Source of the DNA: Pontibacter akesuensis
GTDB lineage: Bacteria; Bacteroidota; Bacteroidia; Cytophagales; Hymenobacteraceae
DNA: 64,000 nucleotides
Reading direction: 5' to 3'
Assembly (NCBI RefSeq): GCF_001611675.1
Contig: NZ_CP014766.1
Coordinates: 1,674,001 to 1,738,000 of the forward strand
Made by a program: the position numbers and the translations under genes. Position 1 is the stretch's first letter; each line of letters starts with the position of its first letter. The notes below the pieces were generated by a model. The model saw only the letters and a list, made by a program, of their open reading frames with translations, ran no database searches and was not told the origin of the DNA. Positions 1 through 64,000 of this stretch are shown here, one piece after another.

Positions 1-891
1 TCCCCCACCGGCAAGGAGCTGGAGGCTAAACTGGACTTAGGCGGGTTTGGCCTAAGCCGCTTTACGCTTGATAATTATCTGTATCAGCTGGCCGAACAGG
101 CGGGCGTACGGTTTATACTTCAGAAAACGGTGCGGGAGGTTAGCTTTGAGAACGACATTTTCACCGCCCAACTTTCTGGCGGCCAAACGGTTCAGGCGCG
201 CGTGGCGATCGGCGCCTACGGCAAGCGCTCCAACCTAGATCGCCAGCTAAACCGCCGCTTTTTTCAGAACCGCTCCCCGTACATCGGTGTGAAGTACCAC
301 GTGAAGTATGATTTCCCGCGCGACCTGATTGCCCTGCACAACTTTAAAGACGGCTACGCCGGCACTTCAGCCATTGAGGGCGACTGCTACTGCCTCTGCT
401 ACCTCACCACCCGCGATAACCTGAAAAAGCACGGCACCATACCTGCCATGGAGCAGGCCGTGCTTTACCGGAACCCGCACCTGCGCCATATTTTTGAGAC
501 GGGGGAGTTTATGTACGAGCAGCCGGAGGTGATCAACGAGGTATCCTTCGCCACCAAAACCTGTGTAGAAGACCATATCCTGATGGGAGGCGACTCTGCC
601 GGCATGATCACGCCACTCTGCGGCAACGGCATGGCCATTGCCATCCATTCGGCCAAGCTGCTGACGGAGCAGGTGCTCTACTACTTCTCAGAAGGCCAAA
701 ACCGGCAGGCGCTGGAGGCGGGTTATACCCGTGCCTGGAAAAAGCAGTTCGAGAGCCGGCTGCGCGTGGGCCGCACCGTACAAAACCTGTTTGGCAGCCC
801 GGTGGTGTCGGAGGTGGCGGTGGGCGCGCTGAAACATATTCCGGCGGCCGTAAAGCTGATTATGCGCCGCACGCACGGCCAGCCCTTCTGA
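1..891 (+). CDS. FAD/NAD(P)-dependent oxidoreductase, 5'-truncated (type III PKS cassette)
   Basis: The frame is open from the window edge to the stop, so the N-terminus with the dinucleotide-binding GxGxxG lies outside. What remains is the C-terminal two thirds of a geranylgeranyl-reductase/UbiH-like flavoprotein. The FAD-contacting motif GGDSAGMITPLCGNGMA is clear near the end and is followed by the helix that normally packs on the flavin. In Bacteroidota such flavoproteins are commonly encoded beside a type III polyketide synthase and a methyltransferase, which is exactly the order here. The inferred role is oxidative tailoring of the polyketide product. The substrate cannot be told from sequence. 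Confidence 0.85.
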   Translation, partial: SPTGKELEAKLDLGGFGLSRFTLDNYLYQLAEQAGVRFILQKTVREVSFENDIFTAQLSGGQTVQARVAIGAYGKRSNLDRQLNRRFFQNRSPYIGVKYHVKYDFPRDLIALHNFKDGYAGTSAIEGDCYCLCYLTTRDNLKKHGTIPAMEQAVLYRNPHLRHIFETGEFMYEQPEVINEVSFATKTCVEDHILMGGDSAGMITPLCGNGMAIAIHSAKLLTEQVLYYFSEGQNRQALEAGYTRAWKKQFESRLRVGRTVQNLFGSPVVSEVAVGALKHIPAAVKLIMRRTHGQPF

Positions 892-1084
892 AAAATAGTA
901 CAAATCTATTAACAAGTCGCCTGCGTACCTGTTAGCATAAGTAGCGGGCACCAACTGCTCCGCTGCAACTATCAAACCTAAAAGCCACACCTTGCCTTTG
1001 CAGGCTTGCTAACTCCCGTGGCCACCGGTACCGCCATTTTTATACTATGATAACAACGACTTCCATACTTCGTAACAGGACCCT

Positions 1085-2200
1085 ATGAAAAGCTACCTAT
1101 GTGCTATCGGCACAGCCAACCCACCCCACAAGATACCGCAGATGCAGGTAGCTGATTTCATGGCCAATATTTTACAGTTCGGTGAGCGCGACACCCGAAA
1201 GTTGCAGGCGCTCTACCGCTTAACGGGCATCGGCCAGCGCTTCAGCGTGCTGGAGGACTATACCCGCGACAACGGCGACTTCACCTTTTATCCCAACACC
1301 CCTACCCTGGAGCCTTTTCCCACGGTGCAGCAGCGCATGGGCGTATACCGCGAGCATGCTGTGGCGCTGTCGGAGCAGGCGATTCGCACGTGCCTGGAGC
1401 AGGCGCCGGAAACAGGTATGGAGGATATCACGCACCTTATTACCGTAAGCTGCACGGGCATGTATGCGCCCGGTTTGGATATTGAACTGGTGGAGCGGCT
1501 GGGGCTGCCTACCACCGTGCAGCGTACCTCCGTTAATTTCATGGGCTGCTATGCCGCTTTCAACGCGCTTAAACTGGCTGACTCCATCTGCAAATCCACG
1601 CCGGAGGCAAAAGTGATGGTGGTTTGCACCGAGATTTGCACCATCCACTTCCAGAAAAACACTGAGCAGGACCAACTGGTGTCGAACGCGCTGTTTGGCG
1701 ATGGCTCCGCAGCCGTGCTGGTGCAGGGGCAGCCAAGCTGTGAGATGGCCCTGGAGCTACAGTCTTTCCACTGCGACCTGGCACCGGCTGGCAAAAGCGA
1801 GATGGCCTGGCACATCGGCGACACGGGCTTTGAGATGACGCTGTCCTCTTATGTGCCTGAGCTGATTAAAGACGGTATCAAAGCGCTTACCGACCGCCTG
1901 CTGCAGGGCCTCAAAACGAAAGCTTCCGAAATTAACCTGTATGCCATCCACCCCGGTGGGCGCCGTATACTGGAGGTGATTGAAAAGGAACTGGGTATGA
2001 CGCGCGACGACAATCGCTTTGCCTACCAGGTGCTGCGCGAGTTCGGCAACATGTCGTCGGCCACGGTGCTGTTTGTGCTGAAGGCCCTGATGGACACCCT
2101 CACGCCGCAACACCAGGACGAGCCGGTGCTGAGCTTCGCTTTCGGCCCCGGCCTTACGCTCGAATCCATGCTACTGAAAGTACATTATGTGGACGCTTAA
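1085..2200 (+). CDS. Type III polyketide synthase (chalcone synthase-like)
   Basis: This 371-residue ketosynthase has normal length for a homodimeric type III PKS. The catalytic triad is visible: Cys155 in NFMGCYAAFNAL, His289 in AIHPGGRR and Asn322 in GNMSSAT. The conserved CTGMYAPGLD segment lies at 123-132, and the family's C-terminal GPG loop is at 354-356. The enzyme should condense malonyl-CoA units onto an acyl-CoA starter in the cytoplasm, giving an alkylpyrone or alkylresorcinol-type product. The starter is unknown. The methyltransferase gene begins inside its 3' end, so the two are translationally coupled. The flavoprotein gene ends 193 bp upstream on the same strand. Confidence 0.93.
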   Translation: MKSYLCAIGTANPPHKIPQMQVADFMANILQFGERDTRKLQALYRLTGIGQRFSVLEDYTRDNGDFTFYPNTPTLEPFPTVQQRMGVYREHAVALSEQAIRTCLEQAPETGMEDITHLITVSCTGMYAPGLDIELVERLGLPTTVQRTSVNFMGCYAAFNALKLADSICKSTPEAKVMVVCTEICTIHFQKNTEQDQLVSNALFGDGSAAVLVQGQPSCEMALELQSFHCDLAPAGKSEMAWHIGDTGFEMTLSSYVPELIKDGIKALTDRLLQGLKTKASEINLYAIHPGGRRILEVIEKELGMTRDDNRFAYQVLREFGNMSSATVLFVLKALMDTLTPQHQDEPVLSFAFGPGLTLESMLLKVHYVDA

Positions 2201-2894
2201 ACACCGGTCATACGAGCCCGAGATCATGGACGACCTGACCATCTCCTCAGACGAGATGCGCCAGACCCTGAACGAACTGGAGGTGATTAATAACTGGCTG
2301 GGTGGGCATAAGGTGATTCTGGATGCGCTCGATAAGCTGGTGGCCGAACATAAACCGCAGCTCCTGCGCATTGCTGATATTGGCTGCGGCGGCGGCGACA
2401 CCATGAAGAACATTGCCCGCTGGGCGCGTCGCAAAGGCGTAAAAGTAGAGCTGGTGGGGGTAGATGCGAACGATTTTATTGTGCAGTACGCCCGCAATCA
2501 CTGCAGCGAGTTTCCGGAGATACAGGTAGAGCAGCACGACGTTTTCTCGGATGAGTTTGCCCGCGAGCAGTATGATGTGGTGGTGTGCAGCCTGTTTTGC
2601 CACCACTTCACCGATGAGCAACTGGTGCAGATGTTCCGGCAACTGCACCAGCAGGCGCAACTGGCCGTTATCATCAACGACCTGCACCGGCACTGGCTCG
2701 CGTACTACTCCATCAAGTGCCTGACAGCTGTGTTTTCCAAATCGCCGATGGTGCAGAACGACGGGCCGCTTTCGGTATGGCGCGCCTTTAAACGGCCGGA
2801 ACTGGAACGGTTGGTGCGGGATGCAGGTATAAGCACGTATAAACTGCGCTGGATGTGGGCTTTCCGGTGGCAGCTGCTGCTACATAAGCCCTGA
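2187..2894 (+). CDS. Class I SAM-dependent methyltransferase of the PKS cassette
   Basis: This 235-residue protein has a Rossmann methyltransferase core. Motif I reads IADIGCGGGDT (about residues 61-71), and an acidic residue follows in VGVDAND. The ATG overlaps the PKS stop by 14 bp. An alternative ATG lies at 2226 (MDDLTIS). The upstream start is preferred because the RSYEPEIMDD stretch it includes resembles the conserved N-terminus of this methyltransferase group. Its position implies O- or C-methylation of the polyketide, which is inference from gene order. The C-terminal part is rich in Trp and Arg and may form a lipophilic substrate lid. Confidence 0.88.
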   Translation: MWTLKHRSYEPEIMDDLTISSDEMRQTLNELEVINNWLGGHKVILDALDKLVAEHKPQLLRIADIGCGGGDTMKNIARWARRKGVKVELVGVDANDFIVQYARNHCSEFPEIQVEQHDVFSDEFAREQYDVVVCSLFCHHFTDEQLVQMFRQLHQQAQLAVIINDLHRHWLAYYSIKCLTAVFSKSPMVQNDGPLSVWRAFKRPELERLVRDAGISTYKLRWMWAFRWQLLLHKP

Positions 2895-2916
2895 TTCACG
2901 CCTCTGACAAGAAACT

Positions 2917-3123
2917 ATGACCAAGAAAACCATTAACCTCTGGATTCTCTTTGCCGTCTCCATCGTCATCTCGGCGTTGCTGATCTCGGTGTTCGTTAAA
3001 GCACTGAAGCTTGTGCTGATGGCCATACTGGTGCTTGCCCTGACTCCTGTTGTTTTCTTTATACTAAGGCGCTTCTTCCCCGCCAAAAAGGATAGCTCTG
3101 ATAAGCTGGGGAAAAGGGATTAG
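2917..3123 (+). CDS. Small two-helix membrane protein of unknown function
   Basis: This 68-residue ORF starts 22 bp after the methyltransferase stop. It is almost entirely two hydrophobic helices (about 8-27 and 29-52) followed by a Lys/Arg/Asp-rich tail, PAKKDSSDKLGKRD. Such a tail would face the cytoplasm under the positive-inside rule. I recognise no family. The close spacing suggests cotranscription with the PKS cassette, so it may be a membrane anchor or export helper for a lipophilic product. That role is speculative. Confidence 0.6.
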   Translation: MTKKTINLWILFAVSIVISALLISVFVKALKLVLMAILVLALTPVVFFILRRFFPAKKDSSDKLGKRD

Positions 3124-3456
3124 GAGCGTTTCTTCCCGAGCCTATTTTATCCTCTTTTTATAGTGATGCCGTTCTAAGTTTACTTTCATCTCGCCGATAG
3201 GAGAGATCTCCACGCATTCCAGATAGATTTTTCGCTTTGCTCGAAATGACAGTCAGGGAACGACATTCAGAAAAACAGGTATGGAGAAGCACGCCAGAAG
3301 TATAAACTCACCCCTAACCCCTCCGAGGAGGGGAATTGTTTCCCGCTAGTATTTCCATACTTCCTCCAGGTAGTGGGGTCACACAAGCATAGCTAGCTGA
3401 AATATCAAGCAAACCAAGGCTACCTTTCTAACTCCTAAACATTGTAACTATCTAAC
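3124..3456. other. Intergenic gap with GC-rich REP-like repeat
   Basis: This gap has no credible ORF. It separates the plus-strand PKS cassette from the minus-strand HDAC gene. It holds one copy of the dispersed repeat ACCCCTCCGAGGAGGGG (3309-3336), which folds as a hairpin and recurs at 11956, 19271 and 29658. It also has two matches to the abundant AAGTATA/ATACTT motif, at 3298 and near 3356. Confidence 0.7.
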
Positions 3457-4359
3457 TCAAAACCACAGCTGTTGCGCCAGCCGGAAGGTGTTGGCGTGGG
3501 CCTCTACGATATGCGCTATTTGCCTGGAGTAGCCGCCGCCCATACTTACCGCCACGGGCAGGTTGTGTTGCCGGCAAAGCTCCAGCACCGTGCGGTCGCG
3601 CTGTTTGCAGCCGTCTATGCTCATGCCCAGTTTGCCTAACTTATCGGTAGCCAGCACATCCACCCCCGACTGAAAAAACACGAACTCCGGCTGCACGGCA
3701 TCGAGCAGGCGCGGCAGGTGGTGCCGGAGCAGGTGCAGGTAAGTTTTGTCGTCCGTGCCCTCAGCCAGCGGTACGTCCAGGTCGGAGTTCTCTTTGTGGA
3801 AAGGATAGTTGTGGCCGCAGTGCATGCTGAAGGTAAACACGCGCGGCTCGTTTTCAAAGATCTGGGCAGTGCCGTTGCCCTGGTGCACATCCAGGTCCAC
3901 CACCAGCACTTTGCCGATGCCTTTATACCTGAGCAGGTGGTTTGCGGCAATGGCGATGTCGTTGAGCAGGCAGAAGCCCTCGCCGCGGTTGGTAAAGGCG
4001 TGGTGGGTGCCGCCGGCAATGTTCATCCCGATGCCATACTCCAGCGCAAACAAAGCCGCCTGCACAGTGCCGTTCATAATTACCACCTCGCGCTGCACCA
4101 GCTGCTCAGAAAGCGGAAAGCCTGTCTTCCGTACTTCGGAGGCAGACAGTTGCAGGTGGCTCAGGCGGTGCCAGTAGTCGGCGTCGTGCGTGTCAAGTAT
4201 AAACTGTGCGGGTAGTGGCTCCGGTGCAAAAAGATTATCAGAAGTAATGGTGCCCTCGTACAGCAGCTGCTCAGGCAGCAACTCATACTTCGCCATTGGG
4301 AAGCGGTGGTTCTCCGGCAGGCTGTGGGCGAATATCTCAGACCAAGCTATCTTCAGCAT
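3457..4359 (-). CDS. Histone deacetylase family protein (zinc-dependent deacetylase/amidohydrolase)
   Basis: This 300-residue single-domain protein of the arginase/deacetylase fold resembles class IV (HDAC11-like) bacterial enzymes. The catalytic His pair is at 119-120 (GGTHHAF). Zinc ligands are Asp157 and His159 in VVDLDVHQGNG and Asp234 in QSGVDVLATD. The N-terminal MPMAKYELLPE-like stretch is typical of bacterial members. Bacteria lack histones, so likely substrates are acetylated polyamines, acetylated protein lysines or acetoin-type metabolites. The sequence does not decide between them. The gene stands alone, with long gaps on both sides. Confidence 0.92.
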   Translation of the reverse strand: MLKIAWSEIFAHSLPENHRFPMAKYELLPEQLLYEGTITSDNLFAPEPLPAQFILDTHDADYWHRLSHLQLSASEVRKTGFPLSEQLVQREVVIMNGTVQAALFALEYGIGMNIAGGTHHAFTNRGEGFCLLNDIAIAANHLLRYKGIGKVLVVDLDVHQGNGTAQIFENEPRVFTFSMHCGHNYPFHKENSDLDVPLAEGTDDKTYLHLLRHHLPRLLDAVQPEFVFFQSGVDVLATDKLGKLGMSIDGCKQRDRTVLELCRQHNLPVAVSMGGGYSRQIAHIVEAHANTFRLAQQLWF

Positions 4360-4888
4360 ATCGCAAAGCTAACAAGAATTGCGCCGCCAAGGTTTAGTTA
4401 TACTTACAGGAGAGTCCCAAAACACAGGCACCACTTTCTCAGGCCAGTGCAATTAACAGCCTTACCAACTGCTGAGTTGATAAATTCTGAAACTTTTTCA
4501 GAATCGGCCCACGCAAGTGGAATTCCCCTTGTTTTCAGAGGTGTCATTGTGGATAACTATGTTAACTCAACAGGCTTATCCACGATTTTGTGTTGATTGC
4601 CTATTAACAAAGCCTGAAAAACGTAATATTCCATTAAAAACAACGGCGGCACTATATTTAGTTTAAGCCTTGTTTCTGGCTGCAAACGGAACCAACCAAG
4701 CCACCACATCCACTAATAATCACATTCTAACACCCTGCCTGCATTTATACTTTGTGGCGCTCATAAAAATCATTCCAGCAGCTCAGGTTTCCTGACGGGC
4801 ATGTACCTATAACCTGAGGAGATAAATCAAGTATAAACATAAGTAGATATTCTCAAGTATGGGAATCGATAAGCTAAAGCCACACACT
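4360..4888. other. Long intergenic gap with hairpin and DnaA-box pair
   Basis: About 530 bp separate two divergent genes, with no convincing ORF. A 96-codon frame here has no family features. The gap holds a perfect 9-bp inverted repeat ATTCTGAAA/TTTCAGAAT (4484-4504), a pair of DnaA-box-like sites (4548-4584) and AT-rich sequence after them. It also holds several TATACTT/AAGTATA motifs (4399, 4746, 4829). A TATACTTTG at 4746-4754 resembles a Bacteroidota -7 element with altered spacing and could drive the barrel gene downstream. Confidence 0.6.
4548..4584. promoter_or_regulatory. Inverted pair of DnaA-box-like sites
   Basis: TGTGGATAA at 4548-4556 is the exact complement of the consensus DnaA box TTATCCACA. 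TTATCCACG at 4576-4584 matches 8 of 9 in the opposite orientation. They are about 28 bp apart centre to centre, with a GTTAAC palindrome between them. The sequence match is certain. Binding by DnaA, or an origin role, is inference. No dnaA, gidA or other origin-linked gene is in the window. Confidence 0.4.
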
Positions 4889-5518
4889 ATGAAAAAGCAA
4901 CTGTTACTCGCGCTACTGATGATCTTTTCAGTGACGGGTTATGCACAGATAGAAGGTCCTAACCCGGTAAACCAAAACCATAACTTGTTCAGCAGGTCAC
5001 CTAACTCAGGTATCGGTATAAAAGGCGGCGTCAACTTCTCGAACGTGCACGGCAGCGATGCCGATATCTATGGCGAAACAAACAATTTCACGTCTTTTCA
5101 CGCTGGTATCTTTGCCCAGTTTGCCATCAGCGAGGAATTCTTCTCTATTCAGCCCGAGCTGCTTTATACCCGCAGGGGCTTTGAGCGGCAGGACTCGGTT
5201 TTCAGGTTCGACTACCTTGAAGTGCCTGTACTGGCCGTGTTCAATATTTCCGACAGTTTCAGCGCACACCTTGGCCCGCAGGTGGGGGTGATGATGTCAT
5301 CCAAGCAGGAGGACAAGGAAATTGACCTGGAGCCCTACAACACGTTTGACTATGGCCTTGCCGCTGGCCTGGAGGCACGTTTTCTGGAGCGCCTGAGGGT
5401 AGGAGCACGCTACGTCCACAGCTTTGCCGACCTGCGCAAGGAAGACGACAACGGCAACAGCATCGACCAGAATATAAAGACGGGGGTGATACAGGTGTAC
5501 CTGGGCATCAGCCTATAG
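4889..5518 (+). CDS. PorT-like outer membrane beta-barrel protein
   Basis: This 209-residue secreted protein has a signal peptide (MKKQLLLALLMIFSVTGYAQ). GIKGGVNFSNVHG follows soon after, the usual first strand of Bacteroidota OMP_b-brl_2/PorT-like barrels. Alternating amphipathic strands continue to the C-terminus, which ends in a hydrophobic strand VIQVYLGISL. The frame is open back to an ATG at 4859. The internal ATG at 4889 is preferred because it starts directly at the signal peptide. The function is an eight-strand-sized barrel of unknown ligand. A hairpin terminator follows. Confidence 0.82.
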   Translation: MKKQLLLALLMIFSVTGYAQIEGPNPVNQNHNLFSRSPNSGIGIKGGVNFSNVHGSDADIYGETNNFTSFHAGIFAQFAISEEFFSIQPELLYTRRGFERQDSVFRFDYLEVPVLAVFNISDSFSAHLGPQVGVMMSSKQEDKEIDLEPYNTFDYGLAAGLEARFLERLRVGARYVHSFADLRKEDDNGNSIDQNIKTGVIQVYLGISL

Positions 5519-5553
5519 CCAGGCGCCTGCCGAAAGTATAAAAGTATGCCTAC

Positions 5554-5586
5554 GAAGCCGGGCCGGGTGCCTGGCTTCTGCTTTTT
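5554..5586 (+). terminator. Intrinsic terminator after the barrel gene
   Basis: A ten-pair stem, GAAGCCGGGC/GCCTGGCTTC (one G-T pair), encloses a 5-nt loop. It is followed by TGCTTTTT. Confidence 0.75.
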
Positions 5587-5677
5587 AGGGGCATTTGCGG
5601 TTGTAAAATATATCGTTTTAAGTAGTTACAACGTAAGTTAGGCATCGCTGCGGCGTTTTTAACCTAACCCAACCCCT

Positions 5678-6400
5678 ATGGCCAAGCCCCCCTGTACGCT
5701 GCTCCTGCAGTTGGCGCTGCTGCTTTTTACCCTCGGCGCCTGTGATACCAGTATCCATACCGATGAAGCCATTGTGGGCGATGCCATCGAGGAAAAGGCA
5801 CAGCCGGAGCCTTCTGTGGTGTTTGAGATAGATACAGCCAAAAGTGAGCTTACCTGGATCGGGGCCAAGATGACGGGCCGCCACAACGGCGTTTTCGACC
5901 TGCAGCGCGGGGAACTGTACATGACCGACGACCTGCTAACGGGCGGGCACTTTGTGATAGACATGACCACCACCCGCTCCACGGACAAAACCATTGACGC
6001 GGAGAGCAACAAAAAACTGACCGAGCACCTGCGTTCCCCCGATTTCTTTGACACCGAGCGCCACCAAACCGCGGAGTTTGTGCTTACGGGCATTTCGCCC
6101 TACGACAGCCTAAGCGAAAAGGCCAGCCAAACCAAGGCCACCGCTTACAGCGAGCAGCGCGTTAAAAACCCCACTCACCGCCTCTCCGGCAACCTGACCA
6201 TCAAGGGGCAAACCAAAAGCGTGTCGTTTCCGGCACGTCTCACCATGGAAGACAGCCTGGTGCGCGCAAAGGCAAACTTCAATATAGACCGTACCAAATG
6301 GGGGCTCGTGTACCGCTACGACACCTCGTTGGGAGAGAAGACGATCCGGCCTGAAGTGAACATTGGTTTGGACATTGTAGCAAAGCCGAAAAAGCGTTAG
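5678..6400 (+). CDS. YceI family lipoprotein
   Basis: This 240-residue protein has a lipoprotein signal peptide ending in LGAC (Cys22) and an acidic linker to about residue 46. The rest is a complete YceI lipocalin-like domain, starting with VFEIDTAKSELTWIGAK and including GRHNGVFDLQRGEL and the late NFNIDRTKWGLVY signature. YceI domains form a beta-barrel that binds isoprenoid-like lipids. In Bacteroidota they are often anchored on the outer or periplasmic face. The ligand here is unknown. The neighbours are also small envelope proteins but are not tightly spaced, so no operon is claimed. Confidence 0.92.
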   Translation: MAKPPCTLLLQLALLLFTLGACDTSIHTDEAIVGDAIEEKAQPEPSVVFEIDTAKSELTWIGAKMTGRHNGVFDLQRGELYMTDDLLTGGHFVIDMTTTRSTDKTIDAESNKKLTEHLRSPDFFDTERHQTAEFVLTGISPYDSLSEKASQTKATAYSEQRVKNPTHRLSGNLTIKGQTKSVSFPARLTMEDSLVRAKANFNIDRTKWGLVYRYDTSLGEKTIRPEVNIGLDIVAKPKKR

Positions 6401-6522
6401 CAGCCAGCAGCTTATACCTGGTTAACCTGTCCTGTGCCCCTGTGCGTTAGTTGCAGCCTGGAATTATTTTATGCTAAAGCCCGTTTTTGCTCGTTCCTAG
6501 TCCTAAACAATACCTATTGCAC

Positions 6523-7071
6523 ATGAGAAAATACCTTTGCCTGATTCCCTTGCTTTTGTTTGCGCTTACCGCCAGTGCACAGAACCCGCAGTTGGCCCGG
6601 TTTAACGAGCAGCAGGCAAATACGCTGGAAACAGGCATGCTGGTGCTGGGCGGCTGGGCCATCCTGAACATCCTCATCAGCAGCTACCAACTTACCAAAG
6701 CAACCCGCAACCGCAGATACTTTTACCAGATGAACCTGTACTGGAACATCGTGAACCTTATTATAGCTGCGCTTGCCCTTTACAGCATACTTACAAAAGA
6801 CGCCATGGCGCAAACACTGGCAGAGAGCGTGCAACTGCACAGCTGGTATAAAAAAATACTGTACCTGAATGTGGGCCTGGATGTAGCCTACGTGCTGCTG
6901 GGAACTTACCTGAAGGAGCGCTCACGCAACACACCCCGTTACGAGAAACTGCAGGGTTGGGGCCAGTCGGTGCTGCTGCAGGGTGCTTTCCTGTTTTTCC
7001 TCGATCTGGCTTTGGTTGTTTTGTTGGAGGCTCCTGCCAACCAGCTGTTCCAACTTATCCCGGCAGCCTGA
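6523..7071 (+). CDS. Four-helix membrane protein, hypothetical (possibly DUF6992-like)
   Basis: This 182-residue protein has an N-terminal signal-like helix MRKYLCLIPLLLFALTASAQ. About four further hydrophobic segments follow, near GMLVLGGWAILNILISS, YWNIVNLIIAALALYSIL, ILYLNVGLDVAYVLLG and LFFLDLALVVLLEA. The frame is open upstream only to a TTG at 6487, so the ATG at 6523 is taken. It resembles uncharacterised Bacteroidota proteins I loosely recall as DUF6992. Catalytic residues are not apparent. The gene is followed by an exceptionally long perfect terminator shared with the convergent gene. Confidence 0.7.
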   Translation: MRKYLCLIPLLLFALTASAQNPQLARFNEQQANTLETGMLVLGGWAILNILISSYQLTKATRNRRYFYQMNLYWNIVNLIIAALALYSILTKDAMAQTLAESVQLHSWYKKILYLNVGLDVAYVLLGTYLKERSRNTPRYEKLQGWGQSVLLQGAFLFFLDLALVVLLEAPANQLFQLIPAA

Positions 7072-7082
7072 TTTATATTTGC

Positions 7083-7140
7083 AGCCCCATTAAAAAAGCC
7101 GCACCTGAAATTGATCAGGTGCGGCTTTTTTAATGGGGCT
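7083..7140. terminator. Bidirectional terminator with perfect 26-bp stem
   Basis: The arms 7083-7108 and 7115-7140 are exact inverted repeats around the 6-nt loop AATTGA. The core is GCCGCACCTGA/TCAGGTGCGGC, flanked by A6 on the left and T6 on the right. It can terminate transcription in both directions and lies between two convergent genes. Confidence 0.95.
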
Positions 7141-7147
7141 GGTTTGC

Positions 7148-7705
7148 CTAGCGGTTGTGCTTTCCTTCGGCAAACTCCTCTATCATCTTCTTATTGAAGG
7201 CCGGGATGTCGTCCGGGTTGCGGCTGGTTACCAGTCCCTGGTCCACTACCACTTCTTCGTCTACCCAGTTTGCGCCAGCGTTTACCAGGTCCGTCTTCAA
7301 CGTGTGGTAGCTGGTCATTTTCCTGCCTTTCACCTTGCCGGTTTCAATCAGCGTCCAGGGGGCGTGGCAGATAGCCGCCACCGGTTTGCCGCTTTCCATA
7401 AAGCTGTTCACAAAGCTCACGGCCTCTTTGTTGGTGCGCAGGTTGTCGGGGTTCATCACGCCGCCGGGCAGCAGCAGGCCGTTGTAGTCGTTGGCGTTTA
7501 CCTCGCTTAGCTTCTTGTCTACCTTAAATTTGTCGCCCCATTCGGTATGGTTCCAGGCTTTGATTTCGCTGTTTTCGTTCGGGGAGATGATGTGAGCCTC
7601 GGCACCCGCGTCTTTCAACGCTTGCATGGGCTTGGTAAGCTCCACCTGCTCAAATCCCTCTTCTACCAGTACTGCTATTTTCTTTCCCTCTAATTTATTC
7701 GCCAT
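7148..7705 (-). CDS. DJ-1/PfpI family protein (type 1 glutamine amidotransferase-like)
   Basis: This 185-residue protein is the usual size for PfpI/YhbO proteins. The nucleophile elbow is AAICHAPW with Cys113 and His114. The conserved Glu lies in the N-terminal VEEGFEQVE, and GLLLPGG is the family strand-turn. Homologues act as chaperone/deglycase or glyoxalase III-like enzymes that handle carbonyl stress. Protease activity is less likely in this subgroup. The gene is transcribed alone towards the strong bidirectional terminator. Confidence 0.93.
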   Translation of the reverse strand: MANKLEGKKIAVLVEEGFEQVELTKPMQALKDAGAEAHIISPNENSEIKAWNHTEWGDKFKVDKKLSEVNANDYNGLLLPGGVMNPDNLRTNKEAVSFVNSFMESGKPVAAICHAPWTLIETGKVKGRKMTSYHTLKTDLVNAGANWVDEEVVVDQGLVTSRNPDDIPAFNKKMIEEFAEGKHNR

Positions 7706-7909
7706 TCTTAAGTTTGTTTTATTGGTTAAACATTGTCTAGTTCTATAAATAACGCGCCCACGCCTTATTTGTTAAAGCGCAGCTAACGCAATTCCCTCCT
7801 TTTAACTACTACCCTTCCCTATACTTGTGCAGGTGCGCCGCGCAGCCTTCACTAACTACCATCCCTAGCACTAGTGATTATGCAGGCAAGCCGTCAAAAT
7901 CAATCTTCC

Positions 7910-7932
7910 TTATTTGGATTCAGTCTAAACAA
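7910..7932. promoter_or_regulatory. Candidate iron-responsive (Fur-like) operator
   Basis: An imperfect dyad, TTATTTGGATT-C-AGTCTAAACAA (11-1-11), matches 8 of 11 between its arms. It overlaps the -33 side of the promoter for a siderophore-type TonB receptor, which is where a repressor would act. Similar ATTTAGATT-type dyads are known to me upstream of iron genes in Bacteroidota. The identity of the bound protein is inferred. Confidence 0.5.
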
Positions 7933-7945
7933 TGCGGTAAGTTTG
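7914..7945 (+). promoter_or_regulatory. Bacteroidota-type promoter for the TonB receptor
   Basis: TTG at 7914-7916 and TAAGTTTG at 7938-7945 are separated by 21 nt. This fits the TTG/TAnnTTTG consensus exactly. Transcription should start near 7952. Confidence 0.65.
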
Positions 7946-8080
7946 TATGCAATCAGAACCTAAGGGGCAAAAGCGAAGCGCATTCTGGTGTTAAAACACC
8001 CTGCAGAGCATGCCGCCGCAGCACGCGCAAGTAAAGTTCTGATAAAGTAAAATCATCAAACCACCTATATACACCTGGTA

Positions 8081-10519
8081 ATGTTTAAGAAATATATACT
8101 TATCTGCCTGTGCTTCCTTTTTACGCAACTGGCATGGGCCCAGCACAGAAGTTCGGCCATTCAAGGGCGGGTACTGCAGGAGAGCGGGGGGCCACTCGCT
8201 GCTGCCAGCATTGTAGTAGAAAACACCAACTTCAGCACCGTAACCGATGATAACGGTTACTTTAAGATCATCCACCTGCCGGAAGGGGCTTACCAGGTGC
8301 GGGCCATGATGCTGGGCTTCAACAGCATGGCAGAAGCGGTGACATTAGGCAAAGGGGAGACAAAAACCATCCGCTTTAACTTGCCGGCCAAAGCCAACCA
8401 GGTAACCCAGATCGAGGTGTTCGGGGAGCGCGACAAGCAGCCGGAGAAACTCGATGCCATCACCCGCCTGCCACTAAAGCCGAGCGAGCAAATCCAGAGT
8501 ATTTCGGTTATCTCGGAAAGGCTGATTGAGCAGCAGGGCGCCCTGACAGTTATCGAGGGCGTGCGTAATGTGCCGGGCGTTTATACTTATGCTACGTTTG
8601 GCGGTGTGCGGGAGAGCATTTCCTCACGTGGTTTCCGCGGTATCCCTACTCTCAAAAACGGGGTGCGTGTGATGACGGATTTCCGTGGTGGCGGCTTCTC
8701 TACCGACATGCAGGGCGTGGAGAGTGTCCAGGTGCTGAAGGGCGCCAGCGCTATTACCATGGGTGCCAGTACTGATCTGGGCGGGCCGGGCGGCATTGTG
8801 AACATCGTTACCAAAACGCCTAACTTCGAGAACTCTGGTACCGTATCGCTGCGCGCCGGTAGCTGGGGCCTGATTCGACCTACGTTTGATGTGCAGCGCG
8901 TGGTGGATGCAGACGGGAAGCTTGCGGTGCGCCTGAACGGTGCCTACGAAAACGGCGGCAAGTTCCGCGACCATATGGACAACGAGTCGTTCTACATCAA
9001 CCCTTCAGTGGAGTGGCGACCAAACGCCAAAAGCACCCTGACGCTAGAGATGGATTACTTCAGGGAAGAGCAGGCAATTGACGCGGGAACGGTTAATCTC
9101 TCAGTAGGCAATGAGGAGAACCTGATCTATGACCTGCCTTCGGAAAGATTCCTTGGTTTTGAATCCGACAAGACCGATATCAAGCATGCCACCTACGCCG
9201 CCCGCTACAAGTATGACCTGACAAACAATTTATACTTGCGCGCCGCCTTCTTTAACTCCAACTACAACTCCGACGGCATTCGAACAGGCTTGTCGGCTTT
9301 GAAGAAAGATGCGGCCAAAGATATAAACGTAGACCAGGTGAACTGGTACCGGCGCTCCATCGCCCACAACAACACCCGCGAAGACAACAGCACTGTGTTG
9401 CAGTTCGACCTGGTGGGCCGCGAGTTGGAGACAGGCAACATCAAGCATACGTTTCAGGTGGGAGCCGATTACCGCTACATCGATTTGTTCCAGCCTACTT
9501 ACAACTCTATCGCAATTGACCAGATCAACGTGCTCGATCCATCCACGGTAACGAATGTACTGCCGGAGACTGTTCCTGCTTTTGAGCGCACTGGCGGCAC
9601 ACAGGCCTACGACTACCGCTTTGGGGTAACGCTGCAGGATGTGATTCAGCTGACGAACTGGGCGAGAGTGTATGGCGGCGTGCGCTACAGCACGAACAAG
9701 TCTAAAGACGAAGGCGAGGAGAGCGCCACCTCCGAGTTTTGGAACCCACTGGCGGGCGTGATGTTTACGGTAAAAGACGGCCTGAACATCTTCGGCTCCT
9801 ACACCAACAGCACCAACCCGCGCTCTGCCGCCGTGGTGGACGTAAACGGCAACCCGCTGGGAGCTGAGCGCATCAATCAGTTTGAGGCCGGCATTAAGTC
9901 AGAGTGGCTGAACGATCGCCTGCGCTTCAACCTTACCTTCTACCAGATCAACAACAAGGACATGAACCTGAAAGCCTTTATGGTGGATGAGAACGGTACC
10001 GTGCTGGAGACAGGTTACTACATAAAGGGCGGTAACGACGAGCGCAAAGGCATTGAGGTGGAGCTGACAGGCCGCGTGCTGGAGAACCTGGAGGTAGTGG
10101 CGGGCTATGCCTACATCGACGCACAGTATAAAGAGCATACTACTTTTGTACCGGGCTCTGCGCCTAACAACACACCGAAGCACACCTTTAACGCCTACGC
10201 CAACTACACTGTGCAGAGCGGCATTCTGGAGCGGTTAAACTTCGGAGCAGGCGCTTACTACCTGGGCGAGCGCCCTTACAACGACTGGACGGTGGCAGGC
10301 GTGGAATACCATGCCATAGAGCCTAACACCGCCCCGTGGTACAACAAGGCCTATACAATCGTGAATGCGCAGATCGGCTACGAATTTGAGAAGCACTGGG
10401 GCGTGCGGGCCCTGTTCAACAACGTGCTGAACGAGGTGGGATACGATGCCTACCGCTCCAACTACATCGACCGGATCCAGCCGAGAAATTTTTCAGGGGT
10501 AGTTACTTACAGATTTTAA
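8081..10519 (+). CDS. TonB-dependent siderophore receptor
   Basis: This 812-residue outer membrane receptor has a signal peptide ending at AQ (about 21). A carboxypeptidase-regulatory-like domain (AIQGRVLQ... to about 100) follows. The plug then begins near LKPSEQIQSISVISERLIEQ and contains SSRGFRG and GGPGGIVNIVTK. The 22-strand barrel ends in an aromatic-terminated strand, FSGVVTYRF. The plug and the C-terminal YRSNYIDRIQPRNF pattern match the siderophore-receptor subfamily (TIGR01783-like). It should import a ferric chelate using TonB energy. A Fur-like dyad upstream and a PepSY membrane protein downstream support iron uptake. Confidence 0.95.
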   Translation: MFKKYILICLCFLFTQLAWAQHRSSAIQGRVLQESGGPLAAASIVVENTNFSTVTDDNGYFKIIHLPEGAYQVRAMMLGFNSMAEAVTLGKGETKTIRFNLPAKANQVTQIEVFGERDKQPEKLDAITRLPLKPSEQIQSISVISERLIEQQGALTVIEGVRNVPGVYTYATFGGVRESISSRGFRGIPTLKNGVRVMTDFRGGGFSTDMQGVESVQVLKGASAITMGASTDLGGPGGIVNIVTKTPNFENSGTVSLRAGSWGLIRPTFDVQRVVDADGKLAVRLNGAYENGGKFRDHMDNESFYINPSVEWRPNAKSTLTLEMDYFREEQAIDAGTVNLSVGNEENLIYDLPSERFLGFESDKTDIKHATYAARYKYDLTNNLYLRAAFFNSNYNSDGIRTGLSALKKDAAKDINVDQVNWYRRSIAHNNTREDNSTVLQFDLVGRELETGNIKHTFQVGADYRYIDLFQPTYNSIAIDQINVLDPSTVTNVLPETVPAFERTGGTQAYDYRFGVTLQDVIQLTNWARVYGGVRYSTNKSKDEGEESATSEFWNPLAGVMFTVKDGLNIFGSYTNSTNPRSAAVVDVNGNPLGAERINQFEAGIKSEWLNDRLRFNLTFYQINNKDMNLKAFMVDENGTVLETGYYIKGGNDERKGIEVELTGRVLENLEVVAGYAYIDAQYKEHTTFVPGSAPNNTPKHTFNAYANYTVQSGILERLNFGAGAYYLGERPYNDWTVAGVEYHAIEPNTAPWYNKAYTIVNAQIGYEFEKHWGVRALFNNVLNEVGYDAYRSNYIDRIQPRNFSGVVTYRF

Positions 10520-10543
10520 GCAGACCTGCTAAAACAATAAAAA

Positions 10544-10572
10544 AAGGTGCCGACATTTGCTGTCGGCACCTT
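10544..10572. terminator. Hairpin between the TonB receptor and PepSY gene
   Basis: A perfect 12-bp stem, AAGGTGCCGACA/TGTCGGCACCTT, has a 5-nt loop. The plus side lacks a T-tract, so it may only attenuate or stabilise the receptor mRNA within one operon. It would act as a full terminator only on the minus strand. Confidence 0.6.
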
Positions 10573-10611
10573 CCGTTCTTCAAAACCTTATCCATTTCTA
10601 AACTTTTAAAG

Positions 10612-11850
10612 ATGAAAAAGAGCTATAGCCTGCGAAAGCTTTTCAACGATGTGCACCTCTGGCTGGGCATTGCCAGCGGCTTGGTTTTATTTGTCGTTTG
10701 CCTGAGCGGCACCATTTATACTTTCCGCACAGAGGTGGAGGAGATGCTGGAGCCCAACAAGTATAAAGTGGAGGCCGGAGCCAACGCGCAGGTTCTTTCG
10801 CCGGATGCGCTTGTCGCCAAACTGGAGCAGGAGTTGAAAGGGCAGGTCGTGTCGCTGGAGATTCCGCAAGATAAAGCGCTTGCCTACCGTGTTGGTGTGG
10901 CACAGAAGCCTGAAGCCGGTGAACACGGTAAGAAAGAAGGCGCTGCCGCACCAGGCAAAAAAGCTGAAGCCAAAGGAGGGCATGGCGGTGGCAGACCAAC
11001 TACCTACCTGGTAAACCCTTACACCGGCGCCGTGCTGGGCACACCTGAGGGCCCGGCCACAGAGTTTTTCTCGACAGTAATGCAGTTGCACCGCTGGCTG
11101 CTGATAGACGGTGGCGTAGGCAAAATGATCGTGGGTGTTTCAACTATTATCTTCACGTTTCTGGTGCTGACAGGCCTTGTGCTGTGGTGGCCCAAGAAGA
11201 TCAAGAACTGGAAGCAGGGCCTTAAGGTTAAAACGGATGCCAATTGGAAGCGCATCAACCACGACCTGCACAACACCTTTGGTTTCTACGCCTTCCTGCT
11301 GCTGCTGATCATGTCGTTAACCGGCCTTTGCTGGTCGTTTGATTGGTACCGCGAAGGCCTGAGCAAGGTGATGGGCGCTGAAGTGTTCAAAGGCCGCCGT
11401 GAGAAGCCCATGTCTACCGTGGCCACTGCTGATGCAAAAGACCTGACTTTGGTTGATTACCTGGCGAAAGCCGCTCCCCTGCTGCCAGCTGATGGAGATA
11501 CCAAAATATCTATTCCGGCAGATGACACGACGGCAGTGGTTGTCTCTAAAAGCCAGGCAGGCTTCTTCGCCCTCGCCGCTTCTGACAAAGTACAGCTGGA
11601 CCAGCACAATGGTGAAACCCTGAAAGTAGAGCTGTTTGCCGACAAGCCTCTGAATGAGCAAATCGTGTCGCTCATCAAGCCGCTGCACCTGGGCGATGTG
11701 TATGGTACTTTCTCTAAGATTCTATACTTCTTCGCCTGTCTTATCGCCACCAGCTTGCCCGTTACCGGCACGCTGATCTGGATCAACAAGCTCCGCAAGA
11801 AAAAACCAGCGAAGAAAGCCGCCCGTACCGCTGCTCCGGTAGCAGGTTAA
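10612..11850 (+). CDS. PepSY-associated transmembrane protein (iron uptake partner)
   Basis: This 412-residue inner membrane protein of the PepSY_TM family starts 92 bp after the receptor. Helix 1 follows the RKLFNDVHLWLGIASGL motif, with the conserved His in VHLWLG. Further helices lie near MIVGVSTIIFTFLVLTGLVL, GFYAFLLLLIMSLTGLCW and YFFACLIATSLPVTGTL. The periplasmic PepSY region carries a Lys/Gly/His-rich insertion at about 99-128 (GKKEG, KGGHGGG), which could bind metal. Family members paired with siderophore receptors are thought to reduce ferric siderophores in the periplasm. That role is inferred here from neighbourhood. Confidence 0.9.
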   Translation: MKKSYSLRKLFNDVHLWLGIASGLVLFVVCLSGTIYTFRTEVEEMLEPNKYKVEAGANAQVLSPDALVAKLEQELKGQVVSLEIPQDKALAYRVGVAQKPEAGEHGKKEGAAAPGKKAEAKGGHGGGRPTTYLVNPYTGAVLGTPEGPATEFFSTVMQLHRWLLIDGGVGKMIVGVSTIIFTFLVLTGLVLWWPKKIKNWKQGLKVKTDANWKRINHDLHNTFGFYAFLLLLIMSLTGLCWSFDWYREGLSKVMGAEVFKGRREKPMSTVATADAKDLTLVDYLAKAAPLLPADGDTKISIPADDTTAVVVSKSQAGFFALAASDKVQLDQHNGETLKVELFADKPLNEQIVSLIKPLHLGDVYGTFSKILYFFACLIATSLPVTGTLIWINKLRKKKPAKKAARTAAPVAG

Positions 11851-11877
11851 AGCAAGTACAGCAGCAGCTATTATGCA

Positions 11878-11919
11878 AGCAGCCATGGTTTATACTTTAA
11901 GCCATGGCTGCTGTTTTTT
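11878..11919 (+). terminator. Intrinsic terminator of the iron operon
   Basis: The stem AGCAGCCATGG/CCATGGCTGCT is perfect and is followed by GT6. The 13-nt loop contains one copy of TATACTT. Confidence 0.9.
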
Positions 11920-11955
11920 AAGTTTATATTTAGGGAGGTGACTGATTAGTGTAAA

Positions 11956-12030
11956 CCCACCCCTGCCCCTCTGGGGAGGGGAGTTATCAGCAGTAGTGAA
12001 ACATCCCCCTATCCCCTTCAAAGGGGGACT
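11956..12030. repeat. Two GC-rich REP-like hairpins in tandem
   Basis: CCCTCTGGGGAGGGG (around 11963-11980) and CCCCTTCAAAGGGGG (around 12013-12027) are members of families found in other gaps here (3309, 19271, 29489, 29658, 43043, 62414, 62866). Each can form a short G/C-only hairpin. They lie between genes only. Confidence 0.75.
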
Positions 12031-12063
12031 TAGCCTTTGTTGCATCACAATAGCTTCAGCTAA

Positions 12064-12367
12064 TTGAACTGATTCCAGTCCTTGGGTTGAGCGCCTTGTG
12101 CATGTTGCGGTGCCCGTAAGGGCAGCCCGCAGCGGAGCGAATAGAGGGCCCCTACCCCCGGAGCAGCTTCAGGCACACAGCGCGATGCCCGAGGACGGGG
12201 CCTCGCGGCCGTGAGCGCTCCAAAGTGCAAGGTGAAACGTTAGGTATTTGGGAACTGGAGGATGAACGGCAGCTAGTAAGGATAGCTTGGTTGAAGTTGC
12301 GGTAAACAATGGCTATGCAAGTATGGCAGAGGCAGCCGACGGCACAAGCGGACGCTTGCACCAGGTA
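12064..12367. repeat. Dispersed 300-bp repeat, copy 1
   Basis: This region is clearly related to 43141-43427 (same orientation) and 18841-19069 (reverse). Shared landmarks are CCAGTCCTTGGGTTGAGCGC, the hairpin GCCC-GTAA-GGGC with a GNRA-type loop, CGCGATGCCCGAGGACG, GCGGCCGTGAGCGCT, ATTTGGGAACTGGAGGATGA, and a terminal hairpin CAAGCGGACGCTTG. This copy alone has a short insertion after CGGAGCGA. A minus-strand frame of about 100 codons covers it. No transposase or target duplication is evident. Confidence 0.85.
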
Positions 12368-12609
12368 CATGCTGGAGGGCGAACAGCAGCTCGAAAGAAT
12401 AGCAAAGAGTATATATAAGCAAGCAGCTTTTACAAGCTCCCTAACCCTCTCCCCAGGGAGCAAGCGAATTATTTACTTTTGTAGACAGTTCCCTAGAACT
12501 GGGCCGATTATACCTGATAAACTACACCACTCACCAGACATAAACCCGCTTTACCTTATATATTTACAAAGCAAAATACGTATATTACAGCTACACGCGT
12601 TAGGAAACT
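12368..12609. other. Gap between repeat copy 1 and the TlpA-like gene
   Basis: No gene is seen. TACTTTTG at 12474-12481 matches the -7 consensus and could start a leader of about 120 nt for the thioredoxin gene, but no clear -33 TTG lies at the right distance. Confidence 0.4.
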
Positions 12610-13107
12610 ATGATCGCACAGAAAATGAAAGTATGGATGGCTGCGTTGGGCCTTTTGTTGCTCACCACAGCCACTGCCGCTGCACAGGAAGTGGAGGTTA
12701 TCAAGTTTAAAGACCTGCTGGAACTCCGCAAGCAGCCCAGCGACACCCTGTATGTAGTGAACTTCTGGGCCACCTGGTGCAAACCCTGCATTAAGGAGTT
12801 GCCATACTTCGAGGCTGCTAACCAGAAGTATAAAGACCAGCCTGTGAAGGTGGTGTTGGTTAGCCTGGATGCCGTGGAGGACCTGGACAAGCGCGTGAAC
12901 ACCTTTGTGCAGCGCCGCGGGCTTAAATCGGAAGTGCTGCTGCTGGATGAGGTGGACGGAAACACCTGGATAGACAAGTTGGAGCCGAAATGGTCGGGAG
13001 CCATACCGGCTACCATGGTGTTCAACAACAAGCAGGGCACTTACGAATTCCGCGAAGCTGAAATGACGCAGGAGGAGCTGAATGCGCTGATCGAAAAGTA
13101 TAGATAA
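12610..13107 (+). CDS. TlpA-like thioredoxin family protein, exported
   Basis: This 165-residue protein has a signal peptide (MKVWMAALGLLLLTTATAAAQ, from the second Met at 12625) and one thioredoxin fold. The active site NFWATWCKPC places its cysteines at 57 and 60. The cis-Pro region is IPATMVFNNK. It should act as a periplasmic disulfide reductase of the TlpA/ResA type. The next gene, 24 bp downstream, also encodes an exported thioredoxin-fold protein, so the two probably form a redox operon. The first ATG at 12610 adds five residues, and either start is possible. Confidence 0.9.
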   Translation: MIAQKMKVWMAALGLLLLTTATAAAQEVEVIKFKDLLELRKQPSDTLYVVNFWATWCKPCIKELPYFEAANQKYKDQPVKVVLVSLDAVEDLDKRVNTFVQRRGLKSEVLLLDEVDGNTWIDKLEPKWSGAIPATMVFNNKQGTYEFREAEMTQEELNALIEKYR

Positions 13108-13131
13108 ACAAAACCTCTAACTATAACCTGT

Positions 13132-13764
13132 ATGAAAAAAGCAAAATTGCCTTTCGTGTACATGGCTTGCCTTATGTTGGTGAGCCTGCTGCTGGCTGCT
13201 GTACCTGCCTCCGATAACGGCTACAAAGTAGGCGACACGGCCCGCGACTTTAAACTGAAGAACGTGGACGGAAAGATGCTGTCGATGGCTGACTACAAGG
13301 ATGCCAAAGGCTTTATCGTAACGTTTACTTGCAACTCCTGCCCGTACGCCATCGCCTACGAAGACCGCCTGATTGCCCTGCACAAGAAGTATGCGCCGAA
13401 AGGCTACCCGGTTATCGCCATTAACCCGAACGATGCGAAGGTATCGCCGAAGGACTCTTATGAGAAGATGCAGGTACGCGCCAAGGAGAAGAATTTCCCG
13501 TTCCCATACGTGTATGACGCTACTCAGGAGATTACCAGAGCCTACGGTGCTACCCGCACGCCGCACCTGTACGTGGTGCAGAAGCAGCCAGACGGCAGCA
13601 TGAAAGTAGCCTACATCGGCACCATCGACGACAATTACAAAGATGCCGCGAAGGTGGAGAAAAAGTATGCCGAAGAAGCCCTGAACGAACTTGTTTCCGG
13701 TAAAGCCGTGAGCCAGCCCAACACCAAGGCCGTCGGCTGCACCATCAAGTGGAAAGCCGCTTAA
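13132..13764 (+). CDS. Exported redoxin/thioredoxin family protein (CNSC type)
   Basis: This 210-residue protein has an N-terminal signal segment (about 1-26) and an AhpC/TSA-like fold: VGDTARDFKLKNVDGK, then VTFTCNSCPYA with cysteines at 67 and 70, then INPNDA and the cis-Pro region TRTPHLYV. The CNSCP motif marks a Bacteroidota group of thioredoxin family proteins rather than classical peroxiredoxins. It probably reduces disulfides or peroxides in the periplasm. It lies 24 bp after the TlpA-like gene, and a strong terminator follows. Confidence 0.9.
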   Translation: MKKAKLPFVYMACLMLVSLLLAAVPASDNGYKVGDTARDFKLKNVDGKMLSMADYKDAKGFIVTFTCNSCPYAIAYEDRLIALHKKYAPKGYPVIAINPNDAKVSPKDSYEKMQVRAKEKNFPFPYVYDATQEITRAYGATRTPHLYVVQKQPDGSMKVAYIGTIDDNYKDAAKVEKKYAEEALNELVSGKAVSQPNTKAVGCTIKWKAA

Positions 13765-13807
13765 TAAGTAGCCGGAGCTACATTAGCTAACTTATTTTCT
13801 TTTTCAT

Positions 13808-13846
13808 CAACAGCAAGGGCAGCCGTAGAGGCTGCCCTTGCTGTTG
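13808..13846 (+). terminator. Terminator with perfect 17-bp stem
   Basis: CAACAGCAAGGGCAGCC pairs exactly with GGCTGCCCTTGCTGTTG around a GTAGA loop. There is no long T-run, but it is the only hairpin after the redox pair. Confidence 0.8.
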
Positions 13847-14025
13847 GTTGGCTTACCTGCTTTAGGTTTGAACCAGGAGCAGTAAAAAGCGGATACTACG
13901 TACTGAGAATTACTATATTGTAGAGTAAAAACTACTTGAAACACCCTCAACCCAACTCTACAAGTTACGCACATAGTGCTGATAAGCGTATGTTTACGTT
14001 TAGCTGGTAGTTGTACTACATCTGA

Positions 14026-14655
14026 ATGAATAAAATTATCTCTATATTGATTATAATGTTGTTGGTTAGCCTCAAGTCCTTTGCCTGTGACTGTGAATTA
14101 CCATCATCTGATATAGAAGAGCACTGGAAACGTGCTGACCAAATTTTCATTGGGGAGGTTATAGAGTCCACGTCTGATAAATTATATACCGCAAGTGGAT
14201 TGAATTTCACCTATCAAACGATTAGGGTAGCTGAATCTTTAAAAGGTCATTTTCATCCTAAATTCAGACTGCGAACATTCGAGATACCCAGCCCTGGGTC
14301 GTGCGAACTTTATTTTGAAGTGGGTAAAAAGTACCTCATCTATGCAAATGAGTCATATCCTATTTTAAGTGCGCACTTGTGCAGTAGAACATCCTCACTT
14401 GAAGAAGTAGAGGAAAGTGAAATAGAAGCGCTTAGAAGACTTACCAAGTACTATGGAGAGGAAAAACGTCCTACTGTAGTCATTGAAAAAACAGAAGCAG
14501 AACAAGAGTTGGAAATTGCAAGGGCAAGAATAGAAGAATTGAACAACACTAAGAAGTGGTTGTTCGGAACATCATTAGCTTTAGTGTTGCTGTTGCTTCT
14601 TTCTGTCTTCACAGGTCTAAGAAGAAAAAAAGACGAAGTACAACACGGTACATGA
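14026..14655 (+). CDS. Exported NTR/TIMP-like domain protein with C-terminal membrane helix
   Basis: This 209-residue protein has a signal peptide ending SFA, followed at once by Cys21-x-Cys23. An N-terminal CxC after cleavage is the hallmark of netrin/TIMP-like domains. It continues ADQIFIGEVIES and has later cysteines at 93 and 119. From about 140 an EK-rich coiled coil (TEAEQELEIARARIEEL) leads to one helix (about 178-197) and a basic tail. Bacterial TIMP-like proteins are uncharacterised; eukaryotic ones bind metalloproteases. The gene is distinctly more AT-rich than its neighbours, like the next one, which suggests recent acquisition. The domain call is from motif memory only. Confidence 0.65.
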   Translation: MNKIISILIIMLLVSLKSFACDCELPSSDIEEHWKRADQIFIGEVIESTSDKLYTASGLNFTYQTIRVAESLKGHFHPKFRLRTFEIPSPGSCELYFEVGKKYLIYANESYPILSAHLCSRTSSLEEVEESEIEALRRLTKYYGEEKRPTVVIEKTEAEQELEIARARIEELNNTKKWLFGTSLALVLLLLLSVFTGLRRKKDEVQHGT

Positions 14656-14726
14656 ATTAAGCTGCGGCTATGCCTTGCTCGTTTTATGTACTAAGCGTTG
14701 TACGTCATGCTGAAAATATTAAGTTT

Positions 14727-15212
14727 ATGGTAGATGAGGCAAGGAAAGATGGATTACACCTATTATCTGTAATACTCATAATAGTCAGTGCAGCCTTCCT
14801 AATCAGAGAACTATATCATTGGACAACACTCCCCAGCTGGAATGATGAAGCATATGGTTTAATATCTCTAATAAAATATAAAGAAAATACATACAAGCAG
14901 ATTTTTGTGTGGCTTGTAGTGATAGCTACAGGATTAAGTAATTGGTCTAAAAAAGGCGTAAACTGGTTTTTGTATCAATCACTAATTGTTTTTATCTGTA
15001 CAATTCCACTGACTTATCAGCACTTATATAGCAGCAATATTTTAGGATTACCGACAATTTTTGTCATAATTTTAATTGTATTTACAATATTACAGTTAAG
15101 TCTGAACAAACTTCAAACGAAGTATAATGTAAGGCTTAAAAAGGCACATAGGGTTTGGGCAATTGTTTCAGGAATATTTTGTTCCACAATCTATTTTGTT
15201 CTAAAGTTTTGA
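14727..15212 (+). CDS. AT-rich hypothetical membrane protein
   Basis: About 161 residues with four predicted helices (roughly GLHLLSVILIIVSAAFLI, IFVWLVVIATGL, FLYQSLIVFICTIPL and IFVIILIVFTILQLSL, then a final one). I recognise no family. The frame is open to an ATG at 14670. The ATG at 14727 is chosen because the stretch before it reads like intergenic sequence. The base composition is much lower in GC than the flanking redox and NlpC genes, so it probably arrived together with the NTR-like gene upstream. Confidence 0.55.
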   Translation: MVDEARKDGLHLLSVILIIVSAAFLIRELYHWTTLPSWNDEAYGLISLIKYKENTYKQIFVWLVVIATGLSNWSKKGVNWFLYQSLIVFICTIPLTYQHLYSSNILGLPTIFVIILIVFTILQLSLNKLQTKYNVRLKKAHRVWAIVSGIFCSTIYFVLKF

Positions 15213-15331
15213 AATAGAAAATAAAAGCACGAACGCACAACAACACCTTTACTGTGGCTACGCCACCGCAAAGCCCAGTACGTTCTCCCAGACTTAAGCA
15301 CAATAACCAAACCTTCCCCTATACACCCCCC

Positions 15332-15709
15332 CTACGCCTGCCGCTTTGTATCTCCGGGCAGTGGCATACCGCTGGGATCTATGGTATCGGTGGCGCGTTT
15401 AACCGGATTCTGAGACTTTCGGTGCTTCATGCCAGCAATGCGCGCCTCCACCTCATACTTGTTGTTGTAGTAGCCCACCCGCATCGACTCGCGCAGGTAA
15501 AGCCACAGGAACCGGAAAAACCCATGCTCCCGAAACTGCTCGATATGGCACAGCTCATGCGCCAGCCAGCCCTCGTCCTTCAGGAAATCCTGCTGGCTCA
15601 CCCCGCTTAAATGAATGGTTTTGCCCAACACCATGGCCACATTTTTACTTTTCAGCACCATGCGGGCAATTCTCGCAAAAGGAGATCGTTCTACAACTTT
15701 GAAATTCAT
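15332..15709 (-). CDS. DUF4157-like putative zinc metalloprotease-fold protein
   Basis: A 125-residue cytoplasmic-looking protein. The HExxH motif is AHELCHIEQFREHG (His51, Glu52, His55), followed by a Tyr/Glu-rich helix YYNNKYEVEARIAG. This arrangement, HELxHxxQ plus a downstream E-A, resembles the DUF4157/eCIS-core or SprT-like small metalloprotease fold. No signal peptide is visible. The gene stands alone between the AT-rich pair and the NlpC gene. Proteolytic activity is unproven and the substrate unknown. Confidence 0.7.
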   Translation of the reverse strand: MNFKVVERSPFARIARMVLKSKNVAMVLGKTIHLSGVSQQDFLKDEGWLAHELCHIEQFREHGFFRFLWLYLRESMRVGYYNNKYEVEARIAGMKHRKSQNPVKRATDTIDPSGMPLPGDTKRQA

Positions 15710-15833
15710 AATTCAACTAAAATTGTATTGTTTCGCCGCCTGAAAGCAGCTGTTTATACTTGTGATTTGGGCTAAAGCATGCAAAGCATTGGCAGAAGCA
15801 CCACATTATCAAGCGGGTAGCACAACCTTTTTG

Positions 15834-15864
15834 TTGGCACTTTAACTTATATCACTTACTTTTG
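15834..15864 (+). promoter_or_regulatory. Promoter for the NlpC/P60 gene
   Basis: TTG at 15834-15836 and TACTTTTG at 15857-15864 are 20 nt apart and fit the Bacteroidota consensus. The predicted start near 15871 lies just downstream of an in-frame ATG at 15869, which supports the later ATG at 15998 as the true start. Confidence 0.6.
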
Positions 15865-15997
15865 CCCGATGTTCTGGTGCGGGTGCACCGCGGAACACGG
15901 CAGGTTGGCGCCTCTTAAAACTTCTATGGGCCTTCCTGTCCGCCACAAAGGTGAAACTGTTTACCCCGCTCCGGCGGACCGAAACAAGCCAAACCCT

Positions 15998-16621
15998 ATG
16001 AAGAAGTCTATCATACTTAGTGCATTTGCCCTGCTGTCGCTGGCCCTGTCTTACTTCTACGAGATAACGCCGGCACAGTCTGCCACCCCAACTGAAACTG
16101 CTCCGCTACCGGTTATAACTCCCTACGCCATAAACTCTGCCGAGGACATGGTGCGCGTGCTGGAGCTGAACGAGCCCCTGGTAGACGAAGAGGAGCACGA
16201 GCAGTTTGAAGAGTATTACGTGAAAAAACTTGGCCTCAAGTTCAAGAACCCCTCTTACCGCGATCTGGTAGAAACAGCATCCAAATGGGTAGGCACCCCA
16301 TATCGCTTCGGCAGCAGCTCCCGAAAAGGCACCGACTGCTCCGGCTTCGTTACCAGCGTTTACCGCGATGTGTATGGCATAGAGCTTAGCCGCAGCTCCC
16401 GCTCCATGTATGCCGATGTTTCGCGCATTAAGAAAGACAGCGTGCGCACCGGCGATCTGGTGTTCTTCCGCCGCAGCGCCAAAGGCCCGATCTTTCACGT
16501 GGGCATCTACCTCAAAAACAACAAATTCATTCATTCGGCCACAAACGGAGGCGTGATGGTTAGCTCACTTTCGGAGCCCTACTACCGCAACTATTACTAC
16601 GCCGCCGGCCGCGTAAACTAA
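15998..16621 (+). CDS. C40 family (NlpC/P60) cell wall peptidase
   Basis: This 207-residue exported protein has a signal segment MKKSIILSAFALLSLALSYF, a linker to about 85 and a complete NlpC/P60 domain. The catalytic Cys114 is in GTDCSGF. His167 is in IFHVGIYL and His179 in FIHSA, completing the triad. It should hydrolyse gamma-D-Glu-diaminopimelate or related bonds in peptidoglycan stem peptides. The start at 15998 is preferred over the ATG at 15869 because it begins the signal peptide and lies downstream of the predicted promoter. A terminator follows directly. Confidence 0.93.
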   Translation: MKKSIILSAFALLSLALSYFYEITPAQSATPTETAPLPVITPYAINSAEDMVRVLELNEPLVDEEEHEQFEEYYVKKLGLKFKNPSYRDLVETASKWVGTPYRFGSSSRKGTDCSGFVTSVYRDVYGIELSRSSRSMYADVSRIKKDSVRTGDLVFFRRSAKGPIFHVGIYLKNNKFIHSATNGGVMVSSLSEPYYRNYYYAAGRVN

Positions 16622-16683
16622 CGCCCGGGCTTTGCCTTGCTTTCTGTAAAGGGGGCACCAGCAAACCAACTAATAGAAAGAGA

Positions 16684-16714
16684 AGCCCTGCAGCAGCAAG
16701 CCGCAGGGCTTTTT
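16684..16714 (+). terminator. Intrinsic terminator after NlpC/P60
   Basis: The stem AGCCCTGC/GCAGGGCT has an 11-nt loop and is followed by a T-run. Confidence 0.85.
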
Positions 16715-16848
16715 GTTTGGCGGCGGCATAACAATTTTAAAGCGCGCAAGTATAGGAAGGTTACACTTTGTTTGTAAATATTGCACTACAATTGACTGTG
16801 CCGTTGGCAGCAGCGGCAAAAACAACTACGCAAAAGCTTATAAAACAC

Positions 16849-17406
16849 ATGGATAACCAAGAAACAGCGGGAAAGCAGGGAACAGAGGGAAAGAAAGTAG
16901 CACAGAGTGCCATCTTTAAAAAGATACTGGAGAAAGCTGAAGTATACCTGAAGCACCCGACGGAAATTGCAAAGCTGATAACTGAAACGCTGAAGAAGGG
17001 CACCGCCAAGAAGGGCGTAGGCGCGCTGGCCGGCGAAGTATGGGAAAACCTGCAGTTGCTGACGCGCATGATAAAGGCTGCCTCTTCAGGTGACTACAAA
17101 GGGATTCCGCCGCAAACAATGGTAGGCGGCATCGCGGTGCTAATTTACTTTATCATGCCGATTGATGTGATTCCGGATGTGATTCCGGTGATTGGCCTGC
17201 TGGACGATGCCAGCCTGCTGGCTTGGTTTATGGCCAGCATAAAGGTAGAACTGGACCGGTTTAAAGAGTGGGAAGCCTCCCGCCCCATAAAGGTAGACCC
17301 GCAGCCAGCACAGGATGCGCAGAACACGGATCCTTCCTTCGGCACGCCTAAGTTCAGCGACCGCACTGCCGGCGACATTGACATCGAGACAAAAAACAAC
17401 TACTAA
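16849..17406 (+). CDS. YkvA family (DUF1232) protein
   Basis: A 185-residue protein. The first 75 residues are hydrophilic and Lys/Glu-rich. The DUF1232 core is unmistakable: GIPPQTMVGGIAVLIYF, then MPIDVIPDVIPVIGLLDDAS and a second hydrophobic stretch LAWFMASI. The C-terminus is disordered. Family function is unknown, and members are small membrane-associated proteins. The open frame extends to a TTG at 16768, but the ATG at 16849 (MDNQETAG) is the sensible start. The next small gene begins 11 bp after the stop, so they are probably cotranscribed. Confidence 0.9.
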   Translation: MDNQETAGKQGTEGKKVAQSAIFKKILEKAEVYLKHPTEIAKLITETLKKGTAKKGVGALAGEVWENLQLLTRMIKAASSGDYKGIPPQTMVGGIAVLIYFIMPIDVIPDVIPVIGLLDDASLLAWFMASIKVELDRFKEWEASRPIKVDPQPAQDAQNTDPSFGTPKFSDRTAGDIDIETKNNY

Positions 17407-17417
17407 AAAATAACGCT

Positions 17418-17639
17418 ATGGAAAACAGCAGGAAAGACACAGAAGAGCAGGCAAAGCAGGATGCTGCCCGACAGCAAAGCGAGCCGAACGACAAGCACTC
17501 CTCGCAGGGGCACAGCACCGATGCCAAGGGCACGGTTACCAATACCCGTGAGGAGACGCTGCGATCTGCCACCACCGACAGCAGCCGTGCACCGAAAAGT
17601 TCTAACGACGACGGCCCAACTGGCGGCAACGTGCGCTGA
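17418..17639 (+). CDS. Small disordered hydrophilic protein
   Basis: This 73-residue frame has no hydrophobic core at all: only Gln, Ser, Asp, Thr, Lys, Arg and Gly runs, with no cysteine. It resembles stress-type hydrophilic small proteins in composition only. I recognise no family. It begins 11 bp after the YkvA gene and is followed by a proper terminator, which supports it being a real cistron. Confidence 0.6.
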   Translation: MENSRKDTEEQAKQDAARQQSEPNDKHSSQGHSTDAKGTVTNTREETLRSATTDSSRAPKSSNDDGPTGGNVR

Positions 17640-17663
17640 TTTTTTTATAACATTTCTAGCACG

Positions 17664-17698
17664 AAGCGGCAGGCTCCTTTTGAGTCTGCCGCTTTTAT
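17664..17698 (+). terminator. Intrinsic terminator after the YkvA operon
   Basis: The stem AAGCGGCAG/CTGCCGCTT is followed by TTATTTT. Confidence 0.85.
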
Positions 17699-17854
17699 TT
17701 TGCCCCTGTGTCGCAACAGCAAGTTTTTAGGCGCGTCTTTTTCAGAACATGGCCCTGCCTTCGCTGTTAAAATATAGTACAATACAAATACATTAATTTA
17801 AATAAAATCTCACAAAACCCTAACCATCAGACTTTTTTTAATGAAATTAATATT

Positions 17855-17862
17855 TATCTTTG
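17855..17862 (+). promoter_or_regulatory. -7 element upstream of the YgjP-type gene
   Basis: TATCTTTG fits TAnnTTTG, preceded by an AT-rich tract without a clear TTG. It predicts transcription from about 17869, which excludes the TTG at 17860 as a start codon. Confidence 0.5.
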
Positions 17863-17895
17863 GCTCAACGATTTTGTACTTTAACTATTAGCCAA

Positions 17896-18636
17896 TTGTC
17901 ATCATCATTCTTACGTCTTAGCTCCGTAAACCTTCACATCGACGGAATAGGGAAAGTGCTGTTCGAGCGAAGCGACAAGGCCAAGCGCCTGAGCATCAGT
18001 GTACGCCCGCTTAAGGGAGTGCGTGTTGCGGTGCCGCCCCACATCACCTTCGAGAAAGCCGAGCAGCTTATCTACACCAAAGCCGATTGGATAAAGGAGC
18101 ACCAGGAGCGCATGCAGCAGCATGAGCAGCAGGTAACCGTTTACGACCAGAACAGCGAGTTCAAGACCAGGCACCACACGCTGCGCCTGCTCACACATGC
18201 CAGGTACGACATGCGCTGCGTTATCCAGAACGGATACATCAACGTGTTTTACCCTGCCTTCAAGGAGGTAGATGCGCCGGACGTGCAGAAGTTTGTGCGC
18301 AAGTGCATTGAGGATGCGTACCGCAAGGAGGCCAAGCAGTATTTGCCGCAGCGCGTCGCTTACTTTGCCGAGAAATTTGGCTTTGAATACCAGAACGTGT
18401 TCATTAAGTGCGCCAAAAGCCGTTGGGGCAGTTGCTCCCACACAAACAACATCAACCTGAACCTGCACCTGATGCGCCTGCCCGATGCCCTCTGCGATTA
18501 CGTGATCCTGCACGAGCTGGCACACACAGTGGAGAAGAACCACGGCCCTGGATTCTGGTCGCTGCTCGATAGCGTTTGCGGCAACTCCAAAGCGCTGGAC
18601 ACAAAATTGAAGGCTTACCGCATCACCATCTTCTAA
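17896..18636 (+). CDS. YgjP-type (M48/DUF45) zinc metallopeptidase
   Basis: About 246 residues. The family opening is intact (IDGIGKVLFERSDKAKRLSISV), then a WI(K)EH helix. The zinc-binding motif is VILHELAHTVEKNHGPGFW, preceded by KSRWGSCS, the usual YgjP signature. In this group HExxH plus a downstream His forms the metal site. The family is an intracellular putative peptidase often linked to restriction or DNA repair neighbourhoods, but none is nearby here. No ATG is available. The frame is open from 17860, and TTG at 17896 is the likely start since it lies after the predicted transcription start. Confidence 0.85.
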   Translation: MSSSFLRLSSVNLHIDGIGKVLFERSDKAKRLSISVRPLKGVRVAVPPHITFEKAEQLIYTKADWIKEHQERMQQHEQQVTVYDQNSEFKTRHHTLRLLTHARYDMRCVIQNGYINVFYPAFKEVDAPDVQKFVRKCIEDAYRKEAKQYLPQRVAYFAEKFGFEYQNVFIKCAKSRWGSCSHTNNINLNLHLMRLPDALCDYVILHELAHTVEKNHGPGFWSLLDSVCGNSKALDTKLKAYRITIF

Positions 18637-18696
18637 ATCGCTTGCCTATACTTGCAACTCTACTAAACCCCTATTTTTTTTACGATTACAAACTGG

Positions 18697-18772
18697 CAAC
18701 AGCCCCCGCTGTTGTTTAAGGACTTTTATAGCCTGCCTGAACTGCGCAAATGCAGTGAGGCAGGCTATTTTT
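18697..18772 (+). terminator. Hairpin plus terminator after YgjP
   Basis: A small stem CAACAGC/GCTGTTG (18697-18714) comes first. The terminator proper is ATAGCCTGCCT/AGGCAGGCTAT (18728-18768) with an inner CTGC/GCAG stem and a T5 tail. Confidence 0.85.
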
Positions 18773-18840
18773 ACGATGGCTTGTGAACAGTAACGGTAGC
18801 TTCTATATTTAATACTTGTTTCAGCCATACTTGCATGACT

Positions 18841-19069
18841 CCTGCTTCCGCAACATGAGCCAAGCTATCCTTTCTAGCTGCCGATCATCCTCCAGTTCCC
18901 AAACACCAACTGTTTCACCTCTTGCTGTGGAGCGCTCACGGCCGCGAGGCCTCGTCTTCGGGCATCGCGCTTGGAGCTTTTCTTTGCTCGCTTCGCTTTG
19001 CAATCCCGCCTCCAGCGGGACCGAAAAACTCACATAGGCGCTCAACCCGAGGACTGGAATCGGTTTGAG
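18841..19069. repeat. Dispersed 300-bp repeat, copy 2 (reverse orientation)
   Basis: Read on the minus strand this copy runs CCAGTCCTCGGGTTGAGCGC, then GCGATGCCCGAAGACGAGGC, GCGGCCGTGAGCGCT, GGGAACTGGAGGATGA. It lacks the GTAA hairpin block, which is replaced by unrelated sequence rich in AAGCGAAGCGAGC. A plus-strand frame through it encodes SSSSSQTPTVSPLAVERSRP, very like the frames through copies 1 and 3. Confidence 0.82.
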
Positions 19070-19394
19070 TAGCAAAAGCTTAAGCTATGCAACAAGTACA
19101 ACTGTCCCCTTGAGGACAAGCAAGAACGAGAGTTCGTAGCTTGCGAGCGCAGCTCACAGGGGTGTAAGTACTTCTGCTGGCAATTTACTTTGTAGAGACA
19201 GGCCGCCCCACCTGTCCGCGCGACATCATTGGCTACAGCGCCTATACTTTAGTATAAGCAATGTTGTAAATTCCCCTCCTCGGAGGGGCAGGGGTGGGTT
19301 TACATTGTAGAATTACCATATACTTGCCAGGCATAAAAAAACGCCGGAGATTTCTCTCCGGCGCTTCCTGTTTAAAAGTATAATTCGCTTTTGT
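19070..19394. other. Intergenic repeats upstream of the efflux operon terminator
   Basis: There is no gene. The region holds a GACAGG...CCTGTC hairpin repeat at 19191-19222, related to 29826-29853. A GC-rich hairpin CCCCTCCTCGGAGGGG lies at 19271-19290. TATACTT copies are at about 19245, where TATACTTTAGTATA is nearly palindromic, and near 19320. The operon terminator follows. Confidence 0.65.
19334..19364 (-). terminator. Terminator of the TetR-TolC-HlyD-RND-ACP operon
   Basis: On the minus strand GCGCCGGAGA/TCTCCGGCG forms a stem with a GAAA loop, then T7. Confidence 0.9.
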
Positions 19395-19649
19395 TCAACC
19401 TGCCTTTCTGATGGTGTGGGTAGCCACAAAGTCTATAAAATCTCCCACCGTGTCAATCGGCACTTCATCCGGAATGGTAATCTGGAAATTCTTCTCCAGC
19501 TCCAGGATAATGTCTACCAAATCCACCGTGTCGAAGCCGAAGTCCTGCGACAGGCGCTTGTAGGACTTCAAACGGTCGGCTTTAATCTCTTTGGTCTTGC
19601 TAATGATGCGGATAACCTCCGTCTCAATAGCGCTATCTGTTGTAAGCAT
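19395..19649 (-). CDS. Acyl carrier protein-like protein lacking the phosphopantetheine serine
   Basis: This 84-residue four-helix ACP fold is of normal length. In the helix II motif FGFDTVDLVDIILELE the expected Asp-Ser-Leu is Asp40-Thr41-Val42. The serine that carries 4'-phosphopantetheine in ordinary ACPs is therefore absent. The rest of the family pattern (ITIPDEVPIDTVGDFIDFV) is well kept. The ATG at 19649 lies 5 nt after the RND stop. A longer start at 19682 would overlap the pump. Being last in an efflux operon is unusual for an ACP. It may be a non-acylated partner protein or use Thr, and this is unresolved. Confidence 0.8.
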   Translation of the reverse strand: MLTTDSAIETEVIRIISKTKEIKADRLKSYKRLSQDFGFDTVDLVDIILELEKNFQITIPDEVPIDTVGDFIDFVATHTIRKAG

Positions 19650-19653
19650 AGGG

Positions 19654-22600
19654 TTAAATTGTGTATTCTCTAACTTTACCATTCACGTGGTGCTCATCCT
19701 GCAATGCAACATGGCCACGCTTTCTTTTTGCAATCAATCTATCTTTTAGCTTCTCATTCAGCAGGTACATCACCGGCACCACCAGCAGCGTAACCAGGGT
19801 GGCAAAACTCAGGCCAAAGATGATGGTCCAGGCCAGTGGCCCCCAAAAAGCCACACTGTCGCCGCCCAGGAAGAAACCTGCCTCAAACTCGGTAAACAAG
19901 GTATAGAAGTTAAGGTTTAAGCCAATCGCCAACGGAATCAGGCCAAGTATGGTGGCCGTGGCCGTGAGCAACACCGGGTTCAGGCGCGTTTTGCCCGCCT
20001 CTACGATCGCCTCTTTCAGGCCCTGGCCTTCCGCCAGCAGCACATCCGTAAATTCCACAATAAGTATACCGTTCTTCACCACAATGCCGGCCAGCGCCAC
20101 AATGCCCACACCCGTCATGACGATGGACATGTCCATGCCAAAGATAGTGAAGCCCAGCAGCACCCCGATAATCGAGAACAGCACCTCCGACAGGATGATG
20201 AACGGCTTCGACACTGAGTTAAACTGCGTCACCAGGATTAGGAAGATGATACAGAAAGCCGCCACCAGCGCCAGCGCCAGGAACTGCCCTGTTTCCTGCT
20301 GCTCCTCCTGTTCGCCGCCCATTCGTATCTCATATCCTTCAGGGGCCTCAAAATCCTGCAGCGACTCCTCTATCTGCTGCACCACCTCGTTGGCGTTGTA
20401 GCCATCCAGCACGTTCGACTCCAGCGTTACCACCCGTTTTAGGTCCTTGCGCTTGATGCCGCCATAGGAGGTGGAGTAATCGATAGAAGCCAGCGACGAG
20501 AGCGGAATCTGCCGCACCTGCCCCGAGTTCATGTCGCGGTAGGTGATGCGCATGTCCAGCAGCGCGTCGATATTGTCGCGGTAAGGCGCGGCGTACCGCA
20601 CCTGTATCGGGTACTCCTCCTCATCCAGCTTAAACTTCGATGCCTCCCTTCCGAAGATCGCCGTGCGCACCTCCTGGCCTATCTGGCCCGTGGAAATACC
20701 TTCCCGATTGGCGCGCTCCCGGTCTATGCTCACCACGATCTCAGGCTTGCTGTCCTCCAGGTCTGATTTCAGGCCCTCGATGCCGGCAATCCCCTGCTGG
20801 TCGATGTACTGTTCCACTTGCTTCGAAAGGTTGATCAAGCCTTCAAAATCTTCTCCGGCAATTTCCACAGAAATCGGTTTGCCCACCGGCGGACCGCTCT
20901 GTTCTTTCTCCACTGTGATCTCCGCGCCAGGTATACCCTTCACAGCCTCACGTATTTGCGTCAGGTACTGGCCGGTTGATACATCGCCCTCCCTGTCTTT
21001 ATACTCAACAAAGGCAACGGTAACCTTCCCTTTGTGAGATTGTGGGGTGGTGGCACGGTCATTTTGATCGCCGGCGCCAATGGCCACGTTCGAAATCACC
21101 GACTCCACATTCGGGTTATTCAGCCCGATCACACTCGCCACCCGGCGCTCCACCACCTTCGTCACCGAGTCCGTTACGGCCTGGTCGGTACCAATCGGCA
21201 TGTTGATGTATGTATAAACGAAGTTCGGATCGCCGCTCGGGAAGAACTCCACCTTTGGCGGGAACATAGCCGTCAGCGCAACAGAGAAAATCAGCAACAA
21301 AAAGATACCCACGAACACGCCTATCGGGCGCCAGCCTACCAGCATCCAGCGCAGCAGCCTTTCGTAGCCCGACATGAAGCGCGGCAGTACGTTATTCTGA
21401 AAGCTGTTGATCAACCCCGTAAACACATACTTGTTCAGCAGCACCAGCACCACTACCAGCATGAGCAGGTTAGCGGTACCGTACCACCCGGCAATGTACC
21501 CTACCACAGCAATGGCCGTGCAGATACCTATAAAGATCCAGAAGCCCTTGCTGCCACGCGATCCCCTTGTTGGCGTATCGTGCTTTTTCATGAAGGACAC
21601 CGCAAAAACCGGGTTGATTACGAAGGCTACCAGCAGCGACGACACCAGCGTTACAATGAGCGTGATCGGCAGGAAGTACATAAACTCCCCCACCACACCC
21701 GGCCAGAAAAGCAGCGGAAAGAACGGCGCGATAGTGGTGAGCGTACCCGCCAGTACCGGAATGAATACCTCGCCGGCCGCCACTTTTGCCGCTTTGTCTA
21801 TAGGCAGATCGGAGTGCTGGAAGATGCGGTGTGTGTTCTCAATTACCACAATGGCATCATCCACCACAATACCCAGGGCCAGCAGGAACGCGAAAAGCAC
21901 GATCATGTTAAGCGAGTAGCCCGTCATGCCGAAAAGGATGAAAGCCACGAACATGGAGATTGGTACCGAAAGGCCCACGAAAATCGCGTTGGTGGTTCCC
22001 ATGAAGAACATCAGCACCAGGGTAACCAGCGCAAAGCCGATAATGATGGTGTTGATCAGGTCGTTCAACGTATGGCGCGTCATCTTCGACTGGTCGCCGG
22101 TAACGGTAATATTCAGATCATCTGGCAGCGTGGTTCCCTGCATCTCCGCCACCGCATCCTGTATTTTATCAGAGGCCTCAATCAGGTTCTCGCCGCTGCG
22201 CTTGATCACGTTGAGGGTGATAACCGGCTGGTTGCCCAGGCGCGCATAGCTTTCCTGCTCCTCAAAGCCCTCTTTCACCTCGGCAATATCGTTTAGCCTG
22301 ATGCTGGCGCCGGCCACCGACTGTAGCACAATGTTTCCGATCTTTTCAGGATCCACATACTGGCCCACCACGCGCACCGAACGCTTGGCCTCGCCCACCG
22401 TTACGTTACCGCCTGACACGGTGATGTTCTCCCGGGCAATGGCGTTGGCAATGTCGTTAAAGGTAACCTGGGCGGCCTGCATTTTATACATGTCCACGTT
22501 TACCTGCACCTCTTTTTCCAGGGCACCCACCATGTCCACGCGCGTAATCTCCGGGAAGCCTTCGATACGATCCTGCAGGTCCTCGGCATACTGCTTCAGT

Positions 22601-23064
22601 TGGTCCAGGCTATAGTTACCGGCCACGTTGATGTACATGATCGGCATTTCAGAGAAGTTTACCTCCTGCACGTTTGGCTCCTGGTCCAGGTCGGTTGGCA
22701 GGTCGGCGCGGGCTTTGTCCACAGCGTCTTTTACCTGCTGCTTTGCCACTGCCACCTCCACATCAGTGTTAAACTCCACGGTGATTATTGAGAAATCCTG
22801 CACCGAGTTGGAGGTAACATCCTTCACCCCGTTCAGTGCTTTAAGCTCCTTCTCAATGGGCCGCGTCACCAGGTTCTCCATGTCTGACGGAGAGGTGCCC
22901 GGGTAAACGGTCGCCACCATCACGGTCGGTATCACAATGTCGGGGAAATTCTCTTTCTGTAAGTTGATGTAAGAGAAAATACCCGCCAACGTGATAATGA
23001 TGGTGATGATGTAGATACTGGTCTTGTTATCGATGGACCAACTGGTTGGCTTAAACTGTTTCAT
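19654..23064 (-). CDS. RND family efflux transporter (HAE1/AcrB-like permease)
   Basis: This 1136-residue inner membrane proton-driven pump has the classical duplicated layout: helix 1 (IYIITIIITLAGIFSYINLQ), porter domain, then a helix bundle with the proton-relay motif GIVVDDAIVVIEN, then a second porter domain and bundle. It is about 90 residues longer than AcrB. An extra stretch after TM6, coded around 21430-21590 and rich in hydrophobic residues, probably adds two helices. Drugs or envelope lipids are likely substrates, with HlyD and TolC encoded just upstream. The spacing is 19 bp after the HlyD gene and 4 bp before the ACP-like gene. Confidence 0.95.
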   Translation of the reverse strand: MKQFKPTSWSIDNKTSIYIITIIITLAGIFSYINLQKENFPDIVIPTVMVATVYPGTSPSDMENLVTRPIEKELKALNGVKDVTSNSVQDFSIITVEFNTDVEVAVAKQQVKDAVDKARADLPTDLDQEPNVQEVNFSEMPIMYINVAGNYSLDQLKQYAEDLQDRIEGFPEITRVDMVGALEKEVQVNVDMYKMQAAQVTFNDIANAIARENITVSGGNVTVGEAKRSVRVVGQYVDPEKIGNIVLQSVAGASIRLNDIAEVKEGFEEQESYARLGNQPVITLNVIKRSGENLIEASDKIQDAVAEMQGTTLPDDLNITVTGDQSKMTRHTLNDLINTIIIGFALVTLVLMFFMGTTNAIFVGLSVPISMFVAFILFGMTGYSLNMIVLFAFLLALGIVVDDAIVVIENTHRIFQHSDLPIDKAAKVAAGEVFIPVLAGTLTTIAPFFPLLFWPGVVGEFMYFLPITLIVTLVSSLLVAFVINPVFAVSFMKKHDTPTRGSRGSKGFWIFIGICTAIAVVGYIAGWYGTANLLMLVVVLVLLNKYVFTGLINSFQNNVLPRFMSGYERLLRWMLVGWRPIGVFVGIFLLLIFSVALTAMFPPKVEFFPSGDPNFVYTYINMPIGTDQAVTDSVTKVVERRVASVIGLNNPNVESVISNVAIGAGDQNDRATTPQSHKGKVTVAFVEYKDREGDVSTGQYLTQIREAVKGIPGAEITVEKEQSGPPVGKPISVEIAGEDFEGLINLSKQVEQYIDQQGIAGIEGLKSDLEDSKPEIVVSIDRERANREGISTGQIGQEVRTAIFGREASKFKLDEEEYPIQVRYAAPYRDNIDALLDMRITYRDMNSGQVRQIPLSSLASIDYSTSYGGIKRKDLKRVVTLESNVLDGYNANEVVQQIEESLQDFEAPEGYEIRMGGEQEEQQETGQFLALALVAAFCIIFLILVTQFNSVSKPFIILSEVLFSIIGVLLGFTIFGMDMSIVMTGVGIVALAGIVVKNGILIVEFTDVLLAEGQGLKEAIVEAGKTRLNPVLLTATATILGLIPLAIGLNLNFYTLFTEFEAGFFLGGDSVAFWGPLAWTIIFGLSFATLVTLLVVPVMYLLNEKLKDRLIAKRKRGHVALQDEHHVNGKVREYTI

Positions 23065-23083
23065 AGTTTTACTTGGTTAGGCC

Positions 23084-24235
23084 CTAATTCTGAGTAAGGC
23101 TGGTTTCGGCAAACACCACCGGCTGCCCCTCGTTCACACCCAGGTAACCTGCGGTAATCACTTTGTCGCTCGGCGTAAGGCCGCTTAGCACCTCTACCTG
23201 TCCGCCGTAGCTTTGGCCTGTCTCAACTTCTTTGCGGCGGGCCACATAGCCGTTTCCTTCTTTCTGGGCCACGTACACATACTTGGCGCGCTCATCTTTC
23301 TGCACCAGGTTTACCGGCAGCACCAGCACATCCTCGTTCTTATAATCCTGAATGCGCACCACAGCCACCATGTTGGGGCGCAGCGTAATGCTTTTCTCGT
23401 TTTTCGGGCGCAGCTCCACAGTGAAGGTGCGGCTGGTCGGGTTGATGAAATTGCTCACCACCTCCACAGTTGTCTCCACTTCTTTATCCAGGTCAGGGAA
23501 GTATACCACGGCCTGGTCGCCTTTATTTATTTTGGCCTGGTACGCCTCTGACACCTCGGCCACAATTTTGCCTCCCTGCAGGTTTACCACCCGGATAATA
23601 CCCACGCCCGGTGCCACAGCCTCCCCTGCATTCGGTACCACCTCATCCACCACACCGCTGATCGGCGCTTTCACGTTGTACTGATCGCGCTGCTGCTGCA
23701 GGGCTCCCAGGCTGCGCTCCAGCGCCTCTTTGTTGTTCTTGGCCGTCAGGTACTGCATTTCGGTGCCGATCTTCTGGTTCCAAAGGTTCTGCTGCTTTTC
23801 ATAGGCGATGCGGGCCAGCTCCAGGCGGGTGCGCAGCTCGGCAATGTTCTGCTCCAGCACCTGCGCATCAATGGTGGCCATCGTCTGCCCCTTCGATACC
23901 CGATCACCGCGCTGCACGCGCACGGCTGTCAGGACTCCCGGCACACGCGAGCTCACAAACACGTTCTGGTCAAAATCAACCCTGCCCTGCACCTCCAGGT
24001 AATGGCGGAAGGTATCCTGCTCCAGCGCCGCCACCGACACCGGCACGGTTTTCTTCTGTGTAGCTACGGTTTTCCCCTCTGCTTTCAGCTCAGCCTCCAG
24101 CGCCGCGATCTGCTCCTGCAGGTCGGTTTGCTGCGCCTTAAGGTCTTTTAACTGTGCTTCCTTGTCTTGAGCGCCATCGCAGGCCGCAAAGCCCAGCAGT
24201 ACAGCCATGGAAGAGATTGCTATGATTCGTTTCAT
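23084..24235 (-). CDS. RND periplasmic adaptor (HlyD/MFP) lipoprotein
   Basis: This 383-residue adaptor subunit has a lipoprotein signal ending GFAAC. A coiled-coil Leu/Gln/Glu stretch comes right after (KEAQLKDLKAQQTDLQEQ). Next come the barrel-sandwich lipoyl part VQRGDRVSKGQTMATID, a hairpin, a beta-barrel and a membrane-proximal domain. It bridges the RND pump and TolC. The frame extends to a TTG at 24247. The ATG at 24235 (MKRIIAISSM) is the better start. The order TolC-HlyD-RND on one strand with gaps below 40 bp indicates a tripartite efflux operon. Confidence 0.93.
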   Translation of the reverse strand: MKRIIAISSMAVLLGFAACDGAQDKEAQLKDLKAQQTDLQEQIAALEAELKAEGKTVATQKKTVPVSVAALEQDTFRHYLEVQGRVDFDQNVFVSSRVPGVLTAVRVQRGDRVSKGQTMATIDAQVLEQNIAELRTRLELARIAYEKQQNLWNQKIGTEMQYLTAKNNKEALERSLGALQQQRDQYNVKAPISGVVDEVVPNAGEAVAPGVGIIRVVNLQGGKIVAEVSEAYQAKINKGDQAVVYFPDLDKEVETTVEVVSNFINPTSRTFTVELRPKNEKSITLRPNMVAVVRIQDYKNEDVLVLPVNLVQKDERAKYVYVAQKEGNGYVARRKEVETGQSYGGQVEVLSGLTPSDKVITAGYLGVNEGQPVVFAETSLTQN

Positions 24236-24272
24236 ACTTAGATTCAATGGAATAATGGTTTTTTCGATAGGT

Positions 24273-25637
24273 TTATTTTGAATGTAGGGTGCCAGTGGCT
24301 CTGGACAGGTTCACTTTTGCAATCAGGGCATCGTACATGGCGGCATAATAGTTGGTCTGGGCCTCGCGCAAGTCGGTTTCGGCGGAAACCACTTCCAGGT
24401 TGGTGCCTACGCCCTCCTGAAACTTGATCTTGGCCACACGGGCAATTTCCTCTGCCAGCACCATGTTCGCCTTGCGCGCATCCAGCACATCCAGGGCATT
24501 GGTCAGCTCGGTGGATGCCTGCGCCAACTCCATGTCTATACTTTGGCGGAGCGTCTCAAACCCCAATTTGGTGTTCTCCAGCGCCAGCTTTGACTGCTGG
24601 ATCAGGTAGTGCTTGCGCAGCCCGTCGAAGATGGGCAGTTGCAGCTGTACGCCCACAAAGCCATACTCCAGGTAATTGCCTGTTCTGGTAATATCGCGAA
24701 ACTCGTTGCTGGCGGCATTGTAGCCGTAGCGGGCGTTCAGGAAAAGCTTTGGCAGGTAACCAGCCTTGTCGGCCTGCACCTGAAAGCTAGCCAGGTCGCG
24801 CTGTGTCTCCAGAATGGAGAACTCAATGCGGTTGGCGTAGTCAAAGTCCTGCGGGTATACCTGGCTCATGTCTATCTCCACCTCGGCCAGTTCATCCACC
24901 AGCAAAACCGGCTGAGCCTGGTTCAGGCCCATCTGGAACTTGAGCAGGTTTTCGCTGATCGCCATCAGGCGCTGCGTTTTCTGCTGCTCCACCAGCAGGT
25001 TATTGCGTTGCACGCTCAAACGGTCTACATCCAGTTTCTCGGCCACGCCGTTTTCGTACATGGTGCTTGTCTGGCTTAGCAGCGTGTCGAGGCGCACCAA
25101 GTTTTGCGTGAGCAGTTGCATGCGCTCGCTGTTCACCAGCACGCTGTAGTAGGCTTTGCTTACCTGCTCTGCCACCTCGATCTCGCTCCGCTGCGTGTTC
25201 TTGCGCGACAGCTCGGTATAGGTGCTCGCGGCTTTCAGGCCAATCAGGTAGGTGCCATCGAAAAGCAGCTGGCTGCCCGTAATGGTGGCGTTGCTGGTGT
25301 AGGCCGGCGCAAAGGTAACCGGCACAAAAGTACCCAGAGGGGGCGGGTTGTCCTGGTTCTGAAAGAACTCCGAGGGTAAAAAGCTCTGCTGCTGAATAAA
25401 GTTGTCGCCGGCATCCACCGTGGCATTTAGCTGCGGCAAGCCCGCAGACCGGATCTCGCCTACCCTGGCCTTGGCTATCTTCTCCTCGTTACGGGCAGCC
25501 TGCAGGCTGGCGCGGTGCTGCAGGGCATAGTTTATACTTTCCTGCAGGCTAAGCCGCATGGGTTCCTGTGGTGCCTGCGCGTAACCGGTGCTCCAAAGCG
25601 CAAAGATGGCTGCCAGCAGGGTAATCTGCTTTTTCAT
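24273..25637 (-). CDS. TolC family outer membrane efflux protein
   Basis: A 454-residue OMF. Signal peptide MKKQITLLAAIFALWSTGYAQ, then the duplicated TolC pattern starting MRLSLQESINYALQHRASLQAA. Repeats of long helices follow (ARVGEIRSAGLPQLNATVD in repeat one, KFQEGVGTNLEVVSAETDL in repeat two). It forms the outer membrane duct of the tripartite pump encoded downstream. It lies 27 bp after the TetR gene and 37 bp before the adaptor. Confidence 0.95.
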   Translation of the reverse strand: MKKQITLLAAIFALWSTGYAQAPQEPMRLSLQESINYALQHRASLQAARNEEKIAKARVGEIRSAGLPQLNATVDAGDNFIQQQSFLPSEFFQNQDNPPPLGTFVPVTFAPAYTSNATITGSQLLFDGTYLIGLKAASTYTELSRKNTQRSEIEVAEQVSKAYYSVLVNSERMQLLTQNLVRLDTLLSQTSTMYENGVAEKLDVDRLSVQRNNLLVEQQKTQRLMAISENLLKFQMGLNQAQPVLLVDELAEVEIDMSQVYPQDFDYANRIEFSILETQRDLASFQVQADKAGYLPKLFLNARYGYNAASNEFRDITRTGNYLEYGFVGVQLQLPIFDGLRKHYLIQQSKLALENTKLGFETLRQSIDMELAQASTELTNALDVLDARKANMVLAEEIARVAKIKFQEGVGTNLEVVSAETDLREAQTNYYAAMYDALIAKVNLSRATGTLHSK

Positions 25638-25664
25638 AATTTTATGTTAGGTAGTAGGTGGTGG

Positions 25665-26297
25665 TTATTCTTCTTCCGTTATGTGCTTCAGTTCATTTAT
25701 CAGCTTGTGGCCTTTCAGGGTGGCGATGCCCAGCATGTAGTGCTCCAGCACGGCCAGCTGCACGCGCCTGGCATCGTACTGGTGCGGCGGGAAAACCAGT
25801 TGGTTAAAGGGCAGCTCGATCAGGACAAGGCGCATACGAGCCATCACCTCCACATCCAGGTCGCGCCGAAAGAGCCCCTCTTTCATACCCCGCAGAATGT
25901 TTTCCCGCACCTTCTCCAGGATATAGGCGTTCTTGTGCTGCATCCACAGGTTCCAGCTGTCCGGGTGGTATTTCTGCAGATCATAGAAGATGGAAGGGTG
26001 CATGTTCGAGAAAACCCGCTTTGACAGGTCCACTATCTGGAATAGCTCCTCGATGGCATTGCCGGATGTTTCGATGAAGCACTCGCAATCCTGCTGCACG
26101 CTCCCTAAGAAACCCTCTATGGCCTCGTATATCACCTGGTCCTTGTTCCGAAACCATTTGTAGAGGGTTTTCTTCGACATGGAGAGATGCTGCGCGATGT
26201 CGTCCATCGACACGCTTTTAATACCGCGTTGGCAAAACATTTCGAAGGCTGCCTGCAGTATCTTGTCTTTTGCTTCTGTTTTCTCTGCTGTTTCCAT
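25665..26297 (-). CDS. TetR/AcrR family regulator of the efflux operon
   Basis: A 210-residue repressor-type regulator. The N-terminal helix-turn-helix covers ILQAAFEMFCQRGIKSVSMDD and IAQHLSMSKKTLYKWFRNKD (about 12-55). A ligand-binding helical domain follows. The first gene of the operon encodes its own regulator. A long palindrome overlaps the predicted promoter just upstream, consistent with autorepression. The frame is open to an ATG at 26351, but that start would put the operator inside the gene, so 26297 is preferred. Confidence 0.92.
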   Translation of the reverse strand: METAEKTEAKDKILQAAFEMFCQRGIKSVSMDDIAQHLSMSKKTLYKWFRNKDQVIYEAIEGFLGSVQQDCECFIETSGNAIEELFQIVDLSKRVFSNMHPSIFYDLQKYHPDSWNLWMQHKNAYILEKVRENILRGMKEGLFRRDLDVEVMARMRLVLIELPFNQLVFPPHQYDARRVQLAVLEHYMLGIATLKGHKLINELKHITEEE

Positions 26298-26312
26298 ATC
26301 CTTAAATCGAGG

Positions 26313-26351
26313 CAAAACTATGGAAACATTTTTCATTTCAAAAGTTTCCAT
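26313..26351 (-). promoter_or_regulatory. Promoter and palindromic operator of the efflux operon
   Basis: ATGGAAAC (26320-26327) and GTTTCCAT (26344-26351) are exact inverted 8-mers 16 bp apart, with further partial symmetry (TTTCA/AAAG) inside. On the minus strand TAGTTTTG (26313-26320) fits the -7 element, and a TTG lies about 18 nt upstream inside the palindrome. This is a textbook position for autorepression by the TetR protein. Confidence 0.65.
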
Positions 26352-26578
26352 GTTATTAAAAAGTTAACACAAGACCCACCAATAGGTTTGTTTCCAGCTA
26401 AAACACAAGCACTTACAGCTACTATTACTTCTTTACAGGAGCGGGCGCAGCAGCCAAAGCTCGATGAACAGCAGTGTTATATAGACAAAAGCCTTTCTAT
26501 TATCCGGCAAAAGCAAGCCCGTTCTTAGAGCACGTGCTTCCGCAAGACCGACAGAGTTATATGAATAAAAATTTTGCT

Positions 26579-27322
26579 TTATATACCCAGCACGGCTCTA
26601 AGCTTGCTGTATCCGGTCCGGCTTAGGGGCACGCGCGTTCCGTTTTTGAGCAGCGCTATGTGGCTGTCTTTTTCCAGGGGTTCGATGCGGGTGAGTTGGG
26701 TGAGGGGGATGATGTAGGAGCGGTGCACGCGCACGAACTGCTTCGGGTCCAGCACGCGCTCATAGTAGCTCATGGTTTTCTTTTTGAGGAAGAGGCCGCT
26801 GTTGGTGTGCACCTTCACGTAGTCATCGTAGGCCTCCAGGTACAGCACGTCATGCACCGGGATGATGCGGATGTCGTTGGCGGCCTTTACCACGATGCGC
26901 TGCTGCTCCTCGGGCTGCTTGGCCGGCACTTCGTTCAAGTCTGTGACTTTGGTAGCGGCGGCATTTATACTTCGCTTCTCCAGCCACTTCTTCAGGGCGG
27001 CATCAAAACGCTCCTGGCTGAATGGTTTGAGCAGGTAGTCTACGGCGTTGGCCTCAAAGGCCTTTAGCGCATATTCATCAAAGGCGGTGGTGAAGATGAC
27101 GCCCGGCGCCTGCTCCACCAGTTCCAGCATTTCAAAGCCGTTTATTTTGGGCATCTGGATATCGAGGAAAATCAGGTCGGGCTGGTGCTGCATAATGGCT
27201 TTCACACCGGCAAAACCGTCGCCGCATTCCTGCACCACCTCTATTTCGGTATGGCGCTGCAGGTACTCGGCCACGATGCTGCGGGCCAGGGGCTCATCGT
27301 CAATTATTAAACACTTCATCAT
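26579..27322 (-). CDS. LytTR family response regulator
   Basis: A 247-residue regulator. The receiver domain (1-120) has the phospho-acceptor Asp54 in LIFLDIQMPKING, acidic DDE at 8-10 and Lys in LLKPFSQ. A LytTR DNA-binding domain (about 140-247) has the typical ends KQFVRVHRSYIIPL and RVPLSRTGYSKLRAVL. The start overlaps the kinase stop by 4 bp. It is the output partner of the LytS-type kinase upstream. Target genes are not shown by the sequence. Confidence 0.95.
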   Translation of the reverse strand: MMKCLIIDDEPLARSIVAEYLQRHTEIEVVQECGDGFAGVKAIMQHQPDLIFLDIQMPKINGFEMLELVEQAPGVIFTTAFDEYALKAFEANAVDYLLKPFSQERFDAALKKWLEKRSINAAATKVTDLNEVPAKQPEEQQRIVVKAANDIRIIPVHDVLYLEAYDDYVKVHTNSGLFLKKKTMSYYERVLDPKQFVRVHRSYIIPLTQLTRIEPLEKDSHIALLKNGTRVPLSRTGYSKLRAVLGI

Positions 27323-28344
27323 AGTTTCTGTGGGATTTTAATGCGCGTGATAAACTGGTTTTCCTGCTGCTGGGTCTGCAGCAGGTCGTGGCGGGCGTAG
27401 AGCAAGTATAGGCGGCGCTGCACCGAGCTAAGGCCGAAGCCAGTGCCGTGCTGCGGTTGCGCGGTGGCGGGGTCGTAAGGGTTTTGTACCTGCAGTTGCA
27501 GGTGGTGATCATGGGCAATTGCCTTTATACTTATTACAGTATCGCCGATGGTATCGTAGAGGCCGAACTTAATCGCGTTCTCCACCACGGGCTGTAGTAA
27601 AAGGGCTGGCAGGCGCATGTGCATGGCTTCACCCTGCACCTCAATGGCAGCTTGTAAGCGATGCCCGAAGCGCACTTTTTCAATTTCCAAGTATAGCTCC
27701 AGGTGCTCCAGCTCATCAGCCAGACTTACCTGCTGCTGGTCGTCATTGCGCAGGGTGCCGCGCAGAAAGTCGGAGAGCTGCATGATCATTTTGCGCGCCT
27801 GCTCAGGCCTTGCCCCCACCAGCGCCGAAATGGAGTTGAGGCTGTTGAAGAGAAAGTGTGGCTGCAGTTGCTGGCGCAAGGAATGCAGCTCCGCCTCGCG
27901 CACCATTTTCTCGGTAGCCGCCTTCCGCGCCTCGTCCTGCTGCCATTCGCGGGTGTAAAACCACATCCAGTTCAGCAACAGCACCAACAGCACCATCAGC
28001 CAGCCAAACACCACCCGCACCGGCAGTGTGGCCTCCACAAACGCCAGGTATACTTCATCCGCCGGGAACAGCCTGCTAACAATAAAATCAAACAGCAGCA
28101 TACTGATACCGGCCAACCCCAGGCTCCAGCCAAACAGGTAAGCCAATTGCCGCATACTGGGCTGGTAGTAGCGCAGGCCCGTGCCCATGGCGTAGCCCCC
28201 ACCAACCAGAAGCGCATTGGTGAGCAGCGCATCGGTCAGGGCTGTGCGCCACGGCACCTCCACCGACCACAGCAGCGCCGTTTGCACGGCCACCCAAAGC
28301 AAGGTCCAACCCAGGTAAAGAAGTATGATGCGGAACGGATACAT
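27319..28344 (-). CDS. LytS-type sensor histidine kinase
   Basis: A 341-residue membrane kinase. Four hydrophobic helices fill the first 135 residues. A short coiled linker (DEARKAATEKMVREAELHSL) follows. The His_kinase phospho-acceptor block is LRQQLQPHFLFNSLNSISAL, and the HATPase domain has PVVENAIKFG (N-box) and GTGFGLSSVQRRL (G-box). It is coupled to the response regulator by ATGA overlap and starts 12 bp after the LiaF-like gene. The three-gene order suggests an envelope-stress circuit, by analogy with Firmicutes LiaFSR. Confidence 0.95.
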   Translation of the reverse strand: MYPFRIILLYLGWTLLWVAVQTALLWSVEVPWRTALTDALLTNALLVGGGYAMGTGLRYYQPSMRQLAYLFGWSLGLAGISMLLFDFIVSRLFPADEVYLAFVEATLPVRVVFGWLMVLLVLLLNWMWFYTREWQQDEARKAATEKMVREAELHSLRQQLQPHFLFNSLNSISALVGARPEQARKMIMQLSDFLRGTLRNDDQQQVSLADELEHLELYLEIEKVRFGHRLQAAIEVQGEAMHMRLPALLLQPVVENAIKFGLYDTIGDTVISIKAIAHDHHLQLQVQNPYDPATAQPQHGTGFGLSSVQRRLYLLYARHDLLQTQQQENQFITRIKIPQKL

Positions 28345-28356
28345 GCACGCAGCGGG

Positions 28357-29199
28357 TTAGTAGCTCTTGATTTGCAATCCGCCAAACAGCGTGGTGCCTT
28401 TTATAATGAGCACCTTGCTGGGGTCGTAGCCGCTGGAAAGTATGGGCCGCTTGTCGTCGATGCCGCCAAGTATGGCCACCATCTCTGATTTCACTTCCCA
28501 ATGCGGCGGAATAATGAGCGTGGTACCCCCGAATATCTGCGTGGCTTCCAATACCACAGGGCGCTGTATATCGGCCTGGGTCAGGTTCAGCTCGGTTCCT
28601 CCGAACACACTCACCACTTCGCCACCCATGAAATTCTTGGAGATAATGTTCTTTTTGATGCCGCCAAGTATGGCCGTTACGTCCACCACTTCCTCTGAAG
28701 AGTTATTGCCTCTGTCTGAAGTATGGCCTGTGCTGAAGCTGCTGCTAGACATTGGCCCTGGAGCTGCTCCTGCTGCTCCTGCCGCACCTGACGCTACCGG
28801 CTCCCTCTTCTGCCTGAAACGCCGGGGATAGTCCCGACGGGGCTTTAGCATCACCCACAACCCTACACCAATCAGCATGATCGGCCAGAAGTACACGTGC
28901 ACGTCAAACCCCTCCAGCAAGTCATCCAGCAGGAAAATAGAGCCGATCAGCACCAGCACGATCCAGCCGGGCTTCTGGAAATTGTGCCGGAAACCCAGGA
29001 ACAGACCCAGCACAATCAGCAGCATCTCCCAGGAGAACACCCAGTAAGGCAGGAAAAAAATATTGAGCTTTGCCACAAGTAGCACCACGCCGACTGCCAC
29101 CAGAAGCAGGCCGGCCAGTACTTTCCCGCTGTTGCCCCGGCGCGGGCTATCCCAGTTGCCACCGTAGTTGCTGTTTGGGGTTTGATCTTGATTTTCCAT
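28357..29199 (-). CDS. LiaF-like membrane protein (DUF5668 plus cell-wall-active antibiotic response domain)
   Basis: A 280-residue protein. After a hydrophilic N-terminus, four hydrophobic helices follow (GKVLAGLLLVAVGVVLLVA; YWVFSWEMLLIVLGLFLG; WIVLVLIGSIFLLDDLL; VYFWPIMLIGVGLWVML). A Gly/Ala/Ser linker comes next, and then a C-terminal beta-helix-like LiaF domain with repeated VTAILGGIKKN, VVSVFGGTELN, ATQIFGGTTLI and VAILGGID units. The frame extends far upstream, but the ATG at 29199 begins the conserved protein. It is probably an inhibitor or sensor of the adjacent LytS kinase. Confidence 0.88.
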   Translation of the reverse strand: MENQDQTPNSNYGGNWDSPRRGNSGKVLAGLLLVAVGVVLLVAKLNIFFLPYWVFSWEMLLIVLGLFLGFRHNFQKPGWIVLVLIGSIFLLDDLLEGFDVHVYFWPIMLIGVGLWVMLKPRRDYPRRFRQKREPVASGAAGAAGAAPGPMSSSSFSTGHTSDRGNNSSEEVVDVTAILGGIKKNIISKNFMGGEVVSVFGGTELNLTQADIQRPVVLEATQIFGGTTLIIPPHWEVKSEMVAILGGIDDKRPILSSGYDPSKVLIIKGTTLFGGLQIKSY

Positions 29200-29941
29200 A
29201 GTTGTTTTGATTAAGTTTATGCCCAAATGTACTGTAGCGAAGCCCGCTAGTCTATAAGAGATAGGCGAGCTTGGGAGAGAAGTCGGTAAGCTGCAGGTTT
29301 GCGTCGGTAAACTACAAAGTATACAGGGATTGCGCAATTTACCAATGGCGCTATGTGCTGGTGAAGAGGGACGTGTAGGTATGGCTATGGTAGTGAAAGT
29401 TTTTTTAGCCACTATTTATCCAAGGCCCTAATTAAGGATAGAAAAACAGCCTTGTTAGCAAAAGCAGTAGTTACATAGCTTCTGCCAAGTCCCCCTTTGA
29501 AGGGGGCAGGGGGATGTTTATACTCCTGCTGACGTTATATCAATTTTTACGCTGACCACTTCTCCCACTCCCCATTTGTCATCCTGAAAGGATTTTTGTG
29601 GATGGGGGCTTAAGCCTTTACAACAAAGCTCATACTTCAGCGAAGCCTACAGCGGGACCCACCCCTGCCCCTCCGAGGAGGGGAATCAGGTACTTCAGGA
29701 AAAGTCGCTTTTGATGAGAATCGGGGCTCCAAATAACAGCTGGAAGTCCTACGCAGCGAGGCGAAAAAAACCGTTGTGCAACGGAAAGCACAGAAACGTT
29801 GGAGAGTAAAAGTTTGGGAACGATTCGGACAGGCCGCGACCTGTCTCTACAGGATTGGCATCACATCTTCCCATACTCCCTCCTCCTATTTTGCGTACCA
29901 ATTGAGAATTCCTTAAATAGGCTCAGAACGCGCCAATTTAT
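29200..29941. other. Repeat-filled intergenic gap before pheS
   Basis: About 740 bp without a credible gene. It carries four repeat elements. An extended copy of the ATCCTTTCAGGAT family lies at 29560-29597, which shares about 38 bp with 42966-43003 in reverse. A hairpin CCCCCTTTGAAGGGGG lies at 29490-29505 and CCCCTCCGAGGAGGGG at 29668-29683. A GACAGG...CCTGTC hairpin lies at 29826-29853. Motif copy AAGTATA is near 29338. A 64-codon frame at its end is not believed. Confidence 0.7.
29224..29231 (-). promoter_or_regulatory. -7 element of the LiaF-LytS-LytR operon
   Basis: On the minus strand TACATTTG fits TAnnTTTG and predicts transcription from about 29217, leaving an 18-nt leader. No clear -33 TTG is seen at the usual distance. 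Confidence 0.45.
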
Positions 29942-29949
29942 TATCTTTG
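29942..29949 (+). promoter_or_regulatory. -7 element abutting pheS
   Basis: TATCTTTG ends 6 nt before the pheS ATG. By the usual spacing the transcript would begin at or next to the start codon, making the mRNA leaderless or nearly so. Confidence 0.5.
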
Positions 29950-29955
29950 CAAATT

Positions 29956-30981
29956 ATGGTGGAGAACATACAACACGTAGCACAAGAGATTGAAGCAGCA
30001 CCGCTGACCAACGCTGCCGAGCTGGAGCAATTCCGCATTGCCTATATCGGCCGCAAAGGCCGAATTGCAGATTTGTTTGATAACCTGAAGCAAGTGGCGC
30101 CGGAGCAGCGCCGCGAGGTTGGCCAGCAGCTGAATACGCTGAAGAACCGGGCCCAGGAGCGCTTCGACCAGGCGCAGGAGCAGCTGGCTAATTCTAACGA
30201 TACAGCAGGAGACACAGGGTTTGATTTTACACTGCCAACTATACCAAATACGCTCGGCACACGCCACCCGCTTTCGCTCGTGCGCCAGGAGATTGTGCGC
30301 ATCTTTGAGCGCATCGGTTTCAATGTAGCGGAGGGTCCTGAGATGGAGGACGACTGGCACAACTTCTCTGCCCTTAACTTCCCGGAGAACCACCCAGCCC
30401 GCGAGATGCAGGATACCTTCTTTTTAAGCGAGGACAAGGAGCGGTTGCTTCGCACTCATACTTCCACGGTGCAGGTGCGTTTGATGGAAAACAACCAGCC
30501 ACCGCTGCGCAGCATTATGCCGGGCCGCGTGTACCGCAACGAGGCTATTTCGGCGCGCGCGCACATGGTGTTTCACCAGGTAGAGGGCCTGTACGTGAAC
30601 AAGGGCGTGAGCTTTAAGGACCTGAAGGAAACACTCTATTACTTTGCCAAGGAGATGTTCGGGCAGGACACACAGATCCGTTTCCGTCCGTCTTTCTTCC
30701 CCTTCACCGAGCCAAGCGCCGAAATTGACATTACCTGCTTTATCTGCAAGGGCGAGGGCTGTAACATCTGCAAAGGCAGCGGCTGGGTAGAGATTGGCGG
30801 CTCCGGTATGGTAGACCCTGCCGTGCTCCAAAGCTCCGGCATCGACCCGGAAGTATACTCTGGCTTCGCCTTCGGAATGGGCATTGAGCGCATCACCATG
30901 TTGAAGTACCAGATAAAGGACCTACGCCTCTTCACCGAAAACGATGTGCGTTTCCTGCGCCAGTTTGAAGGGGTAATTTAG
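29956..30981 (+). CDS. pheS: Phenylalanine--tRNA ligase alpha subunit
   Basis: A 341-residue class II synthetase subunit of normal length. The N-terminal coiled coil has AYIGRKGRIADLFDNLK. The catalytic core has motif 2 around GRVYRNEAISARAHMVFHQVEGL and motif 3 in GFAFGMGIERITMLKY. A Cys-rich insertion (CFICKGEGCNICKGSGW) is typical of bacterial PheS. With PheT, not in this window, it charges tRNA-Phe. The ATG at 29956 is chosen. The TTG at 29947 lies inside the -7 element. Confidence 0.97.
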   Translation: MVENIQHVAQEIEAAPLTNAAELEQFRIAYIGRKGRIADLFDNLKQVAPEQRREVGQQLNTLKNRAQERFDQAQEQLANSNDTAGDTGFDFTLPTIPNTLGTRHPLSLVRQEIVRIFERIGFNVAEGPEMEDDWHNFSALNFPENHPAREMQDTFFLSEDKERLLRTHTSTVQVRLMENNQPPLRSIMPGRVYRNEAISARAHMVFHQVEGLYVNKGVSFKDLKETLYYFAKEMFGQDTQIRFRPSFFPFTEPSAEIDITCFICKGEGCNICKGSGWVEIGGSGMVDPAVLQSSGIDPEVYSGFAFGMGIERITMLKYQIKDLRLFTENDVRFLRQFEGVI

Positions 30982-31073
30982 AAATTCTGAAAAATTGAAT
31001 AAATGAAGGAGTGAATGTTTTGCCGTACAAGTATAGCAAGGCATTCACTTTTCCTTTTAAACATACTTAAGCT

Positions 31074-31934
31074 ATGACCTTAGAAGAGATTAAAACAATA
31101 GGTGTGGTGGGTGCCGGCACTATGGGCCAGGGAATTGCTCAGATCTGCGCGCAGGCAGGCTTTAAAACCATCCTGTTCGACATCAACGCACAGGTACTGG
31201 AGAAGGCACAGCAAATTATTACTAACAACCTGGATAAAGGCATAGCGCGCGGCAAATTAACCGAGGTTGAAAAACAAGCCGCACTGGGTAATCTCTCCTT
31301 TACCGGCGATACGCTGCAGTTGAATTGTGATGTGATCATTGAGGCAGTGGTGGAGCGCCTGGAGGTGAAGCAGGACATATTTAAAGAGCTTGCCAGCATC
31401 AACAAACCTGAAACTATACTTGCCTCCAACACCTCCTCTATCCCGATCACGCAGATTGCCTCCGCCGTTCCGAACCCGGAGCGCGTAGTGGGCATGCACT
31501 TCTTTAACCCGGCGCATATTATGAAGCTGGTAGAGGTAATATCTGGTGCTGCCACTGCTCCTGCTGTTGCCCAAACAGTAAAGGCCCTGGCCGAAAAGCT
31601 GGGTAAAACAGCTGTGATGGCGAAAGACTCTCCGGGCTTTATCGTGAACCGCGTGGCGCGCCATTTTTACGTAGAGGGGCTGAAACTGCTGGAGGAAGGC
31701 GTGGCCGATGTAGAAACCATCGATAAACTGATGCAAGCCAGCGGCTTTAAAATGGGACCGTTTGAACTCATGGACCTGATTGGTGTTGATACGAATTATG
31801 CCGTTACATCTTCCATGTTCGAGGCCTTTCATTATGACGCTAAATTCAGACCAAGCCGCATACAGCAGCAAAAAGTGGACGCAGGGCACCACGGCCGCAA
31901 GTCAGGCAAAGGTTTTTATACGTATGACAAGTAA
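31074..31934 (+). CDS. 3-hydroxyacyl-CoA (3-hydroxybutyryl-CoA) dehydrogenase
   Basis: A 286-residue enzyme. The N-terminal NAD-binding Rossmann fold has GVVGAGTMGQGIAQI at 10-24. The catalytic His lies in GMHFFNPAHIMKLVEV and the Glu in the same element. The C-terminal dimer domain starts KDSPGFIVNRVARHF and contains GPFELMDLIGVD. It oxidises (3S)-3-hydroxyacyl-CoA in beta-oxidation, butanoate or phenylacetate degradation. A lipoprotein gene overlaps its 3' end by 11 bp. The monofunctional single-domain size fits Hbd/PaaH rather than the FadB fusion. Confidence 0.95.
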   Translation: MTLEEIKTIGVVGAGTMGQGIAQICAQAGFKTILFDINAQVLEKAQQIITNNLDKGIARGKLTEVEKQAALGNLSFTGDTLQLNCDVIIEAVVERLEVKQDIFKELASINKPETILASNTSSIPITQIASAVPNPERVVGMHFFNPAHIMKLVEVISGAATAPAVAQTVKALAEKLGKTAVMAKDSPGFIVNRVARHFYVEGLKLLEEGVADVETIDKLMQASGFKMGPFELMDLIGVDTNYAVTSSMFEAFHYDAKFRPSRIQQQKVDAGHHGRKSGKGFYTYDK

Positions 31935-32346
31935 GCACTGGCCGCTGCTGCTTGCTTTGCTGGCTATACTTGCCAGCGCGTGCAAAGACAGCAGTAACAG
32001 CCCCATCATACCCAACGTGCCGGTAAACGCTCAGCTCGCCGTGAACAGCCAACTGTACCCGGAGCTGCGCCAGGACGGGGGCTTCGCTTACTTGCCGGAG
32101 GGCTATAAAGGAATTATCGTGATCCGGCAAAATGCCAATTACTACACCGCCTTTGAGCGTGCCTGCCCCTTCGACCCAACCAACGACTGCGAAGTAGAAA
32201 TGGACCCGTCGCGCCTGTTTCTCACTGACCCCTGCTGCGGCTCCCAGTTCAACCTGCAGGGGGGCGTAATCGGCGGACCGGCCATTCAGGGGCTACGGCA
32301 GTACAAAACATCGCTCGTAGGCGCCACGCTGTACATTACCAACTAA
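31924..32346 (+). CDS. Degenerate Rieske-like lipoprotein
   Basis: A 140-residue lipoprotein (lipobox LASAC, Cys20) with the beta-rich fold pattern of Rieske proteins. In a normal Rieske protein C-x-H and C-x-x-H bind the 2Fe-2S cluster. Here the equivalents read ACPFD (Cys81, Phe83) and DPCCGSQF (Cys104, Cys105), so both ligand histidines are replaced. Cys89 is an extra candidate ligand. I recall similar CCGSxF proteins in other Bacteroidota, so this is a subfamily, not a pseudogene. Whether it still binds iron is open. The start at 31924 begins the signal peptide and overlaps the upstream dehydrogenase gene by 11 bp. Confidence 0.8.
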   Translation: MTSKHWPLLLALLAILASACKDSSNSPIIPNVPVNAQLAVNSQLYPELRQDGGFAYLPEGYKGIIVIRQNANYYTAFERACPFDPTNDCEVEMDPSRLFLTDPCCGSQFNLQGGVIGGPAIQGLRQYKTSLVGATLYITN

Positions 32347-32477
32347 TATTTTTTAGTTGATTTCCAGCAAATTAGCCTTTTTTGCGATATTTTTTCAGGA
32401 CATGACTTGCGTCCTAAACTTAACTGCCGTAATATTGCATCATCAAACGGCGGATATCGCCAATGATATAACCAAAT

Positions 32478-32551
32478 TCCTCCTTAGCTCAGTTGGTTAG
32501 AGCACATGACTGTTAATCATGGGGTCCCTGGTTCGAGCCCAGGAGGGGGAG
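32478..32551 (+). tRNA. tRNA-Asn (anticodon GTT)
   Basis: A 74-nt cloverleaf. The acceptor TCCTCCT pairs with AGGGGGA through one G-U pair. The D arm is GCTC..GAGC, the anticodon stem ATGAC/.TCAT holds loop CTGTTAA with GTT, and the T arm is CCTGG-TTCGAGC-CCAGG. CCA is not encoded. A terminator follows within a few bases. Confidence 0.97.
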
Positions 32552-32553
32552 CA

Positions 32554-32583
32554 AAAAGCCACTCAAGAATGAGTGGCTTTTTT
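32554..32583 (+). terminator. Terminator of tRNA-Asn
   Basis: AAAAGCCACTC pairs with GAGTGGCTTTT, with AAGAAT as the loop and a run of T after. Confidence 0.9.
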
Positions 32584-32763
32584 ATTATACGCCTGCACTA
32601 GTCGCGATATTCCCCTTTTCCCTCCCCACAATTTCCCTTTTCAGTTAACCTTTTTGCTACCTATACAGTAACAGTAACATGGCAATATCATCATATTTCG
32701 CCTTGGCTATACTTCTGTTGCCGTGTACGTTTTAAGCCATTGGCATAACTAAAAGATAAAACT

Positions 32764-32934
32764 ATGAAGAATATAAGACTTTTCGTGATGACCCTCCTCG
32801 TGCTGCTCACCTTTACCATGAGTAGCTGTGAACTGGTAGGCGATATTTTTGAAGCAGGCATGTGGGTGATGCTCATCATCATTGTGCTGGTGGTGGTGCT
32901 GATCGGCTGGCTGGTTCGAAAGTTCAGGAGATAA
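32764..32934 (+). CDS. Small lipoprotein with one membrane helix (56 aa)
   Basis: A 56-residue frame below the usual length cut-off. It opens with a lipoprotein signal MKNIRLFVMTLLVLL ending at SSC (Cys22). A short ELVGDIFEAG linker, a hydrophobic helix (about 33-51) and a basic end VRKFRR follow. Short Bacteroidota proteins with this design are widespread, and I recall them being misannotated as phosphatidate cytidylyltransferase. A strong terminator follows 12 bp after the stop, which supports expression. Its function is unknown. Confidence 0.75.
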   Translation: MKNIRLFVMTLLVLLTFTMSSCELVGDIFEAGMWVMLIIIVLVVVLIGWLVRKFRR

Positions 32935-32946
32935 TTATCCAGAAAT

Positions 32947-32987
32947 AAAAAGAAGAGGGGCTCTGCAGTAGAGCCCCTCTTCTTTTT
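32947..32987. terminator. Bidirectional terminator with 18-bp stem
   Basis: AAAAAGAAGAGGGGCTCT pairs exactly with AGAGCCCCTCTTCTTTTT around GCAGT. It serves both converging genes. Confidence 0.95.
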
Positions 32988-33005
32988 ATCTATACTTTAC
33001 TGCGC

Positions 33006-33614
33006 TTACCTGGAGCGCTTGGGCATAGTGCCCAGAATATAATCCCAGAGCGGCGACGATACGCCATAGGCAGCCTCGGGGTCTTTGTAGTGGTGAATGC
33101 TGTGGTGAATCCAGAGCTGCTTCAGGAAGTTTCTTGGCGGTGGGTACGCATGCACAATGTAATGCACAAACAGGTACATGGCATAGCCAAACAAAATACC
33201 GGCCACTACGCCAAATACAAACGTGCCGAATATCACCTTAAAGATAAAGAAGAAGGCCGATGCGTAAAGTATACTTACCACAGGCGGCATAGCCAGGCGC
33301 TTCTTGTCTTTCGGATACTCGTGGTGGTTGCCATGGAACAGGTACTGCAGGCGGGCCTTCAGCGGCGTATCGGTGTCCATGTGGAACAGGTAACGGTGCG
33401 CCAGGTACTCCAGCAGGGTAAAGATCAGCCAGCCGATAAAGAAAAACCCAATGGCCTCCAGAATGTTGATGAAGCTGTGCGTAATGCCATAGTAAAGCAT
33501 TCCCACGGCAATAGTCAGAAAGATAGAGATGGGTAGGGCAATGTGCGTCCTGGTGAGCTTTTCCAGAAATGGGTTCTTAAAGAGCCGCGCACTTCCTTTG
33601 TGATTAGGTTTCAT
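33006..33614 (-). CDS. Fatty acid hydroxylase / sterol desaturase family protein
   Basis: A 202-residue integral membrane di-iron enzyme. His clusters occur in the expected order: HRYLFH, HGNHH, HYIVH and HHSIHHYKD. Four hydrophobic helices lie between them. Length and pattern match the FA2H-like branch that adds a 2-hydroxyl to fatty acids of sphingolipid or ceramide-type lipids. Bacteroidota make sphingolipids, so this role is plausible but inferred. The coding sequence contains the palindrome AAGTATACTT at 33267-33276. Confidence 0.9.
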   Translation of the reverse strand: MKPNHKGSARLFKNPFLEKLTRTHIALPISIFLTIAVGMLYYGITHSFINILEAIGFFFIGWLIFTLLEYLAHRYLFHMDTDTPLKARLQYLFHGNHHEYPKDKKRLAMPPVVSILYASAFFFIFKVIFGTFVFGVVAGILFGYAMYLFVHYIVHAYPPPRNFLKQLWIHHSIHHYKDPEAAYGVSSPLWDYILGTMPKRSR

Positions 33615-33716
33615 AGTAGAGATTTGCTATATGCTGTAACGCTGCAAAAATACGTAATTTTTCAGAGGAAGCCAGTTTAGATGCTTCACTGTTATAACGT
33701 ATAACGCGTACAACCG

Positions 33717-34232
33717 CTATAGGTTGAGCCACTTTTTGATGCTTTGCACCCTTTGTTCACTGGCGGACAATGTATAGCTGGCGCGCTCATAGAACTGCTT
33801 CCGGTGCGCGATTGTTTCAGCCAGGTAAGAAATAAGTTCAGCCCTGCTTTTGCCAGCCAGCAGCGGCCGCTGCTCCTGTCCCTGGGTAATCAACCTGTTA
33901 GCCAGCACCTCCACCGGCACATCGAGGAACACACTTTGGCCGTGGTGGTTGATAAACCCTATGTTATCGAAGAAGCACGGTGCGCCGCCACCGGTAGCGA
34001 TTACCGCCTGCCCGTGGTTTTCCACCAGCTCCTCCAGCGCCTGCCGTTCCAGCTCCCTGAAACGGGCCTCGCCCCCCTCGGCAAAGAGCTGTGCTATACT
34101 TCGCCCCTGCTGTGCCACGATGTACGCGTCAAGATCAACGAAGGCATAGCCGATCTCCTGAGCCAGTTGCCGCCCCAAGGTGGTTTTGCCACTCCCCATC
34201 ATACCGATCAAAAAGATGAACATCTTTTTCAA
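33717..34232 (-). CDS. aroK: Shikimate kinase
   Basis: A 171-residue kinase of standard length. The Walker A is GMMGSGKTTLG (10-20). Shikimate-binding residues lie in DLDAYI and in RFRELE, GGG is in ATGGGAPCF, and the lid contains RPLL. It phosphorylates shikimate in the aromatic amino acid pathway. No other aro gene is adjacent. A short inverted repeat family (AATTATGAATTA) lies in the 187 bp upstream. Confidence 0.95.
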   Translation of the reverse strand: MKKMFIFLIGMMGSGKTTLGRQLAQEIGYAFVDLDAYIVAQQGRSIAQLFAEGGEARFRELERQALEELVENHGQAVIATGGGAPCFFDNIGFINHHGQSVFLDVPVEVLANRLITQGQEQRPLLAGKSRAELISYLAETIAHRKQFYERASYTLSASEQRVQSIKKWLNL

Positions 34233-34410
34233 TTATGAATTAAGAATTAGAAATTATGAATGACATTTAATGTATCTAGTATGATTGTTTGAAGTGTAAA
34301 GTATGAACAGTAGCAAGTATGGATAACTTGAAAAGGACTATCCTCTAAAGAAGCAGAGATTACCATCTATTGAAACACCATTCGTAATTCTTCATTCATA
34401 ATTCATAATT
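34231..34410. repeat. AT-rich inverted repeat flanks (AATTATGAATTA family)
   Basis: AATTATGAATTA at 34231-34242 recurs in inverse form within 34382-34410. Such ATTATGAATT words are frequent between Bacteroidota genes. No ORF is between them. Confidence 0.5.
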
Positions 34411-34419
34411 GGCGCAGCG

Positions 34420-35481
34420 CTAGTCTAGCTTTACGCGTGGGTCTAGCATGACGTAGAGCAGGTCGACAAGGATGTTGATGAGCACGAACAGGAAAGCGAC
34501 GAACAGCGTGGAGCCCATCACGAGGGGGAAATCCAGGTTTTGTACCGCCTGCAGGGTGACAGAGCCCAGGCCCTTCCAGTTAAAGATATACTCGATGAAG
34601 AAGGCACCCGCCATGAGCGACGCAAGCCAGCCCGACACCGCCGTTACCACCGGGTTCAGCGCATTTTTGAGGGCATGCCCGGCAATCACGTTGTAGCGGC
34701 TTAAGCCCTTTGCCCGCGCCGTACGGATGTAGTCCTGCGACATGACATCGAGCATGGAGCTGCGCGTGAGCTGCACGATAATGGCCAGCGGCCGAATGCC
34801 CAGCGCGATTGCTGGCAGCAGAAGGTTGCGCAGCATAAGCTGTTTCCCCTCAAATGGATCTATTTCGTAGAGCTGACCGGTCAGACTAAGGCCGGTCCAG
34901 TCGCTCCAGTAATAGCCAAAGGTGATGGCAATAAGTATGGCGGCCACGAAAGACGGCACCGAAATACCCAGCACCGAGCCGGTGACCAAGGTATGATCGA
35001 GGGTGCTGTGCGGGCGCAGGGAGGCCAGCACACCAAACAGGATTCCGAAAACCGTGGCAATGAGCATGGCGGCGGCAGCCAGCCAGAGTGTGCCGAAGAA
35101 ATGATCGACCAGGATATCGGTTACACTTTTATTACTCTGGAAAGAGCGGCGCAGGTAAGGCGTTTTCCACACGAGCACATCCTCCCCAAAGTCAACCAGG
35201 GTGCTGTACTCATACTTCTCCAGGTTAGCCTCCGTATCCTCGTGCACCGATACCGGCGACACATCATTCACGTAGTACAGCAACTGCAGCGGCAGCGGCT
35301 TGTCGAGCCCCAGGTCTTTGGTGATGGCCTCGCGGGTGGAAAGATCGGAGCGCTGGCCAGCCAGCAAGGCCACCGGATCGCCGGGCAGCACGTTGAACAG
35401 GAAAAATATCGCCACCAGCACCCCCAGCATAATCAGCAGGCCGTGCCCCAAGCGGCTAAGTATAAATCCTATCAATTTCAT
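34420..35481 (-). CDS. ABC transporter permease (DppB/OppB family)
   Basis: A 353-residue peptide/nickel-type permease. The N-terminal helix MKLIGFILSRLGHGLLIML and VLPGDPVALLAG are the family start. The inner-membrane core has RPLAIIVQLTRSSMLDVMSQDYIRTARAKGLSRYNV, the EAA loop that contacts the ATPase. It is longer than usual because of an acidic periplasmic loop (about 65-125) between helices 1 and 2. No ATPase, second permease or binding protein gene is adjacent, so the rest of the transporter must be encoded elsewhere. The gene probably follows the BT_3928 gene (167-bp gap). Confidence 0.92.
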   Translation of the reverse strand: MKLIGFILSRLGHGLLIMLGVLVAIFFLFNVLPGDPVALLAGQRSDLSTREAITKDLGLDKPLPLQLLYYVNDVSPVSVHEDTEANLEKYEYSTLVDFGEDVLVWKTPYLRRSFQSNKSVTDILVDHFFGTLWLAAAAMLIATVFGILFGVLASLRPHSTLDHTLVTGSVLGISVPSFVAAILIAITFGYYWSDWTGLSLTGQLYEIDPFEGKQLMLRNLLLPAIALGIRPLAIIVQLTRSSMLDVMSQDYIRTARAKGLSRYNVIAGHALKNALNPVVTAVSGWLASLMAGAFFIEYIFNWKGLGSVTLQAVQNLDFPLVMGSTLFVAFLFVLINILVDLLYVMLDPRVKLD

Positions 35482-35648
35482 GGTTCGTTGGTTCGTGTGT
35501 CGTTGTTCGTTTTTCGCTTAATCTTTATTTGTTATGTGCTCATAACATGAAACTGTGGCATCGCTTGCAAGTACGTTTTGTACACACGCCATACTTTCCC
35601 GTCTCCCAAACTTCCCGAAAAACGAGCAACGAATAACGAACAACGAAA
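35482..35648. repeat. GTTCGTT/AACGAAC-type inverted repeats
   Basis: TCGTTGTTCGTTTTTCG near 35502-35518 is mirrored by CGAAAAACGAGCAACGAA near 35617-35634. A third related copy lies at 41398-41432. These give a potential long stem across most of the gap. Confidence 0.6.
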
Positions 35649-36743
35649 TCAAAGCAACTCCTGCACCTCTTCCAGTTCCGGCGTGTCGTTGTAGTGCCAC
35701 TTGCCTTTCACGGTGCCGTCCTGCAGCAAAACAAGGCCGGGGTTGGAACGCATGATAGTCTTGAGCACGGTACCATCACCGAAATAGTAGGGCACTGCCA
35801 GGTTCACCTCGTGGCGGAACTTCTCGAAGTCCTGTGTGCTGCTACTGGTAACGGCCAGCGGCGTAATGCCAGCCTTCTCGGCAGCCTTCACCAACTTGTT
35901 TATACTTTCAAAACTCTGCTGGTCGGCTTTCTCCACGCTTTGCACCAGAATCAGCAGCTTCGTGCCGGTAAGTACTTCCTGCGTAAAGTCGCTCTCGTCG
36001 TTCCACACGTTAAAGTCGGTAATTTTTGGTCCATCCTCGGGGTTGATGGCGACCATCTCCTTGAAAGTATAGGTGGTGTCCATCGGGTACTCCTCAAACT
36101 CTTCCTCTTCACCGTCTTTCACCATCACATACTTGTAGCGCAGCGGCGCAGAGGGCTTCATGAGCTCAGGAATGTTGTTGCCGATTTTGTAGGAACGAAA
36201 GTCCAGGTAAGGCAGGTGCTCGTAGGCGTACCAACCCACCGCAACCGACAACGCCGCCGTAATAATGGTGATAATGGCTCCGGACGCAGGACTTACAAAG
36301 GGCTCCAGGTACCGCCGCGTGGCTATTAGCACCACAATCATCACTAACAGCACAATGTCTTTGGTGAACGACTCCCACGGCGTGAGCACAATAGCATCGC
36401 CGAAGCAGCCGCAGTCGGTTACTTTGTTGTAGAAGGCCGAATAGAACGTGAGGAAAGTAAAGAACACGATCATGATCAGCAGCAGCCACAGCACCACCTT
36501 CAGCTTGAAGCGCACGAGCAGCGCCACCCCCAGCACAATCTCAGAGGCGCTCAGGAAGATGGACAGGAACAGCGCGTACGGCTCAAAGCTCTTGAAGAAG
36601 GGTGCAATGTCCGTCGCGAAAACCTCGAAATACTCCTCCAGCTTTATCGCCGTTCCCACCGGGTCGTTCAGTTTGATAAGGCCTGAAAAGATGAACAGCA
36701 CTCCGACAAACAGCCAGAAAAACTTACTTATGAATTTCATCAA
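35649..36743 (-). CDS. BT_3928 family protein (DoxX/MauE-like membrane domain plus thioredoxin-like domain)
   Basis: A 364-residue protein. Four helices of a DoxX/MauE-like module fill the first 150 residues, opening FWLFVGVLFIFSGLIKLNDPVGTA with a periplasmic CGCFGD pair of cysteines. After one more helix a soluble domain has a thioredoxin-like pattern (LTGTKLLILVQSVEKAD, PLAVTSSS, FGDGTVLKTIMRSNPGLVLLQDGTV) but no CxxC. It probably handles thiol redox or stress sensing at the membrane. It begins 57 bp after the DUF1599 gene on the same strand. Confidence 0.88.
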   Translation of the reverse strand: MMKFISKFFWLFVGVLFIFSGLIKLNDPVGTAIKLEEYFEVFATDIAPFFKSFEPYALFLSIFLSASEIVLGVALLVRFKLKVVLWLLLIMIVFFTFLTFYSAFYNKVTDCGCFGDAIVLTPWESFTKDIVLLVMIVVLIATRRYLEPFVSPASGAIITIITAALSVAVGWYAYEHLPYLDFRSYKIGNNIPELMKPSAPLRYKYVMVKDGEEEEFEEYPMDTTYTFKEMVAINPEDGPKITDFNVWNDESDFTQEVLTGTKLLILVQSVEKADQQSFESINKLVKAAEKAGITPLAVTSSSTQDFEKFRHEVNLAVPYYFGDGTVLKTIMRSNPGLVLLQDGTVKGKWHYNDTPELEEVQELL

Positions 36744-36800
36744 CTTGCATTAATTTTAGATAGTTAAAAGTTGACCTCCTATACTTGCTAGCAGCGTTGC

Positions 36801-37400
36801 TTACTTAACCTGCTCCACAAACCCGGATTTGATCAGGGCGAACACAGCGTAGTTGATCATGTCGCGGTAATTGGCCTCCACGCCCTCCGAAATCAATGTC
36901 TGCCCCTCGTTGTCCTCAATCTGCTTCGTTCGGAACAGCTTCATCAAAATAATATCGGTGATGGAGCTTACGCGCATGTCGCGCCAGGCCTCGCCGTAAT
37001 CATGGTTCTTAACGTTAAGCAGCTTCATATTTTCCTCAATGTGGAAGGTATACTCCCGCTCCACCTCCTCGGCCGACAGGCTCATGGGGGCCTCATCGGT
37101 CAGGTGCAGCTGCATCAGCGCAATCACGCAGTAGTTGATAATGCCTACAAATTCGCCATTGATGTCGTCCTCCACCAGCTGCATTCCCTTCTCCTGGATA
37201 GAGCGGATGCGCTGCGCCTTGATAAAGATCTGGTCGGTGATGGAGGGCAGCCGCAGCACACGCCAGGCGGTGCCATAATCTTTGGTCTTCTTCACGAAGG
37301 TATCCTTGCAGCGCTGCACTACCTGATTATATTCCTGCTGTGTTTGACTAATCAACTTTTTAGCTTTAATTTTAAAAATAATCGACCGGGATGACGACAT
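36801..37400 (-). CDS. DUF1599 domain protein with two tandem repeats
   Basis: A 199-residue soluble protein made of two similar halves. Each has an Asp-Tyr-Gly-x-Ala-Trp-Arg core (DYGTAWR at 41-47, DYGEAWR at 134-140), then SITDxIxxKxxRxxxI and an INYxVxAL helix. The family is linked to nucleotide modification-type folds, but no reaction is known to me. Its 5' end overlaps the divergent folP gene by 10 bp, so either the start is further in or the two promoters interlock. The next gene on the same strand encodes the BT_3928 protein. Confidence 0.88.
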   Translation of the reverse strand: MSSSRSIIFKIKAKKLISQTQQEYNQVVQRCKDTFVKKTKDYGTAWRVLRLPSITDQIFIKAQRIRSIQEKGMQLVEDDINGEFVGIINYCVIALMQLHLTDEAPMSLSAEEVEREYTFHIEENMKLLNVKNHDYGEAWRDMRVSSITDIILMKLFRTKQIEDNEGQTLISEGVEANYRDMINYAVFALIKSGFVEQVK

Positions 37401-38257
37401 TGGAAGCGAAAGATACGCTTTTTAAGAAAAAATACACACTAAACTGCCGCGGAAAGCTCCTCTCCCTGGAGGTGCCCCTGGTGATGGGAATTCTTAACCT
37501 CACCCCAGATTCCTTTTACCCCGGCAGCCGCCTAAGCTCCGCCGAAGAGGCCCTGCAAAAGGCCACGCAACTCTTGTCCGACGGTGCCGACATTCTGGAT
37601 ATCGGGGGCTACAGCAGCCGCCCGGGTGCCGCAGATATTTCGGTGCAGGAAGAGCTGGAGCGTGTGGTTCCGGCCATAGAAACCATCCTGCAAAATTTCC
37701 CTGAAGCCGTTATTTCCGTAGATACTTTTAGGGCTGAGGTGGCCGAGGCAAGTATAGCCGCCGGTGCCGCCATCATCAACGATATTTCAGGTGGCACGCT
37801 GGATGAGGCCATGTTTGAGACTGTGGCCCGGCTGCAGGTGCCCTACGTGCTGATGCACATGCGCGGCACGCCGCAAACCATGACCAGTCTGGCTAACTAT
37901 AACGATGTGGTGCTAGAGGTGGTGGACGAACTGCTGGTGCAACTGGGGAAGCTGCAGCAACTCGGTGTGAAGGATGTCATCGTTGATCCGGGCTTCGGGT
38001 TTGCCAAAACGGTGGCGCATAACTTTGAGTTGCTTCGCCGTTTGGAGGAATTGCGTATATTAGGCCATCCCATACTTGCCGGGCTTTCCCGCAAATCCAT
38101 GGTTTACAAGTCACTTGGTATTGATCAGGCCGATGCTTTGACCGGCACAGTAGCTGTAAATACCGTTGCGTTGATGAAGGGTGCCGACATTTTGCGGGTG
38201 CACGACGTAAAAGAAGCAAAGCAAACAATTATACTTTTAGAGAAAACACAACTTTGA
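37391..38257 (+). CDS. folP: Dihydropteroate synthase
   Basis: A 288-residue TIM-barrel enzyme. Signatures: VMGILNLTPDSFYPGSR near 31-47, DGADILDIGGYSSRPGA, SVDTFRAEVAEAS, INDISGG, MHMRGTPQTM, and VDPGFGFAKT. GLSRKSMVYKSLG comes late. It joins 4-aminobenzoate to the pterin diphosphate in folate synthesis. Its stop overlaps the start of the c-di-AMP cyclase gene, so they are cotranslated. Confidence 0.97.
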   Translation: MTTLEAKDTLFKKKYTLNCRGKLLSLEVPLVMGILNLTPDSFYPGSRLSSAEEALQKATQLLSDGADILDIGGYSSRPGAADISVQEELERVVPAIETILQNFPEAVISVDTFRAEVAEASIAAGAAIINDISGGTLDEAMFETVARLQVPYVLMHMRGTPQTMTSLANYNDVVLEVVDELLVQLGKLQQLGVKDVIVDPGFGFAKTVAHNFELLRRLEELRILGHPILAGLSRKSMVYKSLGIDQADALTGTVAVNTVALMKGADILRVHDVKEAKQTIILLEKTQL

Positions 38258-39093
38258 TCTTTTTATTCAGCATAGGTTTTTTAGAGATAGGATGGATCCA
38301 GATCATCGACATTCTGCTCGTGACGGTGTTACTGTACCAATTGTACAAACTCCTGACCGGCAGTGTGGCGCTAAAGATCTTCCTGGGCCTGCTCTCTATT
38401 TACCTGCTGTACCTGATCGTGCGGGCTGCGGGCATGGAGTTACTTACCATTATACTTGGCCAGTTCATGGGCGTGGGTGTACTGGCAGCCATCATACTTT
38501 TCCAACCCGAGATCCGGCGCTTCCTGCTGCTGATCGGCAAAACCACCTCGCTTAACCACGACCGCTTCTGGGGATTCCCGTGGCGTCGTGAGCAGGGCGA
38601 GAAACTAAGCCTCACCCCCTTTATTGAAGCCGCCAAAACCCTGGCCGGCAAAAATACCGGGGCGCTGATCGTGTTCACCAAAAGCTCCGAGCTGAAATAC
38701 TATGCCGAGTCGGGCGATTTGATTGACGCTGTTATCTCAAAGCGCCTGCTCATGTCCATCTTCAACAAGCATAGCCCGCTGCATGATGGCGCCGTGATCA
38801 TTTCCGGCAACCGCATTAAGGCAGCCCGCTGTATCCTTCCAGTATCTGAAAACCAAGACATTCCCGCTTCCATGGGCCTGCGTCACCGCGCCGCTATCGG
38901 CCTCACCGAGATCACGGACAGTATTGTGCTGGTGGTATCAGAGGAGACAGGCCAGATTGCGCTTGTCCGCAACGGCGAAGCCTACCGCAACCTTTCCTCC
39001 TCCGACCTGCGCATCAAACTCAACCAGTTCCTGTTCGACACCGACCAGAAAGCAACAGCGGCGGTATCAGAAAAGTCTGTTAGCGCTGCGTAG
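38254..39093 (+). CDS. cdaA: Diadenylate cyclase CdaA
   Basis: A 279-residue membrane cyclase. Three N-terminal helices (to about 95), then the DAC domain with the active-site triads DGA (178-180) in PLHDGAVIISGN and RHR (210-212) in MGLRHRAAIGLTE. It makes c-di-AMP from two ATP. The start is a TTG inside the folP stop (TTGA overlap). It is supported because MIFLFSIGFLEIGWIQIIDI aligns with the usual beginning of CdaA, and no ATG is available before it. No CdaR-type regulator gene is present downstream. Confidence 0.95.
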   Translation: MIFLFSIGFLEIGWIQIIDILLVTVLLYQLYKLLTGSVALKIFLGLLSIYLLYLIVRAAGMELLTIILGQFMGVGVLAAIILFQPEIRRFLLLIGKTTSLNHDRFWGFPWRREQGEKLSLTPFIEAAKTLAGKNTGALIVFTKSSELKYYAESGDLIDAVISKRLLMSIFNKHSPLHDGAVIISGNRIKAARCILPVSENQDIPASMGLRHRAAIGLTEITDSIVLVVSEETGQIALVRNGEAYRNLSSSDLRIKLNQFLFDTDQKATAAVSEKSVSAA

Positions 39094-39181
39094 AGCAAAA
39101 AGCAATTTTAATATTGGTTTAATTTAGCTGATAGCTTCCGGTGCTACTTTAGCGTTTAGTTGCCGTTATACAGTTCGCCCA

Positions 39182-39262
39182 CAAGATCCTTTCAGGATGA
39201 CAGAGAAGTATGGTTGAAGTAGCTCCAGGCGAGTTTTATCCCCCGCCTGGGGGTAGGGGCCC
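39182..39262. repeat. Two short intergenic repeats
   Basis: CAAGATCCTTTCAGGATGAC (39182-39201) is a hairpin-forming repeat also found at 42963 and, inverted, at 29577. CCCCGCCTGGGGGTAGGGGC follows near 39241. Both sit in the 262-bp gap after cdaA. Confidence 0.7.
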
Positions 39263-39355
39263 ACGAAAAGGACAAGAAGGGGTTAGGGGAAGTCTGATAG
39301 CGTTTGCTGCGATCAACCAACCTGCAATAAGTTATACGCGATCATATTCAAACAA

Positions 39356-39769
39356 ATGAAATCTTTCAGACACAGCTTTTGCGACCCTTTTAAGCCTGAA
39401 ATCATTGAATTAGGAGATGTTGGGAGTCAAGAAATAATTAAGAGATTTGAGCAGCTTCCATGGGATGACATTATCTCCAAAATGGCGAAAGTAGATGACT
39501 CAGAAATATACTTTTCTCCTTCTTTGGAATTCACAGACAAGATCACAAAGCATGGATTGTCTATCAGTGGTGTCGGAACTACCAGCTTGGAAGAGTTCTA
39601 TGTATTTTACCAGAGACCTAAACAAGTTAAAAAGTTGTTTGGCCTTCTCAGGTATACAGATTCTGAATTTACAACAGATGTCACTGGTCAGACTAAGGAG
39701 GATGCCATTGAAGCATTGCAAGCTCTCATAGATGGGAACTACGAGTTTCTAGACAGCAAGATAAAGTGA
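39356..39769 (+). CDS. AT-rich hypothetical protein, 137 aa
   Basis: A soluble 137-residue protein with mixed alpha/beta pattern and no signal peptide. A Glu/Asp-rich start is followed by EIYFSPSLEFTDKITKHGLS, and QTKEDAIEALQALIDGNYEFL forms a likely C-terminal helix. I recognise no family. Local composition is more AT-rich than the flanking genes, suggesting acquisition. No partner gene is adjacent. Confidence 0.6.
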   Translation: MKSFRHSFCDPFKPEIIELGDVGSQEIIKRFEQLPWDDIISKMAKVDDSEIYFSPSLEFTDKITKHGLSISGVGTTSLEEFYVFYQRPKQVKKLFGLLRYTDSEFTTDVTGQTKEDAIEALQALIDGNYEFLDSKIK

Positions 39770-39864
39770 ATCCAAAGCGGTTTATAAGCCCTAAAGTGCC
39801 TAAACGCACCATAGCCGAGCCGTATACAGAGGCATCAGAGGTTCGGTAATAGCCATCGCTATAC

Positions 39865-40071
39865 TTATATCCTCCCCTCTCTCCTATACCACACCAGCCA
39901 GTAAAACCCAACGCCAAGCGCAGGGATCAGCCACAGAATCACCATCCAGACCAGGCGGGAGCCCACAGGATAATCAGACTTGAAGATCAGGTGAATAATC
40001 GCCACAATAACCAGCAGGTAATTAAGTGAGACCAGTAGAAATATAGCGGGATACCGGGCAAATAGCTCCAT
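39865..40071 (-). CDS. PLDc N-terminal-like two-helix membrane protein
   Basis: A 68-residue protein made of two helices (YPAIFLLVSLNYLLVIVAIIHL and VWMVILWLIPALGVGFYWLVWY) with a short basic tail RREGRI. The second helix with its Pro/Gly-x-x-x-Tyr pattern matches the PLDc_N (phospholipase D N-terminal) domain found alone in many Bacteroidota. The frame reaches back to 40134. The Met at 40071 is a better start. It has no catalytic domain, so no enzyme activity is implied. Confidence 0.72.
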   Translation of the reverse strand: MELFARYPAIFLLVSLNYLLVIVAIIHLIFKSDYPVGSRLVWMVILWLIPALGVGFYWLVWYRREGRI

Positions 40072-40150
40072 GAGGTTTAAAAAGCGTTTAGCAAAAGTAT
40101 GGCACGTATAGCCTCCATACTTGATGTGAGGCACAAGTTATAAAAAAACA

Positions 40151-40179
40151 AAGCCACTCCCATAACAGGAGTGGCTTTT
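40151..40179. terminator. Bidirectional terminator before kbl
   Basis: AAGCCACTCC pairs with GGAGTGGCTT. It has an A-run upstream and a T-run downstream. Confidence 0.9.
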
Positions 40180-40204
40180 CTATACTTCAGGACCAGCCTA
40201 TACT

Positions 40205-41395
40205 TTACTGGATCACGCCAAGCTCTTTGCCTACCTCCACGAAAGCGGCAATGCACTTGTCGATGTGCACCCGGTCGTGCACGGCAGACAGCTGCACGCG
40301 GATACGTGCCTGGCCCTTTGGCACCACCGGGTAGTAGAAGCCAATTACGTAAATGCCTCTGTCGAGCATACGGGCAGCAAACTCCTGTGCGAGTGGCGCG
40401 TCGTACAGCATTACAGGCACAATCGGATGGTCGCCTGGTTTAATGTCGAAACCGGCCGCGGTGATTTGCTCGCGGAAGTACTTGGTGTTCCACTCCAGTT
40501 TGTCGCGCAGCTCGGTGGTAGCACTAAGCGTGTCGAGCACGGCAATGGAAGCGCCCACGATAGAAGGCGCCAGTGAGTTAGAGAACAGGTACGGGCGCGA
40601 ACGCTGGCGCAGCATGTCGATAATCTCTTTACGGCCGGAGGTGAAACCACCCATCGCACCACCAAGCGCCTTGCCCAGCGTGCCGGTGATGATATCCACC
40701 TTGCCCATTACATTATGGTACTCGTGCGTGCCGCGGCCAGTCTTGCCTAGAAAGCCTGTAGAGTGCGAGTCGTCCACCAACAGCACCGCATTATACTTGT
40801 CTGCTAGTTCCACGATTTTGTCGAGTTGCGCAATGGTGCCGTCCATCGAGAAAGCGCCATCTGTTACGATCACGCGGTGCTTGGCATCCTTTGCCTCCTG
40901 CAGTTTTGCCTCCAGGTCGGCCATGTTGTTGTGCTCGTAGCGGAAACGCTGCGCCTTGCACAGACGAATGCCATCGATAATAGAAGCGTGGTTAAGGGCA
41001 TCGGAAATGATGGCTGATTCGGCATCAAACAAAGGCTCAAACACGCCACCGTTGGCATCGAAGGCAGCTGCGTAAAGGATGGTGTCCTCTGTGCCCAGAA
41101 ATTCTGAAAGCTTGCGCTCCAGCTCCTTGTGAATGTCCTGGGTGCCGCAGATAAAGCGCACAGAACTCATGCCGTAGCCGTGGGTATCGATGGCGTTTTT
41201 AGCAGCCTCAATTACCTTTGGGTGGGCAGATAAGCCCAAGTAGTTGTTGGCGCAGAAATTCAGCACGTGCTCCATCTGCGTTGTATCGATGTCAGCGCCC
41301 TGCGGTGTGGTGATAATGCGTTCCTGTTTAAACAGGCCGGCTTCTTTTATATCAGCTAGCTGCTGTTCTAAGTCTGGTTTTAGCGTTTCGTACAT
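40205..41395 (-). CDS. kbl: Glycine C-acetyltransferase (2-amino-3-ketobutyrate CoA ligase)
   Basis: A 396-residue PLP enzyme of the alpha-oxoamine synthase family, of standard KBL length. The PLP lysine is Lys242 in [10 protein letters not shown]. Asp208 and His211 in VDDSHSTG contact the cofactor, and NYLGLSAHP is the N-terminal family motif. It splits 2-amino-3-oxobutyrate with CoA into glycine and acetyl-CoA, the second step of threonine breakdown. The first-step enzyme, tdh, is encoded 2.3 kb away on the opposite strand. Confidence 0.95.
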
Positions 41396-41397
41396 AG

Positions 41398-41436
41398 TTT
41401 CGTTGTTCGTTTATCGTTGTTCGTTGTTTGCGTTGT
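41398..41436. repeat. GTTCGTTTATCGTTGTTCG repeat upstream of kbl
   Basis: TCGTTGTTCGTTTATCGTTG is a variant of the repeat found at 35502 and 35617. Confidence 0.6.
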
Positions 41437-41451
41437 GAAGTACAAGTAGGG

Positions 41452-42741
41452 CTATATACCTGCTGTGTCGCTGTCTGCATCGGGCTTTGGCGGCGGGCGG
41501 CGAATGATAGGCCTTGGGCGCGGTGGCCTTGGCTGCTGCTCCGGTTCCTCAGGCTTTAAAAGTTCCTGCGGCGGCTCCGCCGCAGTTCCTGCCTGATTTA
41601 TACTTGGACCTTCCGCTTCTGGCGCCTCGGCTGCAGGTTTCTGTAAAGCCGCTGGTCTTTTAATAACAGGCCGTGGCCTTGCCGGCTTCGGTGCTTCTTC
41701 GGCGGCAGGCATGGCAGCAGCCGTATCCTGCATACTTGGCGCTTCCGGGGCGGGTTGCGCTTCGGGAGCAGGTGGCTCCTCTTTTACTGGCTGCAACGCA
41801 GCGGGCCGCTTGATAACTGGGCGCGGACGCGCTGGCTTTGCTGGTACCGTTGCGGCATCTGGCGCTGACTGTGCCTCCTGCTTTTCCTCAGGCTTCTGCA
41901 GCGCAGCGGGGCGCTTAATCACGGGCCGTGGCCGCGGTATTGCGGGTTTGGCTTCAGCGCTTGCCGCTTCCTGCTCTGCCTGTTCGGGCGATGCTCCCTC
42001 TTCAGCAGCTGGCTTTTGCAGAGCCACTGGCCGCTTTATTACCGGTCTTGGTCGGGCAGGTGCAGCGGCCGCAGCTTTCTCCTCTGCGGCTGGTTTTATA
42101 CTTTGTTCAGCTGATGTGGAATGCTCACCCCCCTCTTTTTGCAAAGCGGCGGGTCGTTTGATTACCGGGCGCGGACGTGCCGCTGGGGCCGGCGTTTCCG
42201 GCTTATCTGCACTGGCTGTGGCCTCTTCCGCCACGTTAGGCTTTGGAATAACGGGCCGCTTCACCACAGGCCTTGGGCGTGCAACCGGTGCTGCTTCTTC
42301 TCCCCCGCTTGCGGCGGCAGCTGGCTTTTCAGTGCTTTCGCTTGCCGCTGCTGGCTTTTGCATGGTGGCGTGCCGACGCACTACCGGCTTTGGCTTCGGC
42401 GTGTTTTCTGCTGGAGTAGCCTCTTCTGTTGCCGGTGTTGCCGCGGGCTTTTCTACCGCATTGGCCACCGGTGCGGCAGGCACGGCTCTCCGTGCGGCAG
42501 CCGGACGAGCAACTACTGTCGGCTCCGCTTTCGGCACATCTTCTTCGGCCAGGTGGTAGCGCAGGCGCACGTCGTTGAGCAGCATCTTCACCTGCACCAG
42601 GAAGCTGTTTGGGTGCATCTGGGCGTACATGTTCTCCCACGCCGCAAAGCGCGCCGGGTCCGAGGCCTCAAAAGCCTTCCTATCTATTCGTTTCTTTACC
42701 AGGTACTCCTCAAACGTCATGCGTTGCAGGTCTTTGATCAC
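41452..42741 (-). CDS. Pro/Ala-rich repeat protein with RPRPVIKRP units
   Basis: A 429-residue protein. Residues 1-65 form a small ordered helical domain (MTFEEYLVKKRIDRKAFEAS ... FLVQVKMLLNDVRLRYHLAE). The rest is Ala/Pro/Glu-rich and certainly disordered. It contains eight copies of a basic unit: KPKPVVRRHATMQ, RPRPVVKRPVIPKP, five close forms of RPRPVIKRPAALQKP, and a final RPRPIIRRPPP. They are separated by 25-40 residues of acidic Ala/Pro/Glu linker. No signal peptide. The alternating basic and acidic blocks suggest nucleic acid binding or a polyvalent scaffold. This is speculation, and no family is recognised. Confidence 0.75.
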   Translation of the reverse strand: MIKDLQRMTFEEYLVKKRIDRKAFEASDPARFAAWENMYAQMHPNSFLVQVKMLLNDVRLRYHLAEEDVPKAEPTVVARPAAARRAVPAAPVANAVEKPAATPATEEATPAENTPKPKPVVRRHATMQKPAAASESTEKPAAAASGGEEAAPVARPRPVVKRPVIPKPNVAEEATASADKPETPAPAARPRPVIKRPAALQKEGGEHSTSAEQSIKPAAEEKAAAAAPARPRPVIKRPVALQKPAAEEGASPEQAEQEAASAEAKPAIPRPRPVIKRPAALQKPEEKQEAQSAPDAATVPAKPARPRPVIKRPAALQPVKEEPPAPEAQPAPEAPSMQDTAAAMPAAEEAPKPARPRPVIKRPAALQKPAAEAPEAEGPSINQAGTAAEPPQELLKPEEPEQQPRPPRPRPIIRRPPPKPDADSDTAGI

Positions 42742-43140
42742 TTAGATACGTTGTACTTCACAGTTCCAGCGCAACGCAAGCTATTATGCTGCTGTTTTAA
42801 GCCGGTAGTATACAAAGATAATAAAATCCACTTGCTGCACCCGGCTCCGGTGGCAGTTGGTTTACCGGTGTTGGTAAATAAGGTGCGTTTACATTCGTTT
42901 AAGTTTACGGTTGGTTTGCCTTAAGTGAAAGCTTCGTTGTTTTAGTCTGATTGCGCTTCTACCAAGATCCTTTCAGGATGACAAATGGGAGTAGGAGAAG
43001 TGAATCAGGAAAAGGCCGGTTAGTGACTCCGCAGAAGCATGAACATCCCCCTGCCCCCTTCAAAGGGGGACTACCCCTCCCCAACCCTCCCCTAAAAGCA
43101 GGGGAGGGAGTTAGGCTGAAGCTCCGCCAGCAGTGGCTAT
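42742..43140. other. Repeat-rich gap before repeat copy 3
   Basis: There is no gene. It contains an extended ATCCTTTCAGGATGACA repeat (42963-43003), then GC-rich hairpins at 43043-43071 (CCCCCTTCAAAGGGGG) and 43073-43111 (CCCTCCCCTAAAAGCAGGGG). Confidence 0.7.
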
Positions 43141-43427
43141 TTGAACTTATTCCAGTCCTTGGGTTGAGCGCCTTGTGCATGTTGCGGTGCCCGTAAGGGC
43201 AGCCCGCAGCGGAGCGAGGAGCAGCTTCAGGCGCACAGCGCGATGCCCGAGGACGAGGCCTTGCGGCCGTGAGCGCTCTAAAGCCAAAGGTAAAACAGTA
43301 GGTATTTGGGAGCTGGAGGATGAGCTGTGGCTAGAAAGAATGGCTTGTCTGAAGTTGCGAAAGCGGCGGCAAAGCAAAGTATGACAGAAGCCTTTAAAGG
43401 CACAAGCGGACGCTTGCGCCAGATAAT
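43141..43427. repeat. Dispersed 300-bp repeat, copy 3
   Basis: Same orientation and order of landmarks as copy 1: CCAGTCCTTGGGTTGAGCGC, GCCC-GTAA-GGGC hairpin, GCGATGCCCGAGGACGAGGC, GCGGCCGTGAGCGCT, GGTATTTGGGAGCTGGAGGA and the terminal hairpin CAAGCGGACGCTTG. It is about 17 bp shorter than copy 1. A minus-strand frame encodes SSQIPTVLPLALERSRPQGL, close to those in copies 1 and 2. Confidence 0.85.
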
Positions 43428-43719
43428 GTATGGTTGCAACAAGTATAGCGACCTTCAAGCAAGTATAGCAGTGTCTAACCAAGTGTGGCTTTTCAAGTCG
43501 GTTGAGTTGCAAACTCAACATCATAGTAAGACACAAGTCTGAAGACTTTCGCCAGAGGGAGCCAGTGGAAATTTAAAGAGAAATCCCCGCTAAAAGGAGC
43601 AAGAGTGAGTAATCGCATACTTTGGCTCCCTCTGGCGCCACTCCACGCTGTTTCTTCTGAAGTATATTTTTTGGATTGCACTGAATTCGGTTACTTTGTG
43701 CCAGACTTTAAATTAGCGT
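43428..43719. other. Inverted repeats upstream of tdh
   Basis: Contains a hairpin GTTGAGTT-GCA-AACTCAAC (43501-43519). A perfect 15-bp inverted repeat CGCCAGAGGGAGCCA/TGGCTCCCTCTGGCG (43550-43564 and 43623-43637) flanks 58 bp. Three AAGTATA motifs also occur. TTACTTTG near 43690 may be the tdh -7 element with one base less spacing. Confidence 0.65.
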
Positions 43720-44694
43720 ATGGCAAACACAAGTGACACCGTATTAGTGATAGGCGCCTGCGGGCAGTTAGGTTCTGAGCTCACTATGGAACTGCGCCAG
43801 ATGTATGGAGAGGCAAACGTGGTGGCAGCAGACATCGCACCGCCCAAGCAAGCCGATCTACGCGACTCAGGCCCTTTTGAGAAGGTGGATGTACTGGACA
43901 AAAATGTATTGGCTGATCTTGCCGCCAAGTATAAATTCAAGCAGATTTACCACCTGGCCGCTGTGCTTTCGGCCACTGGCGAGAAGAACCCGAAATTTGC
44001 CTGGAAGCTGAACATGGACGGCCTCTTTAATGTGCTGGACCTGGCGCTGGAGCATAAGGTAGGCAAAGTATACTGGCCAAGCTCTATCGCCGTTTTCGGT
44101 CCGAGCACCCCGCGCCAGAACACGCCGCAGCAAACCATCATGGACCCGAACACCGTGTACGGCATCAGCAAGCAGGCTGGTGAGCGTTGGTGTGAGTACT
44201 ATTTCCAGAAGTATGGCCTGGATGTGCGCAGCCTGCGCTACCCCGGCCTGATCGGTTACAAAGCCCTACCCGGCGGCGGCACCACCGATTACGCCGTCGA
44301 TATTTACCACAAGGCACTGGAGGGCGAAACGTTTGAGTGCTTCTTGAGCGAAAACACGTACCTGCCGATGATGTATATGCCGGATGCCCTTAAGGCGACT
44401 CTGGATTTGATGCACGCCCCGGCGGCGCAGGTAAAGGTGCGTGATTCGTACAACCTAAGCGCCATGAGTTTCTCGCCAAAAGAGATTGCGGCCTCCATCA
44501 AACAGCACATCCCGGATTTCGAGATAGTTTACAAGCCGGACGCGCGCCAGCAGATTGCCGATTCCTGGCCGCAGAGCATCGATGACAGCGCGGCACAGCA
44601 GGATTGGGGCTGGAGCCCGAACTACAGTCTGGACGCCATGACCGAGGACATGCTGCTGAACCTGAAGAAAATGAAGGAGGAGCAGGCGGTATAG
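43720..44694 (+). CDS. tdh: L-threonine 3-dehydrogenase, short-chain/epimerase type
   Basis: A 324-residue extended SDR enzyme. The NAD motif is GACGQLG (12-18). The catalytic Tyr147 and Lys151 are in TVYGISKQ, with Ser in WPSSIAVFG. The whole length matches the NAD-dependent epimerase-like threonine dehydrogenases described from Flavobacterium and metazoa, not the zinc-dependent type. It oxidises threonine to 2-amino-3-oxobutyrate, the substrate of the Kbl encoded nearby. A perfect terminator follows. Confidence 0.9.
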   Translation: MANTSDTVLVIGACGQLGSELTMELRQMYGEANVVAADIAPPKQADLRDSGPFEKVDVLDKNVLADLAAKYKFKQIYHLAAVLSATGEKNPKFAWKLNMDGLFNVLDLALEHKVGKVYWPSSIAVFGPSTPRQNTPQQTIMDPNTVYGISKQAGERWCEYYFQKYGLDVRSLRYPGLIGYKALPGGGTTDYAVDIYHKALEGETFECFLSENTYLPMMYMPDALKATLDLMHAPAAQVKVRDSYNLSAMSFSPKEIAASIKQHIPDFEIVYKPDARQQIADSWPQSIDDSAAQQDWGWSPNYSLDAMTEDMLLNLKKMKEEQAV

Positions 44695-44712
44695 CACTGT
44701 TCTCCTAAAGTA

Positions 44713-44758
44713 TAAAACAGAAAAGGCGATGCACAACAGCATCGCCTTTTCTGTTTTA
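44713..44758 (+). terminator. Terminator with perfect 20-bp stem after tdh
   Basis: The arms 44713-44732 and 44739-44758 are exact complements (AAGGCGATGC/GCATCGCCTT core). T/A-rich ends make it usable on both strands. Confidence 0.92.
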
Positions 44759-44810
44759 GCCCCAACCTTGCACCGCCGACGCAGTTTATACTTGCAGTAA
44801 ACCATAAAGT

Positions 44811-45539
44811 ATGATCGTAAACCCGATACCCGAAGGCTGGGAGGTGATTTACCAGCAGGCACACGGCATGCTGGCGGCGCAGCTGGCCTATTACCTGCAG
44901 CCCGAACTGCAGTGCGGCCACTGGGTAGAGACCCTGGTGGCCATTGCCAACCACGATAACCGCCAGCGCACCTGGCGCGGCAAAGACGGCCTGACACCCG
45001 CCGGCGCGCCTGCAGATTTCACCCTTCAGCCCAACACACTGGAGCAAGCCAGGGCACTGATGGATGCGGTCCGTTTCCAGAGCCGCTGGGCAGCCATGCT
45101 CACTTCTATGCACATGAGCTACCTCTACGAGAGCCGCCGTGGCGAGAGCAAGGAGACCAATGCGTTTCTGGATGCGCAGCAGGAACTGCAGAAGAACTGC
45201 CGCCAAAGCCTCCGCATCTCCCATAAACAGGCAGCACGGGCCTACGCCATCATGCAATGGAGCGATCGCCTCTCGCTTATACTTTGCCGCAACGAACTGC
45301 CCGCCGATGCGCGTGAACTGGAGATCACCACCGGCCCCGATGCCCAGGTATACTTCGTGAAACAGCTGGAGAATGAGCAAATAACTATAACGCCCTGGCC
45401 CTTTACGCCGAAACAACTGGAGGTGCAGGTGGAGTACCGGGTGCTGGAGCAACTGCAGTTTAAAGACGACGCGGAACTGGCTCAGGCACTCCAACAGGCG
45501 GAGGTGAGGTATAAAACGTGGCGCTTTAGCAAAGCATAG
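44811..45539 (+). CDS. DUF3891 family protein
   Basis: A 242-residue soluble protein. The pattern MIVNPIPEGWEVIYQQAHGMLAAQLA at the start, then VAIANHDNRQRTW and MHMSYLYESRRGE, is characteristic of DUF3891, which has several conserved His and Asp residues as in HD-type or haem/metal-binding helical proteins. The reaction is unknown. It stands alone, with a terminator on each side. Confidence 0.85.
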   Translation: MIVNPIPEGWEVIYQQAHGMLAAQLAYYLQPELQCGHWVETLVAIANHDNRQRTWRGKDGLTPAGAPADFTLQPNTLEQARALMDAVRFQSRWAAMLTSMHMSYLYESRRGESKETNAFLDAQQELQKNCRQSLRISHKQAARAYAIMQWSDRLSLILCRNELPADARELEITTGPDAQVYFVKQLENEQITITPWPFTPKQLEVQVEYRVLEQLQFKDDAELAQALQQAEVRYKTWRFSKA

Positions 45540-45544
45540 CTGGG

Positions 45545-45572
45545 GCCGGCAAGATGTACTTGCCGGCTTTTA
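45545..45572 (+). terminator. Intrinsic terminator after DUF3891
   Basis: GCCGGCAAG pairs with CTTGCCGGC around ATGTA, then TTTTATTTTT. Confidence 0.92.
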
Positions 45573-45645
45573 TTTTTAACCAATTCCCTTTACGCTACGT
45601 CTATACTTGGGTAACAGAGGCACCCGGGGCTGCGAAGCAAACACT

Positions 45646-45963
45646 ATGACTATTACAGAATCGAACGATAACGACTTGAGAAGACTCATCTTTGAAAAAG
45701 AAAAGGTAGTGGTGAAATTCGTGGAGGAAGCCTGTCCCGTCTGCAAAACGCTGGCCCCTGCGTTCGCCCGTTTCTCGGCCGACCCCACCTTTAGTGATAT
45801 CACCTTTGTTCGTATGAATGCCTCCGAAAACCCTGTTTCCAGCAAAGAGGTGAAGATGACCGGCACGCCCTTTTTCGCCATTTACCGAAACGGCACTCTT
45901 GTAGACTGCGGCATCATCTCCACCGAGGCGGGTCTGGAAGAATTGCTGCTTCGGCTGAAATAG
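45646..45963 (+). CDS. Cytoplasmic thioredoxin-like protein (CPVC)
   Basis: A 105-residue single thioredoxin fold without signal peptide. The active site is EEACPVCKTLAP with Cys30 and Cys33. The cis-Pro motif is TGTPFFAIYRNG. It lacks the Trp before the CxxC usual in TrxA. The frame is open to a TTG at 45607; the ATG at 45646 is chosen. A general dithiol reductant role is likely. Confidence 0.88.
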   Translation: MTITESNDNDLRRLIFEKEKVVVKFVEEACPVCKTLAPAFARFSADPTFSDITFVRMNASENPVSSKEVKMTGTPFFAIYRNGTLVDCGIISTEAGLEELLLRLK

Positions 45964-46019
45964 CACCGACGCGAACTTAAAAGGAACGCCCCTCCTGTGC
46001 TAGCTGTTGTGAAGAACCT

Positions 46020-47507
46020 ATGCTAACTTGCGCCGCTTTTTTAACAGCTAAAACTTTGCGTACACCATCCATACCACACCTGCTGCTGCTTTTGCTAGTG
46101 GCCCTGGGCTTTACCCTGTCCGGCTGCTCCAGCACCGAAACACTGAACACAACTGCCCCGGCGGCACTTGCCCCGGCTGACGCTGCCTATCAGCCGCAGC
46201 TTTCCTCTATTTCTGTGCCCGTTTCCATATCTATTGCGGCCATGGAGGAGCGGGTGAACCAGGAGGTGGCCAACCTACTCTACAAAGACACCAACCTGAA
46301 CGATGATAATGTTGCCCTGACGGTTACCCGGAAAGGACGAATGAGCATCCGCGCTGAAAAAGACCGGATATACTTCTCTGTGCCGCTGCACATTTACGCC
46401 AAAGGCCGGTGGAACTGGTCGCCGTGCAAAATCTGCCCTTCCATAGACAAAACCGAGGATACCAGCTTTGATGTGGTGATCAACACCGAAAGCAAAGTGC
46501 GCCTGACGGATGACTACCGCATCAGCACCTTCTCGAGCGGCGATTTTGAGTGGGGCGACACCAAGCCGGTGCTGGAGTTGGGCCCACTCAAAATAGGCCT
46601 TGCCCGCTTTGTGGAGCCTGCGCTGCGCAACCAGATGAACACACTCTCCAAACAATTGGACACAGAGCTACAGCGCCGCCTGGACATGAAGAAGTATGTG
46701 CAGGAGGCCTGGCTACTGCTGCAGCAGCCCGTGAAACTGGACGAGGCTATGAACGCCTGGCTTACCGTAGTACCGAAGGAGGTGCGCATGGCGCCGCTGC
46801 AGGCAAAGAACGGCATGCTAAGCACGCGTCTCGGCATCACCTCTTACATCACCGTTACTACCAATGGCAAGCCTGTTACGCAGCTGAACCGCAACCTGCC
46901 CAAGCTGATCGTGGACAGCCACATGAGCGATGAGATACAGGTGGGCCTGACCGCCAATATTCCGTATGCCCACGCCAGCAAGCTGTTGCAGGAGCAGGTG
47001 GCAAAGAAAACATACACGTTTGATGAGGGCAAGAGCCAGCTTACCGTGAATGAGGCAGCCATTTCGCCAAATGGGGAGCAGTTGGTGCTGATGCTGGATG
47101 TGAACGGCAAGACCAAAGCAGGCCTGTTCACCAAGAAGATTGTGGGCAAAGTATACCTGCGCGGCACGCCCTACTACGACACCGCCTCAGCTTCTATCCG
47201 GCTGCGCGACGTGGACTATGACCTGGAGACAAAAGACAGGCTGCTTAACACGGCTAGCTGGCTGGCAAAAAACAAGTTTATCGACATGATTCAGGAGCAG
47301 GTGAATATTCCGGTGAAGGGAGAACTGGAAAACGCCCGCAGGATGCTGCAGGCGACGCTTGACACCCAGGGCCGGGTGCATGAGTCGGTGCTGCTTCGCG
47401 GCAATATCACCTCCGTAACACCCGACAACATTTACCTGACCCCGCAGGGCATCAAAGCCGTGGTGAATGCCAAAGGAACACTAACAGCCACGGTGGATAA
47501 TTTGTAA
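46020..47507 (+). CDS. DUF4403 family lipoprotein
   Basis: A 495-residue lipoprotein. The signal ends at LSGC, followed by Ser/Ala/Pro linker sequence. The long body has repeated beta-rich segments (VSISIAAMEERVNQEVANLL, then KVRLTDDYRISTF, then VKGELENARRMLQATLD). This matches DUF4403, whose members resemble lipid-binding TULIP/BPI-like folds at the envelope. Function is unproven. The ATG at 46020 gives an N-terminus with extra residues before the signal core. A TTG 12 codons in would give a more typical signal peptide. Confidence 0.83.
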   Translation: MLTCAAFLTAKTLRTPSIPHLLLLLLVALGFTLSGCSSTETLNTTAPAALAPADAAYQPQLSSISVPVSISIAAMEERVNQEVANLLYKDTNLNDDNVALTVTRKGRMSIRAEKDRIYFSVPLHIYAKGRWNWSPCKICPSIDKTEDTSFDVVINTESKVRLTDDYRISTFSSGDFEWGDTKPVLELGPLKIGLARFVEPALRNQMNTLSKQLDTELQRRLDMKKYVQEAWLLLQQPVKLDEAMNAWLTVVPKEVRMAPLQAKNGMLSTRLGITSYITVTTNGKPVTQLNRNLPKLIVDSHMSDEIQVGLTANIPYAHASKLLQEQVAKKTYTFDEGKSQLTVNEAAISPNGEQLVLMLDVNGKTKAGLFTKKIVGKVYLRGTPYYDTASASIRLRDVDYDLETKDRLLNTASWLAKNKFIDMIQEQVNIPVKGELENARRMLQATLDTQGRVHESVLLRGNITSVTPDNIYLTPQGIKAVVNAKGTLTATVDNL

Positions 47508-47594
47508 GCATTCCCCGTAGCCCAGTATTTATCTGAAGTGCGAGGCATACCAAGCTGCTCAACCCAAGTTAGCAAGCAGCCCTGTAGCTAATGT

Positions 47595-47789
47595 TTATGC
47601 TATAAAAATGCCGAACAGCAGCGAGAAAAGAAAGACAGAAATGGCGATCGCTCCCCATTCAATGCGCCTTCGGAAAGCCCTTTCCTTCAAGTTCGGATCT
47701 GAGTGACTATATAAGTTCAGCTTGTTCGGCTTTGCTTTTTTCCTCGACTTCTCTCTTGGGGTGTATGGGGCTTCTTTTGTTAGCATCAA
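47595..47789 (-). CDS. Small basic protein with C-terminal membrane helix
   Basis: A 64-residue frame. The first 40 residues are highly basic (PREKSRKKAKPNKL). A single helix (WGAIAISVFLFSLLFGIFIA) ends the protein, giving a tail-anchored design. No family is recognised. The codon pattern is like the neighbours, but with no other evidence it is only probable. Confidence 0.5.
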   Translation of the reverse strand: MMLTKEAPYTPREKSRKKAKPNKLNLYSHSDPNLKERAFRRRIEWGAIAISVFLFSLLFGIFIA

Positions 47790-47989
47790 ATGTATCTTTA
47801 AAAAGGCATACTAGCACAAAACAAATATAGTTTAAAAATATATATAAAAAACCCTTATTCCGATTTTACGCGATATTCAGGAGTAAGACAGCATTAAATT
47901 ATCCACCTTAAGTAGCAACTGCAGGTGCACAAGGTTTTTCCGGTCGCCATGCGTGTAGATAAAGAGCCTGTCAAAGTATAAAAGCAAAA

Positions 47990-48017
47990 GGGGGCTGCTA
48001 TCAATATAGCAGCCCCC
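47990..48017. terminator. Terminator before the LolA-like gene (minus)
   Basis: GGGGGCTGCTAT/ATAGCAGCCCCC is a perfect 12-bp stem around CAAT. T-rich sequence follows on the minus strand. Confidence 0.85.
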
Positions 48018-48070
48018 TTCTTCGCAAGAAAGTTAATCTGGAGTTTAACGTCTAGCAGTTTAGCACCTGG

Positions 48071-48814
48071 TTAGAGCTTTTCCACAGGCGTTGGACTGTT
48101 GAAAACGGCATCCGGCACGTTGGCGGGCGCGGCAATGTTGAACAGCTCGAAGTCGCTTTGCGGGTTGCTTCGGTCGCTGGCCAGCTTTATTTTACCGAAG
48201 TCCTGGTAGTTGCTCCAGCGGCGGGTGAAGGCGGGCTCCGCGTCGTCAAACTTTCTAAAAAACGCCCACTGCGTTACCAGCCCCTTGTCTTTGTCCACCC
48301 ACACATGGTACTTGTTCTGCGGCGTGAGCCCCACCTCCTCAAACGTCATCTGCAGCACGTCGGCCTTGGCGCCATCTATGGTTTGCTCTTCGCCCACGTA
48401 CTTCAGCGTCACGCCCGGGTCCTGCAGCTTAAAGGGCATCACCAGCCAGTACGAGTTGTTGATCCAGAGGGCATAGGCGCGGTCCAGCATTTTCTGTTTG
48501 GTGGCCGGGTCCTGCACCTCCTGCCCCTCCACGTATACTTTCCCGTCTTTGGTTTGGGTGTTGATCACGGCTACCAGACTGTCCATTTCCCAGCGGAAGC
48601 GGTTGTCCTTCTTGTCCCAGATCTGGTACTGGTCGTTAAAGGTCCAGGCAAGGAAACGGGTTTTCTTCCAGTTCTTCTCGCCGCCCATATTCTTCATCAC
48701 CTTATCTGCGACGGATTTGGCTTTGGCGTCGGTTTGCTGTGCGGTGGCCGCCGTAAAGGGAAGCGCCAGCAGGCACAGAAACAGCAGCTGTTTTATCAGG
48801 TTTTTCAAAAGCAT
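48071..48814 (-). CDS. Exported LolA-fold-like protein (possibly DUF6503)
   Basis: A 247-residue protein with a signal peptide ending AQQ (LKNLIKQLLFLCLLALPFTA). The mature part opens with DKVMKNMGGEKNWKKTRFLAWTF and continues as an incomplete barrel with many aromatic residues, like outer-membrane lipoprotein-sorting (LolA/LolB) folds. I loosely associate it with DUF6503. No catalytic residues are visible. Probably a periplasmic lipid or lipoprotein binder. Confidence 0.7.
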   Translation of the reverse strand: MLLKNLIKQLLFLCLLALPFTAATAQQTDAKAKSVADKVMKNMGGEKNWKKTRFLAWTFNDQYQIWDKKDNRFRWEMDSLVAVINTQTKDGKVYVEGQEVQDPATKQKMLDRAYALWINNSYWLVMPFKLQDPGVTLKYVGEEQTIDGAKADVLQMTFEEVGLTPQNKYHVWVDKDKGLVTQWAFFRKFDDAEPAFTRRWSNYQDFGKIKLASDRSNPQSDFELFNIAAPANVPDAVFNSPTPVEKL

Positions 48815-48957
48815 CTGGTGTAGTTGAGGTTGTGCCCTAAGATACGCATTAACCCCTATACTAGATGCCGCTCCAGCCGCTATACGCCAATCTGTTTTTC
48901 AACCCAAGCAGGATGTGCCCCGTATTCAAAAGCCACAACAGAAACTGATAAGTGCCT

Positions 48958-49920
48958 ATGGCTAATTATACTCTTGGTGGAATCTTTCAGCTTATTAAAG
49001 CGTCCGGTTCCGAGTTCATGGAAAACAATTCGTTGCGGCTCGGGGCGGCACTGGCATTCAACGCCATTTTCTCCATTCCCCCGCTGCTCCTGATCATTAT
49101 AAAAGCGGCAGGCTATTTTTTCGGGGAAAAGGCGGTATCGGGCGAGTTGGAGCACCAGGTAGCCGTTGCTATGGGCCCGAAGGCAGCGGAAGAGGTGCAA
49201 ACTATGGTGCAAAACGCCAGCATGAACGATTCTTCCGGCTGGGCACTATGGGTGGGCATCGGCACACTTATTTTCGCCTCCACCACCTTCTTCGTTACGC
49301 TGCAGCAGTCGCTTAACAGCGTCTGGAACCTGAAGGTAAAGCCCACGAGCGGCATCATGCGTATGGCCAAAGAGCGCCTTTTCTCTTTTGGCCTGATTCT
49401 GAGCATCTCGCTGCTCATGCTGATTTCCCTGGTGCTAAGTGCCGCGGTGGCCGTGCTCAGCAACTACCTCTCTGATCTGCTGCCTGGCATTGGGGTGTGG
49501 GTGATCAAGCTGATCGACTTTGCCGTTTCCGTTGGCATCATCACGCTGCTGTTCGGGCTGATCTTCAAATTCCTCCCTGACGGCAACATCCGCTGGAAAG
49601 ACACCCTCATTGGTGCCCTGATCACGGCTATCCTGTTTACACTCGGCAAGTTGCTCATCAGCTGGTACATCGGCACCTCCGATCCTGGATCTGCCTATGG
49701 CGCAGCAGGCTCTATTATCATCATACTTGTCTGGATCTACTACTCCTCCATGATCGTGTTTTTCGGGGCGGAGTTCACGCAGCAGTACGCCGAACGCTAT
49801 GGCGTGCCTATTTCGCCGAAGCCACATGCTGTTTTTGTAGAGGAGCGTGAGGTAACCGACAAACCGGCAGACCGCAAGGGAACAGGAAGGCCTCCGGCCG
49901 AAGGCAGGTATGAGGGCTAA
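48958..49920 (+). CDS. YihY/BrkB family membrane protein
   Basis: A 320-residue protein with six hydrophobic helices. It has the family features: NNSLRLGAALAFNAIFSIPPLLLIII early, the FASTTFFVTLQQSLNSVWNLK block and, late, SAYGAAGSIIIILVWIYYSSMIVFFGAEFTQ. Function in this family (formerly mis-assigned as RNase BN) is unknown, possibly transport. A GTG at 48952 is in frame, but the ATG at 48958 is preferred. The strong terminator follows. Confidence 0.93.
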   Translation: MANYTLGGIFQLIKASGSEFMENNSLRLGAALAFNAIFSIPPLLLIIIKAAGYFFGEKAVSGELEHQVAVAMGPKAAEEVQTMVQNASMNDSSGWALWVGIGTLIFASTTFFVTLQQSLNSVWNLKVKPTSGIMRMAKERLFSFGLILSISLLMLISLVLSAAVAVLSNYLSDLLPGIGVWVIKLIDFAVSVGIITLLFGLIFKFLPDGNIRWKDTLIGALITAILFTLGKLLISWYIGTSDPGSAYGAAGSIIIILVWIYYSSMIVFFGAEFTQQYAERYGVPISPKPHAVFVEEREVTDKPADRKGTGRPPAEGRYEG

Positions 49921-49967
49921 TCTGGCGTAGCACGACACATATAGCACGATTCTCTGTACAAATCCAT

Positions 49968-50031
49968 AAAAGCCGAAAGCGGCTCCTGCAAGTATGGCAG
50001 GAGCCGCTTTCGGCTTTTATACTTAAGTATA
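49968..50031. terminator. 22-bp perfect terminator followed by TATACTTAAGTATA palindrome
   Basis: Arms 49968-49989 and 49997-50018 match exactly (CCGAAAGCGGCTCCTGC core). The 7-nt loop is AAGTATG. The right arm merges into the 14-bp palindrome TATACTTAAGTATA at 50018-50031. The dispersed motif therefore appears in both the loop and the tail. Confidence 0.92.
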
Positions 50032-50079
50032 GCTGACTCCTCTTTTGTCTTGCTACCTGATACGTGTGTCGTGATACGT

Positions 50080-51153
50080 TTATGCGGGCTGCTTTTCCTT
50101 CACGGCCAGTTGTCCGCAGGCGGCGTCGATGTCTTTGCCACGGCTACGGCGCACGTTTACCTGCAGGCCTCTATCCGCTAAATAGTAGATAAACTTCTGC
50201 ATGCGGTCTTCGTCCGTGTTCTGGAAGTCAGCGTTCTCAATAGGGTTGTATTCTATGAGGTTGATCTTGCAGGGGATTATCTTGGAAAAGCGCAGCAGAT
50301 CCTCGGCATCCTGCACCGTATCGTTGAAATTCTCGAATACAATGTACTCATACGTTACTTTGCGGCCGGTTACCTCGTGGTAGTATTTCAGCGCGTCCGT
50401 CAGGGCCTCCAGCGAATTGGTCTCGTTGATGGGCATGATCTGGTTGCGCTTCTCATCGTTTGCCGCGTGCAGCGACAAAGCAAGGTTCGCCTTGATACCG
50501 TCATCCGCCATCTTCTTGATCATCTTGGCAATACCGGCTGTACTTACGGTGATGCGACGCGCGGCCATGCCCAGGCCATCATGAGCCGTGATGCGCTCGA
50601 TGCTCTTCATGACGTTGGCGTAGTTCAGCAAAGGCTCGCCCATTCCCATGTACACGATGTTGCTCAGCGGCTGCCCGTACTGGCGCAGGCTCTGCTCGTT
50701 AATACGCACTACCTGGTCGTAGATCTCGGCAGCGTCGATGTTGCGGACACGGTCCATGTAGCCGGTGGCGCAGAACTTGCAGGTGAGCGAGCAACCCACC
50801 TGGCTACTCACACAGGCTGTTTTGCGCTCATCGTGCGGAATCAGCACGCCTTCTACAATATTGTTGTCGTGCAGCTTAAAGGCTGACTTGATGGTGCCGT
50901 CGTTGCTGATTTGCTCCGTGGCCACCTGCACCGAGTTGATCGCGAAATGCTGGTCCAGCTTCTCGCGCAGGGCCAGGCTCACGTTGTTCATCTCCGTGAA
51001 CGACCGTGCAGAGTGCTTCCAAAGCCACTCGTATACTTGCTTGGCACGGAAAGGCTTCTCGCCCTGCTCCACAAACCAGGCCTTCAGGTCGTCCAGCGTT
51101 AGCTTCCGGATGTCCTTCTTATTCAGGATATTTAGTTCTGCAATCATACTCAT
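50080..51153 (-). CDS. rlmN: 23S rRNA (adenine(2503)-C(2))-methyltransferase
   Basis: A 357-residue radical SAM methyltransferase. The cluster motif CSLTCKFC has cysteines at 121, 125 and 128. GMGEPLLNYANVMKSI holds the SAM-binding GGE-like motif. The catalytic mono-methylated Cys lies in DIDAACGQL near the end. It also methylates tRNA A37. The acyl-CoA thioesterase gene ends 21 bp before its start, so the pair is probably cotranscribed. ATGs at 51153 and 51147 are both possible starts. Confidence 0.97.
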   Translation of the reverse strand: MSMIAELNILNKKDIRKLTLDDLKAWFVEQGEKPFRAKQVYEWLWKHSARSFTEMNNVSLALREKLDQHFAINSVQVATEQISNDGTIKSAFKLHDNNIVEGVLIPHDERKTACVSSQVGCSLTCKFCATGYMDRVRNIDAAEIYDQVVRINEQSLRQYGQPLSNIVYMGMGEPLLNYANVMKSIERITAHDGLGMAARRITVSTAGIAKMIKKMADDGIKANLALSLHAANDEKRNQIMPINETNSLEALTDALKYYHEVTGRKVTYEYIVFENFNDTVQDAEDLLRFSKIIPCKINLIEYNPIENADFQNTDEDRMQKFIYYLADRGLQVNVRRSRGKDIDAACGQLAVKEKQPA

Positions 51154-51174
51154 ACTGCAAAATTACAAAAATCC

Positions 51175-51603
51175 TTAGGCTTTAGTTTCAATCTTTGCCT
51201 TTACTTCGGCTGGCAGGCGCATTAGTTTACGCTCCTGGTAATTAAAGCACAGCATACCCGTTTTGGCACGGGCTACTTCTTTGCCGTTTTGCTTGGTGAT
51301 GTGGTAGGTGATGTCGAAACCATACTTGTTCAGGTCGTCAAATGCCATCTTTATACTTAAGGTGTCGCCATAGAAGCCTTCGCCTTTGTACTCAATGGCC
51401 ACATCGGCCATAATCATACTTGCACCGGCCAGTTCCAGCTCGCTCCAGCCGAAATGGCCCAGCAACTGCATGCGCGCTTCGTGAATGATGGAAAGCAGCG
51501 CATCGTTGCCGAGGTGATTTCCGTAATTCAGGTCGGTTACGCGCACCGGGATCTGCGTGGTGAAGTGCGCGTGATCGGGAATGTATACTTGTATTCTTGC
51601 CAT
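51175..51603 (-). CDS. Acyl-CoA thioesterase (hot-dog fold)
   Basis: A 142-residue single hot-dog protein of the YbgC/4HBT type. It opens with IPVRVTDLNYGNHLGNDALLSIIHEARMQLL, in which the Asp/Asn catalytic region (DLNYGNHLGN) is intact. SMIMADVAIEYKGEGFYGD forms the central strand. It should hydrolyse acyl-CoA, but the chain length is unknown. It lies directly upstream of rlmN. Confidence 0.9.
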   Translation of the reverse strand: MARIQVYIPDHAHFTTQIPVRVTDLNYGNHLGNDALLSIIHEARMQLLGHFGWSELELAGASMIMADVAIEYKGEGFYGDTLSIKMAFDDLNKYGFDITYHITKQNGKEVARAKTGMLCFNYQERKLMRLPAEVKAKIETKA

Positions 51604-51690
51604 TTTACGTATATGCAGCAGCGGCGCGTTGGTAACACCAGTTGCAGGCCGCCTGCCACCTGTTTATTTATAGATTATAAAATGAATATA

Positions 51691-51722
51691 TTGTAGCCTC
51701 TGTGCCGCAATGTGTACATTTG
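51691..51722 (+). promoter_or_regulatory. Promoter for mnmD
   Basis: TTG at 51691-51693 and TACATTTG at 51715-51722, spaced by 21 nt, fit the Bacteroidota consensus. Transcription from about 51729 leaves a 12-nt leader before the ATG at 51741 and rules out the upstream in-frame ATG at 51702. Confidence 0.7.
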
Positions 51723-51740
51723 TACTGTAATACCAAAACC

Positions 51741-52424
51741 ATGCATCTCGAAATACGACAGACCAAAGACGGCTCCAATACCCTTTACGTACCCGAACTG
51801 AACGAGCATTACCATTCGGTGCACGGAGCCATGCAGGAGTCGCAGCATGTGTTTATCAAGCATGGGCTGGAATACATGCTGGAGCAGAAAAAGGATTTGA
51901 AGATACTGGAGGTCGGCTTTGGCACCGGCCTGAACGCCATCCTGACCTTTCCGGCGGCGCAGGCAAAGAAAGCCTTTATCCAGTACGACAGCCTGGAGAA
52001 GTTCCCGCTAACAACCGATGTAGTGCAGCAACTGCACTACGAGCACATCATCCTGAACCCCGAGCTGTACGATAACTTCCTGAAGCTGCATGCCGCCCCC
52101 TGGAACCAACCGGTGGACATTATTCCCTATTTCACGCTGCAGAAGATCCACGAAACGCTGGAGGAGTTTTTGCCGCCACTTTCTTACTACGATGTGGTAT
52201 ACTTCGATGCCTTTGCCCCTGAGAAGCAGCCGGAGCTTTGGGCCGACGCCATGTTTGAGAAGCTCTTCAAGGCTATCCGGCCGGGTGGCGTTCTGGTGAC
52301 TTACTGTGCCAAAGGCTCATTCAAGCGCAGCCTGAAAGCTGCCGGTTTCAAGGTAGAAGCCTTGCCTGGCCCTCCAGGCAAACGCGAAATGACACGCGGT
52401 GTGAAACCTTTCAGCGAAAACTAG
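51741..52424 (+). CDS. mnmD: tRNA (5-methylaminomethyl-2-thiouridine)-methyltransferase MnmD
   Basis: A 227-residue protein matching the methyltransferase half of E. coli MnmC. SAM motif I is ILEVGFGTGLNAI. DVVYFDAFAPEKQPELW is the DAFAP(x)xxPELW signature of the family. SFKRSLKAAGF and PPGKREMTRG end the domain. It completes the mnm5s2U modification at tRNA position 34. The oxidoreductase half is absent, as in other stand-alone MnmD proteins. Confidence 0.93.
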   Translation: MHLEIRQTKDGSNTLYVPELNEHYHSVHGAMQESQHVFIKHGLEYMLEQKKDLKILEVGFGTGLNAILTFPAAQAKKAFIQYDSLEKFPLTTDVVQQLHYEHIILNPELYDNFLKLHAAPWNQPVDIIPYFTLQKIHETLEEFLPPLSYYDVVYFDAFAPEKQPELWADAMFEKLFKAIRPGGVLVTYCAKGSFKRSLKAAGFKVEALPGPPGKREMTRGVKPFSEN

Positions 52425-52440
52425 AAGTATAGCAGGCCAT

Positions 52441-53058
52441 TTATACTTCCGTTTTCAGCCCAGCAATCATTTCATCTATTTTCTGAAGCTTTTGCCCATA
52501 CAGCATACGCACGCTCAGGCGGTAACCTAACGCACATAGAACGGAGAAGAGCAGCGTGCAAATGGCAAGTAGGAGCAAGCTGGCTTGCCTGCTTGCCGGG
52601 CTCAGGAATTCTTCCATCGGTACGCCAGCCACTTCAATCGAGAACAGCAGCATAGGCACACCAATCAGTAAAGTGCCGAGGCCTACTACCCAGGTATAAT
52701 GCCGCACCATCGTGTTGGCCACCGTTCTAAAGTCCACCAGGTACTTGAGCACACTGTCCTTCAGCTCTACCTGCGCCAGTTTCTGCAGCATGGTTTCGTT
52801 GTAAAGGTATAAAGCCGTAAACACGCCCGCTAAGAAGAGGGCAAAGCTGTAGTAGCCAAACAACGCCAGCAGCCCCACCACAACCAGCGCCACAAACGGC
52901 AGTGCCCGCTGGTCTGCCCTGGCTGTTTTGTTGATCTTCTCGATCAGGTTCTCTGATTCCCGGTTTCTCATCTCGTTCATTTTTTGGGTTGATAAATTGG
53001 GTTCGTTTATCTGAAAGCCCTTGTTCCAGATATTTTTGAAATCATCTGTGCTATCCAT
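52441..53058 (-). CDS. Membrane protein downstream of an ECF sigma factor (anti-sigma-like position)
   Basis: A 205-residue protein. A hydrophilic N-terminus of about 50 residues (MDSTDDFKNIWNKGFQINEP) precedes two pairs of hydrophobic helices. Its start overlaps the sigma factor stop by 8 bp. Gene order and topology suggest an anti-sigma or sensory partner. The typical HCxxC zinc anti-sigma motif is absent, so the assignment rests on position only. Confidence 0.7.
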   Translation of the reverse strand: MDSTDDFKNIWNKGFQINEPNLSTQKMNEMRNRESENLIEKINKTARADQRALPFVALVVVGLLALFGYYSFALFLAGVFTALYLYNETMLQKLAQVELKDSVLKYLVDFRTVANTMVRHYTWVVGLGTLLIGVPMLLFSIEVAGVPMEEFLSPASRQASLLLLAICTLLFSVLCALGYRLSVRMLYGQKLQKIDEMIAGLKTEV

Positions 53059-53530
53059 GAATCAGCTGTTTTAAGGTGTTTTTGATTCTGTTTACTTTCA
53101 CGCCCACATGGTTCGTTTTTATGCCCAGTATCTCGGCAATCTCTTTGTAGCTTTTATCTTCGAGGTACAGGATGATGATGGCCCGGTCAATTTCCTTTAG
53201 CTTTTTAATGGCTTTGTAGAGTTGCTCAAACTGCTCTGCCTCCGTTGCGTCTGTCTCTGTCCGTAACATGTCGATTTCCTTCAGAGAACCTGTTTCTACC
53301 CGCTTCTTCGCCTTCTTGAAGTGCGTCAGGCAAACGTTCAGCGCCACACGGTACACCCAGGTAGCCACCGCCGATTTGTCTTCAAAAAAGCTGTGCGAGC
53401 GCCACAACTGCAGGCATACTTCCTGGAAATAATCCTCGTAGTCTTCGTCGGTATCGGTGTAGGCCCGGCATATTTTGTTGATGATGCCGGTGTTCTCCCT
53501 GATAAACCTGTTGTAGAAATCGATCGTCAT
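53051..53530 (-). CDS. ECF-type RNA polymerase sigma factor
   Basis: A 159-residue sigma-70 family protein. Region 2 covers MTIDFYNRFIRENTGIINKI through EDYFQEVCLQLWRSHSFF and AVATWVYRVALNVC. Region 4 has IDRAIIILYLEDKSYKEIAEILGIKTNHVGVKVNRIKNTL. The frame extends to 53593, but the ATG at 53530 begins the sigma-2 domain and gives normal ECF length. Its partner membrane protein overlaps by 8 bp. Confidence 0.93.
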   Translation of the reverse strand: MTIDFYNRFIRENTGIINKICRAYTDTDEDYEDYFQEVCLQLWRSHSFFEDKSAVATWVYRVALNVCLTHFKKAKKRVETGSLKEIDMLRTETDATEAEQFEQLYKAIKKLKEIDRAIIILYLEDKSYKEIAEILGIKTNHVGVKVNRIKNTLKQLIHG

Positions 53531-53649
53531 GTAGCTGAAAGTCTTTGCATGGTTAGTAGGCGGCGTGGCAGGTTTTATTACAGCAGGCGCCAAATTTATT
53601 TCGAAGGCGGCCTATCAGGACCCTGCCAACTTAATCGCTGCAGCTTTGT

Positions 53650-53657
53650 TACCTTTG
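53650..53657 (+). promoter_or_regulatory. -7 element of the glutathione peroxidase gene
   Basis: TACCTTTG fits TAnnTTTG. It predicts a start near 53663, 31 nt before the ATG. Confidence 0.5.
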
Positions 53658-53693
53658 CAATCGTAAACAGAACCAAACATACACAATAGCTAT

Positions 53694-54188
53694 ATGGCAT
53701 CAGAATTTCATCAGCTGGAAGCAAAAACACTACAGGGGCAGGACGTGCAAATGGACGCCTTCAAGGGCAAGGTGGTGCTGGTGGTGAACACGGCTAGCCA
53801 GTGTGGCCTGACACCGCAGTACGAGGGGCTGGAGGAGCTTTACCGCAAGCATAAAGACGAGGGCCTAGTTATACTTGGTTTTCCATGCAACCAATTTGGC
53901 AACCAGGAGCCGGGCGGCAGAAAAGAGATCGAAGAAGGGTGCCTGATCAACTATGGTGTCAGTTTCCCAATGTTCGATAAGGTGGATGTGAACGGCGACA
54001 ATGCGCACCCCGTGTTCAGGTACCTGAAGTCGAATTTGGGTGGGCTGTTCGGCAGCAGGATCAAGTGGAACTTCACCAAATTCCTGGTGGATGCCGACGG
54101 CAATCCCGTAAAGCGCTTCGCCCCGATCACCAAACCGGAGAAAATTGAGCCCTACATCGAGAAGCTGCTGGCACAGAAGAAGGCTTAA
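53694..54188 (+). CDS. Glutathione peroxidase family protein
   Basis: A 164-residue peroxidase. The peroxidatic cysteine is Cys37 in NTASQCGLTPQ. The supporting Gln71 lies in FGNQEPG, and Trp125-Asn126 in KWNFTKF completes the tetrad. A resolving cysteine may be that of FPCNQF (Cys65). Most bacterial members use thioredoxin rather than glutathione. It stands alone behind its own promoter. Confidence 0.95.
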   Translation: MASEFHQLEAKTLQGQDVQMDAFKGKVVLVVNTASQCGLTPQYEGLEELYRKHKDEGLVILGFPCNQFGNQEPGGRKEIEEGCLINYGVSFPMFDKVDVNGDNAHPVFRYLKSNLGGLFGSRIKWNFTKFLVDADGNPVKRFAPITKPEKIEPYIEKLLAQKKA

Positions 54189-54484
54189 AAGCAGGCAGCC
54201 TATACTTGCAGGCATGGCGGATGTAAACTGCCGTTAACTGTAAATCAGAATAATCATACTTAACCAGGTGCGACAGTTGTATTGAAATCGGAAAACAGAA
54301 GCAGAGAGCGGAAGAGACATCCGAAAGTATAGCTTATCCTGAATTTGTCTCTTGTAAAGCCTCCTTATACTTTAAGCTGTTTAATGCTTATTTATTTTGC
54401 ACTTATACACCAACCAGTGTTTTGAAATCATAAATAATAACTTACATTGCAGTGGACAAAACGCGCCCCTAAAATATAAGTTAT
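54189..54484. other. Intergenic gap after glutathione peroxidase
   Basis: Four TATACTT/AAGTATA copies occur within about 170 bp (near 54203, 54255 as CATACTT, 54325 and 54367). No ORF or clear hairpin is seen. TTATTTTG near 54391 is a possible short-spaced -7 element for the next gene. Confidence 0.5.
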
Positions 54485-54811
54485 ATGATAAGCTTACTTA
54501 AGAAAGTTAAATTACAGGAAATGATTCGGCAGAACATCATCAAGCCTTTCCTGCCCAAGTATGAAGTGGTTTGCACTACCTATCAGGTAATTCCGGGCCT
54601 TCCGGTAAACGGCAACCACCAGAAGCATGCTTTTGACAAAGGTGCCTCTCTGGAAGCCAGAAACTTCTATGTGAAGGTGATTAACTCTGACCTGACCAAA
54701 ACCATGGCCCCGGTGGAAGTGCACCTGAAGCGCCGCGGCAAAACGATTGAGAAGCAGAACTTCGGTCCGGTGGAGGAGCTAAAGAAATTCAACGTAGTGT
54801 ACAAAGGCTAA
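54485..54811 (+). CDS. Conserved-looking hypothetical protein, 108 aa
   Basis: A soluble basic 108-residue protein, without signal peptide. The start MISLLKKVKLQEMIRQNIIK is amphipathic. The body EARNFYVKVINSDLTKTMAP and KRRGKTIEKQNFGPVEELKKF suggests a small beta-sheet domain. I recognise no family. Codon use matches the neighbours and a terminator follows, so it is a real gene. Confidence 0.7.
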   Translation: MISLLKKVKLQEMIRQNIIKPFLPKYEVVCTTYQVIPGLPVNGNHQKHAFDKGASLEARNFYVKVINSDLTKTMAPVEVHLKRRGKTIEKQNFGPVEELKKFNVVYKG

Positions 54812-54828
54812 CAAAGCCCGCTGCCAAC

Positions 54829-54868
54829 ATGCAAGAAGCCTTTCCGGTACAGCCGGGAAGGCTTCTTT
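54829..54868 (+). terminator. Intrinsic terminator after the 108-aa gene
   Basis: AAGAAGCCTT pairs with AAGGCTTCTT, enclosing an inner CCGG/CCGG stem, then TGTTTT. Confidence 0.88.
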
Positions 54869-55081
54869 GTTTTAATTTCTTTCGCTGCTTACGGGCATTT
54901 TACACTTATAAATTCCGCAGCTGATTTGCTCAACTCTGTAGGTGCAATTTTCGTTTTCAATACGCCCTCATCTGCTATCAACCCCTGAATTTTCGGCAGT
55001 TAGGCAGCCGCTTGCAAGTAAGTGATGTGGTTCGCCCGCACAGGAGGCACATGTAGCTTTCACAATTTAAATGCGCTTGGA

Positions 55082-56164
55082 ATGTACTTTAAGAAGCCCT
55101 ATAAAATCATTCTTGCTGTGGTGGTGGTGCTGGTTATCTTCCGCATTGCGCTGCCTTACCTCGTGAAGGATTACGTGAATAAAGTGCTGGACGAACTGCC
55201 CGGCTATACCGGCCATGTAAATGATATTGACCTGCACCTGTACCGCGGCGCCTATACCATAAAGGGCCTGGTGCTGGTAGAGGAAAAAGGCAACCCAAAA
55301 TACCCCTTCCTGCACATCGCACAGACAGACCTCTCACTGGAGTGGAAATCCCTCTTTAAAGGCGAGATAGTGGGGGAGGTGATTATGGAGCGCCCTGTTA
55401 TGAACATTGTGGAGACGCCGGCCGCGCAGAGTGCCGCCAGGGAACCCACACAGGAGGACTGGACGCAGGTGGTGACAGACCTGATGCCCATTACCATCAA
55501 CCGCTATGTGATCCACAACGGCAGGCTCGCTTACCTCGACTTCAGCGCCAGCCCCGACGTAAAGCTGCACATCGACAACATGCAGCTGGTGGCGCTAAAC
55601 CTGGCAAACGTGGAAAACGAAACTACTGCGCTGCCCTCTACTATCCATGTTACCGGGAAATCCGTTGGGGGCGGCACTCTGAAGAGCGACATGCGTGCGA
55701 ACTTGCTGAAGGAGATGCCCGACCTGGACGTGAACATGCAGCTAACGCAGGTGGACGTGACCAGCCTCAACAGTTTTATAAAGGCCAACGCCGGTTTTGA
55801 TGTGGAACAGGGCAAGCTGGACATGTACAGCAAAGTGAGGCTGACCGATGGGCAGTTGAACGGCTACATGAAGCCTTTCCTGGAGAACATAAAGGTTCTG
55901 AGCTGGAAGAAGGACAAGAAAGAAGACGGGTTCCTGCATGCTGCCAAAGAGGCGGTGATCGGGCTTTTCGCGGAGGCCGTAGAAAACCAGGAAAAAGACC
56001 AGATTGCGACGCAGGTGCCCATCTCAGGCAACATCAACAACCCCGATACCGACAACTGGCGCACGTTTGTGAACGTATTGCGCCATGCCTTCGTCGACGC
56101 CTTCAACAAAAGCCTGGAAAATGAGGCCAGCCGCGGAAATAAGAAGCAGGAAAAGAAAGACTAG
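55082..56164 (+). CDS. DUF748 (AsmA-like) envelope protein
   Basis: A 360-residue protein anchored by one N-terminal helix (KIILAVVVVLVIFRIALPYLV). A long beta-rich periplasmic part follows, with the pattern GHVNDIDLHLYRGAYTIKG, FLHIAQTDLSLEW, and GEVIMERPVMNIV. DUF748 and AsmA proteins belong to the bridge-like lipid transfer family, thought to carry lipids across the envelope. This one is short. The ATG at 55082 is preferred over upstream frame extensions. Confidence 0.85.
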   Translation: MYFKKPYKIILAVVVVLVIFRIALPYLVKDYVNKVLDELPGYTGHVNDIDLHLYRGAYTIKGLVLVEEKGNPKYPFLHIAQTDLSLEWKSLFKGEIVGEVIMERPVMNIVETPAAQSAAREPTQEDWTQVVTDLMPITINRYVIHNGRLAYLDFSASPDVKLHIDNMQLVALNLANVENETTALPSTIHVTGKSVGGGTLKSDMRANLLKEMPDLDVNMQLTQVDVTSLNSFIKANAGFDVEQGKLDMYSKVRLTDGQLNGYMKPFLENIKVLSWKKDKKEDGFLHAAKEAVIGLFAEAVENQEKDQIATQVPISGNINNPDTDNWRTFVNVLRHAFVDAFNKSLENEASRGNKKQEKKD

Positions 56165-56324
56165 CACGATACTTATGCTCGTTTTCCTGCCCGTGCCTCA
56201 GCTTAAGAATTCCCGGCTGCTCTTAAACCTATCATGCCTCCCGCCGTTTCTACCTAACTCAACATGCTTCTAAGCTTGTTGTGAAATTAGTTTGCACCGC
56301 TATACGTAGCACAGGAAAACAAAC

Positions 56325-57323
56325 ATGGAATATAGAAAGATTGGCGCATCAGATTTAGAGTTATCTGTGGTAACATTTGGGGCATGGGCAGCAGGTGGCT
56401 GGATGTGGGGCGGCACCGAGCGGAAGGATTCAGTGGAAGCCATCCGGGCCTCTTATGATTTGGGCGTTACCTCCATCGACACGGCCCCCATTTACGGCCA
56501 GGGCACCAGCGAAGAAATAGTGGGCGAGGCCATCAAGGGCTTGCCCCGCGACAAAGTACAGATACTAACCAAGTATGGCATGCGCTGGGACCTGAACAAA
56601 GGCGCGCTCGCCATGAAAAGCCAGGACAACAATGGCCGCGAGATAGATGTGCACAAGTATGCCGGCCGCGAAAGCATCATCAAGGAGTGCGAAGACAGCC
56701 TGCGCCGCCTCGGCACCGACTATATCGACCTGTACCAGATCCATTGGCCTGACGTGACTACACCCATTGAGGAGACAATGGAAACGGTGGCGCAGCTGAT
56801 AAAGGAAGGCAAAGTGCGCCAGGCCGGTGTCTGCAACTACAGTGTGGAGCAGATGCGGGAGGCGGAGAAGTATGTGCAGTTGGTATCGAACCAGGTGCCC
56901 TACAGTATGGTGAAGCGCGGCATTGAGGAGGACGTGGTGCCTTACTGCCTGGAGCACAACAAGGCCATACTTGCCTACAGCTCCCTGGAGCGTGGCCTGC
57001 TAACAGGTAAAATGAAACCCGGCTATACTTTCAGCGAAGGCGATCACCGCGCCAATTTATACTTCTTTCAGGATGAGAACCTGGAGCGCACCGATGCATT
57101 CCTGCAGAAAATAAAGCCTCTGGCCGAGGACAAAAATGCTACGCTGGCGCAGCTGGTCATCCGATGGACCGTGGAGCAACCGGGCATCACCATCGCCCTG
57201 GTTGGTGCCCGCAACGCCCAACAGGCCACACAAAACGCCAAGGCCCTGCACGTAAAATTAAGCCCGGACGAGATCAGCTTTATCACCGAAGAACTGAACA
57301 AACTGGAGCTAGTGAAACCTTAA
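56325..57323 (+). CDS. Aldo/keto reductase
   Basis: A 332-residue TIM-barrel oxidoreductase. The catalytic tetrad is visible: Asp52 and Tyr57 in SIDTAPIYGQG, Lys83 in LTKYGMRW, and His140 in LYQIHWPD. NADPH-binding residues lie in LVGARNAQQATQNA. It reduces aldehydes or ketones of unknown identity. It stands alone behind a TTAGTTTGC sequence near 56287 that may be a short-spaced -7 element. Confidence 0.95.
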   Translation: MEYRKIGASDLELSVVTFGAWAAGGWMWGGTERKDSVEAIRASYDLGVTSIDTAPIYGQGTSEEIVGEAIKGLPRDKVQILTKYGMRWDLNKGALAMKSQDNNGREIDVHKYAGRESIIKECEDSLRRLGTDYIDLYQIHWPDVTTPIEETMETVAQLIKEGKVRQAGVCNYSVEQMREAEKYVQLVSNQVPYSMVKRGIEEDVVPYCLEHNKAILAYSSLERGLLTGKMKPGYTFSEGDHRANLYFFQDENLERTDAFLQKIKPLAEDKNATLAQLVIRWTVEQPGITIALVGARNAQQATQNAKALHVKLSPDEISFITEELNKLELVKP

Positions 57324-57346
57324 CAAGCCTTATTCACACTTGGAGG

Positions 57347-57381
57347 AAAGGCAGCTGCTGTTTTAAGTGGCTGCCTTTTTT
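57347..57381 (+). terminator. Intrinsic terminator after aldo/keto reductase
   Basis: AAAGGCAGC pairs with GCTGCCTTT, then more T residues. Confidence 0.88.
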
Positions 57382-57472
57382 GTTTTAGCTAATTAAGAAC
57401 CTATAGCTCTTTATCAAATAAATATTATTTTGCCTATATTACATTACAGCTAGACATTACCTAATTGTCGTC

Positions 57473-58435
57473 ATGGAAGAATACGAAGCAACTGAAGCTT
57501 TTGCTTATATCAAGTATGAAGGAGAATTAGTAAGAGATGGATTCTTAGATGCCAGGAAAGCTGGTGAGGCACTCTTAGGAATTGATGAGGCACTGCGTTT
57601 CTTTATTTCTCACGAGGACCCTTCTTTGCAATTGGTTGATTTTGAAATACCAGTTCGTGTACGGAAAGGGAGCTGGGAAACTATATTCTTAGAGAACTTT
57701 GATGCGCTACTATTAAAAACTGCTGTTACTTGGGGAGCAACAAAATATTTCGGTACCGCATTAGAGGAAATTGCAAAGAATGACTTCAAGGAGCTAGGTT
57801 TTAAAGATATTTTTAAGAGTGCATTCAAGGCCATGACTTGGGTAATCAAACTTGCAAAACATCTAGGTTCTCTGGCAAATAAAAAACTTGATCATTTTGA
57901 ATTTACAGGTGACGGCAAAGTCGCCGTAGAGAATAATGAGGGAGAAACTTTAGCTGTCCCTGCTCAATATTTAAAACTTTTTGCAGCATGCCCTAATGAC
58001 TTATTTTCAAAATTAGCTAGAGTTATAGAAGATGAACGTGAACTAGTCATTGGTTATAAAGACAAGGATGATTCTAACTTTGTTAGAGTAAAATTGGGCA
58101 AGAAGTTTATTTTTATTCCTAACGAGGATGAGAGTGAAATTCTTTTTCCAGAGTTAGTACATAACAGTTATGTAGAACTTTCGGGCCATGTGTCTAGAGG
58201 GAATGAAAACTCTAACACTTTAGGATTTCTTTATCAGGACCATGTACTAACATGCTATCCCAGCGAAGGCAACATCAAAAGTTTCAAGGGTGCTCTTTTT
58301 ACTAATGCAATAGTAAAAGGATACGTAGATCGATTAGACAAAAAGACTGGCGAATTGATAGAAAAAAGGCCTAGAATAAGGTTCTTAGAAGTGGTATCGA
58401 CTGAACCAGACAACAGGCAGCTCAAGCTCTTTTAG
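57473..58435 (+). CDS. AT-rich hypothetical protein, possibly DUF7946-like
   Basis: A 320-residue soluble protein. The opening YIKYEGELVRDGFLDARKAG and the run LLGIDEALRF resemble proteins I loosely recall as DUF7946. A hydrophobic middle (FDALLLKTAVTWGATKYFGT) could be a membrane-touching helix. The C-terminal part is beta-rich (LGFLYQDHVLTCYPSEGNIK). Its composition is far more AT-rich than any neighbour, so it is likely acquired. No linked partner is seen. Confidence 0.6.
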   Translation: MEEYEATEAFAYIKYEGELVRDGFLDARKAGEALLGIDEALRFFISHEDPSLQLVDFEIPVRVRKGSWETIFLENFDALLLKTAVTWGATKYFGTALEEIAKNDFKELGFKDIFKSAFKAMTWVIKLAKHLGSLANKKLDHFEFTGDGKVAVENNEGETLAVPAQYLKLFAACPNDLFSKLARVIEDERELVIGYKDKDDSNFVRVKLGKKFIFIPNEDESEILFPELVHNSYVELSGHVSRGNENSNTLGFLYQDHVLTCYPSEGNIKSFKGALFTNAIVKGYVDRLDKKTGELIEKRPRIRFLEVVSTEPDNRQLKLF

Positions 58436-58592
58436 GTTGTTAAGTTACAACCCTTCGCTTCACGTCTAACCTGTTGCAGCACATCCCAGCACCGAACCTC
58501 CCCCTTAAAAAAACCCGTACTGCTACGTTGTAAATCAGTACCTTCACCTAGTTATACTTAAACCTGCTGCACAAACGCACCCAGCCGCATAC

Positions 58593-59675
58593 ATGAAGAA
58601 AGCAGCGATTATTTTAATTCAAGCCGTAGGTACTTTCACCATACTTGCCTCGGCTTTACCGCTGCTTACGTTCGAGGAGTGGTACGTAAGGGTTTTCGAT
58701 TTCCCACGCATGCAGCTCCTTGCCATGGCGCTGCTTAGCCTGGTGCTGTTCCTGTGGCTCGGCACGCGGCACCGCAAGCGCGACAAGGCTCTTCTCGCAG
58801 GGCTGGGGCTTGCCGTTGTTTACCAAGCCATCAATATTTTCCCGTATACGGCACTTGCTCCTGTGCAGGTAAAGCAGGCAGAAGAGGACAGCACACCGCA
58901 AAATGAGCTGAGTATTTTGGTATCGAACGTGCTCATGCCAAATAAAAATCACTACGCGCTGATCTCCCTTATCCAGAACCTGAACCCGGATATGCTACTG
59001 CTGCTGGAGTCTGACTCGGTGTGGCAGGAAGCCCTTGCAACCACTACGGCCAAGTATCCCTACCGCATCGAGATCCCGCTGGCTAATACATATGGTATGC
59101 ACCTGTACAGCCAGCTGCCATTGCGACAGAAAAGAATTCGCTACCTGCTGGAGAAGGACATCCCCTCTATCAAAACATATGTAAAACTCCGGAACGGCGT
59201 TTGGGTTGAACTGCATGCCGTGCACCCGAAGCCTCCCGTCCCGATGGAGGACCCGAACTCAAAGAAACGTGATGCTGAGATTGTGCTGGTGGCCAGTGAT
59301 ATTTCGGACTCAAAGTACCCCGTGGTGGTGGCCGGCGATTTTAATGATGTGGCGTGGTCGCGCACTACGGCGCTTTTCCAGGAAGTAAGCGGCCTGCTGG
59401 ACCCACGCGTGGGCAGAGGGCTTTTCAGCACCTTTAACGCAAATTACCCGATGCTGCGCTGGCCCCTCGACCACGTCTTCCACTCTGATCATTTTAAGCT
59501 GGTGCAAATAGAGCGGCTGCCGTACATCAACTCCGACCATTTTCCCATCTACATCAAGCTAAGCTTTGCGCCTGAAAACGAGTACGAGCAGGAAGAGCCG
59601 GAAGCGGACGAGGACACGCATGAAGAGGCCATCGAAACAATACAGGAAGGGGTAGAAGAGGCAAAGAAGAACTAG
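58593..59675 (+). CDS. Membrane-anchored endonuclease/exonuclease/phosphatase family protein
   Basis: A 360-residue protein. Three helices in the first 90 residues, then an EEP fold. ILVSNVLMPNKNHYALISLI is the first strand, LLLLESDSVWQ the acidic metal ligand, VVVAGDFNDVAWSRT the Asp-x-Asn motif and NSDHFPIYIKL the catalytic Asp-His. The C-terminal 25 residues are very acidic. Substrate may be a phosphodiester lipid or nucleic acid at the outer face. Its stop overlaps the convergent gene by 4 bp. Confidence 0.92.
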   Translation: MKKAAIILIQAVGTFTILASALPLLTFEEWYVRVFDFPRMQLLAMALLSLVLFLWLGTRHRKRDKALLAGLGLAVVYQAINIFPYTALAPVQVKQAEEDSTPQNELSILVSNVLMPNKNHYALISLIQNLNPDMLLLLESDSVWQEALATTTAKYPYRIEIPLANTYGMHLYSQLPLRQKRIRYLLEKDIPSIKTYVKLRNGVWVELHAVHPKPPVPMEDPNSKKRDAEIVLVASDISDSKYPVVVAGDFNDVAWSRTTALFQEVSGLLDPRVGRGLFSTFNANYPMLRWPLDHVFHSDHFKLVQIERLPYINSDHFPIYIKLSFAPENEYEQEEPEADEDTHEEAIETIQEGVEEAKKN

Positions 59676-60250
59676 CTTTTGGCTTCCCAAACCCAATCCG
59701 GCATCACCACCGCATCCAGCGGCACATCATACTTGTTCAGGTCAGAAATGCGCTCCACTGGCTGCTCTAACGATAAGCCCACCTTCAGCACATCCGGGCG
59801 GCAATCGGCCAGGAAACGATCGTAGAAGCCTTTGCCATAGCCCACGCGGTGGCCGGTTCTGTCGAAGGCCAGCAACGGAATCAGTACGATGTCCACCTCC
59901 TGCGCATGTATGATTTGGGCATCCTGCGGCTCCGGAATGCCCCAGTTGTTTTCTACAAGTATGGCCTCGTTGGTGAGGTGGTGGTGCGTGAGCAGGTTCT
60001 GCTCCACATCGGTTACCGGCACCACAATGCGCACCTGGGGTTGCTCCAGCCACAGCCGCTCAATTATAAGCCAGGTGTTTACTTCGTTATTTTTGATGAT
60101 GGGCAGGAACACGTGTACCGTTTGTCCCGCCTGCAACTCAAAGTGCCGGAAGAACTGCCCGGCAATGCTTACACTGCAGCGCTGCACCTCGTCAGCGGGC
60201 ATTGCCCGCCGCTTTAGCAGCATACTCCTGCGCAGGTCTTCCTTCAGCAT
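59672..60250 (-). CDS. 5-formyltetrahydrofolate cyclo-ligase
   Basis: A 192-residue protein of normal family length. It opens MLKEDLRRSMLLKRRAMPAD. The ATP/folate motif is HRVGYGKGFYDRFLADC, with LIPLLAFDRTG before it. It converts 5-formyl-THF to methenyl-THF. It starts 5 bp after bshC on the same strand. Confidence 0.95.
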   Translation of the reverse strand: MLKEDLRRSMLLKRRAMPADEVQRCSVSIAGQFFRHFELQAGQTVHVFLPIIKNNEVNTWLIIERLWLEQPQVRIVVPVTDVEQNLLTHHHLTNEAILVENNWGIPEPQDAQIIHAQEVDIVLIPLLAFDRTGHRVGYGKGFYDRFLADCRPDVLKVGLSLEQPVERISDLNKYDVPLDAVVMPDWVWEAKS

Positions 60251-60255
60251 GTGCT

Positions 60256-61818
60256 TTACTCCTCCTCCAATATCGTAAACTTAAATTCCAGCGGATCAAA
60301 AGCCTCTACCAGGGCAGGTATGAAGTCGGGGTTGTTTGTGGTGTAAGAGAGCAGGTTATCTTTGCGCTCCTGCAGGCTGCCGCCCGGGAACAGCTTATCC
60401 TTCAGGTTCTCGAGTTGCTTAAAGGTCTGCTCGTGCTTGTTGTCGCGTGCCTTGGAGATCTTCTTCTCCAGCATCTGCAGGGCGTTATGCGCTTTCTGCT
60501 CCTCGGCTCCCACGGCCTTTACCAGCGTGGGGTCAATCTCCTTCGCCAGCTTCTCCACTTCGGCAAAAGCGGCGGCCACGGCTTTGCGCTGTGCGGTCAG
60601 GTCAATATCCTCTTCGTGAATCTGGGCAGATAGCTGCTTTTTCAGCTCCTGGTACTCCTGGAACAGCTCCTGCGGCTCCAGCCCTAATTTGTGCATGCGG
60701 TTGGCATTGCTGCGGCTTATGTAGAGGGCAGAGTTGCGCAGCATCAGCACCGGGAAAGCCACATTATAGGCGGCAAACAGCGCTTTAAGCTGAAACCAGT
60801 AGGCTACCTCTGCGCCACCGCCAATGTAAGCCAGGTTTGGAAGTATAAGCTCTTCGTACAGCGGCCGCAGAATCACATTCGGGCTGAAGCGCTCCGGGTG
60901 CGCCTGTGCTTCCTGCCGGATCTCCTCCAGCGTAAAGCTGGTGTCGGTGTTAAGTACTTTATAGGTGTCGTCTTCCTGCACAAGGCGCTCACGCAGTGTA
61001 TCGGTCAGGTAAAACAGGTTTATCTCGCGCGAGTATACTTGCGGTTTATAGCCTGCTTCTTCCAGTTGCGCACTCGCCTCCTCCACCAATTTGTTCGACA
61101 GCTGTTCTGTCAGCTCCTTCTCTACCACCGGTAGCAGCGCCTTTTTCAGTTCGGCATGGTCACCGTCAATACTTACCAGGCCGTACTCGCCAAACAGCGC
61201 ATGTGTAATAGCGCGCGTGGCATCAGCCAGGTTCCTGCTGTTGCGGTAGGCCTCCTCAAAAATTGGGTATGCCTCCGGCAGTTCTGCCAGCAGTGGCTCC
61301 ATGTCTTCCAGCGAGAATCTGCCAACAGCTCCGGTCTGGTCCGTCTCCCAAGTATACTTCTTCCCGAACAGGTTAAAGTGGTTGATCTCGGCAAAGTCGT
61401 GGTCTTCGGTGGCCATCCAGTACACCGGCACGAAGTTGTAGTCCGGGTAGCGCTCCTGCAGTTGTTTGCAGGTGTTGATGGCTGTAACGATTTTGTAAAC
61501 GAAGTATAGCGGACCGGTAAAGATGTTAAGCTGGTGGCCGGTGGTGATGGTGAAGGTATTGGGCTGCAGCAGCAGGTCGATGTTCTGCTGCACCTTTGGG
61601 TGGATATCGGAGAGGGAAGTATATTGCTCCTGCAGTGCCTGGTGCAGCGTTTGCCGCTGTGCTTCACTAAAGCTTTTCTCCTTTAGCTGGGCCTCGAAAG
61701 CCTCGAGGGTTGGGAAGTGGTTGTAAAACGGTTGCAGCTGCTCGCTACAACAGAGATAGTCGCGCACGGTATCAGAAAATGCGCCAGTGGCGGCATAATC
61801 CATCTTTGTTATTTTCAT
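60256..61818 (-). CDS. bshC: Bacillithiol biosynthesis cysteine-adding enzyme BshC
   Basis: A 520-residue protein of typical BshC length. Features include TITTGHQLNIFTGPLYFVYK, VPVYWMATEDHDFAEINHF, and ISRSNANRMHKLGLEPQELF. A long coiled coil (EEDIDLTAQRKAVAAAFAEV to KLFPGGSLQERKDN) is the family's dimer element. It adds cysteine to glucosaminyl-malate in bacillithiol synthesis. Bacillithiol in Bacteroidota has been reported. The coding region contains palindrome AAGTATACTT at 61350-61359. The ATG at 61818 starts the conserved part. Confidence 0.94.
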   Translation of the reverse strand: MKITKMDYAATGAFSDTVRDYLCCSEQLQPFYNHFPTLEAFEAQLKEKSFSEAQRQTLHQALQEQYTSLSDIHPKVQQNIDLLLQPNTFTITTGHQLNIFTGPLYFVYKIVTAINTCKQLQERYPDYNFVPVYWMATEDHDFAEINHFNLFGKKYTWETDQTGAVGRFSLEDMEPLLAELPEAYPIFEEAYRNSRNLADATRAITHALFGEYGLVSIDGDHAELKKALLPVVEKELTEQLSNKLVEEASAQLEEAGYKPQVYSREINLFYLTDTLRERLVQEDDTYKVLNTDTSFTLEEIRQEAQAHPERFSPNVILRPLYEELILPNLAYIGGGAEVAYWFQLKALFAAYNVAFPVLMLRNSALYISRSNANRMHKLGLEPQELFQEYQELKKQLSAQIHEEDIDLTAQRKAVAAAFAEVEKLAKEIDPTLVKAVGAEEQKAHNALQMLEKKISKARDNKHEQTFKQLENLKDKLFPGGSLQERKDNLLSYTTNNPDFIPALVEAFDPLEFKFTILEEE

Positions 61819-62028
61819 TGTCTGTACTTCCATCTGCTTTGTAGCCGCGGGTTTGCTCTTTAAACAGTTTAGCGGGAAATGTGTTGCCGCCAATTGCCGC
61901 TTTCCCACAAAGTAAAGATATTATTTCCGCTTTTGCAGCCAACACGACAGAAAGCAGGCCGCCTGGGATGAGCTTAAAACCATTCCGCTGACACACGTAA
62001 ACAAACCTATACTTCTAAAATACAGACT

Positions 62029-62409
62029 ATGGGATTATTAAGCGGAATGATGGGCAACGCCTCCGAGGTGTCTATCGAGAAAATAACAAAAGAGTTTCAA
62101 CCCATCCTCATTGATGGCGAGCAGATTGAGCGGGCCTACCGGCTGATACGGGACATGCTGGTGTTTACTAACAAGCGCCTCATCCTCGTGAACCGCCAGG
62201 GCCTCACCGGCTCCAAAACCGATTACCAGAGCATCCCCTACAGCAGCATCAAGATGTTCTCCAAAGAAAGCGCCGGCATCGGCGACCTGGATGCAGAGCT
62301 GAAGATCTGGCTGACCGGAGAAACAGCGCCCACCATCAAACAGGACTTTAGGAAAGGTGACAATATCAATGAGGCCTACCGGGTGCTTAGCCGGCATGTG
62401 CTGAAATAG
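62029..62409 (+). CDS. bPH_1 (bacterial PH domain) protein
   Basis: A 126-residue bacterial PH-domain protein. The body reads ILIDGEQIERAYRLIRDMLV then FTNKRLILVNRQGLTG and YSSIKMFSKESAGIGDLDAE. This is the YvbH-like pattern. Such domains form ring-shaped oligomers in crystals. Function is unknown. It is followed by a GC-rich repeat hairpin and a DUF559 gene. Confidence 0.93.
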   Translation: MGLLSGMMGNASEVSIEKITKEFQPILIDGEQIERAYRLIRDMLVFTNKRLILVNRQGLTGSKTDYQSIPYSSIKMFSKESAGIGDLDAELKIWLTGETAPTIKQDFRKGDNINEAYRVLSRHVLK

Positions 62410-62413
62410 GACC

Positions 62414-62440
62414 TGCCCCCTCCTAACAACAGGAGGGGGT
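62414..62440. repeat. GC-rich hairpin repeat
   Basis: CCCCCTCCTAACAACAGGAGGGGG folds perfectly and could terminate transcription after the PH gene. It belongs to the REP-like family. Confidence 0.75.
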
Positions 62441-62488
62441 TCTTTCGAGGAGTTGCTTGGTTACCTGCACAAAAATAATAATTTGTAT

Positions 62489-62848
62489 ATGAGGAAAGAC
62501 CAGTTGCATAGCATTCCGACCCTAAAAGAGCAGCGGGCAATTTTGCGTAATAATTTGACACCCGCGGAGGAAGAGCTTTGGAGGCTGCTACGAAAGCATA
62601 AGCTGAATGGGCTTAAGTTCAGAAGACAACATAGTATAGGCGGCTATATCGTGGACTTCTACTGCGCGTCCTTGAAATTAGTCATCGAAGTGGATGGTTC
62701 TGTGCACGACACAGAGGAAGCTATGGCCAATGACAAAGCGAGGTATGAAACACTGCAACATTTAGGTTATAAAATTATGCGCATCAGAAACAGCGACGTA
62801 TTTGATTCTCCAGAGCATGTCTTAAAACGTATAACTGCAGCAACTTAA
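62489..62848 (+). CDS. DUF559 (VSR-like) endonuclease domain protein
   Basis: A 119-residue protein with the PD-(D/E)xK-like core of DUF559: FRRQHSIGGYIVDFYCASLK, then LVIEVDGSVHD and the late YKIMRIRNSDVFD. An N-terminal NLTPAEEELWRLLRKHKLNG is typical of the family. DUF559 is related to very-short-patch repair endonucleases and often sits alone. The TTG-initiated frame begins at 62453; the ATG at 62489 is chosen. It lies between two GC-rich hairpins. Confidence 0.92.
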   Translation: MRKDQLHSIPTLKEQRAILRNNLTPAEEELWRLLRKHKLNGLKFRRQHSIGGYIVDFYCASLKLVIEVDGSVHDTEEAMANDKARYETLQHLGYKIMRIRNSDVFDSPEHVLKRITAAT

Positions 62849-62865
62849 AACAACTAAATAACCCC

Positions 62866-62897
62866 CTCCTGTTTTTAGGAGGGGGCAGGGGGAGGTA
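62866..62897. repeat. GC-rich hairpin repeat
   Basis: CCCCCTCCTGTTTTTAGGAGGGGG with trailing CAGGGGGAGG. Same family as the copy at 62414, so the DUF559 gene is bracketed by two near-identical hairpins. Confidence 0.75.
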
Positions 62898-62906
62898 AAA
62901 CAAAAA

Positions 62907-62931
62907 GCCCCGCAAGCTATACTTGCGGGGC
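62907..62931 (-). terminator. Terminator of rimO
   Basis: GCCCCGCAAG pairs with CTTGCGGGGC around CTATA. T5 follows on the minus strand. Loop and stem edge together form TATACTT. Confidence 0.9.
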
Positions 62932-62961
62932 CTCTTAAAGTATTACTAATGAAAAGGAGGT

Positions 62962-64000
62962 CTAACTTACCACCTCGCCATACAAATCGAAGTCAGAAGA
63001 ACCGGTGATTTTTACGTTAGCGAAATCACCAAGGCGCACATAAGCGTTATCTGCTGCCACAAGCACTTCGTTGTCTACTTCCGGGGAATCGTACTGGGTA
63101 CGGCCCACGAAGTAACCGCTTTCTTTGCGGTCGAAAAGCACTTTGAAGGTCTTGCCTACTTTCTCCTCATTCAGCTCTACAGAGATGCCCTGCTGCAGCT
63201 CCATAATGGCGTCAGCACGGTCCTGCTTTACCTCCTCCGGCACGTCATCCTCCAGCGTGAAGGAGTGCGTGTTGTCTTCATGGGAGTAGGTAAAAATGCC
63301 GAGACGGTCGAATTTCGTCTCTTCTACCCAATCGTACAGTTCCTGGAAGTCTTTGTCAGTTTCGCCTGGGTGACCAGCGATTAGAGTGGTTCTAAGAGCA
63401 ATGTCCGGCACGCGCTGGCGAATCTGGTCAACCAGCTCAATGGTGCGGCGCTTGCTGATGCCGCGGCGCATGGTCTTGAGCATGTTGTCCGAAATGTGCT
63501 GCAGCGGCATGTCCATGTACTTGCAGATGTTGTCGCGCTCGTTCATCACGTCAAACACCTCCATCGGGAATTGCGATGGGTACGCATACTGCATCCTGAT
63601 CCACTCGATGCCGTTGACATCAGACAGATTGCGAAGCAAATCAGCCAGCTTGCGTTCGCCGTAGTGCTGTAAACCATAGTAGGTCAGGTCCTGGGCAATC
63701 AGCACCAGTTCCTTTGTGCCCATACTTGCCAGGCGTTTAGCGTCGCGCACCAGGTCCTCAATCGGACGGTCCACGTGCTTGCCCCGCATCAGCGGGATGG
63801 CGCAGAAAGAGCAGGGGCGGTTGCAGCCTTCAGCTATTTTAAAATAAGCGTAGTGGGATGGTGTAGTTAGCAGGCGCTCCCCGATCAGTTCATGCTTGTA
63901 ATCGGCCTCCAGCTTCTTGAGCAGCTGAGGCAATTCCAGTGTTCCGAAATAGGCGTCCACCTGCGGAATCTCCACTTCCAGCGATTCCTTGTAGCGCTGC
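62962..64000 (-). CDS. rimO: Ribosomal protein S12 methylthiotransferase RimO, N-terminus cut off
   Basis: The reading frame continues to the window edge (ERYKESLEVEIPQVDAYFG precedes the core), so the N-terminal UPF0004 domain with its auxiliary cluster lies mostly outside. The radical SAM motif is CNRPCSFCAIPLMRGKH. DMPLQHISDNMLKTMRRG and the C-terminal TRAM domain (GISVELNEEKVGKTFKVLF to the end) are complete. It adds a methylthio group to Asp88 of S12. The order YFGT-like then LERR-type sites suits RimO rather than MiaB. Confidence 0.95.
   Translation of the reverse strand, partial: QRYKESLEVEIPQVDAYFGTLELPQLLKKLEADYKHELIGERLLTTPSHYAYFKIAEGCNRPCSFCAIPLMRGKHVDRPIEDLVRDAKRLASMGTKELVLIAQDLTYYGLQHYGERKLADLLRNLSDVNGIEWIRMQYAYPSQFPMEVFDVMNERDNICKYMDMPLQHISDNMLKTMRRGISKRRTIELVDQIRQRVPDIALRTTLIAGHPGETDKDFQELYDWVEETKFDRLGIFTYSHEDNTHSFTLEDDVPEEVKQDRADAIMELQQGISVELNEEKVGKTFKVLFDRKESGYFVGRTQYDSPEVDNEVLVAADNAYVRLGDFANVKITGSSDFDLYGEVVS

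What the first reader, a model, noticed from the sequence alone, without database searches (positions are those of the whole stretch)
12064..12367. Three copies of a ~300-bp intergenic element with conserved hairpins and a shared reading frame
Copies at 12064-12367, 18841-19069 (reverse) and 43141-43427 share long blocks: CCAGTCCT.GGGTTGAGCGC, GATGCCCGAGGACG, GCGGCCGTGAGCGCT, ACTGGAGGATGA. Copies 1 and 3 also share a GCCC-GTAA-GGGC hairpin and a terminal CAAGCGGACGCTTG hairpin. The antisense frames keep a SSSSSQ-PTV-P---ERSRP-G-V-GHRA pattern in all three copies. It could be a structured RNA family, a non-autonomous mobile element, or a fossil of a coding gene.
Basis: partly seen in the sequence, partly recalled or inferred. 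Interest (0 to 1): 0.62.

Follow-up and report, generated by a model that had tools for sequence, protein, structure and literature searches.

The report
Mosaic pseudoknot RNA repeats in Pontibacter
The three look-alike stretches are copies of an undescribed folded RNA that occurs about 60 times between genes in this Pontibacter genome and, in a shorter form, across the order Cytophagales; its base pairs, including a pseudoknot, have been kept by matching mutations, so the RNA fold matters even though its job is unknown.

Summary
The three window copies belong to a dispersed family: 62 matches in this genome (genus Pontibacter), most other Pontibacter genomes, and lower or variable copy number in 5 families of the order. 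The functional core is a ~115-nt RNA: a three-part stem (P2/P3/P4) with an exchangeable top, then a compact H-type pseudoknot. All helices are supported by compensatory changes (255 double-change cells in 44 sequences; pseudoknot pair C-G 43, G-C 19, U-A 16). No Rfam family matches. The 'shared reading frame' is not coding. Copies avoid genes and lie mostly downstream of a gene, in sense. In one genus the RNA is single-copy at one conserved position; in Pontibacter copies are mosaic: two top modules, plus a ~20-nt GAGGGCCCCTACCCCC insert present or absent at four fixed sites. Six or seven copies share a place with the nearest relative, and at five of these module or inserts differ. No target duplication, clean insertion junction or linked mobility gene was found. 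I read it as a BOX/ERIC-like transcribed repeat carrying a conserved RNA domain that acts in cis on mRNA 3' or intercistronic regions; RNA-dependent mobility is the main rival. Fold: shown. Function and mobility: inferred.

The parts
12036..12324 (+). Copy 1, whole Pontibacter repeat unit (5' TTGCATAGC-like arm to GCTATGCAAGTAT arm), module A with one insert
   Evidence: alignment of 40 copies; R1 match 12073-12289
12074..12222 (+). Copy 1 RNA core (P2/P3/P4 stem plus pseudoknot)
   Evidence: R2 match, E 4.9e-22
12078..12086 (+). P2 5' strand GTCCTTGGG, pairs with 12188-12196
   Evidence: covariation
12188..12196 (+). P2 3' strand CCCGAGGAC
   Evidence: covariation
12091..12094 (+). P3 5' strand GCGC, pairs with 12180-12183
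   Evidence: invariant in Pontibacter, covaries order-wide
12180..12183 (+). P3 3' strand GCGC
12097..12101 (+). P4 5' strand TGTGC, pairs with GCACA 12173-12177
   Evidence: covariation, e.g. TGTAATTG/CAATTGCA in other copies
12112..12123 (+). P5a hairpin GCCC-GTAA-GGGC inside module A
   Evidence: covariation; GCCAC/GTGGC in other species
12141..12159 (+). Site-2 insert ATAGAGGGCCCCTACCCCC, absent from most copies
   Evidence: present/absent comparison of copies
12199..12217 (+). H-type pseudoknot: GGCC 12199-12202 / GGCC 12207-12210; loop CGC 12204-12206 / GCG 12215-12217
   Evidence: loop pair covaries G-C/C-G/U-A; 8 different complementary triplets order-wide
18861..19059 (-). Copy 2 (module B, no insert)
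   Evidence: R1 match; core 18928-19058
43150..43347 (+). Copy 3 (module A, no insert)
   Evidence: R1 match; core 43151-43280
12341..12362 (+). Separate REP-like palindrome GGCACAAGCGGACGCTTGCACC next to copy 1
   Evidence: present in many but not all copies
43399..43420 (+). Same REP-like palindrome next to copy 3
12014..12027 (.). Upstream CCCCTTCAAAGGGG hairpin, another accessory repeat; other copies have different hairpins here

Best explanation
The element is a small interspersed repeat that is transcribed together with the gene before it and folds into a defined RNA: a long stem (P2-P3-P4) with an exchangeable top, followed at once by a compact pseudoknot. In Pontibacter it has spread to about 60 intergenic places and the copies exchange internal parts. 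SHOWN: the fold and its conservation; absence from genes; sense-strand bias behind genes; mosaic structure; conservation as a single locus in one genus. INFERRED: it acts in cis in the mRNA, as a structured 3' or intercistronic domain that sets where the transcript is cut, ends or is protected from RNases, like ERIC and BOX repeats; it multiplied non-autonomously with the help of an unknown enzyme and/or recombination; copies swap modules by gene conversion.
For: Covariation: A1, 26 sequences, 50 double-change cells, 0/500 shuffles; A2, 85 Pontibacter copies, 191 double-change cells, pseudoknot pair C-G 43 / G-C 19 / U-A 16 although the pseudoknot was not in the model; A4, 44 distinct sequences from families f1, f5, f11, f19, 255 double-change cells, 95.6% of cells paired against 30-41% when slid; pseudoknot triplet complementary in 72 of 99 distinct cases against 29.8 +- 3.9 when shuffled. 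Strand: many U-G pairs in P2 (66 of 85 at one pair) would be A.C mismatches on the other strand. Constraint inside copies: core identity 95-97% between copies against 69-73% in the adjoining tail of the same copies. Position: 60 copies, none inside genes; preceding gene in sense 45:15, tandem pairs 23 sense:9 antisense; other Pontibacter 57:22, other genera 28:8 with median 78 nt behind the stop codon; some lie in operon gaps such as between susC- and susD-like genes. Single-copy orthologous locus in four g11 species. Mosaicism: 17 module/insert combinations in 60 copies; at 7 orthologous places (6 with both flanks matching, 1 with one flank) module or inserts differ at five, differ by one site at a sixth, and a paralog is closer than the ortholog in all 7.
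Against: No RNA-seq was available, so transcription and a cis effect are inferred from position only. The sense bias is moderate and partly explained by avoidance of promoters (22 convergent, 6 divergent of 60). Gene calls came from my own hexamer scoring, not a standard gene finder. No common function of the flanking genes was looked for systematically. Window copy 3 lies upstream of a conserved promoter-like region, not obviously in a transcript.
Confidence: 0.5

Rival explanations
1. A selfish non-autonomous mobile element whose RNA (or folded single-stranded DNA) is the substrate of a mobilising enzyme in trans; the fold is conserved for mobility, not for the host.
For: Copy number swings from 0-1 to about 60. 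Most positions are not shared: copy-3 site empty in the 29 other genomes compared, copies 1 and 2 matched only by elements in the opposite orientation; only 6-7 of 17 copies placed in G019 are shared with G000. Clusters of copies in G088.
Against: No target duplication or shared ends beyond the 115-nt core in 16 copies of genus g5; no clean junction at the copy-3 empty site; no recurrent neighbouring ORF noticed; the two Y1-transposase (RAYT-like) genes are not next to copies; single-copy vertical inheritance in g11.
Confidence: 0.3
2. A multi-copy trans-acting small RNA made from 3' UTRs or own promoters, for example one that titrates an RNA-binding protein; copies are gene doses of one RNA.
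For: Strong fold conservation with variable flanks; many near-equal cores per genome.
Against: No conserved promoter or U-run terminator around the core in the g5 alignment; only one copy per genome in g11.
Confidence: 0.12
3. A recombination site that works as folded single-stranded DNA, in the manner of integron attC sites.
For: Sits behind genes in sense; module and insert exchange between copies.
Against: Strand-specific U-G pairs and a covarying pseudoknot fit RNA better; no search for an integrase was made.
Confidence: 0.05
4. A fossil of a protein-coding gene (antisense SSSSSQ frame).
For: The peptide pattern is present in the three window copies.
Against: Lengths spread over all classes modulo 3 (22/19/16); best frame open in only 30 of 57 copies; pair-preserving, not codon-type, changes.
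Confidence: 0.01

Closest known systems
BOX repeats of Streptococcus pneumoniae (PMC3049150)
   Same: Small modular interspersed repeats, intergenic, secondary structure in RNA, some expressed, enriched between convergent genes, roughly half of insertions shared between strains, size varies by internal modules.
   Different: No sequence relation claimed; BOX varies by tandem boxB number, here by two alternative tops and a ~20-nt insert at four fixed loops; here a pseudoknot core is conserved across an order and is single-copy in one genus.
ERIC/IRU (RU-1) repeats of enterobacteria and NEMIS/Correia of Neisseria (PMC2229807)
   Same: About 100-200 bp, dispersed, transcribed with neighbours; the review reports that ERIC orientation decides destabilisation of the upstream mRNA. 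The 155-bp Correia element is the 107-bp one plus a 50-bp internal sequence.
   Different: Those are long stem-loops with terminal inverted repeats (NEMIS with TSD); here a multi-helix RNA with pseudoknot and no TSD detected.
REP palindromes with RAYT (Y1) transposases
   Same: The genome has two RAYT-like genes and a REP-like palindrome follows many copies.
   Different: The core is not a simple palindrome; the REP-like palindrome is absent from many copies.
Rfam structured RNA families, including HEARO/omega-RNA type and group I/II introns
   Same: Large conserved RNA fold, some of them mobile.
   Different: No Rfam match at the element in Pontibacter or distant loci.

Membership tests
Structured RNA (any) | Compensatory changes that keep helices | tested here: met
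Known Rfam 15 family | Match to a covariance model at the element | tested here: not met
   gathering and E-value searches
MITE / classical non-autonomous transposon | Terminal inverted repeats at the element ends | tested here: inconclusive
   Pontibacter units have TTGCATAGC...GCTATGCAA arms; the g5 copies have none
MITE / classical non-autonomous transposon | Target-site duplication | tested here: not met
   none seen in the g5 alignment or at the copy-3 empty site; few sites examined
BOX/ERIC-like transcribed interspersed repeat | Many dispersed intergenic copies, not in genes | tested here: met
   62 matches; none of 60 examined copies inside genes
BOX/ERIC-like transcribed interspersed repeat | Co-transcription with neighbours | not testable with these tools
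   only positional support
BOX/ERIC-like transcribed interspersed repeat | Sequence homology to BOX or ERIC | not tested
   no direct alignment to BOX or ERIC sequences was made
REP/BIME | Core is a short palindrome linked to a RAYT gene | tested here: not met
   multi-helix core; RAYT-like genes not adjacent to a listed copy
Protein-coding gene or fossil | Frame kept across copies | tested here: not met
Integron attC | R'/R'' core sites and a linked integrase | not tested
   considered from memory only

The most novel reading that the evidence does not exclude
An order-wide RNA that began as a single functional locus and was amplified, independently in Pontibacter and other lineages, into a genome-wide set of exchangeable RNA cassettes attached to mRNA 3' ends, with tops and a ~20-nt insert swapped between copies: either a new class of dispersed cis-regulatory RNA or an RNA-dependent mobile unit with an unknown mobilising enzyme.
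Probability: 0.3. Interest if true: 0.8.

Novelty: new variant of a known kind. Interest (0 to 1): 0.62.

Why it matters
Most bacterial interspersed repeats are simple palindromes treated as junk. This one carries a conserved multi-helix RNA with a pseudoknot, exists both as one inherited locus and as dozens of dispersed copies, and swaps internal modules. That makes two questions testable with point changes: does an interspersed repeat earn its keep as RNA in the mRNA that carries it, and how do such repeats spread without a visible transposase. It also adds an undescribed RNA family to the Cytophagales.

Tried and rejected
Coding fossil: rejected. Known RNA family: no Rfam match. Two proteobacterial pattern hits (L175 Azohydromonas, L192 Sulfuritalea) come from long-ORF regions; one gave no R1 match, the other only E 0.015: taken as chance. 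One viral-contig pattern hit (L457) gave no R2 match; no plasmid or phage match. Conserved orthologous position of the window copies: not found. Clean empty-site junction for copy 3: not found. A first automatic classification of insert sites used too loose patterns and is not used; replace it. P1 (CAG/CUG closing pair) looked plausible but its covariation was not established. A weak R1 match at window 34274-34330 (E 1.7e-4) is at most a tail fragment. The literature searches listed no paper that by title or abstract describes this element; only open-licence papers were searched and few were opened.

Full report
OBSERVATION. The three stretches share the quoted blocks in the stated orientation. 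A DNA search of the genome in which the window lies gives 40 long places; a covariance model raises this to 62. Copies are 70-87% identical to window copy 1. A pattern scan of named genomes hit almost only Pontibacter records (P. mucosus, P. chinhatensis, P. populi, P. ruber and others), so the genus is Pontibacter. 21 of 24 other genomes of the genus have matches by plain DNA search.

ANATOMY. Aligning 40 copies shows a unit of about 250-350 bp. Its centre is P2 (GUCCUUGGG/CCCGAGGAC), P3 (GCGC/GCGC), P4 (variable, e.g. UGUAAUUG/CAAUUGCA or UGUGC/GCACA), an apical module of two alternative kinds (A: GCCC-GUAA-GGGC hairpin and a second hairpin; B: CCCGC-GGGA-GCGGG hairpin and GCGAAGC), then at once an H-type pseudoknot (GGCC-UCGC-GGCC-GUGA-GCG). 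A ~20-nt sequence, GAGGGCCCCTACCCCC with short adapters, is present or absent at four fixed sites: after P2 5' (inverted), in the loop of module A, inside P2 3', and in the pseudoknot hairpin loop. It recurs at the same sites in other species. When sites 1 and 3 are both filled, as in L005 and L037, the inserts can pair and lengthen P2 (my reading). A thermodynamic fold of copy 1 gives the same P2-P5.

IT IS AN RNA. On 26 sequences 95% of cells pair and 50 have changes on both sides, 0 of 500 shuffles reaching this. On 85 copies from other Pontibacter genomes, aligned with a model that lacks the pseudoknot, the middle pseudoknot pair is C-G 43, G-C 19, U-A 16, U-G 2, one mismatch. P2 contains a U-G pair in 66 of 85, which would be a mismatch on the other strand; so the strand read in window copy 1 (+) is the RNA strand.

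WIDER FAMILY. Model R1 found weak but structurally correct matches in other families of the order. A second model of the 116-nt core (R2) found 41 of 390 genomes and 12 of 129 genera positive: at least 8 copies (the number scored) in several genera of the same family and in g5; single or few copies in f11, f15 and f19; none among the listed g16 genomes of the same family. Genomes not used in the model matched down to E about 1e-16. On 44 distinct sequences, chiefly from f1 genera, f5, f11 and f19, 255 cells show changes on both sides (the alignment was fitted to the P2-P6 structure, the slid controls give 28-47). The loop triplet of the pseudoknot is complementary to the downstream triplet in 72 of 99 distinct cases, using eight different triplets, against 30 expected by shuffling. 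In g5, 16 copies are alike only over this core; the flanks are unrelated and no duplication is seen. No Rfam family matches.

NOT CODING. Element lengths fall into all three classes modulo 3 and no frame is open in more than 30 of 57 copies.

WHERE IT SITS. None of 60 copies lies inside a called gene. The gene before the copy is on the same strand in 45 of 60; tandem pairs 23 sense to 9 antisense (p 0.02), pooled with other genomes 61 to 28 (p 6e-4, copies not fully independent). Convergent places are over-represented (22 of 60 against 11 of 61 gene pairs in the window), divergent ones rare (6 of 60). Outside Pontibacter the core starts a median 78 nt behind a stop codon and sometimes fills the gap between two genes of one operon. 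In four g11 species the only copy sits at the same place, in sense, between a deacetylase-like gene and a Gfo/Idh-type oxidoreductase gene.

HOW IT EVOLVES. Positions of the three window copies are not shared in the same orientation by any of about 30 relatives. Against the nearest relative (G019), 6 of 17 placed copies share both flanks and one more shares one flank. At five of these 7 places module type or insert sites differ, at a sixth one site differs, and the G019 copy is closer to a paralog than to its ortholog in all 7. Sixty copies show 17 module/insert combinations. L064 joins halves of two module types and so loses P4. This points to exchange between copies, or to repeated insertion at favoured places. 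Inside the same copies the RNA core is 95-97% identical while the tail is 69-73% identical, so the core is constrained or selectively homogenised.

MECHANISM. Shown: fold, strand, dispersal, position, mosaicism, constraint. Inferred: co-transcription and a cis effect on the mRNA. ERIC is the best precedent: it is co-transcribed, and its orientation decides the fate of the upstream mRNA (PMC2229807). BOX is the best precedent for modular spread and enrichment between convergent genes (PMC3049150). An RNA-dependent mobile element is the main rival; the lack of duplications and of a linked enzyme, and the single inherited locus in g11, argue against pure selfishness but do not exclude it.

LIMITS. 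No expression data; gene calls by a home-made hexamer score; copies are not independent samples; genome searches were capped and, on large sets, run with stricter filters, so absence is not proof.

Noticed in passing
window 39249-39261; L412 and L413 (G000:C1:689994, 3219336): The G-rich insert core GGGGGTAGGGGCC(C) also occurs in the loop of a second, unrelated palindromic repeat (TGTCATCCTGAAAGGATCTTG...AAGATCCTTTCAGGATGACA, L412/L413) and near a copy of it in the window: it seems to be a promiscuous mini-insert of hairpin loops.
   Followed up: partly
window 39181-39203 and about 42965-42985: CAAGATCCTTTCAGGATGACA, half of another interspersed palindromic repeat of this genome.
   Followed up: no
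window 12000-12032, 43040-43120: CCCCCTTCAAAGGGGG, TCCCCTCAAGGGGA and CTCCCC...GGGGAG hairpins stand upstream of most copies as interchangeable accessory repeats.
   Followed up: partly
G000:C1:3811409-3811954 (L414), 3267538-3268086 (L415): Two RAYT-like Y1 transposase genes, likely partners of the REP-like GGCACAAGCGGACGCTTGCGCC palindrome.
   Followed up: partly
L390 (G088), 3600-5060, 7300-8260, 9680-10880: Repeat islands with several copies of the core within 6-7 kb, some carrying a CTCCCTTCTCCC...GGGAGAAGGG hairpin inside the element.
   Followed up: partly
L390 1547-1982: Array of 21-bp tandem repeats in the same contig.
   Followed up: no
L395 (G207) 4411-4560: The g11 copy in this species has an extended pseudoknot hairpin (GGCGGGGCCGCC insertion), so inserts at this site occur outside Pontibacter too.
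   Followed up: no
window 34274-34330: Weak match to the tail of model R1 (E 1.7e-4) in AT-rich sequence; perhaps a decayed tail fragment.
   Followed up: partly
L002 956-1064 (-): SAM riboswitch near another copy of the element (Rfam RF00162, 72 bits).
   Followed up: no
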